Below, piece after piece: positions 1-64,000 of a stretch of DNA of 64,000 nucleotides. Made by a program: the position numbers and the translations under genes. Every line of letters starts with the position of its first letter. Position 1 is the first letter of the stretch. This DNA comes from Pinguiococcus pyrenoidosus (taxonomy: Eukaryota > Sar > Pinguiophyceae > Pinguiochrysidales > Pinguiochrysidaceae), in contig JAAMXY010001026.1 of assembly GCA_019677205.1 (NCBI GenBank), positions 1 through 64,000 of the forward strand. The letters are read 5' to 3'. The notes beneath the pieces were generated by a model, which saw only the letters and a list, made by a program, of their open reading frames with translations, was not told where the DNA came from and made no database searches.

Positions 1-20
1 GTTGAGATGTTTGGCAGCTA

Positions 21-1466
21 CTAGTGGGAATTGCAGATGGATTGTCGCACCTGCTTGACCAGCCGAAGATACTTGAGAATGTCGGCGTTGCCAGCGTGTG
101 GAAGTTCGGGCGGCAATCTCATGGCGTCCAGATGGTCACCGAGTTCGATTCCGTCCAATTCCTCTAAAGCCGGTGGAGGATTCTCGAACAGCAGCCTTGC
201 AAACTCCTTCTCGCCTTCATCGCCAATGGAGTTGCCCCAAAGGTTGAGCTCAGTGAGCTGCGGCACGCTCGGCAGTCCTCGCTCCGCCAGGGCTCTCGCG
301 CCTTCATCGCCAATGGAGTTGTCTCCAAGGTTCAGCTGAGTGAGCTGCGGCACGCTCGGCAGTCCTCGCTCCGCCAGGGCTGTCGCGCCTTCAGCGCCAA
401 TGTAGTTGCCTCCAAGGTCGAGCTGAGTGAGCTGCGGCACGCTCGGCAGTCCTCGCTCCGCCAGGGCTTTCGCGCCTTCATCGCCAATGGAGTTGTTGTA
501 AAGGTAGAGCTGAGTGAGCTGCGGCACGCTCGGCAGTCCTCGCTCCGCCAGGGCTTTCGCGCCTTCATCGCCAATGGAGTTCCAGGAAAGGCCGAGCTGA
601 GTGAGCTGCGGCACCCTCGGCAGTCCTCGCTCCGCCAGGGCTTTCGCGCCTTCATCGCCAATGAAGTTGCTGGAGAGGATGAGCTGAGTGAGCTGCGGCA
701 CGCTCGGCAGTCCCCGCTCCGCCAGGGCGTTCGCGCCTTCATCGCCAATGGAGTTGTAGGAAAGGTCGAGCTGAGTGAGCTGCGGCACGCGCGGCAGTCC
801 TCGCTCCGCCAGGGCTCTCGCGCCTTCATCGCCAATGGAGTTTGAGGAAAGCTTGAGCTGAGTGAGCTGCGGCACCTTCGGCAGTCCTCGCTCCGCCAGG
901 GCTCTCGCGCCTTCATCGCCAATGGAGTTTGAGGAAAGCTTGAGCTGAGTGAGCTGCGGCACCTTCGGCAGTCCTCGCTCCGCCAAGGCTTTCGCGCCTT
1001 CAGCGCCGATGGAGTTGCTCCAGAGGACGAGCGTTGTAAGCTTCGGAATGTTTGGCAGGCCCCGCTCTGAAAGTGTCTCAGCTCCTTGAGGTCCAATAGG
1101 GTTGTCGAAGAGGACCAGCACTGAAAGCTGGGGAACACTTCGCAGTCCTCTCTCCACCAAGAATTCCATTCCTTCTGGTCCGATGTTGTTGCTGCCAATT
1201 CGGAGCTCCGTCAACCATGGCACGCTTGCCAGTCCCTTCTCCACCAGAACTCTCACGCCAGCATCTCCCATGGCCACGCGTGGGGGGTAACGATTTTCGA
1301 GAAAGTCCGCAGAATACAGTCCATCTTCTTCAGCACCAGCCATAAGTCTTTTCACATCCAGGTCAAGCGTGGTGTCGTTGTTGTCATGGGTCCGTCGCAC
1401 ATATTTCCACCACTCCGCCTCTCCTCCACAGTCCTTAGGCCATTCCAGAGTGGTGTCCGCACTCAT
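21..1466 (-). CDS. Leucine-rich repeat protein with 12 near-identical 29-aa repeats
   Basis: Single-exon gene of 481 aa. The reading frame is open further upstream, but the first ATG is at 1466, so that start is used. After a short unassigned N-terminus (residues 1-65) come about twelve 29-residue repeats of the form GLPSVPQLTQLxLxxNSIGD, ending EGAxALAER. This is the ribonuclease-inhibitor (NLRC3-like) LRR pattern that forms a curved protein-binding scaffold. A 60-aa tail lacks repeats. No signal peptide or membrane segment is visible, so it is probably cytosolic or nuclear. The partner cannot be predicted. It is head-to-head with the JmjC gene and shares about 400 bp of upstream DNA. Confidence 0.8.
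   Translation of the reverse strand: MSADTTLEWPKDCGGEAEWWKYVRRTHDNNDTTLDLDVKRLMAGAEEDGLYSADFLENRYPPRVAMGDAGVRVLVEKGLASVPWLTELRIGSNNIGPEGMEFLVERGLRSVPQLSVLVLFDNPIGPQGAETLSERGLPNIPKLTTLVLWSNSIGAEGAKALAERGLPKVPQLTQLKLSSNSIGDEGARALAERGLPKVPQLTQLKLSSNSIGDEGARALAERGLPRVPQLTQLDLSYNSIGDEGANALAERGLPSVPQLTQLILSSNFIGDEGAKALAERGLPRVPQLTQLGLSWNSIGDEGAKALAERGLPSVPQLTQLYLYNNSIGDEGAKALAERGLPSVPQLTQLDLGGNYIGAEGATALAERGLPSVPQLTQLNLGDNSIGDEGARALAERGLPSVPQLTELNLWGNSIGDEGEKEFARLLFENPPPALEELDGIELGDHLDAMRLPPELPHAGNADILKYLRLVKQVRQSICNSH
190..1205 (-). repeat. 87-bp tandem coding repeats of the LRR array
   Basis: The LRR units are 87 bp long and highly similar at the DNA level. The two units around 840-1010 are nearly identical, including silent sites. 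The unit length is a multiple of three, which keeps a second reading frame open on the same strand and produces a spurious 288-codon ORF. Confidence 0.85.
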
Positions 1467-1867
1467 CTTTCTCTTCTGCTTTGACGTTGTTGTTTTGAGG
1501 CGTTTTCCGTTGAGAAAGTCATGTCTTTGCGCCCCTAAAACGTCAAGCACTCAGGCGCGCTCCACTGATTGGGCAGTACCGCACTTTTTACATTAATTAG
1601 TATGATCTGCCACTTCATTGGCTACATTCTTCATCCCATACTCTAAATGCGTTTAATAGGATAGTTTCCTAATTTTGATTTGTCTTTTCTGCTTCACAAC
1701 CATTGGACAACATCCCCGAAGGAAGATAGCGCGCGACACGGCTTTCTCCTTCCCGAGCCGGTGTCGCGACTTGTTCCCTCCAGGTATAGCCAGCAATCCA
1801 GCGGCGACAGAGTTTGCGGCAAACTGGCGCAACGTCAAAAGGCCCAAAGGCCTGGCTCGTGGACCGC
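1467..1867. promoter_or_regulatory. Divergent intergenic region, LRR / JmjC
   Basis: This 401-bp stretch separates two divergently transcribed genes, so it must hold both 5' UTRs and promoters. An AT-richer core lies near 1590-1690. No TATA box or other defined element can be called with confidence. Confidence 0.4.
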
Positions 1868-3175
1868 ATGGAAGACGCATCGGATCTGCCCAACGCAGTC
1901 GAAGCTTTGCTACGCATCCAGTACAAGCACAACCAGCACAGCCGCAATCTACAGGCGGATGCGGCCTTCTGGGCCTCCGTCTCTGTCCTCCACGGCTCCG
2001 AAGACAGCGAGATGCGTCGCCTGGACGGACGCAAGTTGACGCCGGAGGACTTTTCTCTTCGTTATGCAGACCGGCCTGCGCTTCTGACGGGCTTGGCAGA
2101 GGACTGGGCGGCAAAAGAGCGCTGGACGCTGGAAACGTTGCTCGAGAGCCACGGAGACACCGAGTTCCAGATCGCCGGCGGGCGCATCAGGCTGCGTTGG
2201 TATGTGAACTACGTGCGGAGAAGCAGCGCCGACTGGCCATTCTACATCTTTGAGGAGAATCTGCAGGAGGAGCGCGCCGCTCTCCTGGAAGACTATCGGG
2301 CTCCAGAGGTCTTTGGCAATGACCTGCTGTGCCTCCCGAAGGGCCAGCGCCCAGCGCGGAGATACTTCCTCATCGGACCGCGGGGGACCGGGACGCTGCT
2401 GCATCAAGACCCCATGATGACGTCTGCGTGGAACACGCTCGTCCATGGCCACAAACGGTGGTGCATGTTCCCGCCGGATGTCTCAGCGTCAGTGGTGGAC
2501 CCAAGCAGCCTGGGCAAGTGGGGCCGGGAGGAAGCCTCGATTGGGGAAGCCTCGATTGGGGAAGCCTCGGCCCGAGAAGGCGCGCAGCTGGTGCAGTGCG
2601 TCTTCGACGTGAAGAGCGCAGAACTAGAGATCGACTGGGCAGGGGTTGCGGACGCCATCTCGCGGCTGCAGTTGGATGGGGTACAGTGGGGCAGCACCGA
2701 GTTGGTGGACGTGGCGTTTGGCGTAAAGAAGCTTCAGGTGCTGGCGACCTTCGACGCTGACAAATGCAGCGAGGACGAAGTAGCTGAGGCGATTGCCAGC
2801 TTGAGTGAGTACGCCTTGTCCAGCGTGGACTTGGATCAGCGGGTGCCGGTCGCGAGCTATCCGCTGCCGCCGCCGGTGTCGCCCGCCTACTGGTTTCAAG
2901 ACGTCTACCCACGGCTCGTGGCGGACAAGGTGCCCATGCTGGAGCTGGTGCAGCAACCGGGCGAGACCATCTTCGTGCCACATGGCTGGTATCACGTGGT
3001 CCTGAACCTGGACTGGACGGTGGCGATCACCCACAACTTCATTTCGGAAGCCACCATCGGCGACGCTTTCGTCCGCTTGGAGCGCCAGGACGCGGCTCTT
3101 GCAGACGCGTGGTTTCGACAATTAGCGATCGAATGGCCAGAACAAGCCAAGCAGCTCAGAAGAAGAGAGAACTGA
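1868..3175 (+). CDS. JMJD6-like JmjC oxygenase with an inserted EF-1B guanine-exchange domain
   Basis: Single open frame of 435 aa from the first ATG at 1868. Residues about 165-205 (motifs GPRGTGTLLHQDP and SAWNTLVHGHKRW) carry the H-x-D iron ligands. Residues about 340-392 (FVPHGWYHVVLNL, AITHNF) carry the distal iron-binding histidine. Together they make a JMJD6-type Fe(II)/2-oxoglutarate fold, which normally hydroxylates lysine in proteins. In known JMJD6 proteins these halves are nearly adjacent. Here about 130 residues intervene, and residues about 240-325 match the eEF1B beta/delta guanine-nucleotide-exchange domain (FDVK, LDGVQWGSTELVDVAFGVKK, SSVDL). The linker contains a 15-bp tandem repeat. 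The usual C-terminal catalytic lysine of the exchange domain is not obvious. Both family assignments are strong; the joint function is inference. Confidence 0.85.
   Translation: MEDASDLPNAVEALLRIQYKHNQHSRNLQADAAFWASVSVLHGSEDSEMRRLDGRKLTPEDFSLRYADRPALLTGLAEDWAAKERWTLETLLESHGDTEFQIAGGRIRLRWYVNYVRRSSADWPFYIFEENLQEERAALLEDYRAPEVFGNDLLCLPKGQRPARRYFLIGPRGTGTLLHQDPMMTSAWNTLVHGHKRWCMFPPDVSASVVDPSSLGKWGREEASIGEASIGEASAREGAQLVQCVFDVKSAELEIDWAGVADAISRLQLDGVQWGSTELVDVAFGVKKLQVLATFDADKCSEDEVAEAIASLSEYALSSVDLDQRVPVASYPLPPPVSPAYWFQDVYPRLVADKVPMLELVQQPGETIFVPHGWYHVVLNLDWTVAITHNFISEATIGDAFVRLERQDAALADAWFRQLAIEWPEQAKQLRRREN
2529..2570 (+). repeat. 15-bp tandem repeat in the JmjC insert linker
   Basis: The unit gaagcctcgattggg occurs in about 2.7 copies and encodes repeated GEASI. 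It lies just before the EF-1B-like domain. Confidence 0.85.
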
Positions 3176-3341
3176 CTTGCGCCAACCTGCTTCTCCTCGC
3201 TTTGCAAGCTGCTTCCCCCGCAGATGATCTTCATTTCTCATTTCCCAGCCGCTTGCTAGTCAAGCCATGCCCCAATTTCCCCTTCCTGCACCCCATCCCC
3301 CCATTCCTGCGTCTTTCCCTATTATCGTTCACTCACTGATA

Positions 3342-6294
3342 TCACTGGTACTCCTTCAGATGAGCCACGTGCCGTTTCACAATCTTCTCCTCCGCGTCCG
3401 TCGTTAAATAGTCTAGGAACTCCCGCAGCTCGCGGGCGCGCTCCTGCTTCTGCTGTCTCATCGCGTGCGCCTCCCTCACCCGGCTTCTCACCGCGGCGAT
3501 TCTTTGCTCCAGCACGGACTCCTCGGCCAGCATCTTCCTTCGTTCTCGACTGTCCCAGATGAGGCTCTGCGGATCCGAGGGGGTCGCACTCGGTCGTCCC
3601 GACGGCGATCTGCTGCCATCCGAGAAGTCGAGCCGCCCGAGATAACGAATGCTCTGCTGCGGGTCGGTCCTGAAGGAGGCGTTGCTGATGTCGGAGAGCA
3701 TCGTCGACACCTCGCGAGGATCCTTCAGTCCAAATCGTGGCTTCAGATACACAAGGGACGGGTCCGGTAGCGGCGTGTCAAGCTCGACTTCCAAGTCATC
3801 GACCGCTTTCCTGAGCTCTTGTAGGTCCGTCTCTTGGTCAGCCCGCTTGCTCGTCATCGCGGTGATGGACTCTTCCACGTCGGCAGCGACGTCTTTCGCC
3901 TGTCATTTTCCCCGGAAAACACACAGGGAAGGTGAGCTTCTCATTCCGGCAGATCCAGGTATCGGTCCAAGACAACGCAATGGCCTTGGGCAAAACGACG
4001 AAACCTACCGCTTCGACCCGCGTCAAGGCCTGATCCCGGGACTGCTGCGCCTTTGCTTGCATCCTCTTCGAGTTCTCCTCGAGGTCGCGCAGATTGGTCT
4101 CCAGCTGTGTGATGCCATTGTGCATCGAGTTCAGCTGCGTTTGGACGTTCCCGTGGCGATTCGTCAACTCGTTTTCCTTCGACTGGAGCTGCGCGTCGAT
4201 CCGTTCAAGCTTCCCTTCGATCTCCTCCAACTCAGATTTCCGGAAGGCTTTGGTGGACGCCACTTCCGCGATTTCGTGGTCTATTTGTCTCTTGCGATTC
4301 TCCATCTTTTCCAGAGTGCGCTGGACGGATGCCGAATCGATCTTGCATCGCTCGATCTGCGCCTCCAGGTCTAGCTGCTTCTTCTGCAGCTCCTTCTTCT
4401 CGTCCAGCAGACGCTGCCTCCGCGCTTCAGCGGTCCCCATCTTCTGCTTGAAACGCATCAACGTCATCGCTAGCTTTTGGCGCTCAGCGCTTTGCCCCGC
4501 GTGCCTCCCAAGAACTCGCCTCTCCATCACAAGCCGCCACTTTGCCCAGGCTCGCCGGCTGCATGCGTTGCTCAGCCTCTCAGCAACGCCTGCCGCAAAG
4601 GTGGCCAGCTGTGTGTGATGACGGCATACTCTCCGCCACGAAGCGAACGCATCAAAAAGCCGAGTCTGTGCCATCTTGAGTGCCAAGCGCCGGATCAGCC
4701 GCGCTGGCCAAGCCTTGGCCACTCCCCTTGCTGCGACGGAGCGCCAGTGCCGCAGACAGCGTTGCATCTTCAGCTTCACGTGAGGACTCTGCCGGGCGTG
4801 GGCCCCTCCCGCATGGAGTTGCAGAGCCGCGAACGCCGCGGCCTTGCATTTTCTCCGATAAAACCCCGGTGCCACGACGTTCAACATGTGCGCTGCGTGT
4901 CCACGCAGCTCCCGCCACTTGCGCCACCGGTCAAAATGGACGCGGAGGTGATTTTCGTACGTCCCGATGCCGCGGCTGCGGAGATCCCGAGACGTCGCGC
5001 AGAAGTTGCGCAATCTCTTGCAAGCGCGAAGCGCTCGTCGATCGTTGCACCACTGATCCAGCCCGGCAGCCTGAGCTCGTTCCGCCCTTGACGCTTTCGC
5101 AAACGCTGCGAATCGTCGGAGCACGACGGCGCCCCGATGACCCCACAGGAATCGCCTCGCTCGGACTTCCGCGCGCCAGCAGACGAAGACGCGCTGCTTT
5201 CGCATCGTGTTCTGGCGCGAGGAAAAGCCCCTCAGCATGGTTCGGCGCTGCTTGGCCAGGCGGCTCCTTGCCCTCCAACGGTTGAAGAGCGTCTTCCTTC
5301 TCAGGGCATCCGCCAGCAGACAGCCATGGTGATAAGCCTCTGGGGAGAGCACCCTGATGCGAGTGAACGCAACCCATGACGCAAAGGTCCGTCGCAAGCG
5401 CCTCCGAGATTCGATCACGTACTGCCCCGTCTTCAAGAACTGCTTCCTCTCCACCCACTGCGTCCATGCCTGAAAGGTGGCGCCCAAGATGGCCCTATCG
5501 TGCTTCAGCCTCCATGCTCTGAGCGCTTCACGCCGGTATGCGGAAGCATGCCACCGAGCGAAGATGCGTATTCTTCGGCGCTGCCCCAGCGTCCAGCAGA
5601 TGCGACCGACGAGCCTTCGTTCCACCTGCGCTTTGCACCAGCGCTTGAAGCACATGATCCGCAAGCGATCGTCCCGGAAGCGCTCGTGACGCTCCTGAAG
5701 CAACCTCAAGCCTCGCGATCTCTTGGTGGCCTCGCTAAGAAGGTGAAAAGCATGGCGGAGACCTCGGCAGCTCGTGGTGCGCGCTCGGCTTTCCGCCAGG
5801 CTCTCGAGATGGTCTCCCTTTTGCAAGTAGGAAAGCGACTTCAGCTGGAGCCGCAGCAGCGTACACTCGTCTTTCCGAAGCTTGGTGTCCGTCTCCAGAT
5901 CGCGATTCTCATCAAGCAGCTTCTTCTTCGCGGCGGCAAAGTTCTGCCGGCGCTTCGTCAGGGTCTCGATCTGCGCTTCGACCACGGCCCGCCGCTCTTC
6001 CCAGTGGGACCCAAGCTTCCGCTGCTGTTCATTCCTCCGCAGCAGAGCAGCATCTTCCTCGAGTGCATCCTTCCGCAGTTGCGCCTGGCGAGAGAGCTTC
6101 CCAAGCGTGTCCGACGCCAGAGCGCCGTTTGCCTCGTGTCGCCTCTGCGCCTCTTCCGCCCAAGCGTACAGCTGATCCAGCACATCGTGGGCGCCATGGA
6201 GCTCCTCCTCTCTTCGGCACCTCTCCACCTCCAGCGCCGAGACCTGCTTGCGCAGCGTCCGCACATCGTAGCCCATGTTAAGCCTGCGAGGCAT
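3342..6294 (-). CDS. SFI1-like centrin-binding repeat protein with coiled coils
   Basis: Two exons, 6294-4009 and 3899-3342, separated by a 109-nt intron (3900-4008, gtagg...acag, phase 0); about 946 aa. The first ATG in frame is 6294; a second at 6276 is possible. Residues 1-190 are coiled coil. The middle (about 200-600) has many Trp/Phe-containing basic repeats of the FxxW...W type (examples: FARWHASAYRREALRAW, FQAWTQW, FASWVAF), as in SFI1-type centrin-binding helices. Residues 610-760 and the C-terminus are coiled coil again. SFI1 family proteins form centrin-coated filaments at centrosomes and basal bodies. The gene is convergent with the JmjC gene and divergent from the AAA gene. Confidence 0.8.
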
Positions 6295-6844
6295 CAAATC
6301 CAAGCGACACAAGAAGTCCGGACCAGCCAGGGGTTACACGCTGTACTTTGGTGCAGAGATCTTCCGAGGATCAAAAAAACGAGTGGAGGAGGAGAAGAGC
6401 CAAGACACACCTCTCAAAGGGGCGTGGAGCAGGCGGCTGCTTCACCCGAGGTGAAGGTGGCGGCCGCACAAACTTCATCTTCTCAGGAAGTCGTGGGCCT
6501 CTCTTCCGCACGGGGGAACTGTCGCTACTGGAGCATGCCGAACTGGGCTAGCAGCGAATCCGAGCCATCTCTAGACTCAGGGACACTCCGCACGGAGCCT
6601 GCGAACGCAAAGCATGCGCCAATCAAGGGACTGTGGCGCGTTTACAGCGCAAATGGGTCAATTCTGCCGTTCAAATCCGTTATCTATCACCTGCGGGCGT
6701 ATGTCCAGAGACGTTGCATACATTTTATTTCCCACACTTTAGACTAGGCAATGATATGATTTCCTCCATCGAAATCCTCAGGATGCCGGAGCGCCCGCGC
6801 GCCTCGCCATCGCCCAGCGCCGCCTCGGGTGCCCATCTTCTGCT
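6295..6844. promoter_or_regulatory. Divergent intergenic region, SFI1-like / AAA protein
   Basis: This 550-bp stretch lies between two divergent genes. It includes an A-run at 6373-6378 and an AT-rich part around 6715-6760. No coding homology was seen in any frame, and no defined promoter motif can be called. Confidence 0.4.
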
Positions 6845-8459
6845 ATGGGTCAGGTGAATAGCGGCGACGCGGCGCGAGTGCTGCCGGAGCGGCACCTGAG
6901 CGACGTGTTCGACCTGTGCCGCCTGGACCAGGTGTCCGAAGTGGTGTTTCGGGACCATGGCATGCTGGAAGTGCTCACCACCACCGGCTTTCGCTTCGCC
7001 GCGCGGCTTATTGAGGCCATGCCCTCCTCGTTCCTCTTCGACACCCTGCTGCAGCACCACGTGAAGTTCCGGGACGGCCGGACGGCGCGAGTGGCCTGGG
7101 ACCGCTTGCTGCAGCTGACCCTGGTGGCCTTGACGCTCTACGGATACTGGAAGATCACGCGCCAGCTGCTGGGTTCGGTATCCGACGAGGATAATAACAA
7201 GGTGGTGCGTGACTCGGACCGGCGGAAGCGGCGACCGCGGAGCAAGCTCACGTGGGACAGCGTCGCGGGGGCGGACTCGGCCAGGAGGGAGCTCATGGAG
7301 GTCATCGAGTTCCTGCGCTCGCCGCAGCGCTTCCGCAGCATGGGCGCTCGCTGCCCCAAGGGCATCCTGCTGGCGGGCCCCCCTGGCTGCGGCAAGACGC
7401 TGCTCGCGAGGGCGGCGGCGTCGGAGGCTGGCGTGGACTTCATCGCGTGCTCCGCCTCGGACTTCGTCGAGCTCTACGTGGGCCGAGGCGCCGCGCGCAT
7501 CCGGGAGCTGTTCAAAGCGGCGGAGAGCCGCGCGCCCTGCATTCTGTTCTTCGATGAGATCGACGCGTTGGCCAAATCGCGGACGGGGGGGATTCACGGG
7601 AACGACGAGCGGGAGCAGACGCTGAACCAGCTCTTGACGCAGATGGACGGCTTCGATGCCTACGACGACGAGGACGAAGAAGCGGGGGATGGGAATGACG
7701 AAGATCGCGCCTTCCGTGATGCGCTCGGGGGACCGGACCAGCCGGTGGCCTCTTGGGGAGCGCCGCAGCCGGAGGCGGGCAAGCCGAAGCCTGCTATCAA
7801 GTCCAAGAGCGTCGTGGTCATCGCGGCGACGAATCGGCCGGAGATTTTGGATCGCGCTCTGCTGCGGCCGGGGAGATTCGATCGCCTCGTGAGAGTGGAG
7901 CTGCCCACCCCGGCGGGGCGGCTGCAAATTTTGCAAGTTCACGTCAAGAAGCGGGGGGTGCCTTTGGATGACATGGGCGCGCTGGAGCAGGTGGCTCGCG
8001 ACACTTCAGGCTTCAGCGGTGCAGAGCTTCAGAACATCATCAACGAAGCAACGATGCTCGGTAAGCGACGATGAGCGACGATGACCCTCTTGGTTGTCTT
8101 CTGGTGGACAGAAAGACGACGCAAACGACGGGCGACTGCTGACAGCCTTTCCTTCTTTGCCTTGTTCTCCCTCAGCTGTCCGGCACAACGCGAGGAGTGT
8201 TAGCAATGCCATCCTCTTCGAGGCCGTCGCGAAGGTGAAGGAGGCCCACAGAGTGACGGAGAGTCAATTTAGTGCGGGCTATGACAATGGCGACGTCGAT
8301 TCTGCTCCTGAGGCGCTGCGCAGCCTCTTCCAGCTAAGTCGGCTTCTTCACTCGGCTCAGGCTGGCAGCCCTCGTAGAGACGAGAATCGGTCAGACCGAG
8401 ACAATCACGAGCCGTCGACAGACTCTAGCGATGGACCGAAAGTTGAGGCCATTGACTAG
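6845..8459 (+). CDS. FtsH/paraplegin-type membrane AAA ATPase lacking the M41 protease domain
   Basis: Exons 6845-8060 and 8176-8459, with a 115-nt intron (gtaagc...ctcag, phase 1); 499 aa. One membrane segment lies at residues about 82-104. The AAA module shows Walker A GPPGCGKT (about 178-185), Walker B ILFFDEIDAL, a second-region-of-homology VIAATNRP...LLRPGRFD, and a lid ending SGAELQNIINEATML. An acidic, disordered insert of about 50 residues separates Walker B from the second region of homology. FtsH proteins normally continue with a zinc protease domain (HEAGH). Here the protein ends about 100 residues after the AAA lid with no HExxH, and the convergent neighbour starts 80 bp on. It resembles plant FtsHi pseudo-proteases in concept, but lacks the whole domain. 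Confidence 0.85.
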
Positions 8460-8539
8460 TCCATACTGGAGACTCGCCAGGTCGCCACGCCAAATCAACA
8501 CGTGATGGTTCTAATGCTTTTTGTCGGACCCTCGATGGA

Positions 8540-10111
8540 TCATCGAAAGATGAAGAAGCCTCGGTGCTGCTCTTTCACTGCCATGTTCACCGAGAGCTCG
8601 TTTCTCACCGGATCCCCAGGCGTTGCGCATGATCCACCCGCTTCCACTGCCGGAGAGGAGGCGGGGCTGTTTGCCACAGGCTCTCCCAGTAGGTGGGCGT
8701 ATCTCTCCATCGGAATCTGCTCGACCTCCGTTCCGCCGCTAATCAGACTATCAAGCACGGCCAGCTCCCTCTGGGCGCTTCGCCATTCGTGCATGTACCA
8801 AAACTCCGAGGCGCCGCCGCCGCTGGGGGAGAGCAGCCACCTCACAACCTTCTCGAAACTTCCGCCGGGCTCTTGCCAGTAGACGAGGTCGGCCCCCACG
8901 ACGATGTCGACCCGGCCACGCAAGCTGCAGGGCGTCAAAACTTCATCCTCCGCCGAAGTACTTGCGTCTCCACCGGCCTCGCTTGTTGCGCTTCCCTCCG
9001 TGCTGTGGCCGAAGCTGTCCCATTCCAGCGCCTTCACGGAGCAGACATCTCCAAGACTGTTTGCTTCCTGCATGTCAAGATGCTCCCCTTTAATCCTCGA
9101 CCGCGGATCGCAAAGCACAGCAGGACTTTGGCATTGCCGCAGAGCTTTGGTAGTGCCGCACCGTGTTTTCCCTTAAGATCGCAAGTCCATCGCGGATATC
9201 CGTAAGGATCACGTGCGCTGGTCCACTGCCGCCTCGCGACCTCTTGGCAATCGACAAGCCTGCAGGAGAGATGCTAAGACTCCACCGCCGAGCGATCGCC
9301 ATCGACGCGCAACCAGATATCACCTAAGACACCGGTGCCAGATCCCAACTCCAGGACGCGACGCCCCTGCCAGAAGCCGTCGTCGAAGAAGCTGGTCCAC
9401 ACCAGCTTCGCGAAGGACGCTCCTGTTGATTGTGATCAGCTTGGCGGCTGCCTAGCTCTTGAGGCTTGAGGCCTTCGCAACTCCACCTGCACCCCACACC
9501 GAGCCGCCAGTGCTGGGCGTCAGCGCCGTTTGCCGAATGTAAAGTTTGGCGTCCCCACACTGCAGAGAGAACTCCGGCCTCCCATACCACGGCCTCTGAC
9601 TCCGGCTCTCCTGTGCATGGCAGGGAAGACAAAAGCAAAAACAGAGGGGAAAAAACCCACAGATCAGCGCTTTGATCATCTCTATTTCAGCTCCCAAGTC
9701 GCAAAAACTTCCTCCCGAACCTCTTTCATCTTCGCAGCGGCCGGAGGGCGAATCCCGAGCAAAATCTCCTGAGAAGCGCCCTCCACCTTCGGCAAGACGT
9801 CCTGGATCACATCATCCGCGCGAAGAAGTTGGCCGCCCGCCGCCAAAACCTGGGGTTTTGGCGTATCAGCCCTACTCTCCAGAGATACCGATCCCTCTGT
9901 AAAGCACCTGCTGCGACTCTGGAACTCCGATGAGTCCCGAAAGCGCACTGAGATCCACTTTGGACAGCTGTTCCGTGGGTTCAGTCCCTCTTGGCACCGC
10001 CAGAGCGCGCTGGAGATCTCTCACTTGCGCGTCTGGCGGGGTCTCCACCTCATACCGAAGACTGCGGAAGCGGAGGACGAAAGTGATGAGATGAGCGGCT
10101 TCTGAAGCCAT
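8540..10111 (-). CDS. Ubiquitin-like domain fused to a METTL21-type methyltransferase
   Basis: Proposed exons: 10111-9908, 9849-9721, 9610-9493, 9422-9324, 9259-9162, 9067-8540. The third and fourth borders have alternatives a few bases away. The first two exons give a ubiquitin-like fold: start MASEAAHLITFVLRF, then GVPESQQVLAAGGQLLRADD and EILLGI, joined across a 58-nt intron. The later exons give a class I methyltransferase of the METTL21 lysine-methyltransferase type: VWGASFAKLVW, motif I VLELGSGTGVLG, LTDIRDGLAILREN, and VDIVVGADLVYW. These enzymes methylate lysines on chaperones and elongation factors. That the two halves form one gene rests on phase-compatible splicing and on there being no other start between them. 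They could still be two genes. Confidence 0.65.
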
Positions 10112-10364
10112 CAGATGCGGCGTTTGAAACTCCTCGAAAGCTCAGAATCTCGAAAAATCCCTTTTCGGCGTTAAAGAGCGGGGTGGATACTGAGTATCTA
10201 TATCCGTACCGATGTTATGTGTAACTTGTGTTTGTCGCAGTGTCAACTGATGTCACAGTCATATGCATTTGAATTGGATAAGGAAAGTTTAAACTATTGA
10301 AAGCCCGCAAACGAAGCCTTCGTTTGTACCGCCGAAGTTGCCAACGCGCCACAGATCCGCCAGA

Positions 10365-12534
10365 ATGCGGCTGTTTTACGCCTTCGTGACGTTCTCGCTG
10401 TGTTTTCTGCGCCTCTCGGCGCACAGTGGCAAACTGCCTCGCAGCGCGGGCAGAACGCGTCTTCACTCCGCCGCCAAGGACATGGATTTCGCCGTGTTTC
10501 CCGCGCGAGCAGAACCTTCGGCTGCGAATGACTTCTACTCTCCGTGGCTGCGGACGGTGGAGGCCTCTCTGAGGCGTCTCAGAGGCACCGGGGTGCTGGG
10601 AAGCAACGTGGACGCCGCCAGCGTGTATGCGGACCCGCAGAGAGTGCTGCTCTCCCACGCTCTGGTGCCCTCTCCGGACCCAAACGTCGGCCCAGTCTTC
10701 AACTACGGCAACAAGGCCGCTCAGGAGTTGTTCGAGATGAGCTGGGGACAGCTGACGAGTACTCCGTCAAGAAAATCCGCCGAAGAGCCCGACAGAGCCG
10801 AGCGCGAGAGGCTCCTGAACACCGTCAACGCGCAGGGCTTCATCGAGGACTACAAGGGTCTCCGGGTGTCGTCCACTGGCAAGCGCTTCTACATCTGCGA
10901 CGCGCTGGTGTGGAATGTGCTGGACGAGCAGGGCAACGTGCTGGGCCAGGCGGCGTCCTTCCTGAGGAAGGATGTGCAGCCCGTGGAGGCGGAGGGCCGC
11001 GAGGCGGAGGGCCGCGCGGTAGCTTCGGTAGGCAGTGGAAGCAATGTGTTGAAGAGCTTCCGGCTGATGTGCTACAGCTTCGCGGTCAATCACGCGTGTG
11101 CGACGGCCGCGCTGTCCCTGGCCAGCACGCGCTTCGGGCTCAACCTTGGCGGACTGAGCTCCGGAGCGCTGTACCTTGCCTACACGGTCTCGGCCCTGGT
11201 CTTCGCGACGCCGACGGTGAATCGCTTGGGGCCCAAGACGGCTCTGACCGCGTCGCTGGGTCTCTACTGCGCGTACGTCGCGGAGTTTGCTGCGTCGAGT
11301 GTGCTTGGAGCCGGGAGCGAGTACGCCCTGCTGCTCACGGGATCTGTCTTGGGCGGCATCGCCGCGGGAGTCCTTTGGACCGCCGAAGGTACGGCCCTTC
11401 GGTTTTGAGCAGCAGCCTTTGTTGGCATGGAGGCTTTGGCACTTCAAGTAGACTCACTCGCAAAGCTGTCACAATGCAGGAGCATACTTCAGTGCTGCGG
11501 TAGACGCTTTTCGGAAGGAGACGGGATCGAGCGGAGATGACGGGGTGGAAGCCAAGCTCCGGGCAACCTTTGCCAGGACGTTCCTCGGGGGCGAGGTCGC
11601 GGTGAAGCTCTTGAGCTCTGCTTTGCTGTTCTCCCTCTCCGACAACTTGGCCTTCACAGCGCTCTTCGGCCTCTCGCTGGCCTCTGCGGGCGCGGCCTGG
11701 TTCATCAAGCCATTCCAAAGCGAGAAGCAGGCCGAGTCGCGAAGAGACATCGGCGGTGTGCTGCGTGCCCTCTTCGTCGACAAGCGGAGCTACATGCTCC
11801 TTCCCCTGAATCTTGCGTTCGGGCTGGGCGTGGCATTCCTTCAACTCCAGGTGCGTCGACAAGCTCCTCTTCCCTTTTCGTCTTTTGTCTTTTCCAGCGT
11901 GTGCAATGCTCACCACAGCATACAAACAGGTCAATGGAAATGTGCTTGCCGAGAATCTGGGCCCTGCTTCTGTTGGGATCCTCAGTACCGTCGCCATCGG
12001 TGCTGCGGCGTTGTCCAGCGATGTTCTGACCAAGTCGCTGCCTTTCTGGCTGTCCATCTCCATCGGCGCGTTCGGATTCTTCGCCATGGGATCGGGCTTC
12101 GGTTGGGCCCTCGATGGCGGCACGGTTGCGCGGCTGGTGTCCGAGAACGCGTATCTCTTCGCCGTCCCTTTCTTCGTGCTGTGGGGACTAGCGCGAAGCA
12201 CATGGGAAGGGCCATTCAAGGTGCGCGTTGTTCGGACGCTTGGAGAACATGCTGCGTGCGCGTCGCGCCCATTCGAGACTCCTCTTGCTCTAACGTTTTT
12301 ACCGCACCGATCGCGTAGGCGTTCTTCGCACAGTTCTACGGGAAGGACGCCAGCCTGGCATTTTCCGTGACGATCATACAGAGCGGCCTCGCGTCGGCGA
12401 TCGGCTTCTTGACGTTTCCAAACGTGGCCATGCAGTTCTCCGGCGCACTGGTGAGCTTTTCCGCGGTCGTGGCAGCTGCCGTCCTGCTGAGCGCGCAACG
12501 AGCGGGGTTGACGGACAAGGAGCACCAGCAGTGA
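10365..12534 (+). CDS. MEKHLA-domain / UNC93-like membrane transporter fusion
   Basis: Exons 10365-11388, 11480-11850, 11930-12220, 12319-12534 (introns 91, 79 and 98 nt; all frames close exactly); 633 aa. Residues 1-25 look like a signal peptide or bipartite plastid leader. Residues about 60-210 are a MEKHLA domain (YGNKAAQELFEMSWGQL, PSRKSAEEPDR, GLRVSSTGKRFYICDALVWN), a PAS-related fold found in cyanobacteria, plastid lineages and plant HD-ZIP III factors. The rest is a multi-spanning UNC93/MFS module (VNRLGPKTALTASLGLY, LWTAEGAYFSAAV, IKPFQSE), with about ten hydrophobic segments to the C-terminus. The MEKHLA ligand is unknown; sensor-gated transport is a guess. Confidence 0.8.
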
Positions 12535-12830
12535 GAGAAGAATTCTACACCTTCATCCTCGTCTTCGGTGTGGATCCAAGGATCATCCTTTTCTGTTGCT
12601 TCATCTGATATTTATATGCTTCGTGGCAACTCGAGCGCTCTCCAAGCCCTCCGAGTTCCACTGGTGTCCAAAGCCAGTCTTTTCTACTACAGCTAGTCGC
12701 CCGTGATTTGCCCCATCACGTTATTGCACAACCGCAACTCCCACACCTTTCGGGCTAATTTCCTCTCTTCCCCCAGAGCCGTCCCGCCAAACGGACAAAC
12801 GCGACTCCACCCCGTTGGCAAGAGCCGCCG

Positions 12831-15404
12831 CTATGCTCGTGCTTCGACGGCCCCATAGCGCTTGCTCTGGTCCATGGCGCGCGTCCATGCAGGATCTTGG
12901 CCGGCCCTGCTGGTCGCAATCTTGCTTCTCCTGCCGAAGGCGAAGCCGACCAGAGCACCGATCATCGCCCACAGCGCAGAGATGGCTACCAGAGGGAAGG
13001 ACGTGGAGTCCCCGCCGCCGCTGACGAAGGTGGTGGCCTCTTGCGGGGCGCCACCACCTTCGGACGGCTCCGCAGTGTCCGTGTAGTCGGAAGCGCTGTA
13101 CACTACCTGCACATAATCCTGCGTGGAGTCGTCGTCCGTGTCCTCGCGGGGCGTCGGGAAATCCTCATCCGGGAACTGCGTCACGGGCGTGTCCGTGTTC
13201 TCTGCTACGGTCTCCTCGGAGACGGTCGGGGCCTCGGATTCGGCCACCGGTGCCGGGGTGGGGTTGTCGCTGGGCGGAGGAATCGTCGGCGCCGGGAAGG
13301 GGATGCCGGCTGGCGTGCCCGGCGGATCATCCGGCCAGAACGAGTTGAACCAGCCGACGGCGGTGAGCCACTTCTTCGGGTAGAACATCTTCTGCATCCA
13401 GATCGTGCCCTTGCCATCGACACCGCCGCCCTTGCCGTCGGTTCCGCCCGTGGTGTGCATCACCATGCCGTCGTGGTACTTCGCGATCAGGTACGCGTAG
13501 AGCTTGACCCACGCCGTCATGTACTCGTCCACGCACGAGTCGGTGTATTCGGAGAAGACCATGACCGATTCCCGGACCGCACGCTGGACGACCTTGGCCG
13601 CATGCTCCGGACCCGCATACTTCCCAACGTAGTAGGCGCCCTCGTCAGCTTGGTGCATGATCTGCTTGACCGCCTCTTCCATGCCGCCCTGCCGAGCGCG
13701 CACGCCATACTCGATGCCCTTGCGGGTGTCCCGGATCTCCTTCTCTATAAAAATGTACATGAGCCGGGCCCAGTTGCCCACCACGGCGAAGCACCAGTAG
13801 AGGACCTCCGGGTCGTAGCGGAAGAGGTGCCCCGTCGCCATCGGCTTCGGGACCTCCCCCGTGATGACGTAGATCGGCACGTAGGCTCCGGCGTGGGGCG
13901 CGTACTGTCCGACCCAGGCCATGGCCAGGAAGTCGGGCTCCGCGGCGCGGGACACGGTGATCTGAGAGTAGGAAGTGCGGAACATGGAGATGGGCCGCGG
14001 GAAGGCTCCGTGCGCCACATCCTCCTCCGTCAGGGTCGGATCCGGGCAGTCGTGGCACACGTCGAAGCGATTCGGATCGCCCCAAGGTCCAGCGGCGAGT
14101 CCGAAGCGCAGGTCGAAGGCGGTGCCGTCGAAGAGGTCGCGATTGATGTTGAAGATATCGGCCATGGTCAACTGGTCCGCCACGGGCACGGAGAACGGCT
14201 GGCTCTCCCCGAGGTAGTCCGAGCGGGGCTGGTGCAGGTACCGCCCCTCCTCGGCCAGCGAGGGATCCACGATCGTGAACACGCGCCAGACGCGAAGCGT
14301 GGCGTAGTGCGTCAAGTCCGCGTGGCCAATGGAGGCCGGCTCCCGCTGGCCGAACGTCTTCAGGAAGTGGAACATGCCGTTGCGCCCTTCCGCCGTCAAG
14401 CCGGCGCGGTCCGCCACCTCGCGCATGTTGGAACTCGCGCGGAAGACGTCCGTGATGTTGCTCTGCGTGTGGTCGAAGAAGATGTGGTCCCGCGGCGCGG
14501 TGGCAAGGCCGCTCATGGCCTCGTCCGGGATCTCCCCGATGATGAACATGTTCGCCACCACGGCCACGTGTCCCTCGGGCACCCGCTGGGCCGCCCACAC
14601 TGCCGACCTCGCGGTGTCGTCCGGGATGATGTGGAAGATCCAGGCCTCGTTCTTGTCCGTGACCGACAAGGCCTCTCCGTTCTCGAACACGGCGACGTCC
14701 GCGCCGTAGTAGCCGTAGCGCTCGGCCAGCAGACCCATGAGCTCGATGGCGCAGCGGGCACTTCCGCAGCGCTCCATCGCGATGCGCGACAGCGCCGTGA
14801 TGTCCAGCAGCGGTCCCTCGCAGTTGGGGCAGGGCCTGGGCGCGGCGCCCAGCATGGCGCTGCAGGTGGTCTCGCCCATGCCCACCTGCTTCTCGTTGAT
14901 CACGCCCATGATGTTCTCCAGGTAGGAAAACAGGAAGTCCATGGGCTCCGCCAGCGGATCCACCCACTCGCCCTCTCCCTGAAAGCGATTGTAGATGTCC
15001 ACCAGCGCGTCGTCCACAGCTCCCGGCGGCAGGTGACCGATGGTCATGTACTCGTCCCACTCCTCCGACAGCCACACATGCGACTGCTCCAGGCTGGTGT
15101 CCAGGTTCTCGGGCTTCCAGGTCTCCGCCCGGTCAGACACCTGCGTGGGGTACTGCGAGCGGTAGCGGAAGATCTTGCGCGGCTCTTCGCGCTCGGAGTT
15201 CATGGCTCGCGGCACCGAAGCCTGGCGAAAGTCGCAGTCCAGGCAGTCGGCCGTCTGCGTGGACACCACCGCGTCATCCTCCATGGCGCCCGGAGCCACC
15301 GACAGGACCGTACAGGCCCCCGAGTTCTCTCGCTGGTCGAAAGGCTCCACGGCCGAGTCGCCCTTGGCGCCCAAAGCTGCCAGAAGCAGGAGATACGCGC
15401 GCAT
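12831..15404 (-). CDS. Peptidase family C69 (secernin/dipeptidase-like) ectoprotein
   Basis: Single exon, 857 aa from the first ATG at 15404; the upstream open frame has no ATG. Residues 1-18 form a signal peptide (RAYLLLLAALGA). Cys31 in NSGACTVLSV fits the N-terminal nucleophile of the Ntn-hydrolase C69 family after propeptide removal. Further C69-like blocks include AWIFHIIPDDT, VANMFIIGEI and RVWRVFTIVDPS. A Pro/Thr/Glu-rich stalk (about 700-800) leads to one C-terminal membrane helix (SFPLVAISALWAMIGALVG) and a short basic tail. It is therefore a type I membrane or secretory-pathway dipeptidase-like enzyme. C69 enzymes cleave dipeptides, and some members are not proteolytic. The absence of introns is unusual in this window. 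The sequence is long for the family (usually 400-550 aa). Confidence 0.8.
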   Translation of the reverse strand: MRAYLLLLAALGAKGDSAVEPFDQRENSGACTVLSVAPGAMEDDAVVSTQTADCLDCDFRQASVPRAMNSEREEPRKIFRYRSQYPTQVSDRAETWKPENLDTSLEQSHVWLSEEWDEYMTIGHLPPGAVDDALVDIYNRFQGEGEWVDPLAEPMDFLFSYLENIMGVINEKQVGMGETTCSAMLGAAPRPCPNCEGPLLDITALSRIAMERCGSARCAIELMGLLAERYGYYGADVAVFENGEALSVTDKNEAWIFHIIPDDTARSAVWAAQRVPEGHVAVVANMFIIGEIPDEAMSGLATAPRDHIFFDHTQSNITDVFRASSNMREVADRAGLTAEGRNGMFHFLKTFGQREPASIGHADLTHYATLRVWRVFTIVDPSLAEEGRYLHQPRSDYLGESQPFSVPVADQLTMADIFNINRDLFDGTAFDLRFGLAAGPWGDPNRFDVCHDCPDPTLTEEDVAHGAFPRPISMFRTSYSQITVSRAAEPDFLAMAWVGQYAPHAGAYVPIYVITGEVPKPMATGHLFRYDPEVLYWCFAVVGNWARLMYIFIEKEIRDTRKGIEYGVRARQGGMEEAVKQIMHQADEGAYYVGKYAGPEHAAKVVQRAVRESVMVFSEYTDSCVDEYMTAWVKLYAYLIAKYHDGMVMHTTGGTDGKGGGVDGKGTIWMQKMFYPKKWLTAVGWFNSFWPDDPPGTPAGIPFPAPTIPPPSDNPTPAPVAESEAPTVSEETVAENTDTPVTQFPDEDFPTPREDTDDDSTQDYVQVVYSASDYTDTAEPSEGGGAPQEATTFVSGGGDSTSFPLVAISALWAMIGALVGFAFGRRSKIATSRAGQDPAWTRAMDQSKRYGAVEARA

Positions 15405-16342
15405 CTTGGCCCGTTTTCCAGCTCGCTGCGTGGCTTTCCAACAGCTGCGGAGTCCGGAGGCTCTGGCCACTTCACAGCGCCGTCGGCGCGCGCTCTGCTG
15501 CAGTAAAGGGACGCGAACGGCGGGCGCTAGCGACGCATAAGATGCGCTTGCGGTGGTCGTCGTCAGCGATTCGCGACGGCGGCTATTCGCCCGTTGCACA
15601 GCTAGGTTGAGGTTGCAAGATTTTCAAAGATACTCAAACTTTGAAACCTTCTGATGCGGAGCATAAGATGCCGAGGCAGGAGGCTACCGACACCGCGGTT
15701 CGGTTGAAGGTGTAACCGGTCTTCAACTGCTTCGGCGCGAAAACGAGGAGGAAGGAATCCGCGAAAAGATCCAGCGATCCGAAAAGATCGCAGCGCGGTC
15801 GGTAGCTAGAGGAAGAAGAGCGCTGGCTGGAAGGATAGCCACGAAGTCAAGAGCCGAGCCCTGCCTGCCTCGCTCTGTCGTGCGGCCCTCGTCATGCACT
15901 GGCTGCCTATTGCTTCGACGATGAAGACCTGGTACGGCGAGCCACCATTTGTCCACGTCCCTGACACCGAGTTCTCTATCTTGGCAACGGTCCACCGTCC
16001 GGGGAGCGCCAGACGCCGTGCGCTTCCAGGAAGCCAAGCGCTCCGCCAACCCCCGCGGCGTCCCGCGGGACGGAGGCAGCGACAGAGGCAAGGGTCGGTC
16101 CTCGTGGCCTTCGCGGATTCGCGGATTCAGCCAAAGATCCGTTGACTATTTTGCCTTTCCCCGGCGAACGGCGGAGGGCCGGGCGGCCCAGGGCCGGGCG
16201 CCTCCGAGGTCCCGTGGCCTGCCGCATGGCCCCTCCGGCTGCCGGGGGCCCTTGCGGAGCTGTGGCCTTGGTGGCGGCCGCAGAACCTTCGCCAAATTTG
16301 AATTGGAGGCGGATGAGGCCCTCTCGCCGCCGATAGGGAACA
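15405..16342. promoter_or_regulatory. Long divergent intergenic region, C69 / ABCG
   Basis: This 938-bp stretch lies between two divergent single-exon genes. Open frames exist in several phases but lack homology and any ATG-started domain. Presumably it holds two 5' UTRs and promoters. No specific element can be named. Confidence 0.4.
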
Positions 16343-19300
16343 ATGGCGGCCGAGATGCTGCGGCAGCTCGCGCCGGAGGCCCACGAGGGCGTGCTCGCTC
16401 AGGAGGCCTCTCGAGAGAGGATCCACAGCCTGGCCTCCAGCGAGCATGCCAGCTTCGCGACGGCCTGCAGCACCGACGCGCTGCCCGTCGCGGCGGTGCT
16501 GGACCTGCCGCCCATGACGCAGAGCGGCGCCGCGGGGCAGGGCCTCCGCGGAGGTCACGTGCACGACGGCCGAGAGTCCATCATGACCACGGCCACGGCG
16601 GAGGAGCCCACGCCGGAGACCTTGGTGCTGGGCAGGACGCTGGACCACCGCATCACCGGCACCACCTTGAGCGAGAGCATGAACCTCCGCCCCACGGAGA
16701 ACACGCCGTGGCTGTCCGAGCGCGGCGAGGGCGCCCTGGAGCGGGCCGCCAGCTCGCTAAAGCGCCTGTCACGAGGCCTGGGCATCCGGACGCAATCCAG
16801 GTCTGCGCTGGCGCGGAGCAGGGACGTGGGGTGCCGGATGGCGGATCCGACGACCACGGCCAAGAGGGCGAGGGAGGGCGGCGACCTCGAGACGTTCTTC
16901 CGCGAGGGCCTGCGTGCCAAGGGCCGCACCATCCGCACGCGCGGCCTGGAGATCCAGTTCAAGGACCTCTCGCTGGCGTACCTGGAGGACCCGCGGCGGA
17001 AGGAGGTGACCAACCTGGGCCAGTTCTTCGCGAGCTCGGCGCGGAATCTCGTGGCGCCCGCGAAGAAGGTGCAGCGCATCGTGCTGCAGGACCTCACGGG
17101 CGTGCTGGACCCGGGCCGGATGACGCTGGTGCTGGGCCCGCCCCAGTCGGGTACGACCTTCCTCATGAAGACGCTGGCCGGCAAGCTGCGCGGCGGGCTG
17201 TGGCGCCAGCGCGGCCGCATCACCTACGACGGGGTCACCGCCCACTGCAAGGAGAAGTTCTTCCTGTCCAAGATCGTGGGCTACATCGACCAGGAGGACC
17301 ACCATATCCCCACGCTGACCGTGCGCGAGACGCTGCAGTTCGCGCGCCTGTGCCTCATCGGCAAGGAAGCCGGCGGGCCCGACCGGAAGAGCGTGGTGGA
17401 GGTCGAGCAGCAGCTTGGCAACGACGTCGACCACGTGCTGCAGTTCCTGGACCTCCAGAGCTGCGCCGACCAGCTCGTGGGCAGCAGCTGGATCCGCGGC
17501 ATCACGAAAGCGCAGAAGAAGCGCCTCACGGCGGGAGAGATGCTGGTGGGCGAGTACGGCGCCGTCATGGCCGACGGCATCGGCACGGGGCTGGACGCCA
17601 CCAGCACGTTCGACCTCATGAAGTACTTGCGTGCCGTGACGAACGTGTACCGCATCACCATGGTGGTCAGCCTGCTGCAGCCCAGTCCCGAGGTGTTCAA
17701 CCTCTTTGACGACGTGCTGCTGCTGGACCACGGCTGCATCGTGTACCACGGGCCGCGCGAGGGCATCATGGCGCACTTCGAGAGCCTCGGCTTCCGCCGC
17801 CCGCCCATGAAAGACGTGGCGGACTACCTGCAGGAGGTCAGCACGGAGGATGGCCAGGACTACGTGTATCTCGATTGGCACCAGGTGCGGCGCCACCCGC
17901 CACCGAAATCCACCGCCGAGTTCGTGCAACGATGGGAGGAGTCGCGGCTCTTCAGGCAGACGATGACGCGCCTGCTGCGGCCGACGCTGGAGGGCAGATT
18001 CCCGCCGTCGGTGATGCGCGAGTTCAGCCTGTCGTGGCTGGACAACTTCACGGTCTGCATCCGGCGGTCCATGCGGGGCAAGGGCCGCGACGCGAAGAGC
18101 ATCCGGCTGCGCCTGGTGCAGCAGCTGGTGGTAAGTTCGCTGATCGCGGGGTTGTTCTCGTCGCTGCCGAAGGACGCCGTTCGAAGCCGCTACGGCGTGA
18201 TCTTCCTCGCCGTCATGGGTACCACGCTGGGCTCCACCTCGGCGCTGCCCATGGCGTACCGAGAGCGTGCGGTGTTCTACAAGCAGCGCGACGCGTCGTT
18301 CTACCCGACGTCGTCCTACACGCTGGCCAGTACGCTGGTGGACGTGCCCATGCAGATGCTGGAGACGACGCTCTGGACGACCATCGTGTACTGGGCGGTT
18401 GGGTTGTCGGCGTCCGCGGGTGGAAGTCACTACGGCATCTTCATCGCCGTCTGCGTGCTGCTGGGCTGCGCCACCAGGCAGTTCTTCGGGATCGTGGTGG
18501 CGGCCATCGCGGCGCATGACGTTGCGATTCCCGTGGGCGGCACCATCGTGGTGACCTTCACGCTCTTCAGCGGCTTCGTGATTCCCGAGGGCGACATCCC
18601 GCTCTGGTTCATCAGCTTCTACCACGTGAACCCCATGGCGCACGGCTTCACCATCCTCGCGCAGAACGAGTTCCTGTCCGAGAGCTACGACTACGGCATC
18701 AGCGTCGGCGGCAACGAGACGGTGGCGGCCAGCGAGCTGTACCTCACGGATCAGGGGCTGTCGACCGATCCGGCGCGCACGCTCTTCGGCACGATGGCGC
18801 TGTTCGCCTACGCCGTCTGCTGCTGGGTCGTGAGCTCGTACCTGCTGCACACTCTGCGTCACGAGCATCCACATCTGCTCACGCGCGACGACCGAGAGCG
18901 CGCGACGCAGCGCACCTCGGAGCTGTTCTACATCGCCGAGAGCGGCTCCCTCGACGAAAGCGGCAGGGTGTCGCGGGCGTCGCGACTGTCTCGGCTGTCC
19001 CCCGGGCCGTTCTCCGGCCGCAGCTTTCACATGATGGTGGCCAAGTTCCGGTGGAGCAAGGTGCTGTCCAGCCCCATCAAGGCCGTCCAGGTGGACCTGG
19101 TCTGGAGGGACGTGAGCTACTACGTCGAGGCTCCGGCGCCGATTCAGCGGCTGGAGATCCTGCATCAGGTCAGTGGCTTCGCCCTGCATGGCACCTGCAC
19201 GGCCATCATCGGCCCATCCGGCTCCGGCAAGACCACGCTGCTCAAGGTGCTGTCCGGTCGTCGCCGAGACGGCTACGTCCTGGGAAATGTGTACATGAAT

Positions 19301-20881
19301 GGCCACAAGTGCGACAAGCTCAGTCGCTCCCGCCTGGTCGGCTACGTGGAGCAGCGGGACGAGCATATCCGCTACGCCACCTTCCTGGAGGCCCTTCGCT
19401 TCAGCGCGCGGCTTCGCCTGGACGCCTGCACGGATGACAAGTGCATCGAGCACCACATCAAGAACATCCTGGACGACCTGGACCTCAACGAAGAGGCGCA
19501 TCGGCAGGTCGCCTTTGCCACGCCGGAGATGGCCAAGCGCCTGAGCATCGCCGTGGAGCTTGCGGCGAACCCCTCCGTGCTGCTGCTGGATGAGCCCACA
19601 ACTGGGTTGGGCGCCCGGTCGGCCGCCGTGGTTGTCGCCGCCATCCGTCGAGCCGCGCGAGCCGGACTGGCCGTCCTGGCGTCTGTAAATCAGCCGTCGC
19701 AGGCGATCTTCGATCAGTTCGATACGCTTCTGCTGCTTCAGCGCGGCGGTCGGACGGTGTTCTTTGGAGACACCGGCGTGCGTGGGCAGGACGTGGTGCG
19801 CTACTTCTCGGCGATCCCGAACACCATTCCGTACACGCTGGGGACCAACCCTGCCATCTACGCGCTCAACGTCATCGGCGCCGGCCCGCAGTCCCAGAAG
19901 AGCGAGTTCGACTTTGCGACGGCCTGGCAGGAGTCTCGCGCCAAGGCGAAGATGGAGGACATGCTCATGCGACCGGGCATGGCGGTGGTCGGCCGCCAAG
20001 CGGCTCCGACGTTCGAGAGCGACTTTGCCAGTCCCCTGGCGCTCCAGATTCGCCTCATCACGTGGCGGGCTTGCCTGAGCAACTACCGAAGTCCGAGGCA
20101 CAACGCGACGCGCGTGCTCTTCGCGGCCTTTGTGGGGCTGCTCTTCGGCGTGGTGTACTTCCAGCAGGACTACTACGACTTCTCGACGGCCTACGCGCGC
20201 ATCTCGCTGATCTACATGACCACGCTCTTCATCGGCCTCATCTGCTTCATCAACTCCATCATGCCGTTCTACCAGGAGCGCGCTGTGTTCTATCGGGAGA
20301 GGAGCGCCAAGATGTATACGGTGCTGGCGTATGGCACGTCGACCGGCCTTGCGGAGGTGCCCTACATCTTCCTGGCCACCAGTGCGTTCGGCATTGTGTA
20401 CTACTTCACCGTGGGCTTCAACCCGAACCCGAGGCACCTCTTCGAGTACTTCATCTTCATCCTGCTGTGGATCATCTTCGCGACCTTCTATGCGCAGTTC
20501 TGGGTCTCCGCGATGCCCACGCGAGTGAGCGCCATGGTTGCCGGCGGAGCGACCATCCAGATCATGAACTTCTTCGCTGGCTTCATCCAGCCCGTGGCCG
20601 AGATACCGCAGGAGCTCAGGGTGCTGCACTGGGCCAGTCCGCTGCACTACACGTTCGAAGGCCTGCTGACGTCGCAGTTCCGCGGCGATGAAACCGCCAT
20701 CACGACCATCGAGGAGGGCACCGGCGACATCACGCGCTCCATGTCAGACTTTGTCAAGGAGCGATTCCCGCGGTTCGACGTGGCGCACCTGTCCCGCGAC
20801 ATGGCGATCCTGATCGCCTTCATCGTCGTGTTCCGCTTCGCGACGTTCGTGTGTCTTTACCGGCTGAACTACGCCAAGGTT
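16343..20881 (+). CDS. Full-size ABCG/PDR-type transporter with degenerate nucleotide sites
   Basis: Intronless, 1513 aa (stop codon 20882-20884). Order NBD1-TMD1-NBD2-TMD2, the reverse topology of pleiotropic drug resistance ABCG proteins. TMDs show PDR blocks such as YRERAVFYKQRDASFYPTSS and FYQERAVFYRERSAKMY. NBD1: Walker A GPPQSGTT (Lys replaced by Thr), signature ITKAQKKR instead of SGGQ-type, Walker B followed by Gly rather than Glu (MADGIGTGLD). NBD2: canonical Walker A GPSGSGKTT and LLLDEPTTGL, but the D-loop reads GLGA, the signature region is ATPEMAKR, and the H-loop His is Asn (VNQPS). Fungal Pdr5 also has one degenerate site; here features of both composite sites are altered. Substrates are unknown; lipids or xenobiotics are typical for the family. 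Confidence 0.9.
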
Positions 20882-21060
20882 TAGGTGCTGGAGCGGTGGA
20901 CGAGAGACTTGAGAATCATTAGATATAGATGCAAGGGAAAGGAGGAGAGAGGAAACAGGAAGAAGCGAGACAGGAGATGGATGTGCATGCTTCGGCGCGG
21001 GAGCCATGAAGAACGGCCCCGTGGACACTCGAGAGAGCATTTTTGAGAGCGGTAACAACA

Positions 21061-21237
21061 GTTGCCTTCCGTCCGATTTGCGTCTTTCATCTTTGATCTT
21101 TCATCTTTCATCTTGCATTTCGCGTTTCACGATTTCGCACTTCGCATTTCGCGTTTCGCGTTTTGTGACTTCGCATTTCGCGTTTCGCATTTCGCACTTC
21201 GCATTTCGCGTTTCGCGTTTCGCACTTCACATCTCAT
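21061..21237. repeat. Degenerate pyrimidine-rich tandem repeat (cgcatttcgcgttt)
   Basis: Between the convergent ABCG and coiled-coil genes runs a (tc)-rich tract that passes into repeats of cgcatttcgcgtttcgc and cgcacttcgc. It begins with tcatctttgatctttcatc units. It ends exactly at the stop codon of the minus-strand gene. Confidence 0.8.
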
Positions 21238-21770
21238 TTACTCCAGAAGCTCTCCCGCCAGCTCGACCTTGGCCTGGTTTGACTGCAAGCGCTCCTCCTC
21301 CAGCTTGCGCTCGGCAATCTCCGCCTCCAGCTGCGCCACGCGCGCCCGGCGCTGCTCCTCCGCGGAGTCACGGAGCTGCACAATGCGGATGTCCTGCTTC
21401 TTCGCCTCGTCCAGCAGCTTCTGCTTCTCCTCGCGCAGCTCCTTGGCCTCTTGCCAGCCCTCGAACAGCTCGCCCACGATGCCCAGCGCCTTGGGCAAGA
21501 CAACGGCACCGACCCCGAGCTCCAACGCCGTCACCGCCGCAGCGATGCCCTCTTTGTGTCCTGTTTTTTTTTTTGGGGGGGGGGAGTGGATTTCCTTCAA
21601 TCAGTAAGTCTCTTTCACCGAAAATCTATACCGTTTTCGACCCAGAGTTCTCCACCTTGCACAAATTCCAACTCGGAGAGATACCGCTTGGTCATCTTCG
21701 ACCTCTGTAGGCGGGGCGGGGCGGTGAACGCGGCCGCGGAGGCCAAGAAGCCGAGGAAAAGGAGCTTCAT
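21238..21770 (-). CDS. Predicted plastid-targeted small coiled-coil protein
   Basis: Exons 21770-21632 and 21560-21238, with a 71-nt intron in phase 1; 153 aa. The start MKLLFLGFLASAAAFTAPP is a signal peptide ending in an A-F-T-A-P motif, matching the ASAFAP site used for import into red-derived complex plastids. The mature part has a hydrophobic, Gly/Ala-rich stretch (EGIAAAVTALELGVGAVVLP) that could be a membrane helix. A charged coiled coil follows (EAKELREEKQKLLDEAKKQD and onward). The intron has a run of 13 T followed by about 11 G on the plus strand, so the transcript's 3' splice tract is C-rich then A-rich. No family is recognised. Confidence 0.7.
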
Positions 21771-23176
21771 GTTGAAGGTCAACGTTCGCTCAGAAAACAC
21801 TCGCCGAATCGCCGGTGGTGCTGTGAGATGGACCGAAGCTCTGCCACAGGCTGTGACGATCTCCTAGAGCGAGCGGATGATAGCTGCCAAAGGCCGAATG
21901 AAGGACGCGCTGAGGTGCGGCGCGCGGGATGGATCCGCGGGACCTAGCCAATGGGAGCTTGCTGTTGAGGATACGAGGGTATTTATTGGCTTAGATCGCA
22001 GTATTGTTTTTAAATATGGGTACCGCTGTAGAAACAGGGAAGAAGGAGTAGAAAGAACAGTCATCACAGTGGACGGTATCAGTAGCATGGAATCAATCTC
22101 GGTAGTAGGAAGTTGTTCGTAGGACGTAGGGAGGGAGCAATAGGCAGGCAAGCCACACTTGCCACGGGCAGACAGGTGAAGCCTGCGAAGGCGACGACAG
22201 CGCGTTTGAGAGCACCGCGCCGAAGCGGCAGAGGCAGAGCACGACCCGCTTCCGAGGCTCCCTCCAAAAGGCTGCTACCGAGACTGCCCTGGCTGTTTGA
22301 GTGCACGATCTCGTTCAATCCCTTTCCTTACGGCCGGGACAAGTACTGGAAGCACATCGCGCAAGAGCTTGCCGAAACTGGCTGCAGTTGACGATGAGGC
22401 ATGGTGCAAAACATCTGGAGACGGTTATCAATGGGAGTTGACGCCTCAGACAGGCACAAAATCTCAATTCACCGCATGGATGAAGGTGCACACACTCTTC
22501 TGTAGTTCAAGACGGGGGCCTTCCGCTTCTTCTCCTTCACGACACCGCCCCTCTGAGCACGGTGCGTCAAGAAGGCGTCCTGCTCCTCGGCCGTTCCGCC
22601 ATCGTCATCCGCTCGATAGTAGCTAGAGTCTCTGACGTCTAGTGCGCAGTTCAAATCCTAATCCGTCAGGGCAAACGATTGTGGTGATCAAATACAGTAA
22701 TTGATTAGACAAACGTAAGAGCATGCCACCCCACCGCAAATGATAGCCCTAACTTGTTCCTGAAACTGGTGCGGCACTGCTATCAGGCAAATCGGGTGAA
22801 CCTGATCGGCGCAAGACTCCGACGACGAAGCGTAGCGTCAGCTGCCGGGCGCATCCACAACGTCGGCGGTTCGACAATTTATGTGGCCACACGGAACGCA
22901 ATCAACAGCCACCGATTGGTCGCCGGAAAGGCGAATCATGAAAGACGCGAACAATAGCTGCTCCGCGCTGCTTTACCGTTCACTCTGTCGTCTTCCCTTC
23001 CAATTCAGCAGTGCTATGGCTGTGCGATCACCCGACAGTCAACTCAGCAGGCGGAAACAAAAGCTGTTGGCGCCAATCTTCCTGCTGCGAATCCGCGCGT
23101 CGTTCGCGGCGGACTTTGCCCGCGCGCGCCTCTCGCTCGCCTCTCGTGGGCCTACGCGCAAGTGGGGGCAGGCGCG
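21771..23176. other. 1.4-kb intergenic region without a supportable gene
   Basis: Divergent spacer between the plastid coiled-coil protein (-) and the unrecognised 536-aa protein (+). Several short open frames exist (for example 22113-22391 plus, 22079-22318 minus), but none has a recognisable domain or spliceable continuation. AT-rich islands at about 21960-22110 and 22640-22760 are the likeliest promoter or UTR zones. GTTCAAATCC at 22649-22658 resembles a tRNA B box, but no cloverleaf can be folded around it. Confidence 0.4.
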
Positions 23177-25080
23177 ATGGGCAACCAAATCGCGGCGCCG
23201 GGGGGCGTCACCACCCAACGCTTCCTCACGCTGGAGGAGGTGCTGAGCGGCCACCAGGCCTTTGCCGACTCGGACCAGCGCTCGGATCTGTCGGATCGGG
23301 AGACCAAGTTTGAGGTGAAGTTTGGAACATGCGACAGTGCGACGGACGACGCACAGGAATAGGGCGTGCCGCCAACGCGGTGGTGTTGGCTGCTGGGAGG
23401 AGGGAAACGAAGACATGTCCCCATGTATCTTGTCTTGGCTTAGCTTCGCTTCGTTTTTTTGGTTCTTCCCAATCTGCTGTTGTTGCGCTCCTCTGACCGC
23501 CCACGACGAAAATGCTTCAACGTCTTAGGCCTTCGGCTTTGGCGAGAAGAGGCGCGAGAGTGCGGACACCACCATCACGTCGCAGCTGGCGCAGCTGAAT
23601 TTGGGAGAGGACCTTTTGCAGGACCCGGCGCAGCCCAGCATCGAGGATCTCGACCTCCTCAACCGCGTGGTGTTGGACGCCTTCGACTTCGCCATCGCCT
23701 TGGAGCACATCAAGAAGTTCTCCACGTCGGCGGCGCGCTTCGCCGGGCTGGCGGCCGCGTCGTCCGGCCAATTCGTGCAGCTGCGCGAGGAGGACTTCCT
23801 CATCTCCGGCAAGTACCAGCAGCTGGCGGTGGATCTCACCACCGACCTGCACGACTTCTTCGGCGTGCCCAGCGAGGAGGAAGACCTGATCGAGCCGCCG
23901 CCGCGCGGCTCGCCCTTCGGCAACGGCTTCCGCAGGCGGAGCACGGCGGACCCGGCGCCCCTGCTGGGCGTGGCCACCAAGACAGCCTTCAGCTCCGGCA
24001 GCGTGAGCTCCGACATGCGGCTTTGGCAGATCGGCCACATCAACGAGCTCAGCAGCGAGCACGTCCGGCACTTCAAGCGCACGGGCGACTACGTGGTCAA
24101 GGCCATGGCGCAGGTGATAGAGCGGGGCAAGCACGGCGGCGACCCCAGCCGGTCGCCCTGCGGCGCGAGCCCCGGCTCGGCCGCCTTTCCCGAGCTCAGC
24201 CTCTGCACGCCCTGCGTGGAGAGCGCGGACGAGCGCGGCTTCTGCATCACCACGTCGCCCAGCTTCTCCGGCGGGGACGACTTCTCCATGATCGAGGACC
24301 AGAACGCCGAGGAGCTGGTCCACCGGGCGATGCTGCTGATCTACAACAACATGGCCCGGGGGGCCTTCGTGAACGTGGGCAGCCAGCGGCGAGTGTCCAA
24401 AGAGGTGCTCCTGAACGCCCTGAGGCTGTACCTCCTGCCCGTCGAGGCCTTCTGCGGGAGCAAGATCTTCATCCACGAAGGCTACACGCCGCATCACGGA
24501 GAGGCGCTGTGCGTGGAGTACCAGCTCCGGCCGTACGTCGGCACGAACATCCTCTTCGACGCGTACACCTACAAGTCGCCTCTGGGACAATGCTGCATTG
24601 GGGTAGAGGTAATGCTCGTGGACTTTGGGAGGCTGGCCTCCCCTCCCCTGCCTTGCCAACTCCTGCTCACGCCCGGCCTGCCTGCAGACTGCCAGCGTCC
24701 AGACGCAGAGGATCGACATCTTCACCTACACGAACAGCAAGAAGGCCCGCGTGAACAAGGACGATCAGATCGAAGCGTGCATCGGGAAGGGGACGGACAT
24801 CCAGGCGCTTCAGCAGATCCTTGGCTTGCTGGGGGCAAGCTACGTGATCCCGATCCGGACCGAGGTCGGCTTCGATCTGCTGGGCTTCGCCTGCCTCACC
24901 ATGGGGACACAGGAGATACGCAGGGGAGGCCTGGACTTTGTGTATGCCGTGGGACGAGAGGAGACCGCGGCAACTAGATGGTACATTGGGTCGAAGCCGC
25001 CGGAGGTCCAGAACCAGAACTTCACGGTGCGACCAAGTCCCGTCACGAGCGTACACTACGCGAACTTCACGGTCGTGTGA
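23177..25080 (+). CDS. Unrecognised 536-aa protein, possibly N-myristoylated
   Basis: Exons 23177-23314, 23529-24608, 24688-25080 (introns 214 and 79 nt; both phase 0). The start MGNQIAAPG has Gly2 and could be myristoylated, although residue 6 is Ala rather than Ser/Thr. The N-terminal third is helical and acidic. A central linker (about 150-260) is low-complexity. The C-terminal half alternates strand-like and helical segments (ALRLYLLPVEAFCGSKIFIH, EYQLRPYVGTNILFDAYTYK, GLLGASYVIPIRTEVGFDLL), and it ends VHYANFTVV. No catalytic signature or membrane segment was recognised. I cannot place it in a family. The exon structure is well supported because both joins retain frame and the codon pattern looks coding throughout. 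Confidence 0.7.
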
Positions 25081-25270
25081 TCGAGGCAGGTTGATGACCA
25101 GGGCGGGGGCTACCAAGCTCGCGACGAGCGTCGTATGTTGCTTAATTCTTCCTGTTTCCAGCGAGAGCTATCCGAGTGGCAAGAGAACGCGTTCTCAGAC
25201 ATTGGTACACAGCATGCTCCTCCTGCCCGCTCCCGGTGACCACTCGACCAGACCAAGTGCCATCGGGCGC

Positions 25271-26733
25271 TCAGTTGTGGAAGCCGTTCGGCATGCCGCC
25301 CATTCCTTGCATGCCCGGGTTGGGCATCCGGCCGTACGCCGCGCCAGCACCGTATCCGTAGCCGCCACCCGCGGGCGGAAAGCCGCCGCCCCCCGCGGGC
25401 GGAAAGCCGCCGCCCATGCCGCGGTGCATGCCACCTGCGCCGCCCATGGCTCCACCACCACCCATTCCGCGGTTCACGTTGCCGGCGCCACCCATGCCTC
25501 CGCGTCCCATACCGCGGTTCACGCCGCCGGCGCCGCTTATGAGTGTCATGCCCATGCCCATGTTCATGCCCATGCCCATACCCATGCCGGCCTGCTGGGG
25601 AAGCGGCTGCACCTGCTGGGACTGCATGGGCGGCTGGATCGGGATGCCGGGGTTCATGACCATCGCGGGCATGGTCATGACGGGCTGCGGCGGCCCCTTC
25701 CTGTTGGCCGCCGCCATCTGCGCCAGCGTCTTCTGCTGCGTCTTCTTCTTCGCGACTGCCTGGGGTTCTCGCACACTTGGCGTCGCGTTGATGTCGTCGA
25801 CATTCACCAGCGAGCGAATCGGATCCCACATGCTCTGCGCCTTCGCGTCCTCCGCCGTCAGCTCGGGCTCCAGCTCCTCGGGCTCCGGCTCGGCCTCCGC
25901 CGGGAAGAGCTGCAGCTGCTGTTGCTGCGGCGTGATGGACTTGACATCGTCCAGGAACGACATGCCGCCCGCCCTCGGCGGCGTCGCGCCGAACTTGGTC
26001 ATGTAGCCGCCCTCGCCGAAGGGGTCGAGCGCGCTGTTGGTGGCAAAGGCGTCGAAGGCAGGCGTCGGCGAAGCGGCCGATGGCGCTGCTTGGGCAGCTG
26101 CCTGCTCGCTTTGGGGGTCGAAGAGGCTGGACGACTGGCTCGTGTCGTTGCCCCAAGCACTCTCGTCCGTCTGAAGCCGGCGCGCGAAGGCCTCGTCGCT
26201 CTCGATCTGCTTGTGCTTCGCCTTGGCCTCCCGCTTGCGCTGCGCGATGACGCGGCTGGGGTCGTAGGCCAGCATGTCCAGGAAGTCCAGCCCGTTCACG
26301 TACATGCGGTAGTGATGGCGCCCGTCCTTGCCCATCTTGATGGTCACGCGGCAGTTGCGGCCTTCGACCTCGAACTCATGCTGCGCCTCGGCGTCTGAAG
26401 TCGCTTGCGTCTTATCAATTATCACACTGCCTGTGAGTGACCCACGCGAAAGCACGCCCAGGCAAAAAGCGTGAAGGGAGGTTTCGTGAGCCGAGCAGAA
26501 GACCCTCAGGCGCCTCACAGAAAGAGAGACGCACGCAGTTCGGTTGTCTATCTCTCACCGTCAAGCTTGATCTCGCGTTTGCCACTGACGAGCGAGTGGC
26601 GAAGAGTGACGTTGTGGTGCTCTCCCGTGTTCCCAAGGCAGAAGGTCCAGTGGATCTCCTTCTTCGTGCCTTTGATGCGCTTGCCCACATCTTCCTCCTC
26701 GTAGTAAACGCGCCTCGGAATCGTATCCGCCAT
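25271..26733 (-). CDS. FAIM-domain protein with long disordered Met/Gly-rich tail
   Basis: Exons 26733-26559 and 26430-25271 (128-nt intron, phase 1); 444 aa. Residues about 10-120 match the Fas apoptotic inhibitory molecule (FAIM) beta-sandwich: IHWTFCLGNTGEHHNVTLRH, SGKREIKLDG, then EFEVEGRNCRVTIKM and YRMYVNGLDF. FAIM in animals is a cytosolic protein linked to stress and aggregate protection. The remaining 300 residues are disordered. They contain FDPQ, FDAF and LDPFG motifs resembling adaptor-binding DPF/FxDxF peptides, a Gln run, and a C-terminal Met/Gly/Pro-rich tract with GMGMGM and repeated NRGMGGGG-like units. FAIM proteins are usually about 180-200 aa, so this is an extended form. 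Confidence 0.85.
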
Positions 26734-27898
26734 CGCGATGGTCGGGATGGCGCGGAGAGCTCAGAGACGCCGCGTCCTGCCACATATGTCTCTTGTCAGA
26801 CCTACGATCGTCTTCTGTGCCTCTGCGAAAGCATTCAGATCCTCTTCCGCCGTAGCGCTCAGAGGCTTCTCGCGTGTTCGGTCCTTGCTAGCGAGTCGCA
26901 TGACCAGTCGTACGACGCTTCCCACCCTCTCTGGGCGCCAAGCCACCAAGTCCGAACATGGCTCTTCTGCTCTCTCATAGGAATCACTAGATACCCCCAA
27001 GCCCTGCGTCCAGCTTCATCTCATCACTTCGCGTCCGCTTCAGTCCGGGTCCTCCGCTCTCTCCAGACGGCGGACGACACCGAAAGCTCTCTCCCCTCCG
27101 GCGCGCGAAAGCCCATCTTGTGCACCCGAAGCTGGGGCGGCCAGAGAGAAGGCGCGGAGAGCTGGACGTACCTACTGCACAGCGGAACACGAGCAGAAGA
27201 GACGCGCGACGGATCTCCTGGACAGAAGCTGGCGGAACGCGAAGCGGATTTGGCGCCTCCATCTCTTTCCACGAGGTTGAAACAGGGGAGCAGAAGGCCC
27301 CTTCCGCGCGGAGCTATGGGACGGGTGCGCTAGCGCAGCTCCGCTGCACTGCGCCGTAGTAAGCTTCGATTGGCTTCAATCGCCAAAGATAGTGCGGCGT
27401 CGACTGGCGGATGGGGTGCCAGGGCGTGGCCCGAGGATGCTTTGAGAAAGGGTAATAAGAAGGACGTATTCGACGGAGATTCGGGGCGCATCTCATAGAG
27501 GCGGACAGTTCATTCAGGCTCCGCGAGCGAATTGGCACGCTTGCGACCTTACGGTATCCACGCGCTCTACAGCGCTCGTCCGAGAATCCCAGGAAGTTCC
27601 CGTGGAGATTCGGTAGCGAAGTCAGCTGACGCCGGGATCTTCCTCTTTTCCTGGGACTTCTTCTTACAATTCTTGCAAAGCTCAAACTAGCAAAGCCCCG
27701 AAGTTTCAAAACCTTCAAAGAACAAATGCAATTTTCGCGCCAAAAAGCATCTGCAGATCTTCCAAAGTACCACCTTTCCGCTCCTCATAGCTTTTTGCAG
27801 CCTTCTGTGGCACTGGAATTGCTGGGGGGGCAGCGACTGAGAAATTTCGAATTGGGGGGGAGTACCACGGACGCGTCTTCAACAGGGCTCTGGGGGCC
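26734..27898. other. Divergent intergenic region, FAIM / CEP131-like
   Basis: This 1165-bp stretch lies between two divergent genes. Open frames across it are inconsistent and carry no recognised domain. Two short G runs flank 27825-27860 just upstream of the CEP131-like ATG. It presumably contains two 5' UTRs and promoters; I see no further structure. Confidence 0.4.
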
Positions 27899-30090
27899 AT
27901 GGCAACTCGGAAGATTGCCGCAGAGCTGCGCTCTCGCCTCGTGGCGCTCGGCGTGCAATTGGAGGACGGCGAGGCCAGAGCACATCTCCTCGAGCAGGCC
28001 CTGCGGCGGGAACAAGTGCGGCGGCAGACCTTGCTGAGGGAGCTATCCACCAAGCATGAGCGCGAGCAGTCGGAGCAGAAGGCGAGTCTTGAAGCGGAGC
28101 TCAAGCAGGTCTCCTCCGAGCTGGACGGCCTGCTGAAGACTAGGCAGCGGAGGACGCAGGAGGTCAAGGAGGTGCTTGCGGCGCTGAAGAAGGAGCGAGA
28201 AAGCGCGACTGCGGAGCGGAGAAAGGCTACTGACGTTGGAGAAGCAGCCGTCGTCGAGGCGAGGAAGGCCTGGCAGCAAGGCGCCAAAGCCCGCACGGAC
28301 AAGTGGATGGCGGACAAGACGGCAGAGATTCGGCAGCTGACCATGCAAGGACTGCAGCCTGAGCTAGATAGATTGGTGAGGCAGCATCAGATCGAGATCG
28401 AAGAGCTGGAGGCGAGGCATCGCGAGAAGCTGCGGGACTTGGAGACAGAGGCGCAAAGGAGGAGAGACGAGCTCTGCGTGGAGGTTCGCACTCACCGCAA
28501 GGAGGCGTGGAAGCTGGCGCAGAGGGAGCAGCAGGAGCGCTACGCTAGGGAGCTGAGGGCATTGGAACAGTCCGGTCACGAAGTCCGCCAGGCCTTTCGG
28601 CAAAACATGCTGCAGGAGCTGGCGGTGGAGGCACAGCGGCAGCAGCAGCGGCTCGAGAGGCGCGAGTCGGAGCACTCGGTCAAGCTCGCGTCCGAGCGGA
28701 GCGAGCAGCAAGGGCGGACGCAGAGCCTGCGGGAGCGCCATGCCGAGGAGCTCGCCGTGCTGAAGCGACAGCGCTCGACGGCGCTTGCCGCCGAGGATCG
28801 GCAGCTGGAGATTGAGAAGCAGGTCTGGGAGCAGGAGATCAAGAAGAAGCTGCTCGCAGAAGGAGCGGCCGTTCCCCCGGAGGAGAAGCAGAGGCTGAAG
28901 CGTGAACGCGACCGCCGGATCGAGGCGAAGATCCACGAGCTCGAGACGCGGACGCTTGAGGTAGAGCGTCTTCAGCAGAAGCGCTTCGAGGCAGAGAGGA
29001 CGCGTATCCGAGCCCATGCGACGAAGAAGGTCAACTCCGCCCGCGATGCGGCGTCCCAGTGGGCCAGAAGAGAAGCCGAAGCAATAAGCTCCGTAGAGGC
29101 GGGAATGACGCGGAAGCGGCGCGCCGAAACGGCAATCGTCGAGGCAAAGACCGCCTTCGACACTGCCAAACGAAGAGAACAGACGGCCAACGCCAAGGTC
29201 GAGGCTGAGAACTGCGCCTTCCGCAACGCAGTTGAGGAAAGTCGGCAAGCGAGCTCTGTCAAGGCAACAAAGGTTGATGGCGAGGTGGAGCAGCTGCGCA
29301 AAGAGCTGCAGCAGGTCGAAGCAGCTTTCAACGCTGTCGAGGCGCACTCGGCGCAGTCGCTGCGGGAAGCGGAGCAGCTTCAGGAATCGAAGATACAGCA
29401 AATTCACACGGAGACCAAGGAGCGACTCAATCGCCTGGACAAGGCCATGCAGGAGGCCAAGTCCGACTTGGAACTGGCCGCCCTCGAGCTGGCTCACACC
29501 CAGGGCTTGGCGGAAAGCTACGGGCTTGCGGAGACTGGCCCCCAGATAGACGATAGCGAAGTTGTGAACAAGGGGATTCATTCCAAGTTGCCGCCGTCGA
29601 TGCGGAAGACGAGACCGAGGCCTTGGACCGGCGTGCCGAAGCGGAGGGGGACAAGCTCGTCGCTGGGCTCAGCCGCAAGCGAGGCTACAGAGGACGTGCA
29701 TAGTAGTGGAGCGGTGCCTAGTAATAGGGCGGTGCCTAGTAATGGAGCGGTGCCTAGTTATGGAGCGGTGAGTTTCGGTTGTGCCGTCTCCAGCCATCTC
29801 GATCCGAAACCATTGCTGACGCCGGCAAGTTCCCATTCTTTTCTTTCCCGATGTATCTTTAGGACGGAGCAAGATTCCACAGGAGGAAGGCGGCTTCGTC
29901 GCGGGGGAGGAGGGACCTTTCGCGGCGACGTGATGGTGGTGGATTGAGTTCTGTGGCAGGTGTGGGCCAGAGCACCGCAGCAGAGAAGACGACGGGCGGG
30001 AAGGAGAATCTCGGCAGACCGTCCAAAGGGCGTATGATGGCGGGAGCGGAAGCTACGGCGTCGTCCCCAAAGCCACGGGAATCGCAATAG
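27899..30090 (+). CDS. CEP131: CEP131/AZI1-like coiled-coil centriolar protein
   Basis: Exons 27899-29767 and 29863-30090 (95-nt intron starting gtgagt, phase 0); 698 aa. Almost the whole first exon product (residues 1-550) is continuous coiled coil. Segments resemble the conserved C-terminal half of CEP131: QPELDRLVRQHQIEIEELEA, then the AWKLAQREQQ / QVWEQEIKKKL / RDRRIEAKIHELE succession, which matches the family's W...RE.E...EI+...RD+.IE..I..LE pattern. CEP131 is a centriolar-satellite and basal-body protein needed for cilium assembly. The C-terminus is Ser/Arg/Gly-rich and encoded partly by an 18-bp repeat. The match is to a coiled-coil family, so orthology is likely rather than proven. 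Confidence 0.7.
29699..29766 (+). repeat. 18-bp tandem repeat encoding PSNGAV
   Basis: Units of the form gtgcctagtaatggagcg occur 3.5 times just before the donor of the CEP131-like intron. The last unit merges into the 5' splice site (gagcg|gtgagt). Confidence 0.85.
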
Positions 30091-30299
30091 AATTCTTTCT
30101 TTCATCATCACTGGCGCACGCTTCCGGAGAACGTTTGGGGGGTCGATGCGAGGTGGGAGGTTTGCTGCATCCTTCATCCTGCAACCCCCAGAAAGCGGCT
30201 GGTGCCCCCGCGTCTATCGCCGGGGGCACCACACAGTCGAGACGTCACCAACAAGCCGGTCCTTCCTATGCTAGTCTGGATATACACACGCCCGCAAGA

Positions 30300-31487
30300 C
30301 TACTCGATCATGGTCTCGAGCCTGGCGATCGCCCCACACAGCGGGGGATAGGAAGCCGTGGAGATGAGGTTGTACTTAAGAACATCACCTCCGTCTTCCG
30401 TCTCTAGTTCAAAGCCTGCCGTGATCATCACCCCGAGGGCACCCTCCACGCCGAGAATCTTCTCGGACACCGACGCGTTCGTCATCCGCAGGCGCCGGAA
30501 CTTGCTGTCCGCATCCCCATGAGCTTGGTCCCGCACGCGCTTGAGCGCCTTGAGGAGGAGCGTCCCAGTATCCTGGACCCTTTCCTTGTCATTCGCCGCA
30601 AGCTGGATACACGCATTGTCCAGGTCTGCTTCCCAGTTCGGCGGCCCCGTAGCCTGGAAGGCGGTGGCAACATCTTCCGCGCTGATGCCTCGCGCAGCCA
30701 CCGGCGCCGCGGTTGGCGCCGGTGCAGGCATGCTCGGCCCGGCGTCACCCTCGCCCATCCCGGCCCGCAGCGCACTTGCCTGGCTGCTGGACGTCGACTT
30801 CGCCTCGTACGGATTGTATCCCTGGCGTCGGATGTCCTCCGCCTCCTTCCGCTTGGCCTTCTCCACCGCCCGCAGCACTTCGGGATCGGTGCTGTTCTCG
30901 AAAGTGGTGCTCGCCGGGGCGGGCCGCTCGCGCCTCGCCGCCCCTCGGCTCTGTCCAAAATTGTCATACTTCTTCTTCCGCGCCTCCGCGGCCGCAAGTC
31001 GCTGCTCTCGGGCGGCAGCGGCGCTGGAGCTGCCCGCTGACCTCGCTTGGGCTGCCGTCGCTGTGCTGCTCGCAGCTGCTCTGGGCTCTCCGCGGCCCCC
31101 GCGGCGAAACGTCACACTCACAGGCCTGGAGAGTCCCCTGAGACCCGCCATGAAGCTCTCGTAGTCTCCCACAGCGCTGTCCTCCAGCCGGACCACGGCG
31201 TCTCCGGCCTGAACATTGTGTTTCGCCGCCTCTCCACCCTATAGATTGGCCTCAGAAACGAATCTCTCGACTTCAGTGGGTATCTACTGCACCTCGATGA
31301 GCCCGGTGACCACGGGCAGTCCGTCCACGTCGCTCACGGTCATGCCAAGCTTGGATTTGGTGAAGGAAACCGTATAGATGTGGTTCCCAGCGGCGTCTGC
31401 CGAGCCCAGAACGTGGCCGCCCGCGCTCTGCCCACCGCGCGTGGCCTCGCTGATCTTGTTGCGGATGCTGTCGAGGAAGTTGGACAT
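30300..31487 (-). CDS. PDZ-PUB domain protein
   Basis: Exons 31487-31293 and 31238-30300 (54-nt intron, gtgcag...tatag, phase 0); 377 aa. The ATG at 31487 (SNFLDSIRNKISEATRGG) is preferred over an upstream non-ATG frame. Residues about 33-105 form a PDZ domain split by the intron (YTVSFTKSKLGMTVSDVDG, GLIEGGEAAKHNVQAGDAVV). Residues about 130-280 are a charged, Ala-rich linker. Residues about 285-370 form a PUB/PUG domain (LLLKALKRVRDQAHGDADSK, FRRLRMTNASVSEKILGVEG, GVMITAGFE), the module that binds the C-terminal tail of p97/CDC48 in PNGase and UBX proteins. The protein may recruit CDC48 to PDZ ligands; this is inference. It is convergent with the CEP131-like gene, 209 bp apart. Confidence 0.85.
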
Positions 31488-31908
31488 GCTGTACGAACGT
31501 GGCGCACGCGCCAAGGCCGCCAAAACTCGGCGCAAAGAAGGAAAGGACGTCGAAATCGAAAGACCTCGCGTTTGGTCAGCTGATGCCTTGGAATTAGGTC
31601 AGCTGATACTTTGGAGTACAGTCAGCTGATGCGTTGGAGTACAGTCAGCTGATGCTTTGGAGTACAGTCAGCTGATGTGGATGGTGATGGCGTCTACCTA
31701 GGAATATAGTCTGTAGTGTGTCTCTTGATAGTCTATGGAGAAGCGCACAATGGATAAACGGCAAAACGGCAACATGAATGCACAAAACAAGATACGAAGA
31801 AAGGAGCCACGAGTCCGGATGTCACAGCGAAGCTCCAAGATCCTCTGCTTCCCGCGCGTTTTGGGCCGTGTGGCGCTTCGGAGCGTCCGGCTCTGCGCGT
31901 TGTCGATC
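31488..31908. promoter_or_regulatory. Divergent region, PDZ-PUB / UBA3, with minisatellite
   Basis: This 421-bp stretch lies between divergent genes. It holds a 23-bp minisatellite (see 31575-31680) and an AT-rich block at 31695-31800. Each minisatellite unit contains the palindrome CAGCTG. Confidence 0.5.
31575..31680. repeat. 23-bp minisatellite, about 4.6 units
   Basis: Unit gtcagctgatgctttggagtaca, with four full copies carrying a few substitutions and a partial fifth. Each copy has CAGCTG (an E-box-type palindrome) at the same phase. Confidence 0.9.
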
Positions 31909-33534
31909 ATGACGGACGTGGAAGAGCTGCTAAAGCGGCCATCGGCCTTTCCCTCCGGTATACGCTAGGTTCACAAGGATGTCAGAAGCGCGAATCCCGG
32001 ACGTCTGACATGACCTGCCTTTGCTGACACTTCACAGAGAGTGGAGAGCTTCCCATGGGGGAATTCACGCCCGGGGAGGGCACTTCCAGCTTGGACTTCC
32101 TACAGACGCGGGCGAAAGTACTGGTGGTGGGCGCGGGCGGCTTAGGCTGCGAGATCCTCAAGGATTTGGCGCTTTCAGGTCCGACCTTTGGCCGGACTTT
32201 CTTGATCTTTGGGCGCATCTGTGCCACTTTCTTAGGCCTCGTGACACATTTTGGCGTGGTTTCCGGTGCCCCAAAGGGCCAAGTTGAAGAAGCGAAGCGA
32301 TCGAAGCTGAGACGCTGACCACTCTCCAGGTTTCAGGGACATCCACGTGATCGACATGGACACCATCGACGTGTCCAACCTGAATCGGCAGTTTCTGTTC
32401 CGGCAGAAGGACGTGGGGCGCGCGAAGGCGGAAGTGGCTGCGGAGTTTGTGAATCGCAGAGTGCCCACCGCGAGGGTGACGCCCTACGTCGGCAAGATTC
32501 AGGACCATCCGCCCGACTTCTACGCCCAGTTCAATTGCATCATCTCCGGCTTGGATAACATCGAGGCGAGGCGGTGGCTCAACTCCACTCTGGTGACGCT
32601 CGTGGAGGTGGGAAAACACAGGACCGTTCAAAACGGCGATGCGCGTCTCTTCCACGTTCTAAAGGTGTTCTCTCGCTCGTTCTTCCTTCTCTACTTCCGG
32701 CCCCGGCAGCTTGACGAAGATGGCGATCCCAATCCGGACAGCATTGTGCCTTTCATCGACGGTGGCACCGAGGGCTTCGCGGGGCAGGCTCGTGTCATCC
32801 TTCCACGCCTGACAAGCTGCTTCGAATGCAGCATCGACGCCTTCCCGCCGCAGCGGAACTTCCCCTTGTGCACCATCGCAGAAACACCGCGCAAGCCCGA
32901 GCACTGCGTCGCGTACGCGTACATCGTGCAATGGCCAAGGGAGCGGCCAGAGGACAAGCTGGACAAGGATTCCCCAGATCACATGGGGTGGATCTACCAG
33001 AAGGCGCTGGAGCGCGCCACCACATTTGGCATCGAGGGCGTGACGTACATGTCCACAATGGGCGTCGTGAAGAACATCATTCCGGCGGTGGCATCGACCA
33101 ACGCTCTCGTTAGTGGGGTCTGCGTGCTCGAGGCGCTCAAGGCCCTGACCTTCGCGTCGCAGAGCCTCAACACCTACATGATGTATCACGGGACAACGGG
33201 TGTCCATTCGCACACGTTTGTGTACGAGCATCGCCCAGACTGTGGGGTCTGCGGCGGGGAGCTGCGGGAGCTGCACGTGTCGCGGTCCTTGACCCTGGGC
33301 CAGCTGTTCGAAGAGCTCCATGAGGATCCAAAGCTACAGCTCAAGAGGCCGTCCGCGGCGACGAGCGAGACCGTCTTGTACATGCCGAAGCCTCCAGCCC
33401 TAGAGAAAGCGCTAGCAGGGAATCTGAAGCGCTCCCTCGAGGACCTTGAGCTTGGCGGAGCGGAAGTTACCATCACGGACCCCATCTTCCCGGGAGACAC
33501 CTCGCTACAGCTCAAGATCGTGTTCAGCGACTGA
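31909..33534 (+). CDS. UBA3: NEDD8-activating enzyme E1 catalytic subunit (UBA3)
   Basis: Exons 31909-31957, 32038-32178, 32330-32607, 32710-33534 (introns 80, 151 and 102 nt); 430 aa, all phases consistent. The adenylation domain has the nucleotide motif [37 protein letters not shown] and [13 protein letters not shown]. The catalytic cysteine lies in [11 protein letters not shown], followed by the PEH region and the [15 protein letters not shown] block. The C-terminal ubiquitin-like E2-binding domain ends with KIVFSD. UBA3 pairs with NAE1/APPBP1 to activate NEDD8 for cullin neddylation. The 102-nt third intron lacks stops and is a multiple of three, so unspliced mRNA would still be translatable with 34 extra residues. 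Conservation is very high. Confidence 0.95.
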
Positions 33535-33585
33535 TGCAGAGAGATGCCCCCCGTCTCCCTGGCAGACGACACATGAAGACACTTC

Positions 33586-35220
33586 TTATGCTGCGGCCTC
33601 GTTCGCCTCGGCCGGCGTCCTGCTTACGATGAAGAGCTCTTGCAACAGCTGAGGAATGCTCGGGCGCTTCTGTGCGTCGTTTTGCAAGCAACTCTGCAGC
33701 AGTGCACGTGCATCGTCTGGGCACATCTCGCCAAACGCGGCAGTTTCAAAGCTCTGTATCCGTTCCACGAGTTCCTCCCTGGTGCACTGTGCGCGCAACG
33801 ATCAATCAGGAACCAACCCGACCCCAGAGACGGGCAGCTGCACACTAAGAGCCTTTACCGATCGATCGATGGGAAGATTGCCATGAAGGAAGCAGTACAG
33901 AGAGACCGCTGCGGCCCAAAGGTCCGAGTGGAACGCGTCAAAGCCGCCTCCGTCGTTGCGGCACATCTCGGGGCTCCAAAACGCCATGCTCCCTTCAAGA
34001 ACTCGCAGCTAAGATGCCACGCCCCATGAGTGAAGCTGAAGAAGATCGAGAAGCGCCCGCTTCCGATCCAGTGCCGTGAATTAAGACGAGAAGGACAGGA
34101 AACAACGCTTCCACTCACCAGGAAGGGCTCTGCGTCGGCAAGCGCAGGATTGCAGTCGGCGCAGCCAAAGTCGCAGATCCTCAGCTTCCGCTTCTCCGGC
34201 CGGTCGTCGTCATACATGAAAATCAGAAGGTTCTCCGGTTTGATGTCCCTTCCGAGCGAAACCAATCAGCGGACAGATCTCTCGTAAAGAGGCAAGGACT
34301 CTCGTATTCTTAAGAGGCGAGAACTCAAGGTGCGAGGCGGCCACGTTGCCTCACTCACTCACCGATGCGCAATGCGCTTGCCTTTCAGATACTCCAGACC
34401 GCGGAGAAGATCGCGGAAGAAGAGCGCCGCATCGTCCACCGAGAGCGGGCCACCCGTTTCTACGTTCTCGTAGCAGCCCCTCTCCCTTTTCCATTCCATG
34501 ATGGGTCCCTTCTCCATGTATTCCTGGCCAAGTTCCTTGCAAGTCAGCCGACCTTATCACCGCCGCCGCCTGCAGTCCCTGACGGCGCACCTGAACGAGG
34601 ACGACGTCGTCGCCCAGCGGCACTTGCATCACTTCGAACAGCAAGCAGACGCTGGGATGGAAAAGGTGCCTGGTGATCGATATCTGCTTCCACATCAGCC
34701 TCTGCATAGCTGAAAGACAAGCAAAGAGACAGCGGAAACGCACACAAACACATCCCAACTGCAGAGCTCTCACCTCCTTGTCCACGGTCTGGCACCTGCG
34801 TCGCCGAACCAGCTTCAATGCAAACTTCCGCCCGGCAACCGGGTCATCCGGCCGCGTCGCCAAGTACACCTCGCCGAACGAGCCCTTGCCCAGCACTTCC
34901 TCCACTTCGTACTCGTTGACCTATGGCCTCTCCCACGCTGAGCATGGCACGTCTCCCTGTTTCAGGTTCTCAGCAGCTTGTGAAGTGACTCGATGGTGCA
35001 CCTTGGAGGGAACGCCGAAATCGTCGCATTCAAATTCCAATGTCGGCGTCATTTGTGCGGCCCAAACGCCGTCGTCCGCCGGAGCCGCCTGTACTACAGC
35101 TCCAAAGCCCGGCAGCGGCGGCGGAGGGGCGTCGTCATCAGCTCCCTCAGAGGGCGGCCGCCCGGCCATGGGCACCACCGGCGGCAAGAGTGGAGGCATG
35201 TCATCGTCGTCCGATGCCAT
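33586..35220 (-). CDS. CaMKK/GRIK-like Ser/Thr protein kinase
   Basis: Exons 35220-35002, 34920-34774, 34701-34591, 34523-34363, 34248-34119, 34008-33859, 33786-33586; 372 aa, all six junctions in phase. Kinase motifs: glycine loop VEEVLGKGSFGEVYLA, lysine in KFALKLV, LFHPSVCLLFEVM, EYMEKGPIMEW, catalytic loop HRDIKPENLL (split by an intron), DFGCAD, and MAFWSPEM in place of APE. The C-lobe ends with ALLQSCLQNDAQKRP. EYMEKGP(I/V)M and the YLKGKRIAHRDIKPENLL arrangement are most like CaM-kinase-kinase/LKB1-type upstream kinases of AMPK/SnRK1. The 80-residue N-terminus is acidic and Pro-rich. It is the most intron-dense gene of the window. It is convergent with UBA3, only 51 bp between stops. 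Confidence 0.85.
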
Positions 35221-35581
35221 CTTCTGTGGCGTCGTGAGAGAAGAGAAGCGGCGCTGAGAGGGTTTTGGGTTCGGGGGACTCGTTCTTGTTTTCATCCTTG
35301 GATCTTTGATCTTTGAAAAGGGGGAGTTCCGCGGGTACTAGAGTACACGCATCTGTCCGGGTGGTACACGTTGGCATCTTTCACGGCGCCATCGACGCCC
35401 TTGTGCGGCGTAGACGCGGCAGATACAGTATGTAAGTACTCTGAATATGGGTATGCAAAAGTGATGAGAAGCATTGGAAGGGATGAAGATGGTAAAGGAA
35501 TGGAGGAATGGCGAGGTGAACTCATCTCCCGGCTGCTGCTTGCGTCGTCCGTCTGAAGATCCAGAGCGCCGCAGCGTGAAA
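35221..35581. promoter_or_regulatory. Divergent region, kinase / selenoprotein
   Basis: This 361-bp spacer lies between divergent genes. No coding signal was recognised. TATA-like AT stretches are absent near either start. Confidence 0.35.
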
Positions 35582-36569
35582 ATGCTGCGCTGTGCGCTGG
35601 TCACCGGCCTGCTGGTGCTCGCAGCACCGGCTCTCAGCTTTCGCGGACCCGTGACTTCGCCGCGGGCTCTCCGCAGGCCCATTTCGCGGCTCTCTGCCGT
35701 GGAAGATGAGCTAAGTGTGCAGGAGAAGGAGGGCACGCAGCTCTTCGACATCATCAAGGAGGTGCCGGTGCTCCGTGCCACCGACGCCGGCGCGGTGCCT
35801 CGGGACCTGGGCTCGCTGTGGAGCGCTGACGACGTGGCAGTGCTCATCTTCTTCCGCAGCTTCGGTATGCGAGTGGCTTTGGGAGCGCCAGCGCAGAGCG
35901 CCACTGACGCCTCGCGGTGCCTTAGGCTGAATGTTTTGCCAGGAGTTGGCGCTCACGTTGGACCGGGACGTGAAGCCAAAGCTGGATGAGGAGGGCATCA
36001 AGCTCATCTGCGTGGGCATCGGCACGGGCGCGCGCGCCGTGGAGTTCTGCGAGCATGTGCCGTTTCCCAAGGAGAACCTCTTCGCGGACCCCGACAACGC
36101 GGCGTACGAGAAGCTGGGCCTGGCGAAGAATGCCAGGCAGACCTTCTTCAGCCCGCGCACACCCTACGCCATCTTGGATCGGGTGCGCAAGGACGGAGCG
36201 AAGGATCTGCTCGACGCTCTCGGGAGATGGAAACCCTGGTAAGCGCGCCCCTCATCGAGATCTCCCTGCCCCCCTGGAGGGAGGGAAAAAAAGAAGAAGA
36301 GAAAAGGAAACACACAGAAAATCACACACACACGCACACACAAACACACACTGAGATGATCAGGACGCTGATCGGAACTCTGCTGTCGCTGCAGGCTGCC
36401 TCCCAAGTCTGATCAGGGGTTTCAGCAAGGCGGCGCCTTCGTGTTCAAGGGTTCTAAGTGCGTTTTCGGTCACAGAGATCCCGCGACCGGCGCACACGTC
36501 GACCTCAACAGGGTTCTCGACGTGGCGTTCAACACCAAGCGGCTTGTAAGGTCTGGATCAGTTGCATAG
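35582..36569 (+). CDS. Predicted plastid-targeted selenoprotein, PRXL2/AhpC-TSA-like
   Basis: Exons 35582-35864, 35926-36238, 36395-36569 (introns 61 and 156 nt); 256 aa if the TGA at 35928 is read as selenocysteine. The N-terminus is a signal peptide ending PALSFRGP, an ASAFAP-like plastid motif. The thioredoxin-fold body has VAVLIFFRSFG, then U-MFCQELALTLDRD, ICVGIGTG, FCEHVPFPKENLFADP, and the C-terminal block FQQGGAFVFKG...FGHRDPATGAHVDL. This is the PRXL2 (FAM213/SelU, AhpC-TSA) family, in which the FG-C-x-x-C motif is the redox centre. Here splicing gives FG-Sec-M-F-C. A cryptic donor could bypass the TGA, but would remove both redox residues. No SECIS was identified by eye. Confidence 0.8.
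35928..35930 (+). other. In-frame TGA proposed as selenocysteine codon
   Basis: The codon follows the exon junction TTC-G|GC and gives Phe-Gly-Sec-Met-Phe-Cys, exactly where homologues have the first Cys of the CxxC redox motif. Downstream frame and homology continue for 160 further residues across another intron. Confidence 0.75.
36308..36352 (+). repeat. (CA)-rich microsatellite in selenoprotein intron 2
   Basis: Runs of cacaca interrupted by g, a and c lie inside the 156-nt intron (36239-36394). Confidence 0.8.
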
Positions 36570-36792
36570 GAGACGCTGTGCGAAACGACATGAACGAGAG
36601 TCTCGCCCCGTGAATGAAGATCGAAGCACGCTTCGTCGGAAAGCGGAGTGGTACTGGTTCATGTCGGCGCAGCACGTCTGCCCGGCTCTATGCTACGGAT
36701 CTGGCTGTCCGAACAAGGCTTTTCTTGGTCTACGTGTGCCCTTCCATCCAACCCGCACGCGCTGGGCGATGGCCTGTGGATCTCATCTTGTG

Positions 36793-38579
36793 CTATGTGT
36801 CGTCAAGCATTCCGCGGATCTTTCGGTAGGTGTCGGCCAGCTTACTGGCCGGCGAGTCCTTCCGCGAATGTGGTGATTTGGCCGCTCCGCTCCGCTCTTT
36901 GCCTCCGTTGCCGTCGTTTCGCTGCCGTTCTTCATTCTCCTTCTCCAAAGCACAGTTCATGATCGCGTTGACTCCACACCTCACTCCCGACGGCTTCTCC
37001 GACACTACGATTAAACGCCGGTCATCGGTGAGACGACTTGCATAATTTTTCGAGAAAGCGGCCATGAATCATATCGCACCGGCGGAGACAAGAGGGCACC
37101 AGATCCGGTGACTTCGCTCTGGGTGAAAGCGGATGGGTCTTTTCCGCTTCGCGGGGCGGGGCTCGCCCGGGTTCGCACCGGCTGCTGTGGCCCGTACGCG
37201 GACCACGGCTCCGCAGAACTTGCATTCCAAAACCTGGAGCACGTCCTTGCCCGGGCTCGAACCTTCGAACGGAAGAACCACGTAAGTGATCGTCAGCCAT
37301 CCGCGGACCACGTCTTGCAAGACGTCAAACCCATCGCACCGGTGCTCTGGTTTCCCGCCTCGGCGCTCGCGGTCCAACCGTACAGCGCAAAGACGGCTGC
37401 GGCTTGAGACGCAGCGTCGCCTCCGGGCATCCCTGTGCACTGCCTCATCCGACCATAGAAGATGGCCATCACTTCGTCGTACGTTGGCGCCACGGATGGC
37501 GCTGCTGATGGAACCTTCTGCCCGCCAAGCACGGATGACGTCTCAGCGTCAGCGTCATCCGCAGCCAGCATGTCATCTATGGAGACGTCTGCCGAAGGGG
37601 ACTGCTCTCCTCTCAGCGCCCGTTCCTCCGCCTGTTCCTCCGCAGCTACGCTTTCCGAAACCATCTTGACCAGAGACTCGGGTTGCACAACGACGTGAGC
37701 TTCCTCGAGCTTTGCTTCCGGTCGGGCCGCAAAGGCAGCCAGCCTTGCCTGGATCTGCGGGCGATTTGGGGGAGAAGCAAGAAGGTAAGACGAGAAGACG
37801 AGAAGATGAGAAGACGAGAAGGTAGATCAAGGCCGGGTACTTTCACAAACCTGACGAAGGCAGTCCGCGTCGGAAAGATACTGAAAGTCAAGGAAGCTCA
37901 GTGGACTCGGATCTTCCTTCCACGGGCAGATGCTCCGATGGCTCTCCGCTAGCAGCTGCTCCAAGCTTTCATCATATGGCTCCTTCATCGTCACTGGAGT
38001 GGGCCGCTTGTCAGCTGAGCTAAGTACTGCCAAAAAACAAAACCAACAACAACCACCACTAAACTTTGTTGAAGATCCCACCTGTTGCGCCGCACACGGT
38101 GCAGACGAGCGTGTCCCGACCCTGGCATCGCCAGCCGAAGCGTGCGCAGCGCAGTGGGCTCAGCGCGTCCGGCTTGGCGAACCACAGCGTCGCCTTGAAG
38201 CTCTGCGCACGGCTCAGAAAATCCCCATAATCCCATGGTCTGCATCCAGGCAGCGCTGAAGGTTTTGCGTTTCGTGTTGCGTTTGTGAGGACTTCATGTC
38301 AGAGGATCTCGGTCTTTTCGAAATCAGCGCGCATTCTGCCACTCACCTGATGCGGAGCGTGGCGCCAGAACACGCGTCACAATCTTATCCAGGTCGCGCA
38401 GTCGCGGCAAGGGCTTCGGAAGCGGTGCTGCTTCGCCGCTGTATTGCGGATTTTGCGGATTTGTGGAATTGCGTGAAGCATTGGTCACGTGAACAGGACT
38501 GGACGCCACAGAAGTACCTGACAAGCTTCTCAAGCGTGCTCAGCGCCCGATTCACATCGCCCTCCAAGACCGACGCCAT
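36793..38579 (-). CDS. ZC3HC1: ZC3HC1/NIPA-like (Rsm1-type) zinc-finger protein
   Basis: Exons 38579-38518, 38438-38347, 38255-38082, 38026-37851, 37754-37340, 37262-37080, 37004-36793; 437 aa, all phases compatible. The first C3HC module is assembled over exons 3-4: RPWDYGDFLSRAQSFKATLW, FAKPDALSPLRCARFGW, TLVCTVCGAT, then the H...CPW ligands in ESHRSICPW. The second follows in exon 6: VLECKFCGAVV, then FHPERSHRIWCPL. This tandem arrangement defines NIPA/ZC3HC1 and fungal Rsm1/Pml39. These nuclear proteins anchor TPR/Mlp at the nuclear basket, and NIPA was first described as an SCF-type F-box-like factor. It is convergent with the selenoprotein, 223 bp between coding ends. Confidence 0.85.
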
Positions 38580-38895
38580 GGCAGACAAGCCGGCGCCTCC
38601 AGCTCTGCTTCAAAAGGCGAGAAGCGCGCGAAAAGGCGGTCAACGGTTGGCATAAAGCGTACATCATATTCGATAAAAATTTATCGTTTCGATTTCCTTT
38701 TCCATAGACTTCTAGAAAAAATTCAGCAAAAGCTTGCTTGGTGATGGAAATTCTCTGAAAGTTGCTTTGGTTTGGGAAGGGAACGCAAACCAAACCAAGG
38801 AAGCAGCGAGAGCCACAGGGCCGTTCTCGGTCGATGGATCTCCTGAAGGCCCAGGAAGTTGGAGCGGCGTGTCCTTGAGCCTCACAGAAGTCACC
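38580..38895. promoter_or_regulatory. Divergent region, ZC3HC1-like / MDP-1-like
   Basis: This 316-bp spacer between divergent genes has an AT-rich core at 38660-38740. No defined element is called. Confidence 0.35.
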
Positions 38896-39714
38896 ATGCA
38901 GGCAGAGGGTCCGAGTCTCCCGCGCGTCGTCATTTTGGACCTGGACTACACGCTGTGGCCGACGAACGCCTTCGAGGAGGCGCAGGGGCCGTACGAGAGC
39001 ACTGACGAGATCGGCGTCGCGAGGCAGCTCCGGTGCAATCGACTTGTGAGCTGCTATGATGGAGTGCCGCAGGCTCTCCAGTGGCTCACGGAGCAGGGCG
39101 TGGCCGTCGCGATCGCGTCCGCGACGCCGTCTGGACGGAACGCGCTGGGCCTGCTGACCGCCATGCAGCTGGTTCCCCCGCACATGGAGGATGAGTGGAG
39201 GAGCGGCCGCTTCTTTGTGTGCAAGCCGGGCGCGAAGTTTTTCCACCTGCAGAGGGCCCTCCAAGACGCAGACTGCAGTGCGGAAGAGGCGATTTTCTTT
39301 GACGACCTCAGCTACAACATCCACACCGCGACCCGGCTCGGCGTCTCGGCCGTGGAGATCGATAGGAGAGGAGGCTTCTCGCTGCCCGTTTTGCTGGCTG
39401 GGCTGGAGGACTGGCGCCGCTACCGCCAGCCATCGATCATGAGCTACTTTTTCAGCGGTGGCAGGAGCAGGACAACGGAACAGCAGGATGTGCGGGTGGA
39501 CTCCGACGCTGAGCCGGACGCGGACCTTTCCGCAGACCAGCAAAGCGATGCCGTAAGTGCAGGTGGCCAGGAGAATAGCAATGCAGCGCTAAGGGAGCAT
39601 AGGGAAGCGCGATCTGCCACGCGTGATGAATCCTCTGGAGCGTACAAGACGCGCGGCAAGAAGAAGTCCAAGGGGATGCGCAACATCGCCACGTACTTCT
39701 CCACAAATGCCTAG
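38896..39714 (+). CDS. MDP1: MDP-1-like HAD phosphatase with PCNA-binding-type motifs
   Basis: Single exon, 272 aa from the first ATG at 38896; the open frame extends upstream without an ATG. HAD motif I is VVILDLDYTLWP, motif II lies in VAIASATPSG, and motifs III/IV in FFVCKPGAK and IFFDDLSYN. This is the magnesium-dependent phosphatase-1 pattern; MDP-1 acts on protein tyrosine phosphate and on sugar phosphates such as fructosamine 6-phosphates. After the domain (about residue 180) comes QPSIMSYFF, a full match to the PIP-box consensus Qxx(I/L/M)xx(F/Y)(F/Y). An acidic, Ser-rich linker and a basic C-terminus GMRNIATYFSTNA, a second PIP-like motif without the Gln, follow. Nuclear, replication-linked action is inference. 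Confidence 0.85.
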   Translation: MQAEGPSLPRVVILDLDYTLWPTNAFEEAQGPYESTDEIGVARQLRCNRLVSCYDGVPQALQWLTEQGVAVAIASATPSGRNALGLLTAMQLVPPHMEDEWRSGRFFVCKPGAKFFHLQRALQDADCSAEEAIFFDDLSYNIHTATRLGVSAVEIDRRGGFSLPVLLAGLEDWRRYRQPSIMSYFFSGGRSRTTEQQDVRVDSDAEPDADLSADQQSDAVSAGGQENSNAALREHREARSATRDESSGAYKTRGKKKSKGMRNIATYFSTNA

Positions 39715-41284
39715 GTCCTGAGTGCCTCGCTTGAAGGCGGCTGGTACAGATAGCTAGGCCGCATCGCCCTCTCGAGGGCCCAGGAAAGTCTACAAAAGCT
39801 AAACCGTTGAGAAATCTTGTACGCATGCACCCATGCAGTCCCGAAGAACGCATTCCTCCTAGCTCCTTCCGGCTCACGCTCACGGAGGTCTTCCGCTGCA
39901 CGTTGACACAGAATTCTTCGAGCCCGACCGCGGCTATCTACATTTTCATGGGGAGGATGTGGCATGTCGATGGTCGCACATCCCTCCCACAGCCTCGCTG
40001 TCTCCTCGCTGCACAAAGTGCAAAGCAGGCCACTATGTATATTCTATGCACACGATGTACCCTACGTACACTATCTACACTTCCGCCCTTCTCCAACCAC
40101 CCATGTGATGCACCTTTTCCAAAAGAGGGGCGTTGTCTCCTCTGGACGCCACCGCTCGAGCTACTCTAGCCCACCGGCCATCTACTTAATTTAAACGAAT
40201 CAACAAGACCTGCGCCGTTCTGTTCGATTGCATCAGTCATTCACTCCGCGGTCTTCTTCGCCGTCCGGTACAAGCCGCTCTGCTGCCTGCTCGCTCGGCT
40301 GCGTCCACGACGGAGATACTCCCAGTGTGTGCCCTTCGCTACGCTTTCTCCACATGGGCGCCGTTACTGCCATGAAGAAGGGCCGAACTCGGGGAACACC
40401 ACGTGGGCCCCGACGCTCTGCGCTTTACGGTACGGACTGTGCACGACGCAATGCTATCATTCGCGATTCTCCCTTCCAAAGGCCTTCTCGAGCTCGTGGT
40501 CGATGTACGCGTTGATGGTGGCAAACAAGTAGAGGTAGACCCAGTTGTACGCATGCACCATGGTCCGTTGTTCTTGTGGGGGCTTCCGGCGCGGGCCAGC
40601 AAACTTGTCGTTCAGCGGACTTCTTGCAACTGCGGGATCGCGGTTGCCCTTGAATGGAAAAGGCGATGAGTAGGCACCAGCTGGTCTCGACGCTGCGCGT
40701 GCAGAGGGCAAGTTCTGCGGCGTTCAAGAACTCGGGAGAGTTTCTTTGGACCTTGAAGCGAGGATCAAATTCCGCAAACTGGTTTGCTTGTGGATCCATA
40801 ACATGGCAGAACTGGGGTGCACGTAGTTTCCAATCCCGCGCAAGTTTGGCACGCATCAACGCACGTTTCGCATGATCGCGCCTCAAGTGGACCACTGGGA
40901 CAAAAGCCTGGACCGATCGAGGCACCAATTGGACCACCAAGTAGACGGTTTGACTTTTCATCCAATGGAATCGACTGCATGCATTACGAAAGCGCCGGAC
41001 CGCGGCAGAGTGGTATTCCATTGGCTCAGCGCTGGCGAACCCGGGGTCCTTTCCGCGCCCATTTTCAGCTTTCCCCTCCTTCCACTGGAGGAGTCTGCGA
41101 TCAGCTGATTTCGCGCTCCATCCGCTCTAGCAACGTCGCATACCATAAGCAAGCAAAATGTGGCTTTTCAGTATCGAGCATCGAGCATCGAGCATCGAAA
41201 TCGAGCATTGAGTTTTCCCTCCAAATCCCCTCAAAAAACAAAGCAAAAATCACTGCCACTTCCGCTGAGGCACGCGGCTGAGCC
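39715..41284. other. 1.57-kb region, possibly holding a small minus-strand gene
   Basis: It lies between two plus-strand genes and is the first break in strand alternation. It contains AT-richer DNA at about 40010-40200 and a short 7-bp repeat (atcgagc) at about 41172-41208. The only coding-like signal is the minus-strand frame ending at 40457 (separate entry). Confidence 0.4.
40457..40711 (-). CDS. Possible small hypothetical protein, last exon (uncertain)
   Basis: This open frame encodes a segment with VHAYNWVYLYLFATINAYID followed by a charged terminus HELEKAFGRENRE and a stop at 40457. The composition (amphipathic, Tyr-rich helix) looks protein-like. Upstream frame MDPQANQFAEFDPRFK (about 40756-40803, minus) could be a first exon, but I found no phase-compatible junction of normal intron length. 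Support comes mainly from the expectation of a minus-strand gene here under the alternation pattern. Confidence 0.25.
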   Translation of the reverse strand: MPSARAASRPAGAYSSPFPFKGNRDPAVARSPLNDKFAGPRRKPPQEQRTMVHAYNWVYLYLFATINAYIDHELEKAFGRENRE

Positions 41285-43449
41285 ATGGCGACAGAGGCGG
41301 AGACCGAGCCCACGAGCGCGCCGCTCGGCAAGCCGGCCGATCTGGTCACCGAGCCCGTGGCGGAGCCAACCATCATGCGGGCGCGCGCGATGTCCTTCGT
41401 CGGGTGCGCATGAACTCCAGGCGCCGACGAGCGCTGCGCTTTGCGCTCCTTGTCTCATCTTTGGCTTCTTCTGCGGCACCGAAAGAGAGAGCCTGCACAT
41501 CCTGCACATGGACTACAATGAAGCGCCCATCATCCACGCGTTTGTACTGCTCGAGAACCAGTTTGATATGGAGGTGCGAGGCCCAGGTTCTCCGCGGATT
41601 TTTTTTCCCGCTGCGCGGCAGTCCTGCACCCTCAGACGTTCTGTGCTCTTTCGTCGCCTCCGCCAGAGCGTGAAAAGGACCCTCCAGACCATTGCGGACA
41701 CGTCACCGAGGTTTCGCAGCACCATTGCGCGCGACGAGAGGCGACACCTCCGCAGATACAATTGGATTCCATGCCCCGAGAAGGAGTCCATTCCAGATCA
41801 GGTCCTGCGCTACGCCCACGTGGGCCTTGACGGTTCCGTGAGGGAGCGTGACCATCCACCCCAGTTGGACATGTCCTTTGAGCGGGATGCGCGCAAGGCG
41901 GAGCGGCACAAAGCTCATTTCGTTGGCAGCATGATGAAGCGGTACGCAGCAGAGTCTCGCCCGCGCAAGGCCGGGCTTTCAGCTTTCCCTTCTTTCCTGT
42001 TCGCTTCGTCTTCGCTTCGTCTTCGTTTCGTCTTCGTCTTCGTTTCGTTTTCGTTTCGTTTCGTTTCGTTTCTCTTCTTCTGCATAGAGACTCACGTACT
42101 TCGCATATTGCACCACCCGAAGGCCCTTTCGGATGGGGAAGCCGCTCTGGGAGGTGTGGGTCATGGCCTACGAGGCGGATCCGGAGCGCCATGAGCTGAT
42201 CTTCCGCTTGTCGCATTCCATCGGCGACGGGATCACCTTGGCCACCGTGCTCCTGTCTGTCGCGGAGTCGGACGGTGCAGCAGAGCCGGCACCGACGCCC
42301 AATCCGCCCCGCGCCGGGCTTTTGTCGCTGATCTGGGGAGGCATCACCGCGGTGTACATTCACATCTGCGCCTTTCTCAAGGTCGCGGCCTTGGTCATGT
42401 ACCGCAACGACTCCCGGAGCGCGGTGCGGCCACCCGGCATTTTTGACCAGAGTCGCCAGGCTGCTCGGCAGTGCGTGGAACTCGCCGAGGCTGCGGGACA
42501 GGAGGTAGCTCCCACATGCCAAGCGCGCGCCCAGCATCCTTTGGCGGATCTCTCATGCTGTCCCACTGCTCTGGGTGCTAGGGCGATTCGCTCCTCGTGC
42601 CTGCTCAAGTCACGCCCTCGCCGTATGGCTTCGCGGAGAAGACGTTTCCTCTGGAGAGGATAAAGGACATCTGCAGTGCGGCTGGACGTCGCACTGGACG
42701 AAAGTACACGGTCAACGACGTCATCCAAGCCGCGCACTACGCCACGGTGCGGAGGTATCTGGAGACGCACGACCCGCCGCAGCGCTCGCTTTTGAGGAAG
42801 ACCACGGGCCTGATCGTGATGAACACCAGGGCATTGGGAGGTACGTTGCTCAAGGCCGTGAAGTTCAACCCGCAGACACGAACGAAGCGAGACAAAGTGA
42901 CGTCCCGCCGCCCCCTTCTTCCTGGCCTTGCGCGCGACCACAGGACTGCAGCAAGGTGGGTTCAGCAGGGATGCCCCGTGGGGAAACGAGATTGGCTACA
43001 TCTTCCTCGACTACCGCCTGAGTGGCTCCACCGACGCGGCCTCCGCGCTGCGCTTGCTGGAGGCAGCTCGGCGCGACATGGCCTTCTTCAAGCGGTCGCC
43101 GGAACCGCACTTCATCGTGATGGTCAACCGGCTCCTGCGAAGGCTCGTCCCGACCGGCACGTTCCTCAACATCAATCGCTTCTTGGTGCGGAAGAATAGT
43201 ATCATCCTCTCCAACCTCCGAGGCCCGCTGTTGCCCTTAAAGTTCGGCGGCAACCCCATCGTGAACGTCAGCAACTGCGTGTCGCCCATGATGCTGAGCT
43301 CGGCGCATTCTTTCTTCAGCTACAACGGCCACCTCACGTACTGCGTGTCGGCGGTCGCGCAAGTGATTTCAGATCCGAATGCTTTTGCGGAGCTCTTCGA
43401 GCAAGAGATCAACCTGCTGCATGACGCAGTTTCCAAGGTTGAAGAGTAG
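41285..43449 (+). CDS. WS/DGAT-type O-acyltransferase
   Basis: Exons 41285-41403, 41486-41573, 41667-41941, 42090-42504, 42582-42840, 42956-43449; 549 aa, all five junctions in phase. The wax ester synthase/diacylglycerol acyltransferase pattern is present: LHILHMDYNEAPIIHAFVLL at the N-terminus, RMGKPLWEVWVMAYE, the active-site region LSHSIGDGIT (HxxxDG, with Ser in place of the first His of HHxxxDG), a membrane-like segment SLIWGGITAVYIHICAFLKV, and the C-terminal half with VIMNTRALGG-like, FLDYRLSG, ILSNLRGPLLPLKFGG and FFSYNGHLTYCVSA. It would esterify acyl-CoA to fatty alcohol or diacylglycerol at the ER or lipid droplets. Intron 3 (42 kb) is a ttcgt-rich repeat. Confidence 0.9.
41993..42072 (+). 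repeat. ttcgtcttcgttt repeats in a WS/DGAT intron
   Basis: Degenerate pyrimidine-rich units (tcgtcttcg, gtttcgttttcg) make up most of the 148-nt intron and provide its polypyrimidine tract. Confidence 0.8.
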
Positions 43450-43509
43450 ACAGAAGATAGATGCGAGCGCTGAGGAAGGGCTGCAAATGGACTGCACATT
43501 GTTTGGTGT

Positions 43510-43637
43510 TTGGGCTCCTTCTCCCTTCCTTCTCCCTTCCTTCTCCCTTCCTTCTCTCTTCCTTCTCCCTTCCTTCTCCCTTCCTTCTCCCTTCTCCCCC
43601 TTAACACCCACACCCACACACACACACACACACACAC
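43510..43637 (+). repeat. (ccttctccctt)n followed by (AC)n microsatellite
   Basis: About eight 11-bp pyrimidine units at 43518-43596 are followed by acaccca and a 25-30 bp AC run at 43608-43638. They lie immediately downstream of the WS/DGAT stop codon. Confidence 0.9.
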
Positions 43638-44147
43638 ACCTCTGAACGAAATACCTTCTCTTAGACAAAGGTGATGAGTCCTCGCCGCCACCTTCTCCCA
43701 GAGGAAGCAGACTTGCTCCATTCACTGGAGCGCGTTTGTCACCAAGCCCGGCAACTGGACGCGACCAAGGATGGCTTAGAAGGACTCTCTGCAACCAAAG
43801 CGCTCGGCTTCCTGTCTAAGACGACGTAGGCCCCCCCCGCCCCCGTCGACCCTTCCGATCGACGAGACGGAAGGGGTCGTGTCTGCCTTGCTGCTCTAGC
43901 TGGGATTGGCAGCCGTTAGACAGTCTCGTGCCGTCCGTGTTGTATTTTCGTATAACAAAGCTTCAGAGTGATCGCGACAAATGTCTATCGCTCCCGAATG
44001 TCAAGCCGTGATTGGCCAGCCGCCGAAAACACCTACGAATGTCACAAGGCAGAAACGCCGCGGCTCTGGCCATTAGCGACGGCCTTCGACGGGGAGAGGG
44101 ACGCCGCTGCAGACGTTGGCAGAGGCGCCTGGGGACACGCGAGGGCC
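43638..44147. other. Intergenic region upstream of the adenylyl cyclase gene
   Basis: About 510 bp with no supported coding sequence. A C-run at 43831-43844 is notable, as is a gaagggtcg-type inverted repeat around 43850-43876 (ccttccgatcgacgagacggaagg). It presumably carries the promoter and 5' UTR of the cyclase. Confidence 0.35.
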
Positions 44148-47100
44148 ATGGCGGACCAGCTGGCCAGTGGCTTGTCCACCACGTTGTTCCGAGGCACAGA
44201 TGGCGTGCGGCCGGCCCAGACCACCACGACCATGGTCAGCTCGAGCAGCTCGGAGCCCAACGGCGCCACAGCGACGACGAGCAGCAATACCGAAGGAGAT
44301 GCCCAGCGACATGGGTGGAGAAGATGGTCAAAGGTCTTCAGATACTTGATGCGCTTCGTGCCCGTCCAGGTGACGTTGAAGCTGTGGAGCGAAAAGGAAA
44401 GGCGGGAGGAAGAGGGGAGTCCACAGCAACCTTACGCGCCGCTCTTCTCGTATTCAGGTGCTGAACGACTTGCACTTTGCCATTGAGTACAAAGGTGGAA
44501 GCCAGCCCGAGGATCGGCTGCCGGTGCTGCACTGTCCGCGGCATCGCACGTTCTTGGCAGCTGTTGGCTTCTTCGACATCAGCGGCTTCACCTCGTGCAG
44601 CGATGCGTTGCTCAAGGAGGAGTACCAGCGCACGCACGCCCAGCTGGAGAACGTGCGGGGCTTGCGAAACAACCGATACGAGCAAATCGAGCGGGACAAG
44701 TATGGCGGCGCGGGGTCGCAGATGCTCACGATCAACCTCAACAAGGTCCTGACGCAGCTCATCGACCTCATCGTGACCTACTACGAAGGCGACATCATCA
44801 AGTTTGCCGGAGACGCGCTGATTGTGGCCTGGCCGGTCGATGAAGGAGACGAGAATGGTCTGGAGAAAGCGGCCCTCCGGGCATGCCTTTGTGCGCAAGA
44901 GGCCGTGGAGGAAGCGGCAATTCGGCTCACCAACTCCGATGACGCGGTGCTCCGTACGCTGGGCCTCAAGGTGGGCGTCGGCGCCAGTCGGGTGCTGGGA
45001 GGCTACGTAGGAGGCGTGAACGACCGCTACGAGTACTTCATCACGGGGGACTACGCTGATCAGGTGGCCAGCGCGGAGAAGGACGCCGGCAAGATTGGCA
45101 ATGGAGAGGTCGTGCTGAGCCCGCGGGTCGCAGAGCTCATCCGGAATCTAGAGACAGAGGAACCTGATCGATACGTCCCTCTGCGGAGCAATTGGAGTGT
45201 GGAGAGTGCCAGCAGCACTGGCCAGACCGATTTCGAGGCGGGCAGATGCACCCGCCTGATGACGGAAGTGCTGGAGTCCGGGAATGAGCGGTTGATTTAC
45301 TTGCGCTATGAAGAGCTGGGCCGCATGGATCGACAGGGAGGAGCGGAGCACGTGCCGCGAGATCGCTACCACGACTTCGCCAGCGTGATGCGAGGCTTCG
45401 TCCCCAAACCCTTGTCTCTGGCGGTCGATCAGGGAAAGCACAGCACGCCTGGGAACGTGCGGACCGTGTCCACTATCTTCATTCATCTCCTGGACCTGAA
45501 GATCCGCGTGTCTGACGACGACGGGGTGCTGGACGAGGCGAACGAAGCCTTGCGGAAAGTGCAGGAGACCGCGTACCACCGTGGCGGCGCGCTGCGGCAA
45601 TTTTGCGTCGATGACAAAGGCACCGTCGCCATAGTGGTGATGGGCCTCCCACCGGCCAAGAACTGTGAGAACAATGCCGCGGCGGCGGTCACCGTCGCGA
45701 TGGACTTGCTAGAGCAAAGACTACCCGTGAGCGTCGGCATCACCACGGGCCCTGCGTACTGCGGCGTCGTGGGCAACTCCAAGCGCTCCGAGTATGCCGT
45801 CGTGGGGCACGTGGTAAACATGAGCGCTCGACTCATGTCCCACGCAAACCGCAACCAGATCCTCGTGGACCAGGATACCATGCGAGCCGCAGAAGCAGTG
45901 ATCTGCTTCGACAAGATAGACGAGATCAATGCAAAGGGCCATCGCGGAAAAGTGGCGGTGTACGAGCCGACCTCGCGCTGCCAAGATGTGTACAAGTCTG
46001 CCAGTGCCCACCTGGACGATTTGTACGGTAGACAGGCGGAACTTTTGGAGCTATTTCAGCGATCAGAGACGGCACAGCGCACGGGCCGCGGCTTTACCTG
46101 CTTCGTGGTGGGCGAGCGGGGCAGCGGAAAGACGTTCTTCTGCCAGCACCTCATGCGGCGGCTGACGACGTCCAATATGCTCCTCTTCTCATCGGCTGGC
46201 GACTCCGCCGAGCAATCGACGTCCTTCTACGCATGGCAGGAGATCCTCATGCTGCTGCTAAATCCCCTGCTGCAGGAGGCCCAACGTACGGACGAGCTGC
46301 TCTTCGGGTCAGAGAACACGGACAAGGACTCCTCCAACCAAGGCAACAGCTCCACGGGACCGACACTCACGGTCCGTGACATCCTGAAGTATCTCTCGAA
46401 ATACGACAGCGAACAAGGGATCACGGCGATTCGGTTGCCGCCCATGCTGCCGTCGCAGCGGAACATCGCATCTGCACCGTCGTCCAGAGCGGATACGCCG
46501 GAGAGGAGTACGCCGGAGGCTTTCTCAGGCTCATCGACGCCCACTTCCGAATCGTACCGTACGCGACCAAGACCCAGACCGCTGGAGCGACGCCCTCAAA
46601 GCCACGCAGAGCTGCGGAGGCCTGACGCGAGAAGCACCGCGTCGTCCTGGTCGCCCAAGCGACGATCATCCCTGTCCAGGACGATGCTGCGGCAGCAGGG
46701 ACACCAGGCGTCGCGGCAGAGTCAGGGCAGCGTGAACACGCTGGGTCTCACGGACGATTCGCACGATGGAGACTTCACAGAAAACATTCCCACGATGCAC
46801 TTCCGGACCAACTTGACGGACACCACTCGCCGACCGCACTACCTGAGTCTACCGTCGTCGGTTAGTCCAATAGGAAGCGCACACGTGAATTTCACGTACT
46901 CGCCGGATCACGCCCACGAGCGCAGCCTCTTCTCCGGCTTCAGCGTGGAGCGGAAGACCACGCTGAGTAGGCTGTTCGAGCCAAGCGGCCAAAGCCTCTC
47001 TCGGAACACGATGACCCAGAAGCCCAGCGTCGAGTATGAGGTCAAGATGATCCAGAGCCGCAGCGATATGATTCCGCTGCTCAACATGATCCGGCCCATC

Positions 47101-49038
47101 GTGGCGTCAGACATCCGCACCACCATGGTGGATGTCGTGATCGAGCGCCAGATTGAGATGCTGGCGGTCATCCTGAAACGTCTGTTTCGGGCTCGTGCCC
47201 ACGAGCACACCGGAGAAGACTTCGGCTACGACCGCTACCGCGCCTTCACTGTGTGGATCGACAACGCCGATCTGCTGGACTACTACTCCTGGTCGCTGCT
47301 GGTCCAGCTGCGAGGGCATCTGCCAGAGATGATTCTCATCTGCAGCCACCGCCCCATGGACCATCGCTCGCAGTACTTCTTCGCCAGAGAGCAGCTGGTG
47401 GCCACGTCGCAGCATCACTATCAGGCCAAGGAGGAAGAGGAGGGCATTCCAAGCCAGGAGCCTCGACGCCTGTCTCACGTGGAGCTCGGACTGATTCCGA
47501 AGGAGACATCCAGGGATGATGTCGGTCGCGTTCACACGCTGGAGATCGGCAACCTGCCCATCCGGAACATCTACGAGTTGGTGCACGGCAACTTCCACGT
47601 GCTCGAGGTGGACAACCAGCTGCTGGAGTTCTTGCACTGGCGCACGCGGGGGAATCCCAAGGAGATCATGGAGACGATGCACGAGCTGAAGGCGAAGGAG
47701 TTCATCGAGGTTGATGAGTACACGGGGCAGGTCGTGATCAAGAAAGTGCTCGAGATGCTGCCGCCCAACCTGGCGGCTTTTGGCATCCAAGAGCGCTTCG
47801 AGGAAATGTCGCTCCAGACGCGCCGCCTCCTGGAGGCCTGTAGCATCCTCGGTGAGAAGATCCGGCCTGACACATTGGCCGCCTTGTACGTGCCCTTCGT
47901 CGCCACCTTGGATGATCCCATCGGACGGCAGGGCGTGCCCAACCGCCGGTCGTCCTCGGATCTGTACTCCATGTCCCGGCGTCTGTCGTTGATCGAGCCG
48001 CCGACGATCCGAAGAGCGCGGCGAGACTCGCTGATGGAGGAAGAGGAAGAAGGAGAGGAGGAGGACGAGGACGAGCCTGAGAGGCACGCGGACTTCCAGC
48101 GCCGACTGCAAGAGCTGGAGGACAACGACTTCCTGAAGCGTGAAAAGGACGCCAACAACAAGCGATTCTACAGATTCGCCGACGCCAAGACATTGCAGGT
48201 CGTCTACAGCATGGTGCTCTACATGGAGAGGCTGAAGCTGCACAAAACCGCGGCCCAGTGGTACTTGGAGCACGGCGAGCGTGTGGAGGAGGAGACCGAC
48301 GAGGAGAGGATGGTGAGGCTGGCCGAGCTGGCAAGGCACTGCCAGCATTGCGAAGAGTATCAAATGGCCTTCCGTAGCCTTGAGACCGCCGCGGAGATGG
48401 CCGTGTTGCTGTCCAGCAGGAGCAATGCCGCGACGTACGTCGACACCATGGACGCCCTGCTGACGTCGGATCACATGGACGCCATCTCCGGACAGGAGCG
48501 GGGATGTCGCGAGGCCAAGCTCTGCTTCCTCCGTGCTCAGATCAGTATGCTGGACAGAGACTGGAGCAGCGCGATATCCGCGCTAGACAACGTCATCGCT
48601 CGGCACAAGAAGCAGCGCCACAAAGCCGCTAGGCTCATTCCCAGTGGCCAAGCGAGGAAGATCCGGCGTTTCCTAGGCCTCGTAGGTTCGCTTTTCCCGA
48701 CTTACTCCAGACACAACCTGTACGACAAGAGGCTGGCCAGTCTAGCACGGCACGCGCATGTCCTCATCAGCAGCATTCAGCGATACCTGCGCGTTAGAGA
48801 GAAGTACGAGGCTGAGCTGCAGTCACAGAACCAGCTGGCGGCCCGAGTCTCCCAGGACCCGTCCGACTTGAACTTCGGCTTCGAGCACGAGCGGCTCAGG
48901 TCCCCGAGGTCAAGAGGTGAGTACTTTCCCGGACAAAGAAAAGCATACCTGCATCAAAGCTTCTCACGAGCCTCGGTACGACTAGGCACCACGTCGATGA
49001 TGGTGGGAGACCTTGCGCAATGGCGGATGTCATACTAG
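44148..49038 (+). CDS. ADCY10: Soluble adenylyl cyclase (ADCY10-like), 1600 aa
   Basis: Exons 44148-44369 and 44458-49038 (88-nt intron, phase 0). Two class III cyclase domains are present. C1 (about residues 105-260) has the metal ligands FFDISGFT and FAGDALIVAWP. C2 (about 335-485) has VSVGITTGPAYCGVVGNSKR, YAVVGHVVNMSARLM, with Leu at its metal position. A STAND/AAA-type NTPase follows, with P-loop VGERGSGKT (about 625), a Ser/Arg-rich insert (about 730-890), and a long helical TPR-like C-terminus. This is the C1-C2-NTPase-TPR layout of bicarbonate-responsive sAC, which makes cAMP in cilia and near organelles. A gtgagt at 48917 could be a donor for a longer C-terminus; the frame is open to 49038. 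Confidence 0.9.
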
Positions 49039-49283
49039 AGACGGATAACTTAGAATGCGAGAGACTAGATAAACCTAGAGCCATAAAGACAATGCTATCA
49101 TAATGGCGTCCTACCGCCGAGGCAAGACGTCGCGACTCGCCAAAACACATGAGACTGACACCAGAGAGTGCACCTTCAAGGCAAAGGAGCGGCTAGCGGA
49201 TTCGCAAGCGCAGCAGAGGGCTTTGTGCGTCGCCACACTTGACGAAGTCGACCAGAGGACGGCAAAGGCGCCAAGCAAAAGCC

Positions 49284-49341
49284 TTCACCTTCACCTTCAC
49301 CTTCACCTTCACCTTCACCTTCACCTTCACCTTCACCTTCG
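49284..49341 (+). repeat. (CACCTT)n hexanucleotide repeat
   Basis: Nine to ten perfect copies of caccttcac-phase hexamers lie in the intergenic region after the cyclase. Confidence 0.95.
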
Positions 49342-49713
49342 CTGCTTCGCATCGTGTCTCCACATGTTCAGCACTCGACCAACGTTGATCCATCGACTAC
49401 GTATGTACATCACTTGACCGATTCGTATGGAATACCACCGATCCTGCGGATAACCGCCACATGTCTCCTCCGCTCTTCACTTCCCCAAGAAGCACCCATG
49501 CTACCACGAGCATCAGGAAGGTCCCGACAAAGTGTCTGATCCGGTTGCTGGACACCGATCAGTGTCGAAACCTCCTGAACAACTTCGACGACGAGCTCGT
49601 TCCCAAGGGCGGAAGGGGAGGCAGGAGCCAACGGACGGTTTCCTTCCGATCAGCTGATTGGCCTGGGAAGCCAGAACATTGCCGCAGAGTCCTGCGTTCT
49701 GCGCCGCCAATGC

Positions 49714-51042
49714 ATGTTTTGGAATTTCTTGAAGCAGTACCGACGAATCGTTGACCAAAAATTGGCGCCTGAAGTGCTGGGGTGGGACATGTGCTCCGAC
49801 AAGTACCTCACGGAGCATCCCTGTGACAAGCCCTACGTGCCCAACGCCAGCGGCCTCTGCGAGCAGACCAGCGAGGCCGCCATCGCCAGCCATGGACCCT
49901 CTCGATACATCTTCATCACGAGCATGACTACACTAGCTGCGGCGTGTGCTGTCAAGGAGCTGCTGCATCTCCGCTGGCTGTGGCGAGAGAAGAAGGGCAG
50001 CAAGGGCTGGCGCAAGTGGCTGGCCATCCCAGCAGTGCAGACGCATCTCTGGACGTTTCTGACGGCGATCGTACTGACGATACAAGGGACAGACTGCATT
50101 GGCCTTGGTGGTCGATTGCCCTACGCTGTTGCCCACTTGCTGCTGGACACATCGACTTTCACGCTGATTGCAGCGTCGGTGCAGGTGCTCCTCAACTGGA
50201 ACCTGTCACTGGTGGAGGCGTCCAAGCGCCATGCGCGCCAGAGGACCATTCGGATAGGAAAGTGGATCTTCCTTGGAGGGCTCTTTGTCGCGCTGACCGT
50301 ATCACCGATCTTGGAGGTCGTCTTCGTGCCCAGCAATGCGGCTTTGGGCGTGTTCAACGGCAGGATCAGCGCCGTGAAGCTGAGCGTCATGGCCGCAGGT
50401 CTTCTGTCCATGGCCGCTTTGCTCTTTCATGCATCTTGGACGATACGAAAGCGGCTCCTATCGGCCAACCAGCTAAAGGGCGTCCCCAGCGTCAGCTTGA
50501 CAACCAAAGTTGTACCCATGCAAGTGAAATCCAGTATGCGGCAGTCCTCAACATCGCAACCTCCGGCGATTCTAGCGTCGAATACAACGACGAATGCGAC
50601 TACTGATGCAACGAAGAAGACCGGAACTCGTTCGACTTTCTCTGGCGTTGGGAGCAGCTCGGCCAGGAGTGTGCCTCGATCGCATCGCAGTGGTCCTCTG
50701 AAGCGCGCTGCGCAGAACGAGGGAGAAGACGAGATGCTTCGGCAGCTCTACAGATACACCTCTGTCCTGATGGCAGTCGCCGTCTTCGCGGGGGTTATCA
50801 TGCTCAACTTTGCCTTTCAGTATGCGGCGCAGTGCTGGGTGTACTACGAGTCGCCGACACGGCAGCAGTGGTATGAGGTCGTCCCCGGCACCCAGGTTTT
50901 GGTTCTTTGTGCGTTCGTCGCGACCATGGGAAGGCGTCCCGTGCTTCGAGGGACGAACTTCGGATCGTCGACCCAGAAGACTAGCGACGTGAGAAGCCTA
51001 ACGAGACCCCGAGGAGGAAAGGTTGATGTTCGATCCTCCTGA
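49714..51042 (+). CDS. Seven-membrane-segment protein, tandem copy 1
   Basis: Open frame of 442 aa from the ATG at 49714; an upstream exon is possible. A Cys-containing N-terminus (MCSDKYLTEHPCDKPYVPNA, with one N-glycosylation sequon NAS) precedes seven hydrophobic segments: IFITSMTTLAAACAV, LWTFLTAIVLTIQ, AHLLLDTSTFTLIAASVQVL, WIFLGGLFVALTV, LSVMAAGLLSMAALLFHA, VLMAVAVFAGVIMLNF and TQVLVLCAFVATMG. A Ser/Thr-rich loop lies between segments 5 and 6. The layout resembles seven-helix receptor or THH1/TOM1-type proteins, but no diagnostic motif was seen. A paralogue lies 600 bp downstream. Confidence 0.7.
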   Translation: MFWNFLKQYRRIVDQKLAPEVLGWDMCSDKYLTEHPCDKPYVPNASGLCEQTSEAAIASHGPSRYIFITSMTTLAAACAVKELLHLRWLWREKKGSKGWRKWLAIPAVQTHLWTFLTAIVLTIQGTDCIGLGGRLPYAVAHLLLDTSTFTLIAASVQVLLNWNLSLVEASKRHARQRTIRIGKWIFLGGLFVALTVSPILEVVFVPSNAALGVFNGRISAVKLSVMAAGLLSMAALLFHASWTIRKRLLSANQLKGVPSVSLTTKVVPMQVKSSMRQSSTSQPPAILASNTTTNATTDATKKTGTRSTFSGVGSSSARSVPRSHRSGPLKRAAQNEGEDEMLRQLYRYTSVLMAVAVFAGVIMLNFAFQYAAQCWVYYESPTRQQWYEVVPGTQVLVLCAFVATMGRRPVLRGTNFGSSTQKTSDVRSLTRPRGGKVDVRSS

Positions 51043-51638
51043 AGGTATGATTATTGGGGAACATAGCTCGGGGCAACAAAGCTCGGAGGAACATAGCTCG
51101 AAAGACTCACAGTCCAGGGAATGTTGCATGGCGAGGGAGTTCGTAGTCCTTTTTCCTCTTTGAGAAAGGTGGATACTGCAGATTTGGATTGAGCCCTGGA
51201 TGAGCAGCGAGACTACAAGTGCCCTCGCGGCAGCGGCGGAGACAGGACCGGGAGGAAAAGTCGAAACGACGAGCTGATCTATCCGTCATCTTTTGCCAGC
51301 ACCATGTCCAACATGAACTCCGCCGCCACATCCACTTGTCCCATCATCTTTCCCTGAAGCGAAGGCTTCAATGCTCGCTACATATCGTGACCAGGGCGTG
51401 GCCAACGATGACGACAAGAGCCCTCTCTCGACAACAAGAGAGCGAAGCAGAAGCAGACACAGAAGGCAAAGAAAGGAACGACGTCGACAGTTATGCTGCC
51501 TGTCAGCTGATCGATTTCGGAAGCAAGAAACGTTGAAGTGGAACGTTCTGCCTCGCGCGCCAACGCACCTCTCCTTCCTTCTGAAGAGGAGTCAATGGCT
51601 TCTTAGCGAGAAAGTGCGTGGAGGCGCCTTGGAGGTCC
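51043..51638. other. Spacer between tandem seven-helix genes
   Basis: About 600 bp, not homologous to the region upstream of copy 1. It starts with a tagctcg-type short repeat (aacatagctcggggcaacaaagctcggaggaacatagctcg, 51059-51099). No gene recognised. Confidence 0.4.
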
Positions 51639-52952
51639 ATGTGCTCCGACAAGTACCTCACGGAGCATCCCTGTGACAAGCCCTACGTGCCCAACGCCAG
51701 CGGCCTCTGCGAGCAGACCAGCGAGGCCGCCATCGCCAGCCATGGACCCTCTCGATACATCTTCATCACGAGCATGACTACACTGGCTGCGGCGTGTGCT
51801 GTCAAGGAGCTGCTGCATCTCCGCTGGCTGTGGCGGGAGAAGAAAGGCAGCAGCAGCAACTGGGCGCAGTGGCTGGCTATCCCAGCAGTGCAGAAGCATC
51901 TCTGGGCTCTTTTGGCGGCGATCCTTCTGACAATACATGGGACGGACTGCATGGGCCTTGGCGGCCGATTGCCGTACGGTCTGGTTCACCTGCTGCTGGA
52001 TATGACTACGTTCGCGCTGATTGCCTCCGGAGTGCAGGTGCTCCTCAACTGGAACCTGTCACTGGTGGAGGCGTCCAAGCGCCATGCGCGCCAGAGGACC
52101 ATCTGGATAGGAAAGTGGATCTTCCTTGGAGGGCTCTTTGTCGCGCTGAGTGTATCACCGATCTTAGAGGTCGTCTTCGTGCCCAGCAATGCGGCTTTGG
52201 GCGTGTTCAACGGCAGGATCAGTGCGGTGAAGCTGAGCGTCATGGCCGCAGGTCTTCTGTCCATGGCCGCTTTGCTCTTTCATGCATCTTGGACGATACG
52301 AAAGCGGCTCCTATCGGCCAACCAGCTAAAGGGCGTTCCCAGCGCCGGTTCGATGCCCAAAGTGACTCCCATCCAAGTCAAAGTTAGCAAGCGGCACTCG
52401 TTGACGTTGGAACCTCCGGGGACTCCAACGGCGAGAACAAGTACGCATGAGAATACGAAGCCCACGAAGAAGCCGGAAAGTCCTTCGGACGTTTCTTGCG
52501 TGGAGGGCAGCTCGGCCTCCAGCTTACCCCGGCCCCGTCGCAGTGGCCCCATGAAGACGGCGGGACCGAAGGAGTCAGAAGACGAGATGCTTCGGCAGCT
52601 CCGCAGATATACCTACGTGCTGATGACTGTCGCCGTCGTTGCGGCGATCCTCATGATCGAGTTTGCGGTTCGCTTCGCGACGGAGTGCTGGGTGTACTAT
52701 GAGTCCCCGACGAGGCGGCAGTGGTTTGAGATCGTCCCCGGCACCCAGGTCCTGATTCTGTGCGCTTTCGTCGCGACCATGGGAAGGCGTCCCGTGCTTC
52801 GAGCGCCTAAATCCGCAACGCCGACCCAGAGGAAGAGCGACCTGAGGCTCCTGGCGCAGACCCAAGTGCGGAGGGCGACGGTTCAAGCGGCTCTTCTGCA
52901 AACATCTGGGCCCATCACACCGAGGGATGCGGTCGGGAGAGAGAGTGCTTAG
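51639..52952 (+). CDS. Seven-membrane-segment protein, tandem copy 2
   Basis: 437 aa from the ATG at 51639, the exact point where similarity to copy 1 begins. The first 190 bp differ from copy 1 at only a handful of sites. The second and third membrane segments diverge (ALLAAILLTIHGTDCMG, LLLDMTTFALIASGVQVL). Segments 4-5 are again almost identical at DNA level, and the cytosolic loop and C-terminus diverge. Same topology as copy 1; function unrecognised. It may have a non-homologous upstream exon. Confidence 0.7.
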   Translation: MCSDKYLTEHPCDKPYVPNASGLCEQTSEAAIASHGPSRYIFITSMTTLAAACAVKELLHLRWLWREKKGSSSNWAQWLAIPAVQKHLWALLAAILLTIHGTDCMGLGGRLPYGLVHLLLDMTTFALIASGVQVLLNWNLSLVEASKRHARQRTIWIGKWIFLGGLFVALSVSPILEVVFVPSNAALGVFNGRISAVKLSVMAAGLLSMAALLFHASWTIRKRLLSANQLKGVPSAGSMPKVTPIQVKVSKRHSLTLEPPGTPTARTSTHENTKPTKKPESPSDVSCVEGSSASSLPRPRRSGPMKTAGPKESEDEMLRQLRRYTYVLMTVAVVAAILMIEFAVRFATECWVYYESPTRRQWFEIVPGTQVLILCAFVATMGRRPVLRAPKSATPTQRKSDLRLLAQTQVRRATVQAALLQTSGPITPRDAVGRESA

Positions 52953-53391
52953 GGTTCGTCCGTCATTGCCGTGTCAGCAACAACGGAGCCAGCCGTGCTT
53001 GTGGAGAGGCTAGCTGGAAGGCAGCATTTGCGTGTGATCGCGACAGCCGCAAGGCAGCATGGAAAGGAGGAAAGAAAGGCAGACATCGAGAGTGAAAGTG
53101 GTCCTCCACTTCATCCATTCCTGCCGTGTCTCACAAGCTGCTCAAACCCCCCTCCTCAACGCCACAACTCCTCGACGCCTCAGCTGCCCACCTCCTCTTC
53201 GACCACAGACATTGACCCCTGCTCCAACCCCCACCATGCCAGAAAACACTCCCAAAGCGCCACACGCGCGCTCGCAGGTCCCGGCCCGGACCAGCCGGAC
53301 TTGTCATGGTGGTCCGCAACTTTCGGAGCAGTCCGGCTTCCTTCCCGTTCAAACGCCGGGCTTTGGGCTTTGGTCTCGCGCCGCCGCCGCC

Positions 53392-55829
53392 ATGCGGGTG
53401 GACCTGAGTGGCAGCGCCGTGCTTGGCGCCGTGCTGCAGTACCTGGAAGCCGAGGGGCACTTCGGGGCCGCGCAGCTGCTGGAAGCGTCCTCGGGCGTGT
53501 CGCTGTGGAGGGACGCGTCGCGGGAGAGCTTGTTCTTGCGGACTCTGCTGCTGCAGGGGCGCTTCTCCGAGGCCCTGGAGCTTCTCAAGCCTCTGCAGGT
53601 GCATCTCCCAGACGACGAGGCCCAGGCCGTGGAGTTCGCCATGCGCCGCCAGGAGTTCTTGGAGACGTAAGTGCGCCAGGACGCGAAGATTCGCGGAGAC
53701 GGAGCGACAGCTTCACCCTCTTTCCTGCCCGCAGCCTCGAGAGCAGAGCGGCGCTGGAGGACGGCAGCTGCTTGCTGATGCAGCTGCAGCTTCTGGAGCC
53801 CTTGTGTGACGCTGCCACGTTTCAGTCGCTGTGCTACCTGCTCACGTTGCCCCGCTTGAGGAACCACGCGGAGCTCCGGGACTGGAGTCCCTCGCGGGGT
53901 CGCCACGAGCTGTTTCTCGAGGTCTGGCCCAAGCTCTGCCACATCCTGGAACCTCGGCCGCAGGCCGGCAAGGTCGGCTTCGGTGGCGGCTTCGCCGATC
54001 TCCAGCACCTCTGTGCAATGGCCGTCGAGCTCCAGCATTTGCGCAAGCGGTTCCCCGACACGCTGCCGGCGCTGGGACCGGAGACGGTGCGGTCTGCTTT
54101 GCTGTGCTCCGAGTTTGATCCGGGCGCAGAGATCGACCTGGCGGACTGCGAGTCGCCAGCGACCGAGAACGCTGATGTGGGAAAACGTAGCACAAGCTTG
54201 TCGCCGGATGGTAAACGGCTGCGGGCGTCGAGTCCGGGGAGCGCGGCGCCGAAAGCACAGGCTGCGAACAGCCCATCGCCTGCCAAGGCGAAGCTATCCA
54301 GCTTCGCATTCCAAGGGGATGCGCAGGGACCCGGGAACCAGGGGATCCGTGGTGAGAATCTTGAAGAGATTCAGCGATCCGTGCAGCAGCTGGCCAGCAG
54401 CCTGCAGGAAGTCCTTCGGAACTCGTCAAAGACACTTCCCGAAGCCGGTAAGGCGTCGTTCGAAGTCTTGGTGCGCTCGGCGGATCCCGTTCGCAAGCCC
54501 GTGGCATGGGAAATACCAAAGGCACTTGAAGCAATCCCCTCGGAACCGCGTGTGAGAGGCGGAGCAGTTCCATTCGGCGCAAGGTCCGCTGGCGAGCAAT
54601 CTGGCGTACTGGACGCACCTAGGTCCTCGATGGAGAGCCTTGAAGGCAAGAGCATTGATGAGATGAGCATTAGCGCCGCCGACATCTTCCGCGAGGACAG
54701 TATGCAAGCCATCCGATGCGTGGAGGTGTCTCCGTGCGGAAGCTATTTCGCAGTCGGCTCGAGCTCGAAGCATCTGCGAATCTGTCACATCACGGAGGCT
54801 GCGAGGCGGGAAGCTGATCGCCTGGAGCTTGCCTGGGAAGGCACGAGTATGCGCGGGGCGGATGAGCACATTTCCCTGGGAGGCCTGCATTGCCCGATCG
54901 TCTGTGAAAGGCAAGATCTGCACCGCGGGTCCATCTACGACGTCAGCTGGCACCCAGGGCTTCCGCTGCTGGCGACGTGCAGCAACGATAAAAGCGTCAA
55001 GGTGCTCAAGTTCGCCAACGACGACGCAGCAGATGAGGTGCGATGGCAGTACTGTAGCGAAGGGGACGACTTGGTCCTGGAGGGCCACTCGGGGACAGTG
55101 CGAACCGTCAGATGGCTGCACAGCATGGAGGTCGACGAGCGCACGGCGGCGGAGCCTTCGGCAAGCTCCGCCTACATTGCAAGCGGTGGAGCTGGGGACT
55201 GCGCCGTAAGAATCTGGGATGCGGGGGCGGGGCGGCTTTCGAGAATTCTACAGTACCATGAGAACGCGGTGACGGGACTTGAGCCGGTTCACTGCCCGAC
55301 CATCCTGGCAAGTACGAGTCTTGATGGGACGGCAGTCCTCTGGGATCTGCGCCAGAGCGAGCCAATCCGAGTCCTTCGGCATGGGGCGACCGACGCTGTT
55401 CATGGCGTGACTTCCTTCGCGTGCGGACCTGAGGACACGCTTCCGAGGTTGGTCACGTGCACGCAAGCCGGCGTGCTGAACTTCTGGGACACGGCAAAGG
55501 GCACTCTCTTGGACACCCAGTCGATGCACACGGGAGAATCCCGATCGGTGGCGGTCTTCCCGCGAACCGGTCCAGAGGCTCGCCGCGGCAGCAAGCTGTT
55601 GCTATCCGCGGGCTTCGAGGGTCGCATTGGCTTGTGCAAGCTGGCAGGCGGCACCGTGAGGCCTTCTCTGGAGACGTGCAGGCACATCGTGTCGCAGTCA
55701 TCGGGGCGGACGTTGCAAGTGAAATGGATACCGCAGGCTAGATTGGCCCCGAGCAGGAGGAAGAGCTCGATAGGAAGTTTTCTGAGCTGTGGAACCGACG
55801 GCATCGTCAGGATGTGGCGCATTTGGTGA
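53392..55829 (+). CDS. WDR47: WDR47/nemitin-like LisH-CTLH-WD40 protein
   Basis: Exons 53392-53666 and 53735-55829 (68-nt intron, gtaagt...ccgcag, phase 2); 789 aa. LisH motif VLGAVLQYLEAEGHFGAAQL (residues 8-28), CTLH with LRTLLLQGRFSEALELLKPL, then the WDR47-specific block LCYLLTLPRLRNHAELRDWS. A disordered middle (about 240-440) precedes seven WD40 repeats: VEVSPCGSYFAVGSSSKHLR, GSIYDVSWHPGLPLLATCSN, GGAGDCAVRIWDAG, ASTSLDGTAVLWDLRQ, CTQAGVLNFWDTAKG, SAGFEGRIGLCKL and CGTDGIVRMWRIW. The first repeats match WDR47 (AVGSSSKHLR, SNDKSVKVL). WDR47 is a microtubule-associated protein needed for the axonemal central pair and neuronal transport. The upstream open frame from 52971 is 5' UTR. Confidence 0.9.
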
Positions 55830-55926
55830 AACGTATAAAGTCAAAAGCAAAAGGCAAATTGGTATCTGCTGCCACGGTACACGCTTCTTCCATGCGCCAG
55901 GTCGATCATGTGGATGAGGAGCGCAC

Positions 55927-55992
55927 TCTGGCTTGGCTTGGCTTGGCTTGGCTTGGCTTGGCTCGGCTTGGCTTGGCTTGGCTTGGCTCGGC
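55927..55992. repeat. (CTTGG)n-type 5-bp repeat
   Basis: Twelve or so ggctt units, occasionally ggctc. Confidence 0.9.
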
Positions 55993-56059
55993 CTTGCTCT
56001 GCTTCGCGTTGCTCTGCTTCGCGTTGCTCTGCTTCGCGTTGCTCTGCTTCGCGTTGCTT
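55993..56059. repeat. 15-bp tandem repeat ctctgcttcgcgttg
   Basis: Four nearly perfect copies lie directly after the 5-bp repeat. Confidence 0.9.
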
Positions 56060-56218
56060 CCAAAAAGTGGAGGTCCTGATTGAGTGTATGCCACGCGCAA
56101 ACTGGCTCCTCGGAGAGACTACTTTTGACGTTGCGAACAGCTCTTTGCATCCACCATCACACAGCACAAAACGATGACTGACGTCCTCCATCCATTCTGC
56201 AGAAGAGCGGCGACGGTA

Positions 56219-57468
56219 TCATCCCCAAATGAACGCGTGCAGTGCGAAAAGCAGAAAGAGAATGCCTCCGACAATGGAGACGGTCTTCTCAGATATCCTG
56301 GCGGCTAGAATTCGTCCCCCCACGACCTGTCGAGCCACCCAGCAAGCCGAACCATGAGCCGACAACCTTCCCGAGACTCGATATCATCACTTTGGTGCCC
56401 TTACCGCCAAGCCCGTGCACAGGCCATGACCGATTACGCCGCCGGCGGTGACTCCCAAGGGATCTTTGGCTGAGGCCAACGCGATGGTCGCAATCTGGGA
56501 TCGATCGCCCCACTCAGCCAGGAACGTCAACGTGAAGCTCTGCGCGAAGATCTTCGACTGCTCGTCGAGCACGGACGCCTGCACAGCTGCTTTCTTCAGC
56601 TTCGCATCGTCCTCGGGATCGCGTAGGGACCCATCAGGACCCTGGTCCTTCTTGTGGATCAGCTCCTCTTCCACCTCCCGCAGCTCCTCCGAGGGACCTG
56701 AAGAGAGCTCCCGCGACTCGTACAGAAGCCGGACGCCAAAGTACAGGAACAGAATCGCCGACGCGAAGTGCGTGTACGCCCGCGGAAGCAGCGACGGAAG
56801 GGTGTATCCCACCTAGCAGCACGCTCATGAGCGATCAGCTTCATTCTGCGGCACGTCTTCGCCGAGCTTTGACCCAGCTTGTCTCACCATCGTGCTCAGG
56901 ACGGTCATCAAGGCCAGGGCCGAAAGGGCGCCGGCGAAGACGAGCATGCGACTGTGCTTCATCGCCAGGACGGCCGCGATGAAGAAGGTCTTGTCCCCCA
57001 ACTCGGTCACGATGATCATCGCCAGACTCTTGACAAAGGCGGGCACGAAGCCCAAGCCCACCACCTCCGGGATATGCTCCAACACGTCCTCGGCGACCTC
57101 TTCATGGGCTGCAAAACCCAAAAGATCAGCACCCGCCAGAAGCCCAAAGCGTACATCAACTACACTGCAGCATCGGAGGAGCCCTCGACACTCTCGCCTA
57201 AACCTCCACTGCGCCGACCGCTGCTCAGAAGTCCTAGTCACCGCTACGACCACGTACTCTCCTGGCCAGGCACCGCTTGCGGAGCCGCCTCGTCGGTCGC
57301 GAAGAGCGGACCAAGCGACTTTTGCGCGCCCAAAGCGAAGCCCTCCCACTCCTCCCACGAGATCTGTCCGCTTCCGTCCCTGTCCACCATCCGGAAGCCC
57401 GTCTGACTGCCGCCCACCGCGCTGAGCGCGACGAGCGGCCACAGCAGCGCGGCGCGGACGCTTCGCAT
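56219..57468 (-). CDS. GDT1/TMEM165 (UPF0016) cation transporter with N-terminal EF-hand
   Basis: Exons 57468-57258, 57108-56855, 56812-56405, 56326-56219 (introns 149, 42 and 78 nt); 326 aa, all in phase. Residues 1-20 form a signal peptide (RSVRAALLWPLVALSAVGG). Residues about 27-45 hold a canonical EF-hand loop DRDGSGQISWEE. The two hallmark UPF0016 motifs E-x-G-D-(K/R)-(S/T) are TELGDKTFF and AEWGDRSQIA. They lie in two three-helix bundles separated by a charged loop, and the last helix ends LFALHAFIWG. GDT1/TMEM165/PAM71 proteins exchange Ca2+ or Mn2+ for H+ in the Golgi or plastid. The 42-nt intron is unusually short, but its removal is required for the second bundle. EF-hand fusion to this family is unusual. 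Confidence 0.85.
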
Positions 57469-57908
57469 GGTCCAAAAAGCGGCGCGCGGCGCGAGCGGCC
57501 CCCTACTGTACAGCGCAAGAGGCGCGCCCCGTCCTGCTGTGACAGGTGGAAGCCGTCCGGGCCGCAGACTGTGACAGATGGATCCGGACCCGAGACAGAC
57601 TTCGAGTTCGAGCTTTGGACAGAGTACGAAACTGGGGTACCTGTACTCGAGTAGGAGGAGCCAGATACCTCACAAAGTACAGTACCCATTGGCCGACCGG
57701 ACCGCAGGAGTCCGGGATCTGGTCCGGAATCGGACCCTGGTCCGGAGCTTCGCCCAACGACTCTGGACTCTTCGCCGCCGGACTTTGGGCCTCCCCGCGC
57801 CTGTGGCGCAGTCGCGAGATCGTGGCGGTCTCCTCAGACCGCAGAGGCTCCTCGCCGGAGGGAAGACTTGCTGCAAGAAGGGCACGGGAGTGCTTTCCGG
57901 GCGCCAGC
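57469..57908. promoter_or_regulatory. Divergent region, GDT1-like / large LRR protein
   Basis: 440 bp. Imperfect ggtccgga/tccggaccc inverted motifs recur at 57575-57595 and 57710-57745. The upstream open frame of the LRR gene crosses it without an ATG, so it is treated as 5' UTR and promoter. Confidence 0.4.
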
Positions 57909-58799
57909 ATGGAGGAGCCATTGCTCTTGAGCAGGAACCCGTGGGTGCGGACGGTGGCCTTTGCCAATGCTGGCCGGCGACTGCGCCGCCTGGGCCCCAG
58001 AAGGAGGCAAGCCAAGGCGGTGAGCAAGGAGCAGCCGATTCCGGCGGAGAAACTGAGCATCGTCGCCAGTGAAAGAGTGGTGCCTGAAGACCAGGTCAAG
58101 CTGCCCAGCATTCTCGAGGGCGACGATGACCTCTCCGCCTCCTCTCTGGTGCATCTGGAGCTTCCCCTCCCAGGCAGCGTCATTGTGGAAGTGTGCAGCA
58201 ATGATTTTGAGGTGCGAAGGGTGCTGATCGCGAACGGAAAATTCTTCTCGCTGTGCGCAAAGACGGTTGTATTTCATCACGGGCCCAGCGCGGCAGGGCC
58301 GTGGAAGTATGCGTCTCCACACGTGACGCTTCCTCCCGTGGACATGGCCACTGCCGAGACGCCCGTGACGTGCAGGTCTCGGTTCCTTCGCATAGACATC
58401 GTGGCCAACTTCGGCCACACGCGCGTGGTACGCCTGCCGCGATTCCGCCTCCTCGGCGTCCGCACGGAGCCGGCGCACCTGCGCCACCAGACCTCCACCT
58501 GGCGAAAGGACCTCGTGCCCGTAAATCGCCAGACGCAGCAGCATGCGACCGACTTTGACTACTTCTACCAGCGCGTCAAGGAGCTGAGTCCCTGCCGAGA
58601 CCCTCATTGGCGAAGGAGCCGAGATCTGACCGCCGATGTGCCGCAGAACCTTGACGAGACTCTGAGCGAGCTGCCGGAGAGCCTTGACGAAAGCCTAACT
58701 ACCGAAGCCGACGAAGAGGACGAAGAGGACGAAGAAGACGATGAAGACGATGAAGACCATGACGATGAAGACGATGAAGACGATGAAGACCGCCATCAC

Positions 58800-58845
<46 letters not shown>

Positions 58846-61800
58846 GGCGGCGGCGGCGGCGGCGGCGGGAAGTCTCGTCGCTGGAGGCCTACAGGAGCCC
58901 CCGAAGTCGCTACATCAAAGGCTGCTACGACAGGACGATCTTGCCGGTGACGCTGGGCTTCCTTCATCAGCATCGCTACAACCGAGAGCTCAACCTGAAT
59001 CGCTTCCTCATCGGCGATCGCGTGGCGGAAAGCATCGCCGCTGGGGGGCTCTGCATGGACGCCGTCAGAGCCCTGGTCTCCGTCAGCATGTCGGAGAATC
59101 GCCTCTCCGACGTCGCCGCGGCGACACTTCTGGATGCATTGCTGCCGAGCGCTGAGAACCTCGAGGAGCTGGACCTGTCGTCGAACAGCTGCGGGCGGGA
59201 GTCCCTGCGAGCGCTCGCGAGGGGCCTCGAGAAGACCAAGATTCTCTCCAAGCTCGACCTCGCGCAGAACAGACTAGGCCGCGCCAACCTCATCCCCTTC
59301 GCGGCGGCCGTCTGTGAGATGAAGGGCCTCAGGTGGCTCAGCTTGGCCGACAACCAACTGGAGCATCTCCACCACGGCGAAGCCATCAGTACGATCATCG
59401 CCAAGTCGTCGAGCCTCTGGAGCCTAGACGTCTCCTCCAACGCCCTGGGAGACGCCGTCGGTGTCATCGGCGAAGCCCTCGAGAGCAACAAGGCCCTCGA
59501 GACCCTGGATATCTCGTACAATCGTCTTCAGACTCGGGTCGGCGCCGAGCTCCCCCTGGACGCGTCCAGCAGCTCCTGGCTCGTGTTTTGTGAGGGCGTC
59601 GCGGAGTGCGCGAGCCTGACCCACTTGGACATCTCGCACAATTACCTGAGCGCCGAAGCCTGCGTCGCTCTCGGAGACGCGCTGAAGCAGAATCACACGT
59701 TGGTTGGCCTTCACGCTTTTGGGAACTACTGCAGCGTCACCGCCCTGGGATGCATCGTGCCCAAGATCTACCTCCATCGCGGGTACTACGTCGGCGGCAT
59801 CGCGTTGCCGCCGGCGCACGTGGTGCGACGCGCCATGATCTGCAACTACCCCAGCAACAAGGGGCGCAACCAAGGTGGCGACTGCCCACTGTGTGCCGGC
59901 TTTGTAGAGCACCAGTTCGAGTTTGGCGGCTTCGGCTGCGAGCGGAGGCTGTCACAAGTGTGTCTGCACCTTGACATCGACGAGTACGACCCCTTCCCGA
60001 TGGTGCTGCTCCCGGACGGACGCTTCGCGGCCAAGCGACTGGCGCCGCCCGGCCTGCGAGCCTACTGCTTCTCGGGCATCGGCGAAGACGGCCAGGTGGT
60101 GGTGCTGACCGCGCAGGACCAGAAGACCTATGATGTGGAGGACGCCAAGCCTTACTTCAACTTTGACGACCCGGTGGAGATGCAGGTCAAGCTGCATCCC
60201 TTGCCCGACGACTCCAAGCCCAAGGACGACGCTGGCCAAGACGGGACCAGGGAGGAAGACGGCGTTGACCCGCCTTCCGACGACGCGGACAGCGTGATGA
60301 GCGAGGAGCAGCAGAATGCCGTGGCCGTGGAGAAGACGCAGGCTGATGCCAATGCCATTCTGAACAAGCTTAATCCGCTGCGCGAGTCCAGAAGGCTCGT
60401 CAGGCTACCGAAGGAAATGAACGTGATTCACATCAGCAACGCCGGCGTCGAAGTCAGCGGCGGTCCGTATGTCGTGCGACCCGACATGGACGTCCTGATG
60501 TCCCTGAACCGCGGCGAGGGCGTGCCCAAGCGCGAGGACGACAAGGCAAGCTGGCAGCTCAGCAAGTCGGTGTTCAACGGGCGCAAGCGCGAGAGCGATC
60601 CTCGCGCGTTCCTGCACTCAGCAAAGTTCCTACACAAGGCGTTCGTGTGCGATTGCCGCAACATGCACCAGGCCTTCCTGAACTGGGAACCGCGCGACTT
60701 CCCCCGCGGCTTCACTTCCAGAGACCTCGAGAGCGCCTTCGAGAGCGCTTTCGAGGCGGCCAGCATCGTGTTCAGCCACTTCCTCATCTACTCGGAGAAG
60801 AACGGACAGCTGGGTCTCGACGGCGTGCAACGCCTGGAGAAGGTGTGCAACTTCTCCGCGGTTGGCTCCCACCGCCTCGAGGACGAGTTTCAGGAGGACA
60901 CGAGCGGCGATGACAGCTCAAAGAGCAGAGGGGCGTCCAAGGGGCCCCGGAGCGACGAGGCGCTGACGCTGAACTTCTATGCCGTGAACTTCGACCCGCG
61001 GCGCAGTGACGATCAGCTTCGGGTCGTCAAGAATCAGGCGGACGCGCTCACCCGCTACGAGTTCATGGAGCTGCTGATGCGCTTCGCGGTGGAAGACTTC
61101 GACGCGCTCAACACTTCCGGCCAGAACCCCACCATCAAGAAGTGTGTCGAAGGCATTGCCGATCGCCTCCACCGCGCGAAGCGTATGGTCCACTCGGCGG
61201 ATGCCTACCGTCGCCTTCGCGTGTACACGCCGGACGTGGACTCGGTCCTCCGCCACTACCGCCAGGATCTCTTCAAGGTGTTCCAGGCGTCCTGCGAGTC
61301 TGGCAAGAAGGAGCTGCGGAATCGCGACATGATGTCTCAGACCATGTGGCTCAGCTTCGTGTTCAGCTTTGGCCTGCACCGGCTGGACAAGAGCTTCAGG
61401 AGGGAGCGCCGCGCCGCCGAAGAGGCCGCGCAGATGAGTATGCCGCTGATGCTGACGCGGCGCGACGCGCGAGCCTGCTTCTTCCACAGCAAGATGCTCT
61501 ACGCACAGGAGCTCCACACCCTCATGGTGAAGCACCTCAGCTTCACCGACTTCCTCGAAGCACTGGTGCGATTGGCGGACATGAGAACCGGGGCATACAT
61601 CTACTTGCATCTCCCCAGCAGCTGCTCGTGCCCTTCGCTCTACGGAGACAGCGCGGGGAGCTGCCCGGCCTGTCAGAAGATGTATGAGTTCCTTACGGAT
61701 AATTTCCCAGAGCCGGCCCAGTCGCTCGCGCGCATGATTCGCGAGAACATATGCTCTATCCAGTCCAAAGCGGTCGCCACGGCGAAGACGCTCGATCGTA

Positions 61801-62423
61801 AGGGGGTGCAAGCGCCTCTCGCCGCCCTACGCCTCCTGGAGGCGCAGTGGAAGGAGGACGTTGTCGCCGATGCGAACGTGCAGGACACCAAGCCCGAGGC
61901 GCCAAGCATTCCTCTCAAAAAGAGGAAGTCGCTGCACAACTTCAAGCGATCCACATCGGCCGTGGCGCTGGTAAGCCAGCCCTTGGGATCTGGAAATCAC
62001 CAAGAAGGCCGCGGGGAAGACGCGGAAAAGCAGGCGGAAAAGCATGCGGAAGACGCGGAAGAGGGCGACGATGACGAGGATGATGGCGACGAAGAACAGG
62101 TGCAAGTCATTCTAGCCGACGAAGCTGACGCCCTTGCTGGCCAGTCCCGAAGCCCAAGCATCTCTGAAAGGGAATCGGGCGTAGAAGCAGACGCCATGGA
62201 TACGCAGCGAAGAGCTCTGGAATTGCTTCCAGGGGTCAACCCTGGAGACCCCGGAGCTATGGGGATAGGCCTTGGCTCAGCCTTTTCCGACTTTGGGACC
62301 CTTAACGACGAAGCAAGTCGCAACGGTGTTTCTCCCGACCGCAACGACGACCCATTTGGTGACATTCCTCTGGTCGAGGAGGAAGGCTTCGAAGGTGACG
62401 ATGACGATGACGCCGTTGCTTAG
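57909..62423 (+). CDS. Large leucine-rich repeat protein (1504 aa) with acidic and poly-Gln tracts
   Basis: Single exon from the first ATG at 57909. Residues about 85-190 look like a beta-sandwich with SRFLRIDIVANFG and RLPRFRLLGVR (galactose-binding-like; tentative). Residues about 265-320 hold an Asp/Glu run, a His-Gln run and a poly-Arg run, all from trinucleotide repeats. Residues about 375-610 contain roughly eight ribonuclease-inhibitor-type LRRs (NLEELDLSSNSCGRESLRAL, LRWLSLADNQLE, LETLDISYNRLQ). After this come a Cys-containing segment with CPLCAGFVEHQFEFGGFG, a helical module with SKSVFNGRKRESD and NMHQAFLNWEPRDFP, and an acidic, disordered C-terminus ending in an Asp run. No signal peptide. 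The LRR plus helical layout is common among protist flagellar and cytoskeletal proteins; the function is unknown. Confidence 0.8.
58703..58870 (+). repeat. Adjacent GAC/GAA, CAG and CGG trinucleotide tracts (coding)
   Basis: Gac-gaa-gac acidic repeats (58708-58790), cac-cac-cag-cag (poly-His/Gln, 58793-58842) and cgg-cgg (poly-Arg, 58846-58870) sit side by side in one exon. Confidence 0.95.
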
Positions 62424-62511
62424 AATCACGACGACGAAGACGACGACGACAACGACGAAAGTTGTTGTTTGCTGAGGAATCCGCCAATCAAGCTTTTCCC
62501 TCACATGCGAG

Positions 62512-63772
62512 TCAAGTTGCCCAGTCGGGCCTCGGGACTTCAAAGGCCCAGTCCTCGCACGAATACTTCCAGGCATGGAGCCAGATGCCTCCGCTTCTCA
62601 CGCCTCGATGATCAGTTCCAAAAGGAGCGTCCTCTGGATCCAGATCTGGCGAGGAGGATGTCTCAGCCGAATGCGCATCGGATCCGGTCGCCTTCGTTTC
62701 CTGGCAGGCTTGCCAGAGCTCTATGGCAGCACGCTCAAGATCGTTGCTCAGCCCGTCTGCACCCACGCCTTGCAGCCCCCGCTTCGAACGCGGATCGCCC
62801 CGCGCTATCGGTGAAGCCTGCTTCTCCTCTCCATCCTTGCGCTCCACTTGCTGCTCCACTTGCGGCTCCCCTTGCGGCTCCACTTGCGGCTTCCCTTGCG
62901 GCTCCACTTGCGGCTCCACTTGCGGCTTCACTTGCGGCTCCCCTCCATCGTTCTCGAGACTGGGAAACGGGTAATCACCGACATCAACCAGGTCTTCGAT
63001 CCTCACAGTGTCGTGCTGAGGAGCTGTGAGATCTTCTGAGGGCGCTTTGCGACCATCAGGAAGGCCAAACGAGGTGCTTCCGCCGTAGCACGGATCATTG
63101 GCGATGGGATGACCTACGCACAAAGTGGACTCGTCAAACTTTTACGCTTTGGTGCACGTAGAGACCTCCTTCCAACGTACCAAGATGCTGGCAGTGCAGG
63201 CGAATCTGATGCGTTCTCCCCGTAAGGGGTCGCACTTCCACCACGGTGCTCTCGCCGTTGCCGGAGAGCTTCCTCAGCAGAGTCGTCGCGTCCTTCGCGT
63301 CCTTCGCACCGGCCACCGCAACCTCCCAGATGCCATCCTTGGGGCTTTGGCAGCGGAGTGGGGCGCTCACTTGAAGCCAGGTTTCTCCGTCTCTGACGAC
63401 CTCCTCAGCCCTGGAGGCGGCCTCCGCGGAGGGGAAGTCGCCTCGCACCCTTGCCAGATAGCGCTTGTCGCACTCCCTGCCTCGAATTTGCTTGGCCACC
63501 TCGGCAGCGCGCTTGGAATCCATCGCGAAGACCACGAGCCCCGTCGTGAGGCGGTCGAGGCGGTGGCACAGGTGTATCTTGGTGTTCAACCGCTGCTCCA
63601 ACATCACTTTCAGCGAGTTCATGTGATAGCCGCCGCAAGCGTGAACGGGAAGAGGAGCCGGCTTGCTCACGCAGGCCAGTGACCCTTGTACGCCGCACAC
63701 GCGGATCCTCTCCGCGGACACTGGTGGCTCATGCCGATGCATCATGTGACTGAGGCGATCGTGTTCCTACGG

Positions 63773-63810
<38 letters not shown>

Positions 63811-64000
63811 GAAGAAGGAGATGATCAGCATTTCTTGTGGCTGAACTCTCTCTCTGTCTCCAAACTCTCTCTTTCTCTACCCTATTTGCACTGCTACCTG
63901 AAATGGTCGTTCAGGCGCAACCTTCTCGCCATTGATGCGGATCAGCCCGCTTGAGAGGGCCCTCTCGAAGTAGTCCGGCGCCTTCCCGCGGCCGAACTCG
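62512..64000 (-). CDS. RluA-family pseudouridine synthase (RPUSD/Pus9-like), 5' end outside window
   Basis: Exons visible: 64000(edge)-63898, 63766-63181, 63113-62512, with introns of 131 and 67 nt. The frame at the edge reads PDYFERALSSGLIRINGEKV, an S4-like RNA-binding segment. HRHEPPV, the catalytic motif HLCHRLDRLTTGLVV (Asp nucleophile), RPLTGRTHQIRLHCQHLG and HPIANDPCYGG follow. These identify the RluA/RPUSD2/Pus8-9 group, which isomerises uridine in tRNA or rRNA. The C-terminal 190 residues are a tail with a QVEPQGEP repeat and no recognised domain. The first intron is largely a (TGT)n tract in the transcript. Confidence 0.9.
62834..62945. repeat. 15-bp coding repeat (ctccacttgcggctc) in the RluA tail
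   Basis: About seven units alternate cacttgcgg and cccttgcgg. They encode the Pro-Gln-Val-Glu / Pro-Gln-Gly-Glu tail on the minus strand. Confidence 0.9.
63772..63811. repeat. (AAC)n microsatellite within the RluA intron
   Basis: Thirteen or so aac units lie immediately upstream (in transcript sense) of the 3' splice site at 63767. The transcript reads (TGT)n and then ccgtag. Confidence 0.95.

Follow-up and report, generated by a model that had tools for sequence, protein, structure and literature searches.

The window analysed here is a stretch of 64,000 nucleotides from the pinguiophyte stramenopile Pinguiococcus pyrenoidosus, and the assembly searched alongside it comprises 23.7 Mb in 768 contigs. 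Within the window, an open frame on the + strand runs from the ATG at 1868 to the TGA at 3173-3175, giving 435 codons with no internal stops in the open-frame translation. The start at 1868 fits the alignment with a related protein, P0001, which opens at residue 15 of the window protein and residue 23 of P0001. The gene and its parts are as follows.

1868..3175, + strand: whole gene, JMJD6-type JmjC oxygenase with an inserted EF1_GNE domain; 435 aa plus TGA (Pfam, PDB sequence matches)
1868..2494, + strand: JmjC/JMJD6 fold, N-terminal half, residues 1-209, ending just past betaIV (JMJD6 match 38-209)
2402..2410, + strand: HQD iron ligands H179 and D181, equivalent to JMJD6 H187/D189 (alignment to JMJD6)
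2453..2455, + strand: K196, 2-oxoglutarate salt-bridge lysine, equivalent to JMJD6 K204 on betaIV (JMJD6 alignment; role, PMC6663879)
2495..2596, + strand: pre-insert linker, residues 210-243, of varying length among relatives (comparison with relatives)
2530..2569, + strand: 15-bp tandem repeat in the pre-insert linker, 2.7 copies, in frame (EASIG; repeat scan)
2597..2842, + strand: EF1_GNE insert, eEF1B guanine-exchange fold, residues 244-325 (Pfam, PDB sequence matches, alignment)
2717..2719, + strand: F284, equivalent to yeast eEF1B-alpha F163, which fills the eEF1A domain-2 pocket (alignment; role, PMC10844748)
2837..2842, + strand: Q324-R325, invariant in 7/7 JMJD6-type fusions (alignment)
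2843..2878, + strand: post-insert proline-rich linker, residues 326-337 (sequence)
2846..2848, + strand: P327 at the place of yeast eEF1B-alpha K205, no lysine (alignment; K205 role, PMC5806593)
2879..3172, + strand: JmjC/JMJD6 fold, C-terminal half, residues 338-435 (JMJD6 match 341-427)
2993..2995, + strand: H376, third iron ligand, equivalent to JMJD6 H273 (JMJD6 alignment)

Elsewhere in the window, a leucine-rich-repeat protein is encoded at 21-1550 (- strand) and includes an 87-bp tandem array at 208-1019 (9.3 copies, 91% matches). An 824-aa open frame at 3838-6312 (- strand) has no Pfam match at E <= 0.01 and is abundant in Arg/Trp-containing repeats, which by eye we take to resemble Sfi1-type repeats. 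An AAA ATPase at 6845-8074 (+ strand; Pfam AAA, 1.4e-41) looks FtsH-like by eye and is apparently incomplete in this frame. Searches for tRNAs and Rfam families found none in the window.

The sequence-only reading had placed the two halves of a JMJD6-like fold on either side of an insert, and this is borne out. Pfam scores of the window protein are 65.2 bits for JmjC (cut-off 24) and 61.2 bits for Cupin_8 (residues 68-392, above its cut-off). The best match in the PDB sequence search is JMJD6 (E 3.9e-51), in two stretches, 38-209 and 341-427, with JMJD5 far behind (5.3e-7). The residue numbers first given also hold, as HQD contains H179/D181 and GWYHVV contains H376, which together make up the HxD...H iron triad in the JMJD6 alignment. 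T388 corresponds to JMJD6 T285 when counted from H273/H376 in the alignment, T285 being a residue with a role of its own in JMJD6. The JMJD6 residues Y131, T184, N197 and K204, whose roles concern 2-oxoglutarate (PMC6663879), correspond to Y126, T176, N189 and K196. The best reading of the flanks is thus a predicted JMJD6-type Fe(II)/2-oxoglutarate protein hydroxylase in which the set of catalytic residues is present.

Between these halves lies the exchange domain. EF1_GNE (PF00736) covers residues 245-321 at 50.5 bits (Pfam cut-off 20.8; E 2.3e-13), and the insert searched alone gives E 6.8e-15. In the PDB sequence search, human eEF1B (1b64) matches residues 244-320 at E 1.4e-10, followed by eEF1D (1e-9) and yeast eEF1B-alpha (1f60; 1.3e-6); no other eEF1B region was detected in the window protein by Pfam at E <= 1. 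With the insert matching EF1_GNE and the flanks matching JmjC/Cupin_8, all above their cut-offs, the domain-in-domain arrangement that had been proposed stands at the level of sequence. The insert shares with the exchange domains of eEF1B-alpha, beta and delta the DVK start, the DGVQWGS and FGVKKLQ segments and the F163-equivalent, but it differs from them in being internal rather than C-terminal and in the absence of the exchange lysine. JMJD6 K204 sits on betaIV (PMC6663879). As the insert starts after betaIV and stops before the PGET strand, its predicted position is the betaIV-betaV loop, a loop that, in JmjC hydroxylases and demethylases, frequently has a part in binding the substrate (PMC5862942). 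The window protein is thus like JMJD6, a lysyl C5-hydroxylase, in both fold halves, in HxD...H and in the Lys/Asn/Thr/Tyr residues for 2-oxoglutarate, and unlike it in a betaIV-betaV loop about 110 residues larger, which holds EF1_GNE.

An open frame through the insert could conceal an intron, a gene-model error or an assembly artefact, and 48 of the 108 GT-AG pairings between 2431-2600 and 2801-2960, counted irrespective of splice strength, would keep the frame. This explanation is very unlikely, to the point of being nearly negligible, and was rejected, because the EF1_GNE domain occurs in six other proteins (30-37% identical where measured, in P0001, P0002 and P0013) and the insert has a coding-like pattern of GC by codon position (0.63/0.38/0.78, with 0.64/0.45/0.76 and 0.66/0.41/0.77 in the flanks). 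In addition, the donors GTAAG, GTGAG, GTATG and GTAC are absent from 2431-2600. A splice variant without the insert may nevertheless occur.

The protein search and the profile search each returned at least 17 proteins at E <= 0.001 among about 8000 scored candidates (8000, 7997 and 8000 in three protein searches), so that the family may be larger. Six of the 17 profile-search proteins (P0001, P0002, P0003, P0013, P0018 and P0019) join an EF1_GNE region to the JmjC C-terminal half, and one, P0020, represents the N-terminal part of a member of this family. The other ten are JMJD6-like without PF00736 in the precomputed column, a weak test since that column also misses P0002, P0013, P0018 and P0019. 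The insert is accompanied by both complete JmjC halves in P0001 and P0002; P0018 starts in the betaIV stretch, P0013 and P0019 start after the HxD stretch, and P0003 is without the HxD stretch, probably owing to a gene-model error. The label of P0013 is COSAG02, and Picozoa sp. COSAG02 is described as a single-cell genome (PMC10268365). P0018 is named 'translation elongation factor EF-1beta' by its source. By Pfam, EF1_GNE scores 34.7 bits in P0001 and 34.6 in P0003, and falls below the cut-off of 20.8 in P0002 (14.8) and P0013 (19.2). A profile of P0002, P0013, P0018 and P0019 matches an eEF1B profile, which itself contains the window insert, at E 5.7e-9 (probability 96%). Identity to the window protein in the N half, EF1_GNE and C half is 53%, 37% and 58% for P0001, and 48%, 30% and 55% for P0002.

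The spacing from HxD to PGExxFVP separates the fusions from ordinary relatives. Both motifs were present in 16 of 28 proteins; P0018 was dropped, its HxD match lying inside the C-half, and where several HxD matches occurred the one fitting the JmjC motif was taken. The spacing is 185 in the window protein, 193 in P0001 and 175 in P0002, and 66-78 in ten other proteins. The JMJD6-like proteins P0017 and P0022 have enlarged spacings of 149 and 125 and no listed EF1_GNE; their betaIV-betaV loop may host other inserts. The assembly contains a separate, ordinary JMJD6-like gene at C475 (spacing 74), which makes the fusion an extra paralogue. In a 21-row tree, from which P0003, P0012, P0013, P0016, P0018, P0019 and P0020 were omitted, the three complete fusions cluster (94/98) apart from the C475 gene and stand beside P0006, P0011, P0015 and P0023 (98/98); JMJD4 and JMJD7 are absent from this tree. 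A conserved acidic C-terminal tail, SDGERSDDEPxDP, is found in P0002, P0013, P0018 and P0019, and P0001 and P0003 carry another acidic C-terminal tail; the window protein has neither.

Viral and prokaryotic relatives were sought with two patterns each, a weak test, and none of the 16 viral and 30 genome-contig pattern matches was confirmed. The JmjC-EF1_GNE architecture was not found in an open-access literature search, most subscription journals being outside its reach. Taken from the sequences, it appears to be a new domain architecture within JmjC hydroxylases, conserved among divergent protist sequences that fall into three branches.

Several residues of the inserted domain bear on its function. 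Domain 2 of eEF1A has a hydrophobic pocket that is occupied by F163 of eEF1B-alpha; with F163A, the Kd is about 6.5-fold higher (PMC10844748). K205 of eEF1B-alpha enters the Mg site, and its mutation is lethal (PMC5806593). The alignment used for comparison comprised seven JMJD6-type and two METTL13-like fusion domains (see below) together with hand-entered human and yeast eEF1B sequences; P0020, which is N-terminal and lacks the insert region, was excluded from the nine. Phe occupies the F163 column in all nine fusion domains, which do not amount to nine independent lineages since P0013/P0018/P0019 and P0001/P0003 form close groups. The K205 column reads P/A/A/A/P/P/P/D/D, with Lys in none of the nine, and is less certain in the METTL13-like tails owing to long gaps ahead of the C-terminal columns. 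The suspected loss of the catalytic exchange lysine is thus confirmed, residue 327 at the yeast K205 place being Pro, and the suggestion that the domain binds without exchanging agrees with the retained Phe and missing Lys. As the K205 place is without Lys in 9/9, the window protein is not classed as an exchange factor, and the best reading of the insert is a putative exchange-dead docking domain.

The domain might still exchange if R325 replaced K205, making the protein an oxygen- or 2-oxoglutarate-responsive eEF1A exchange factor. The Q-R pair is invariant in 7/7 JMJD6-type fusions just ahead of the K205 place, and a stand-alone EF1_GNE gene was not found in the assembly by Pfam or by hand-entered human and yeast eEF1B queries. 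Yet R325 aligns two residues before K205, the place itself holds no Lys and the K205 mutation is lethal (PMC5806593). Both METTL13-like tails lack Q324-R325 and have Met in the R325 column, and an ordinary eEF1B may be hidden by introns or an incomplete assembly. Exchange activity is therefore improbable.

A second alternative to docking sees the insert as a filler with a structural or dimerising role, its EF1_GNE fold having decayed and lost contact with eEF1A. In keeping with this, the insert is less conserved (30-37% in P0001, P0002 and P0013) than the JmjC halves (48-58%), the P0002 domain reaches only 14.8 bits, and the loop is also enlarged in P0017 and P0022, which have no listed PF00736. 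F284, moreover, could be retained for the fold, as it is one of only four columns invariant in 9/9 (D256, F284, L289 and V320, among window residues 240-330). We consider a filler unlikely, because the residue kept in every domain is the Phe of the eEF1A pocket, and because a like domain is carried by a second enzyme from a family with eEF1A modifiers.

This second enzyme came from a whole-assembly Pfam search for EF1_GNE, which matches exon by exon and returned two places only, the window gene and contig C738. The gene on C738 is as follows.

L011:1156-2541 on C738, - strand: METTL13-like methyltransferase with an EF1_GNE-like C-terminal tail; two exons joined, 442 aa

Across 80% of its length, the L011 protein shows 100% identity to EukProt P0025, labelled Pinguiococcus pyrenoidosus. 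Its alignment with the hand-entered human METTL13 N-domain covers 186 columns at 34% identity (E 6e-27), and it matches PDB 2pxx, which we take to be eEF1A-KMT4, at 5e-4. With METTL13 as query, C738 scores 38.1 bits and is surpassed by six further loci of the assembly (58.5-105.5 bits), so that the C738 gene is called METTL13-like and not METTL13. The EF1_GNE Pfam scores of its tail are borderline (19.3-20.8 bits, cut-off 20.8); hhalign gives a match for the tail with a probability of 83% (E 9.3e-6). With hand-entered human and yeast eEF1B as queries, only the window gene was returned at E <= 10, and C738 was not. In the alignment, the L011 tail keeps the Phe and lacks the exchange Lys. A relative from the pinguiophyte Phaeomonas parva, P0026, is 43% identical and has an EF1_GNE-like tail in the same region. 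L011 thus resembles the window protein in its domain and in both of these residues, and differs in being another enzyme, in carrying the domain C-terminally rather than as an insert and in its borderline scores. METTL12 is a relative of METTL13 and eEF1A-KMT4. METTL13 and eEF1A-KMT4 methylate eEF1A, and METTL12 methylates citrate synthase (PMC10238732). The strongest circumstantial argument for eEF1A targeting is that similar docking domains, neither of them with the Lys, occur on two unrelated modifying enzymes.

The partner presumed in this argument is present in the organism. The assembly encodes eEF1A (on C211; 723 bits; 77% identical to hand-entered human eEF1A1), and the possibility that eEF1A was lost in favour of EFL, leaving the domain orphaned, was rejected on this ground. 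The algal eEF1A keeps human K36, K55, K79 and K318, and does not keep K165. eEF1B-gamma is also encoded. The failure to find a stand-alone eEF1B exchange-domain gene with Pfam EF1_GNE or the hand-entered human and yeast queries may reflect an assembly gap, introns or real loss, as genome searches match per exon and intron-split domains can escape them.

eEF1A had been proposed as the partner of the insert, and the F163-equivalent in all nine domains, together with the other EF1_GNE-like match on a METTL13-like methyltransferase, makes it a likely one. Overall, we lean towards the window protein being an eEF1A-guided hydroxylase with an exchange-dead eEF1B domain in its betaIV-betaV loop, in which eEF1A binding, the substrate and the residue type are all putative. 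The inserted domain would clamp eEF1A free of aminoacyl-tRNA, with F284 placed in the domain-2 pocket, and this docking would hold the JmjC active site over eEF1A, near the G domain. The JmjC site would then hydroxylate an eEF1A residue. A lysine within the G domain or close to it is the most likely candidate, this side of eEF1A being the one that the eEF1B C-terminus reaches. The chain of an ordinary eEF1B ends right after the exchange lysine. In the window protein it continues past this place into the linker, which could hinder docking. The F163 pocket of eEF1A also receives the 3' terminal adenosine of aminoacyl-tRNA (PMC10844748), suggesting that docking should require eEF1A without aminoacyl-tRNA; the delivery of tRNA-bound eEF1A, which the sequence-only reading had allowed, is accordingly disfavoured.

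Docking on eEF1A might also serve to reach a neighbour, such as an eEF1-complex subunit, a ribosomal protein or a nearby tRNA. The linkers flanking the insert on both sides provide reach, eEF1B-gamma is available in the assembly, and the substrates of related JmjC hydroxylases include translation components (eRF1 for JMJD4, DRG1/2 for JMJD7, and those of the ribosomal oxygenases; PMC11400632). A neighbouring target is nonetheless unlikely, as the assembly's other fusion, the METTL13-like one, indicates eEF1A itself.

For eEF1A as the target, Efm4/eEF1A-KMT2 (METTL10) offers a precedent: this enzyme modifies eEF1A and places a Phe in the pocket of eEF1B-alpha F163. Yeast Efm4 F212 has been modelled as binding like F163, and eEF1B-alpha inhibits Efm4 (PMC10844748). 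Unlike the whole exchange domain on an oxygenase seen here, Efm4 uses a nine-residue beta-hairpin on a methyltransferase. A literature search listed no report of eEF1A hydroxylation, and we know of no earlier eEF1A hydroxylase. Likewise, no translation-factor domain fused to JMJD4 or JMJD7 is known to us. Both are similar to the window protein in being JmjC lysyl hydroxylases, and they act on a translation factor (eRF1) and on GTP-binding proteins (DRG1/2; PMC11400632).

On a wider view, some microbial eukaryotes may have made eEF1A modifiers by joining an exchange-dead eEF1B domain to catalytic domains that are unrelated to each other, a JmjC oxygenase in one case and a seven-beta-strand methyltransferase in the other, with the window gene as the eEF1A hydroxylase; this extension is plausible but falls a little short of probable. 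Substrates of JmjC hydroxylases are hard to assign, and the window protein seems to name its own. If the proposal is true, it would reveal a new kind of mark on eEF1A and tie elongation in protists to an input from oxygen and 2-oxoglutarate, and an exchange domain with the Phe kept and the Lys absent would serve as a rule for spotting further eEF1A modifiers.
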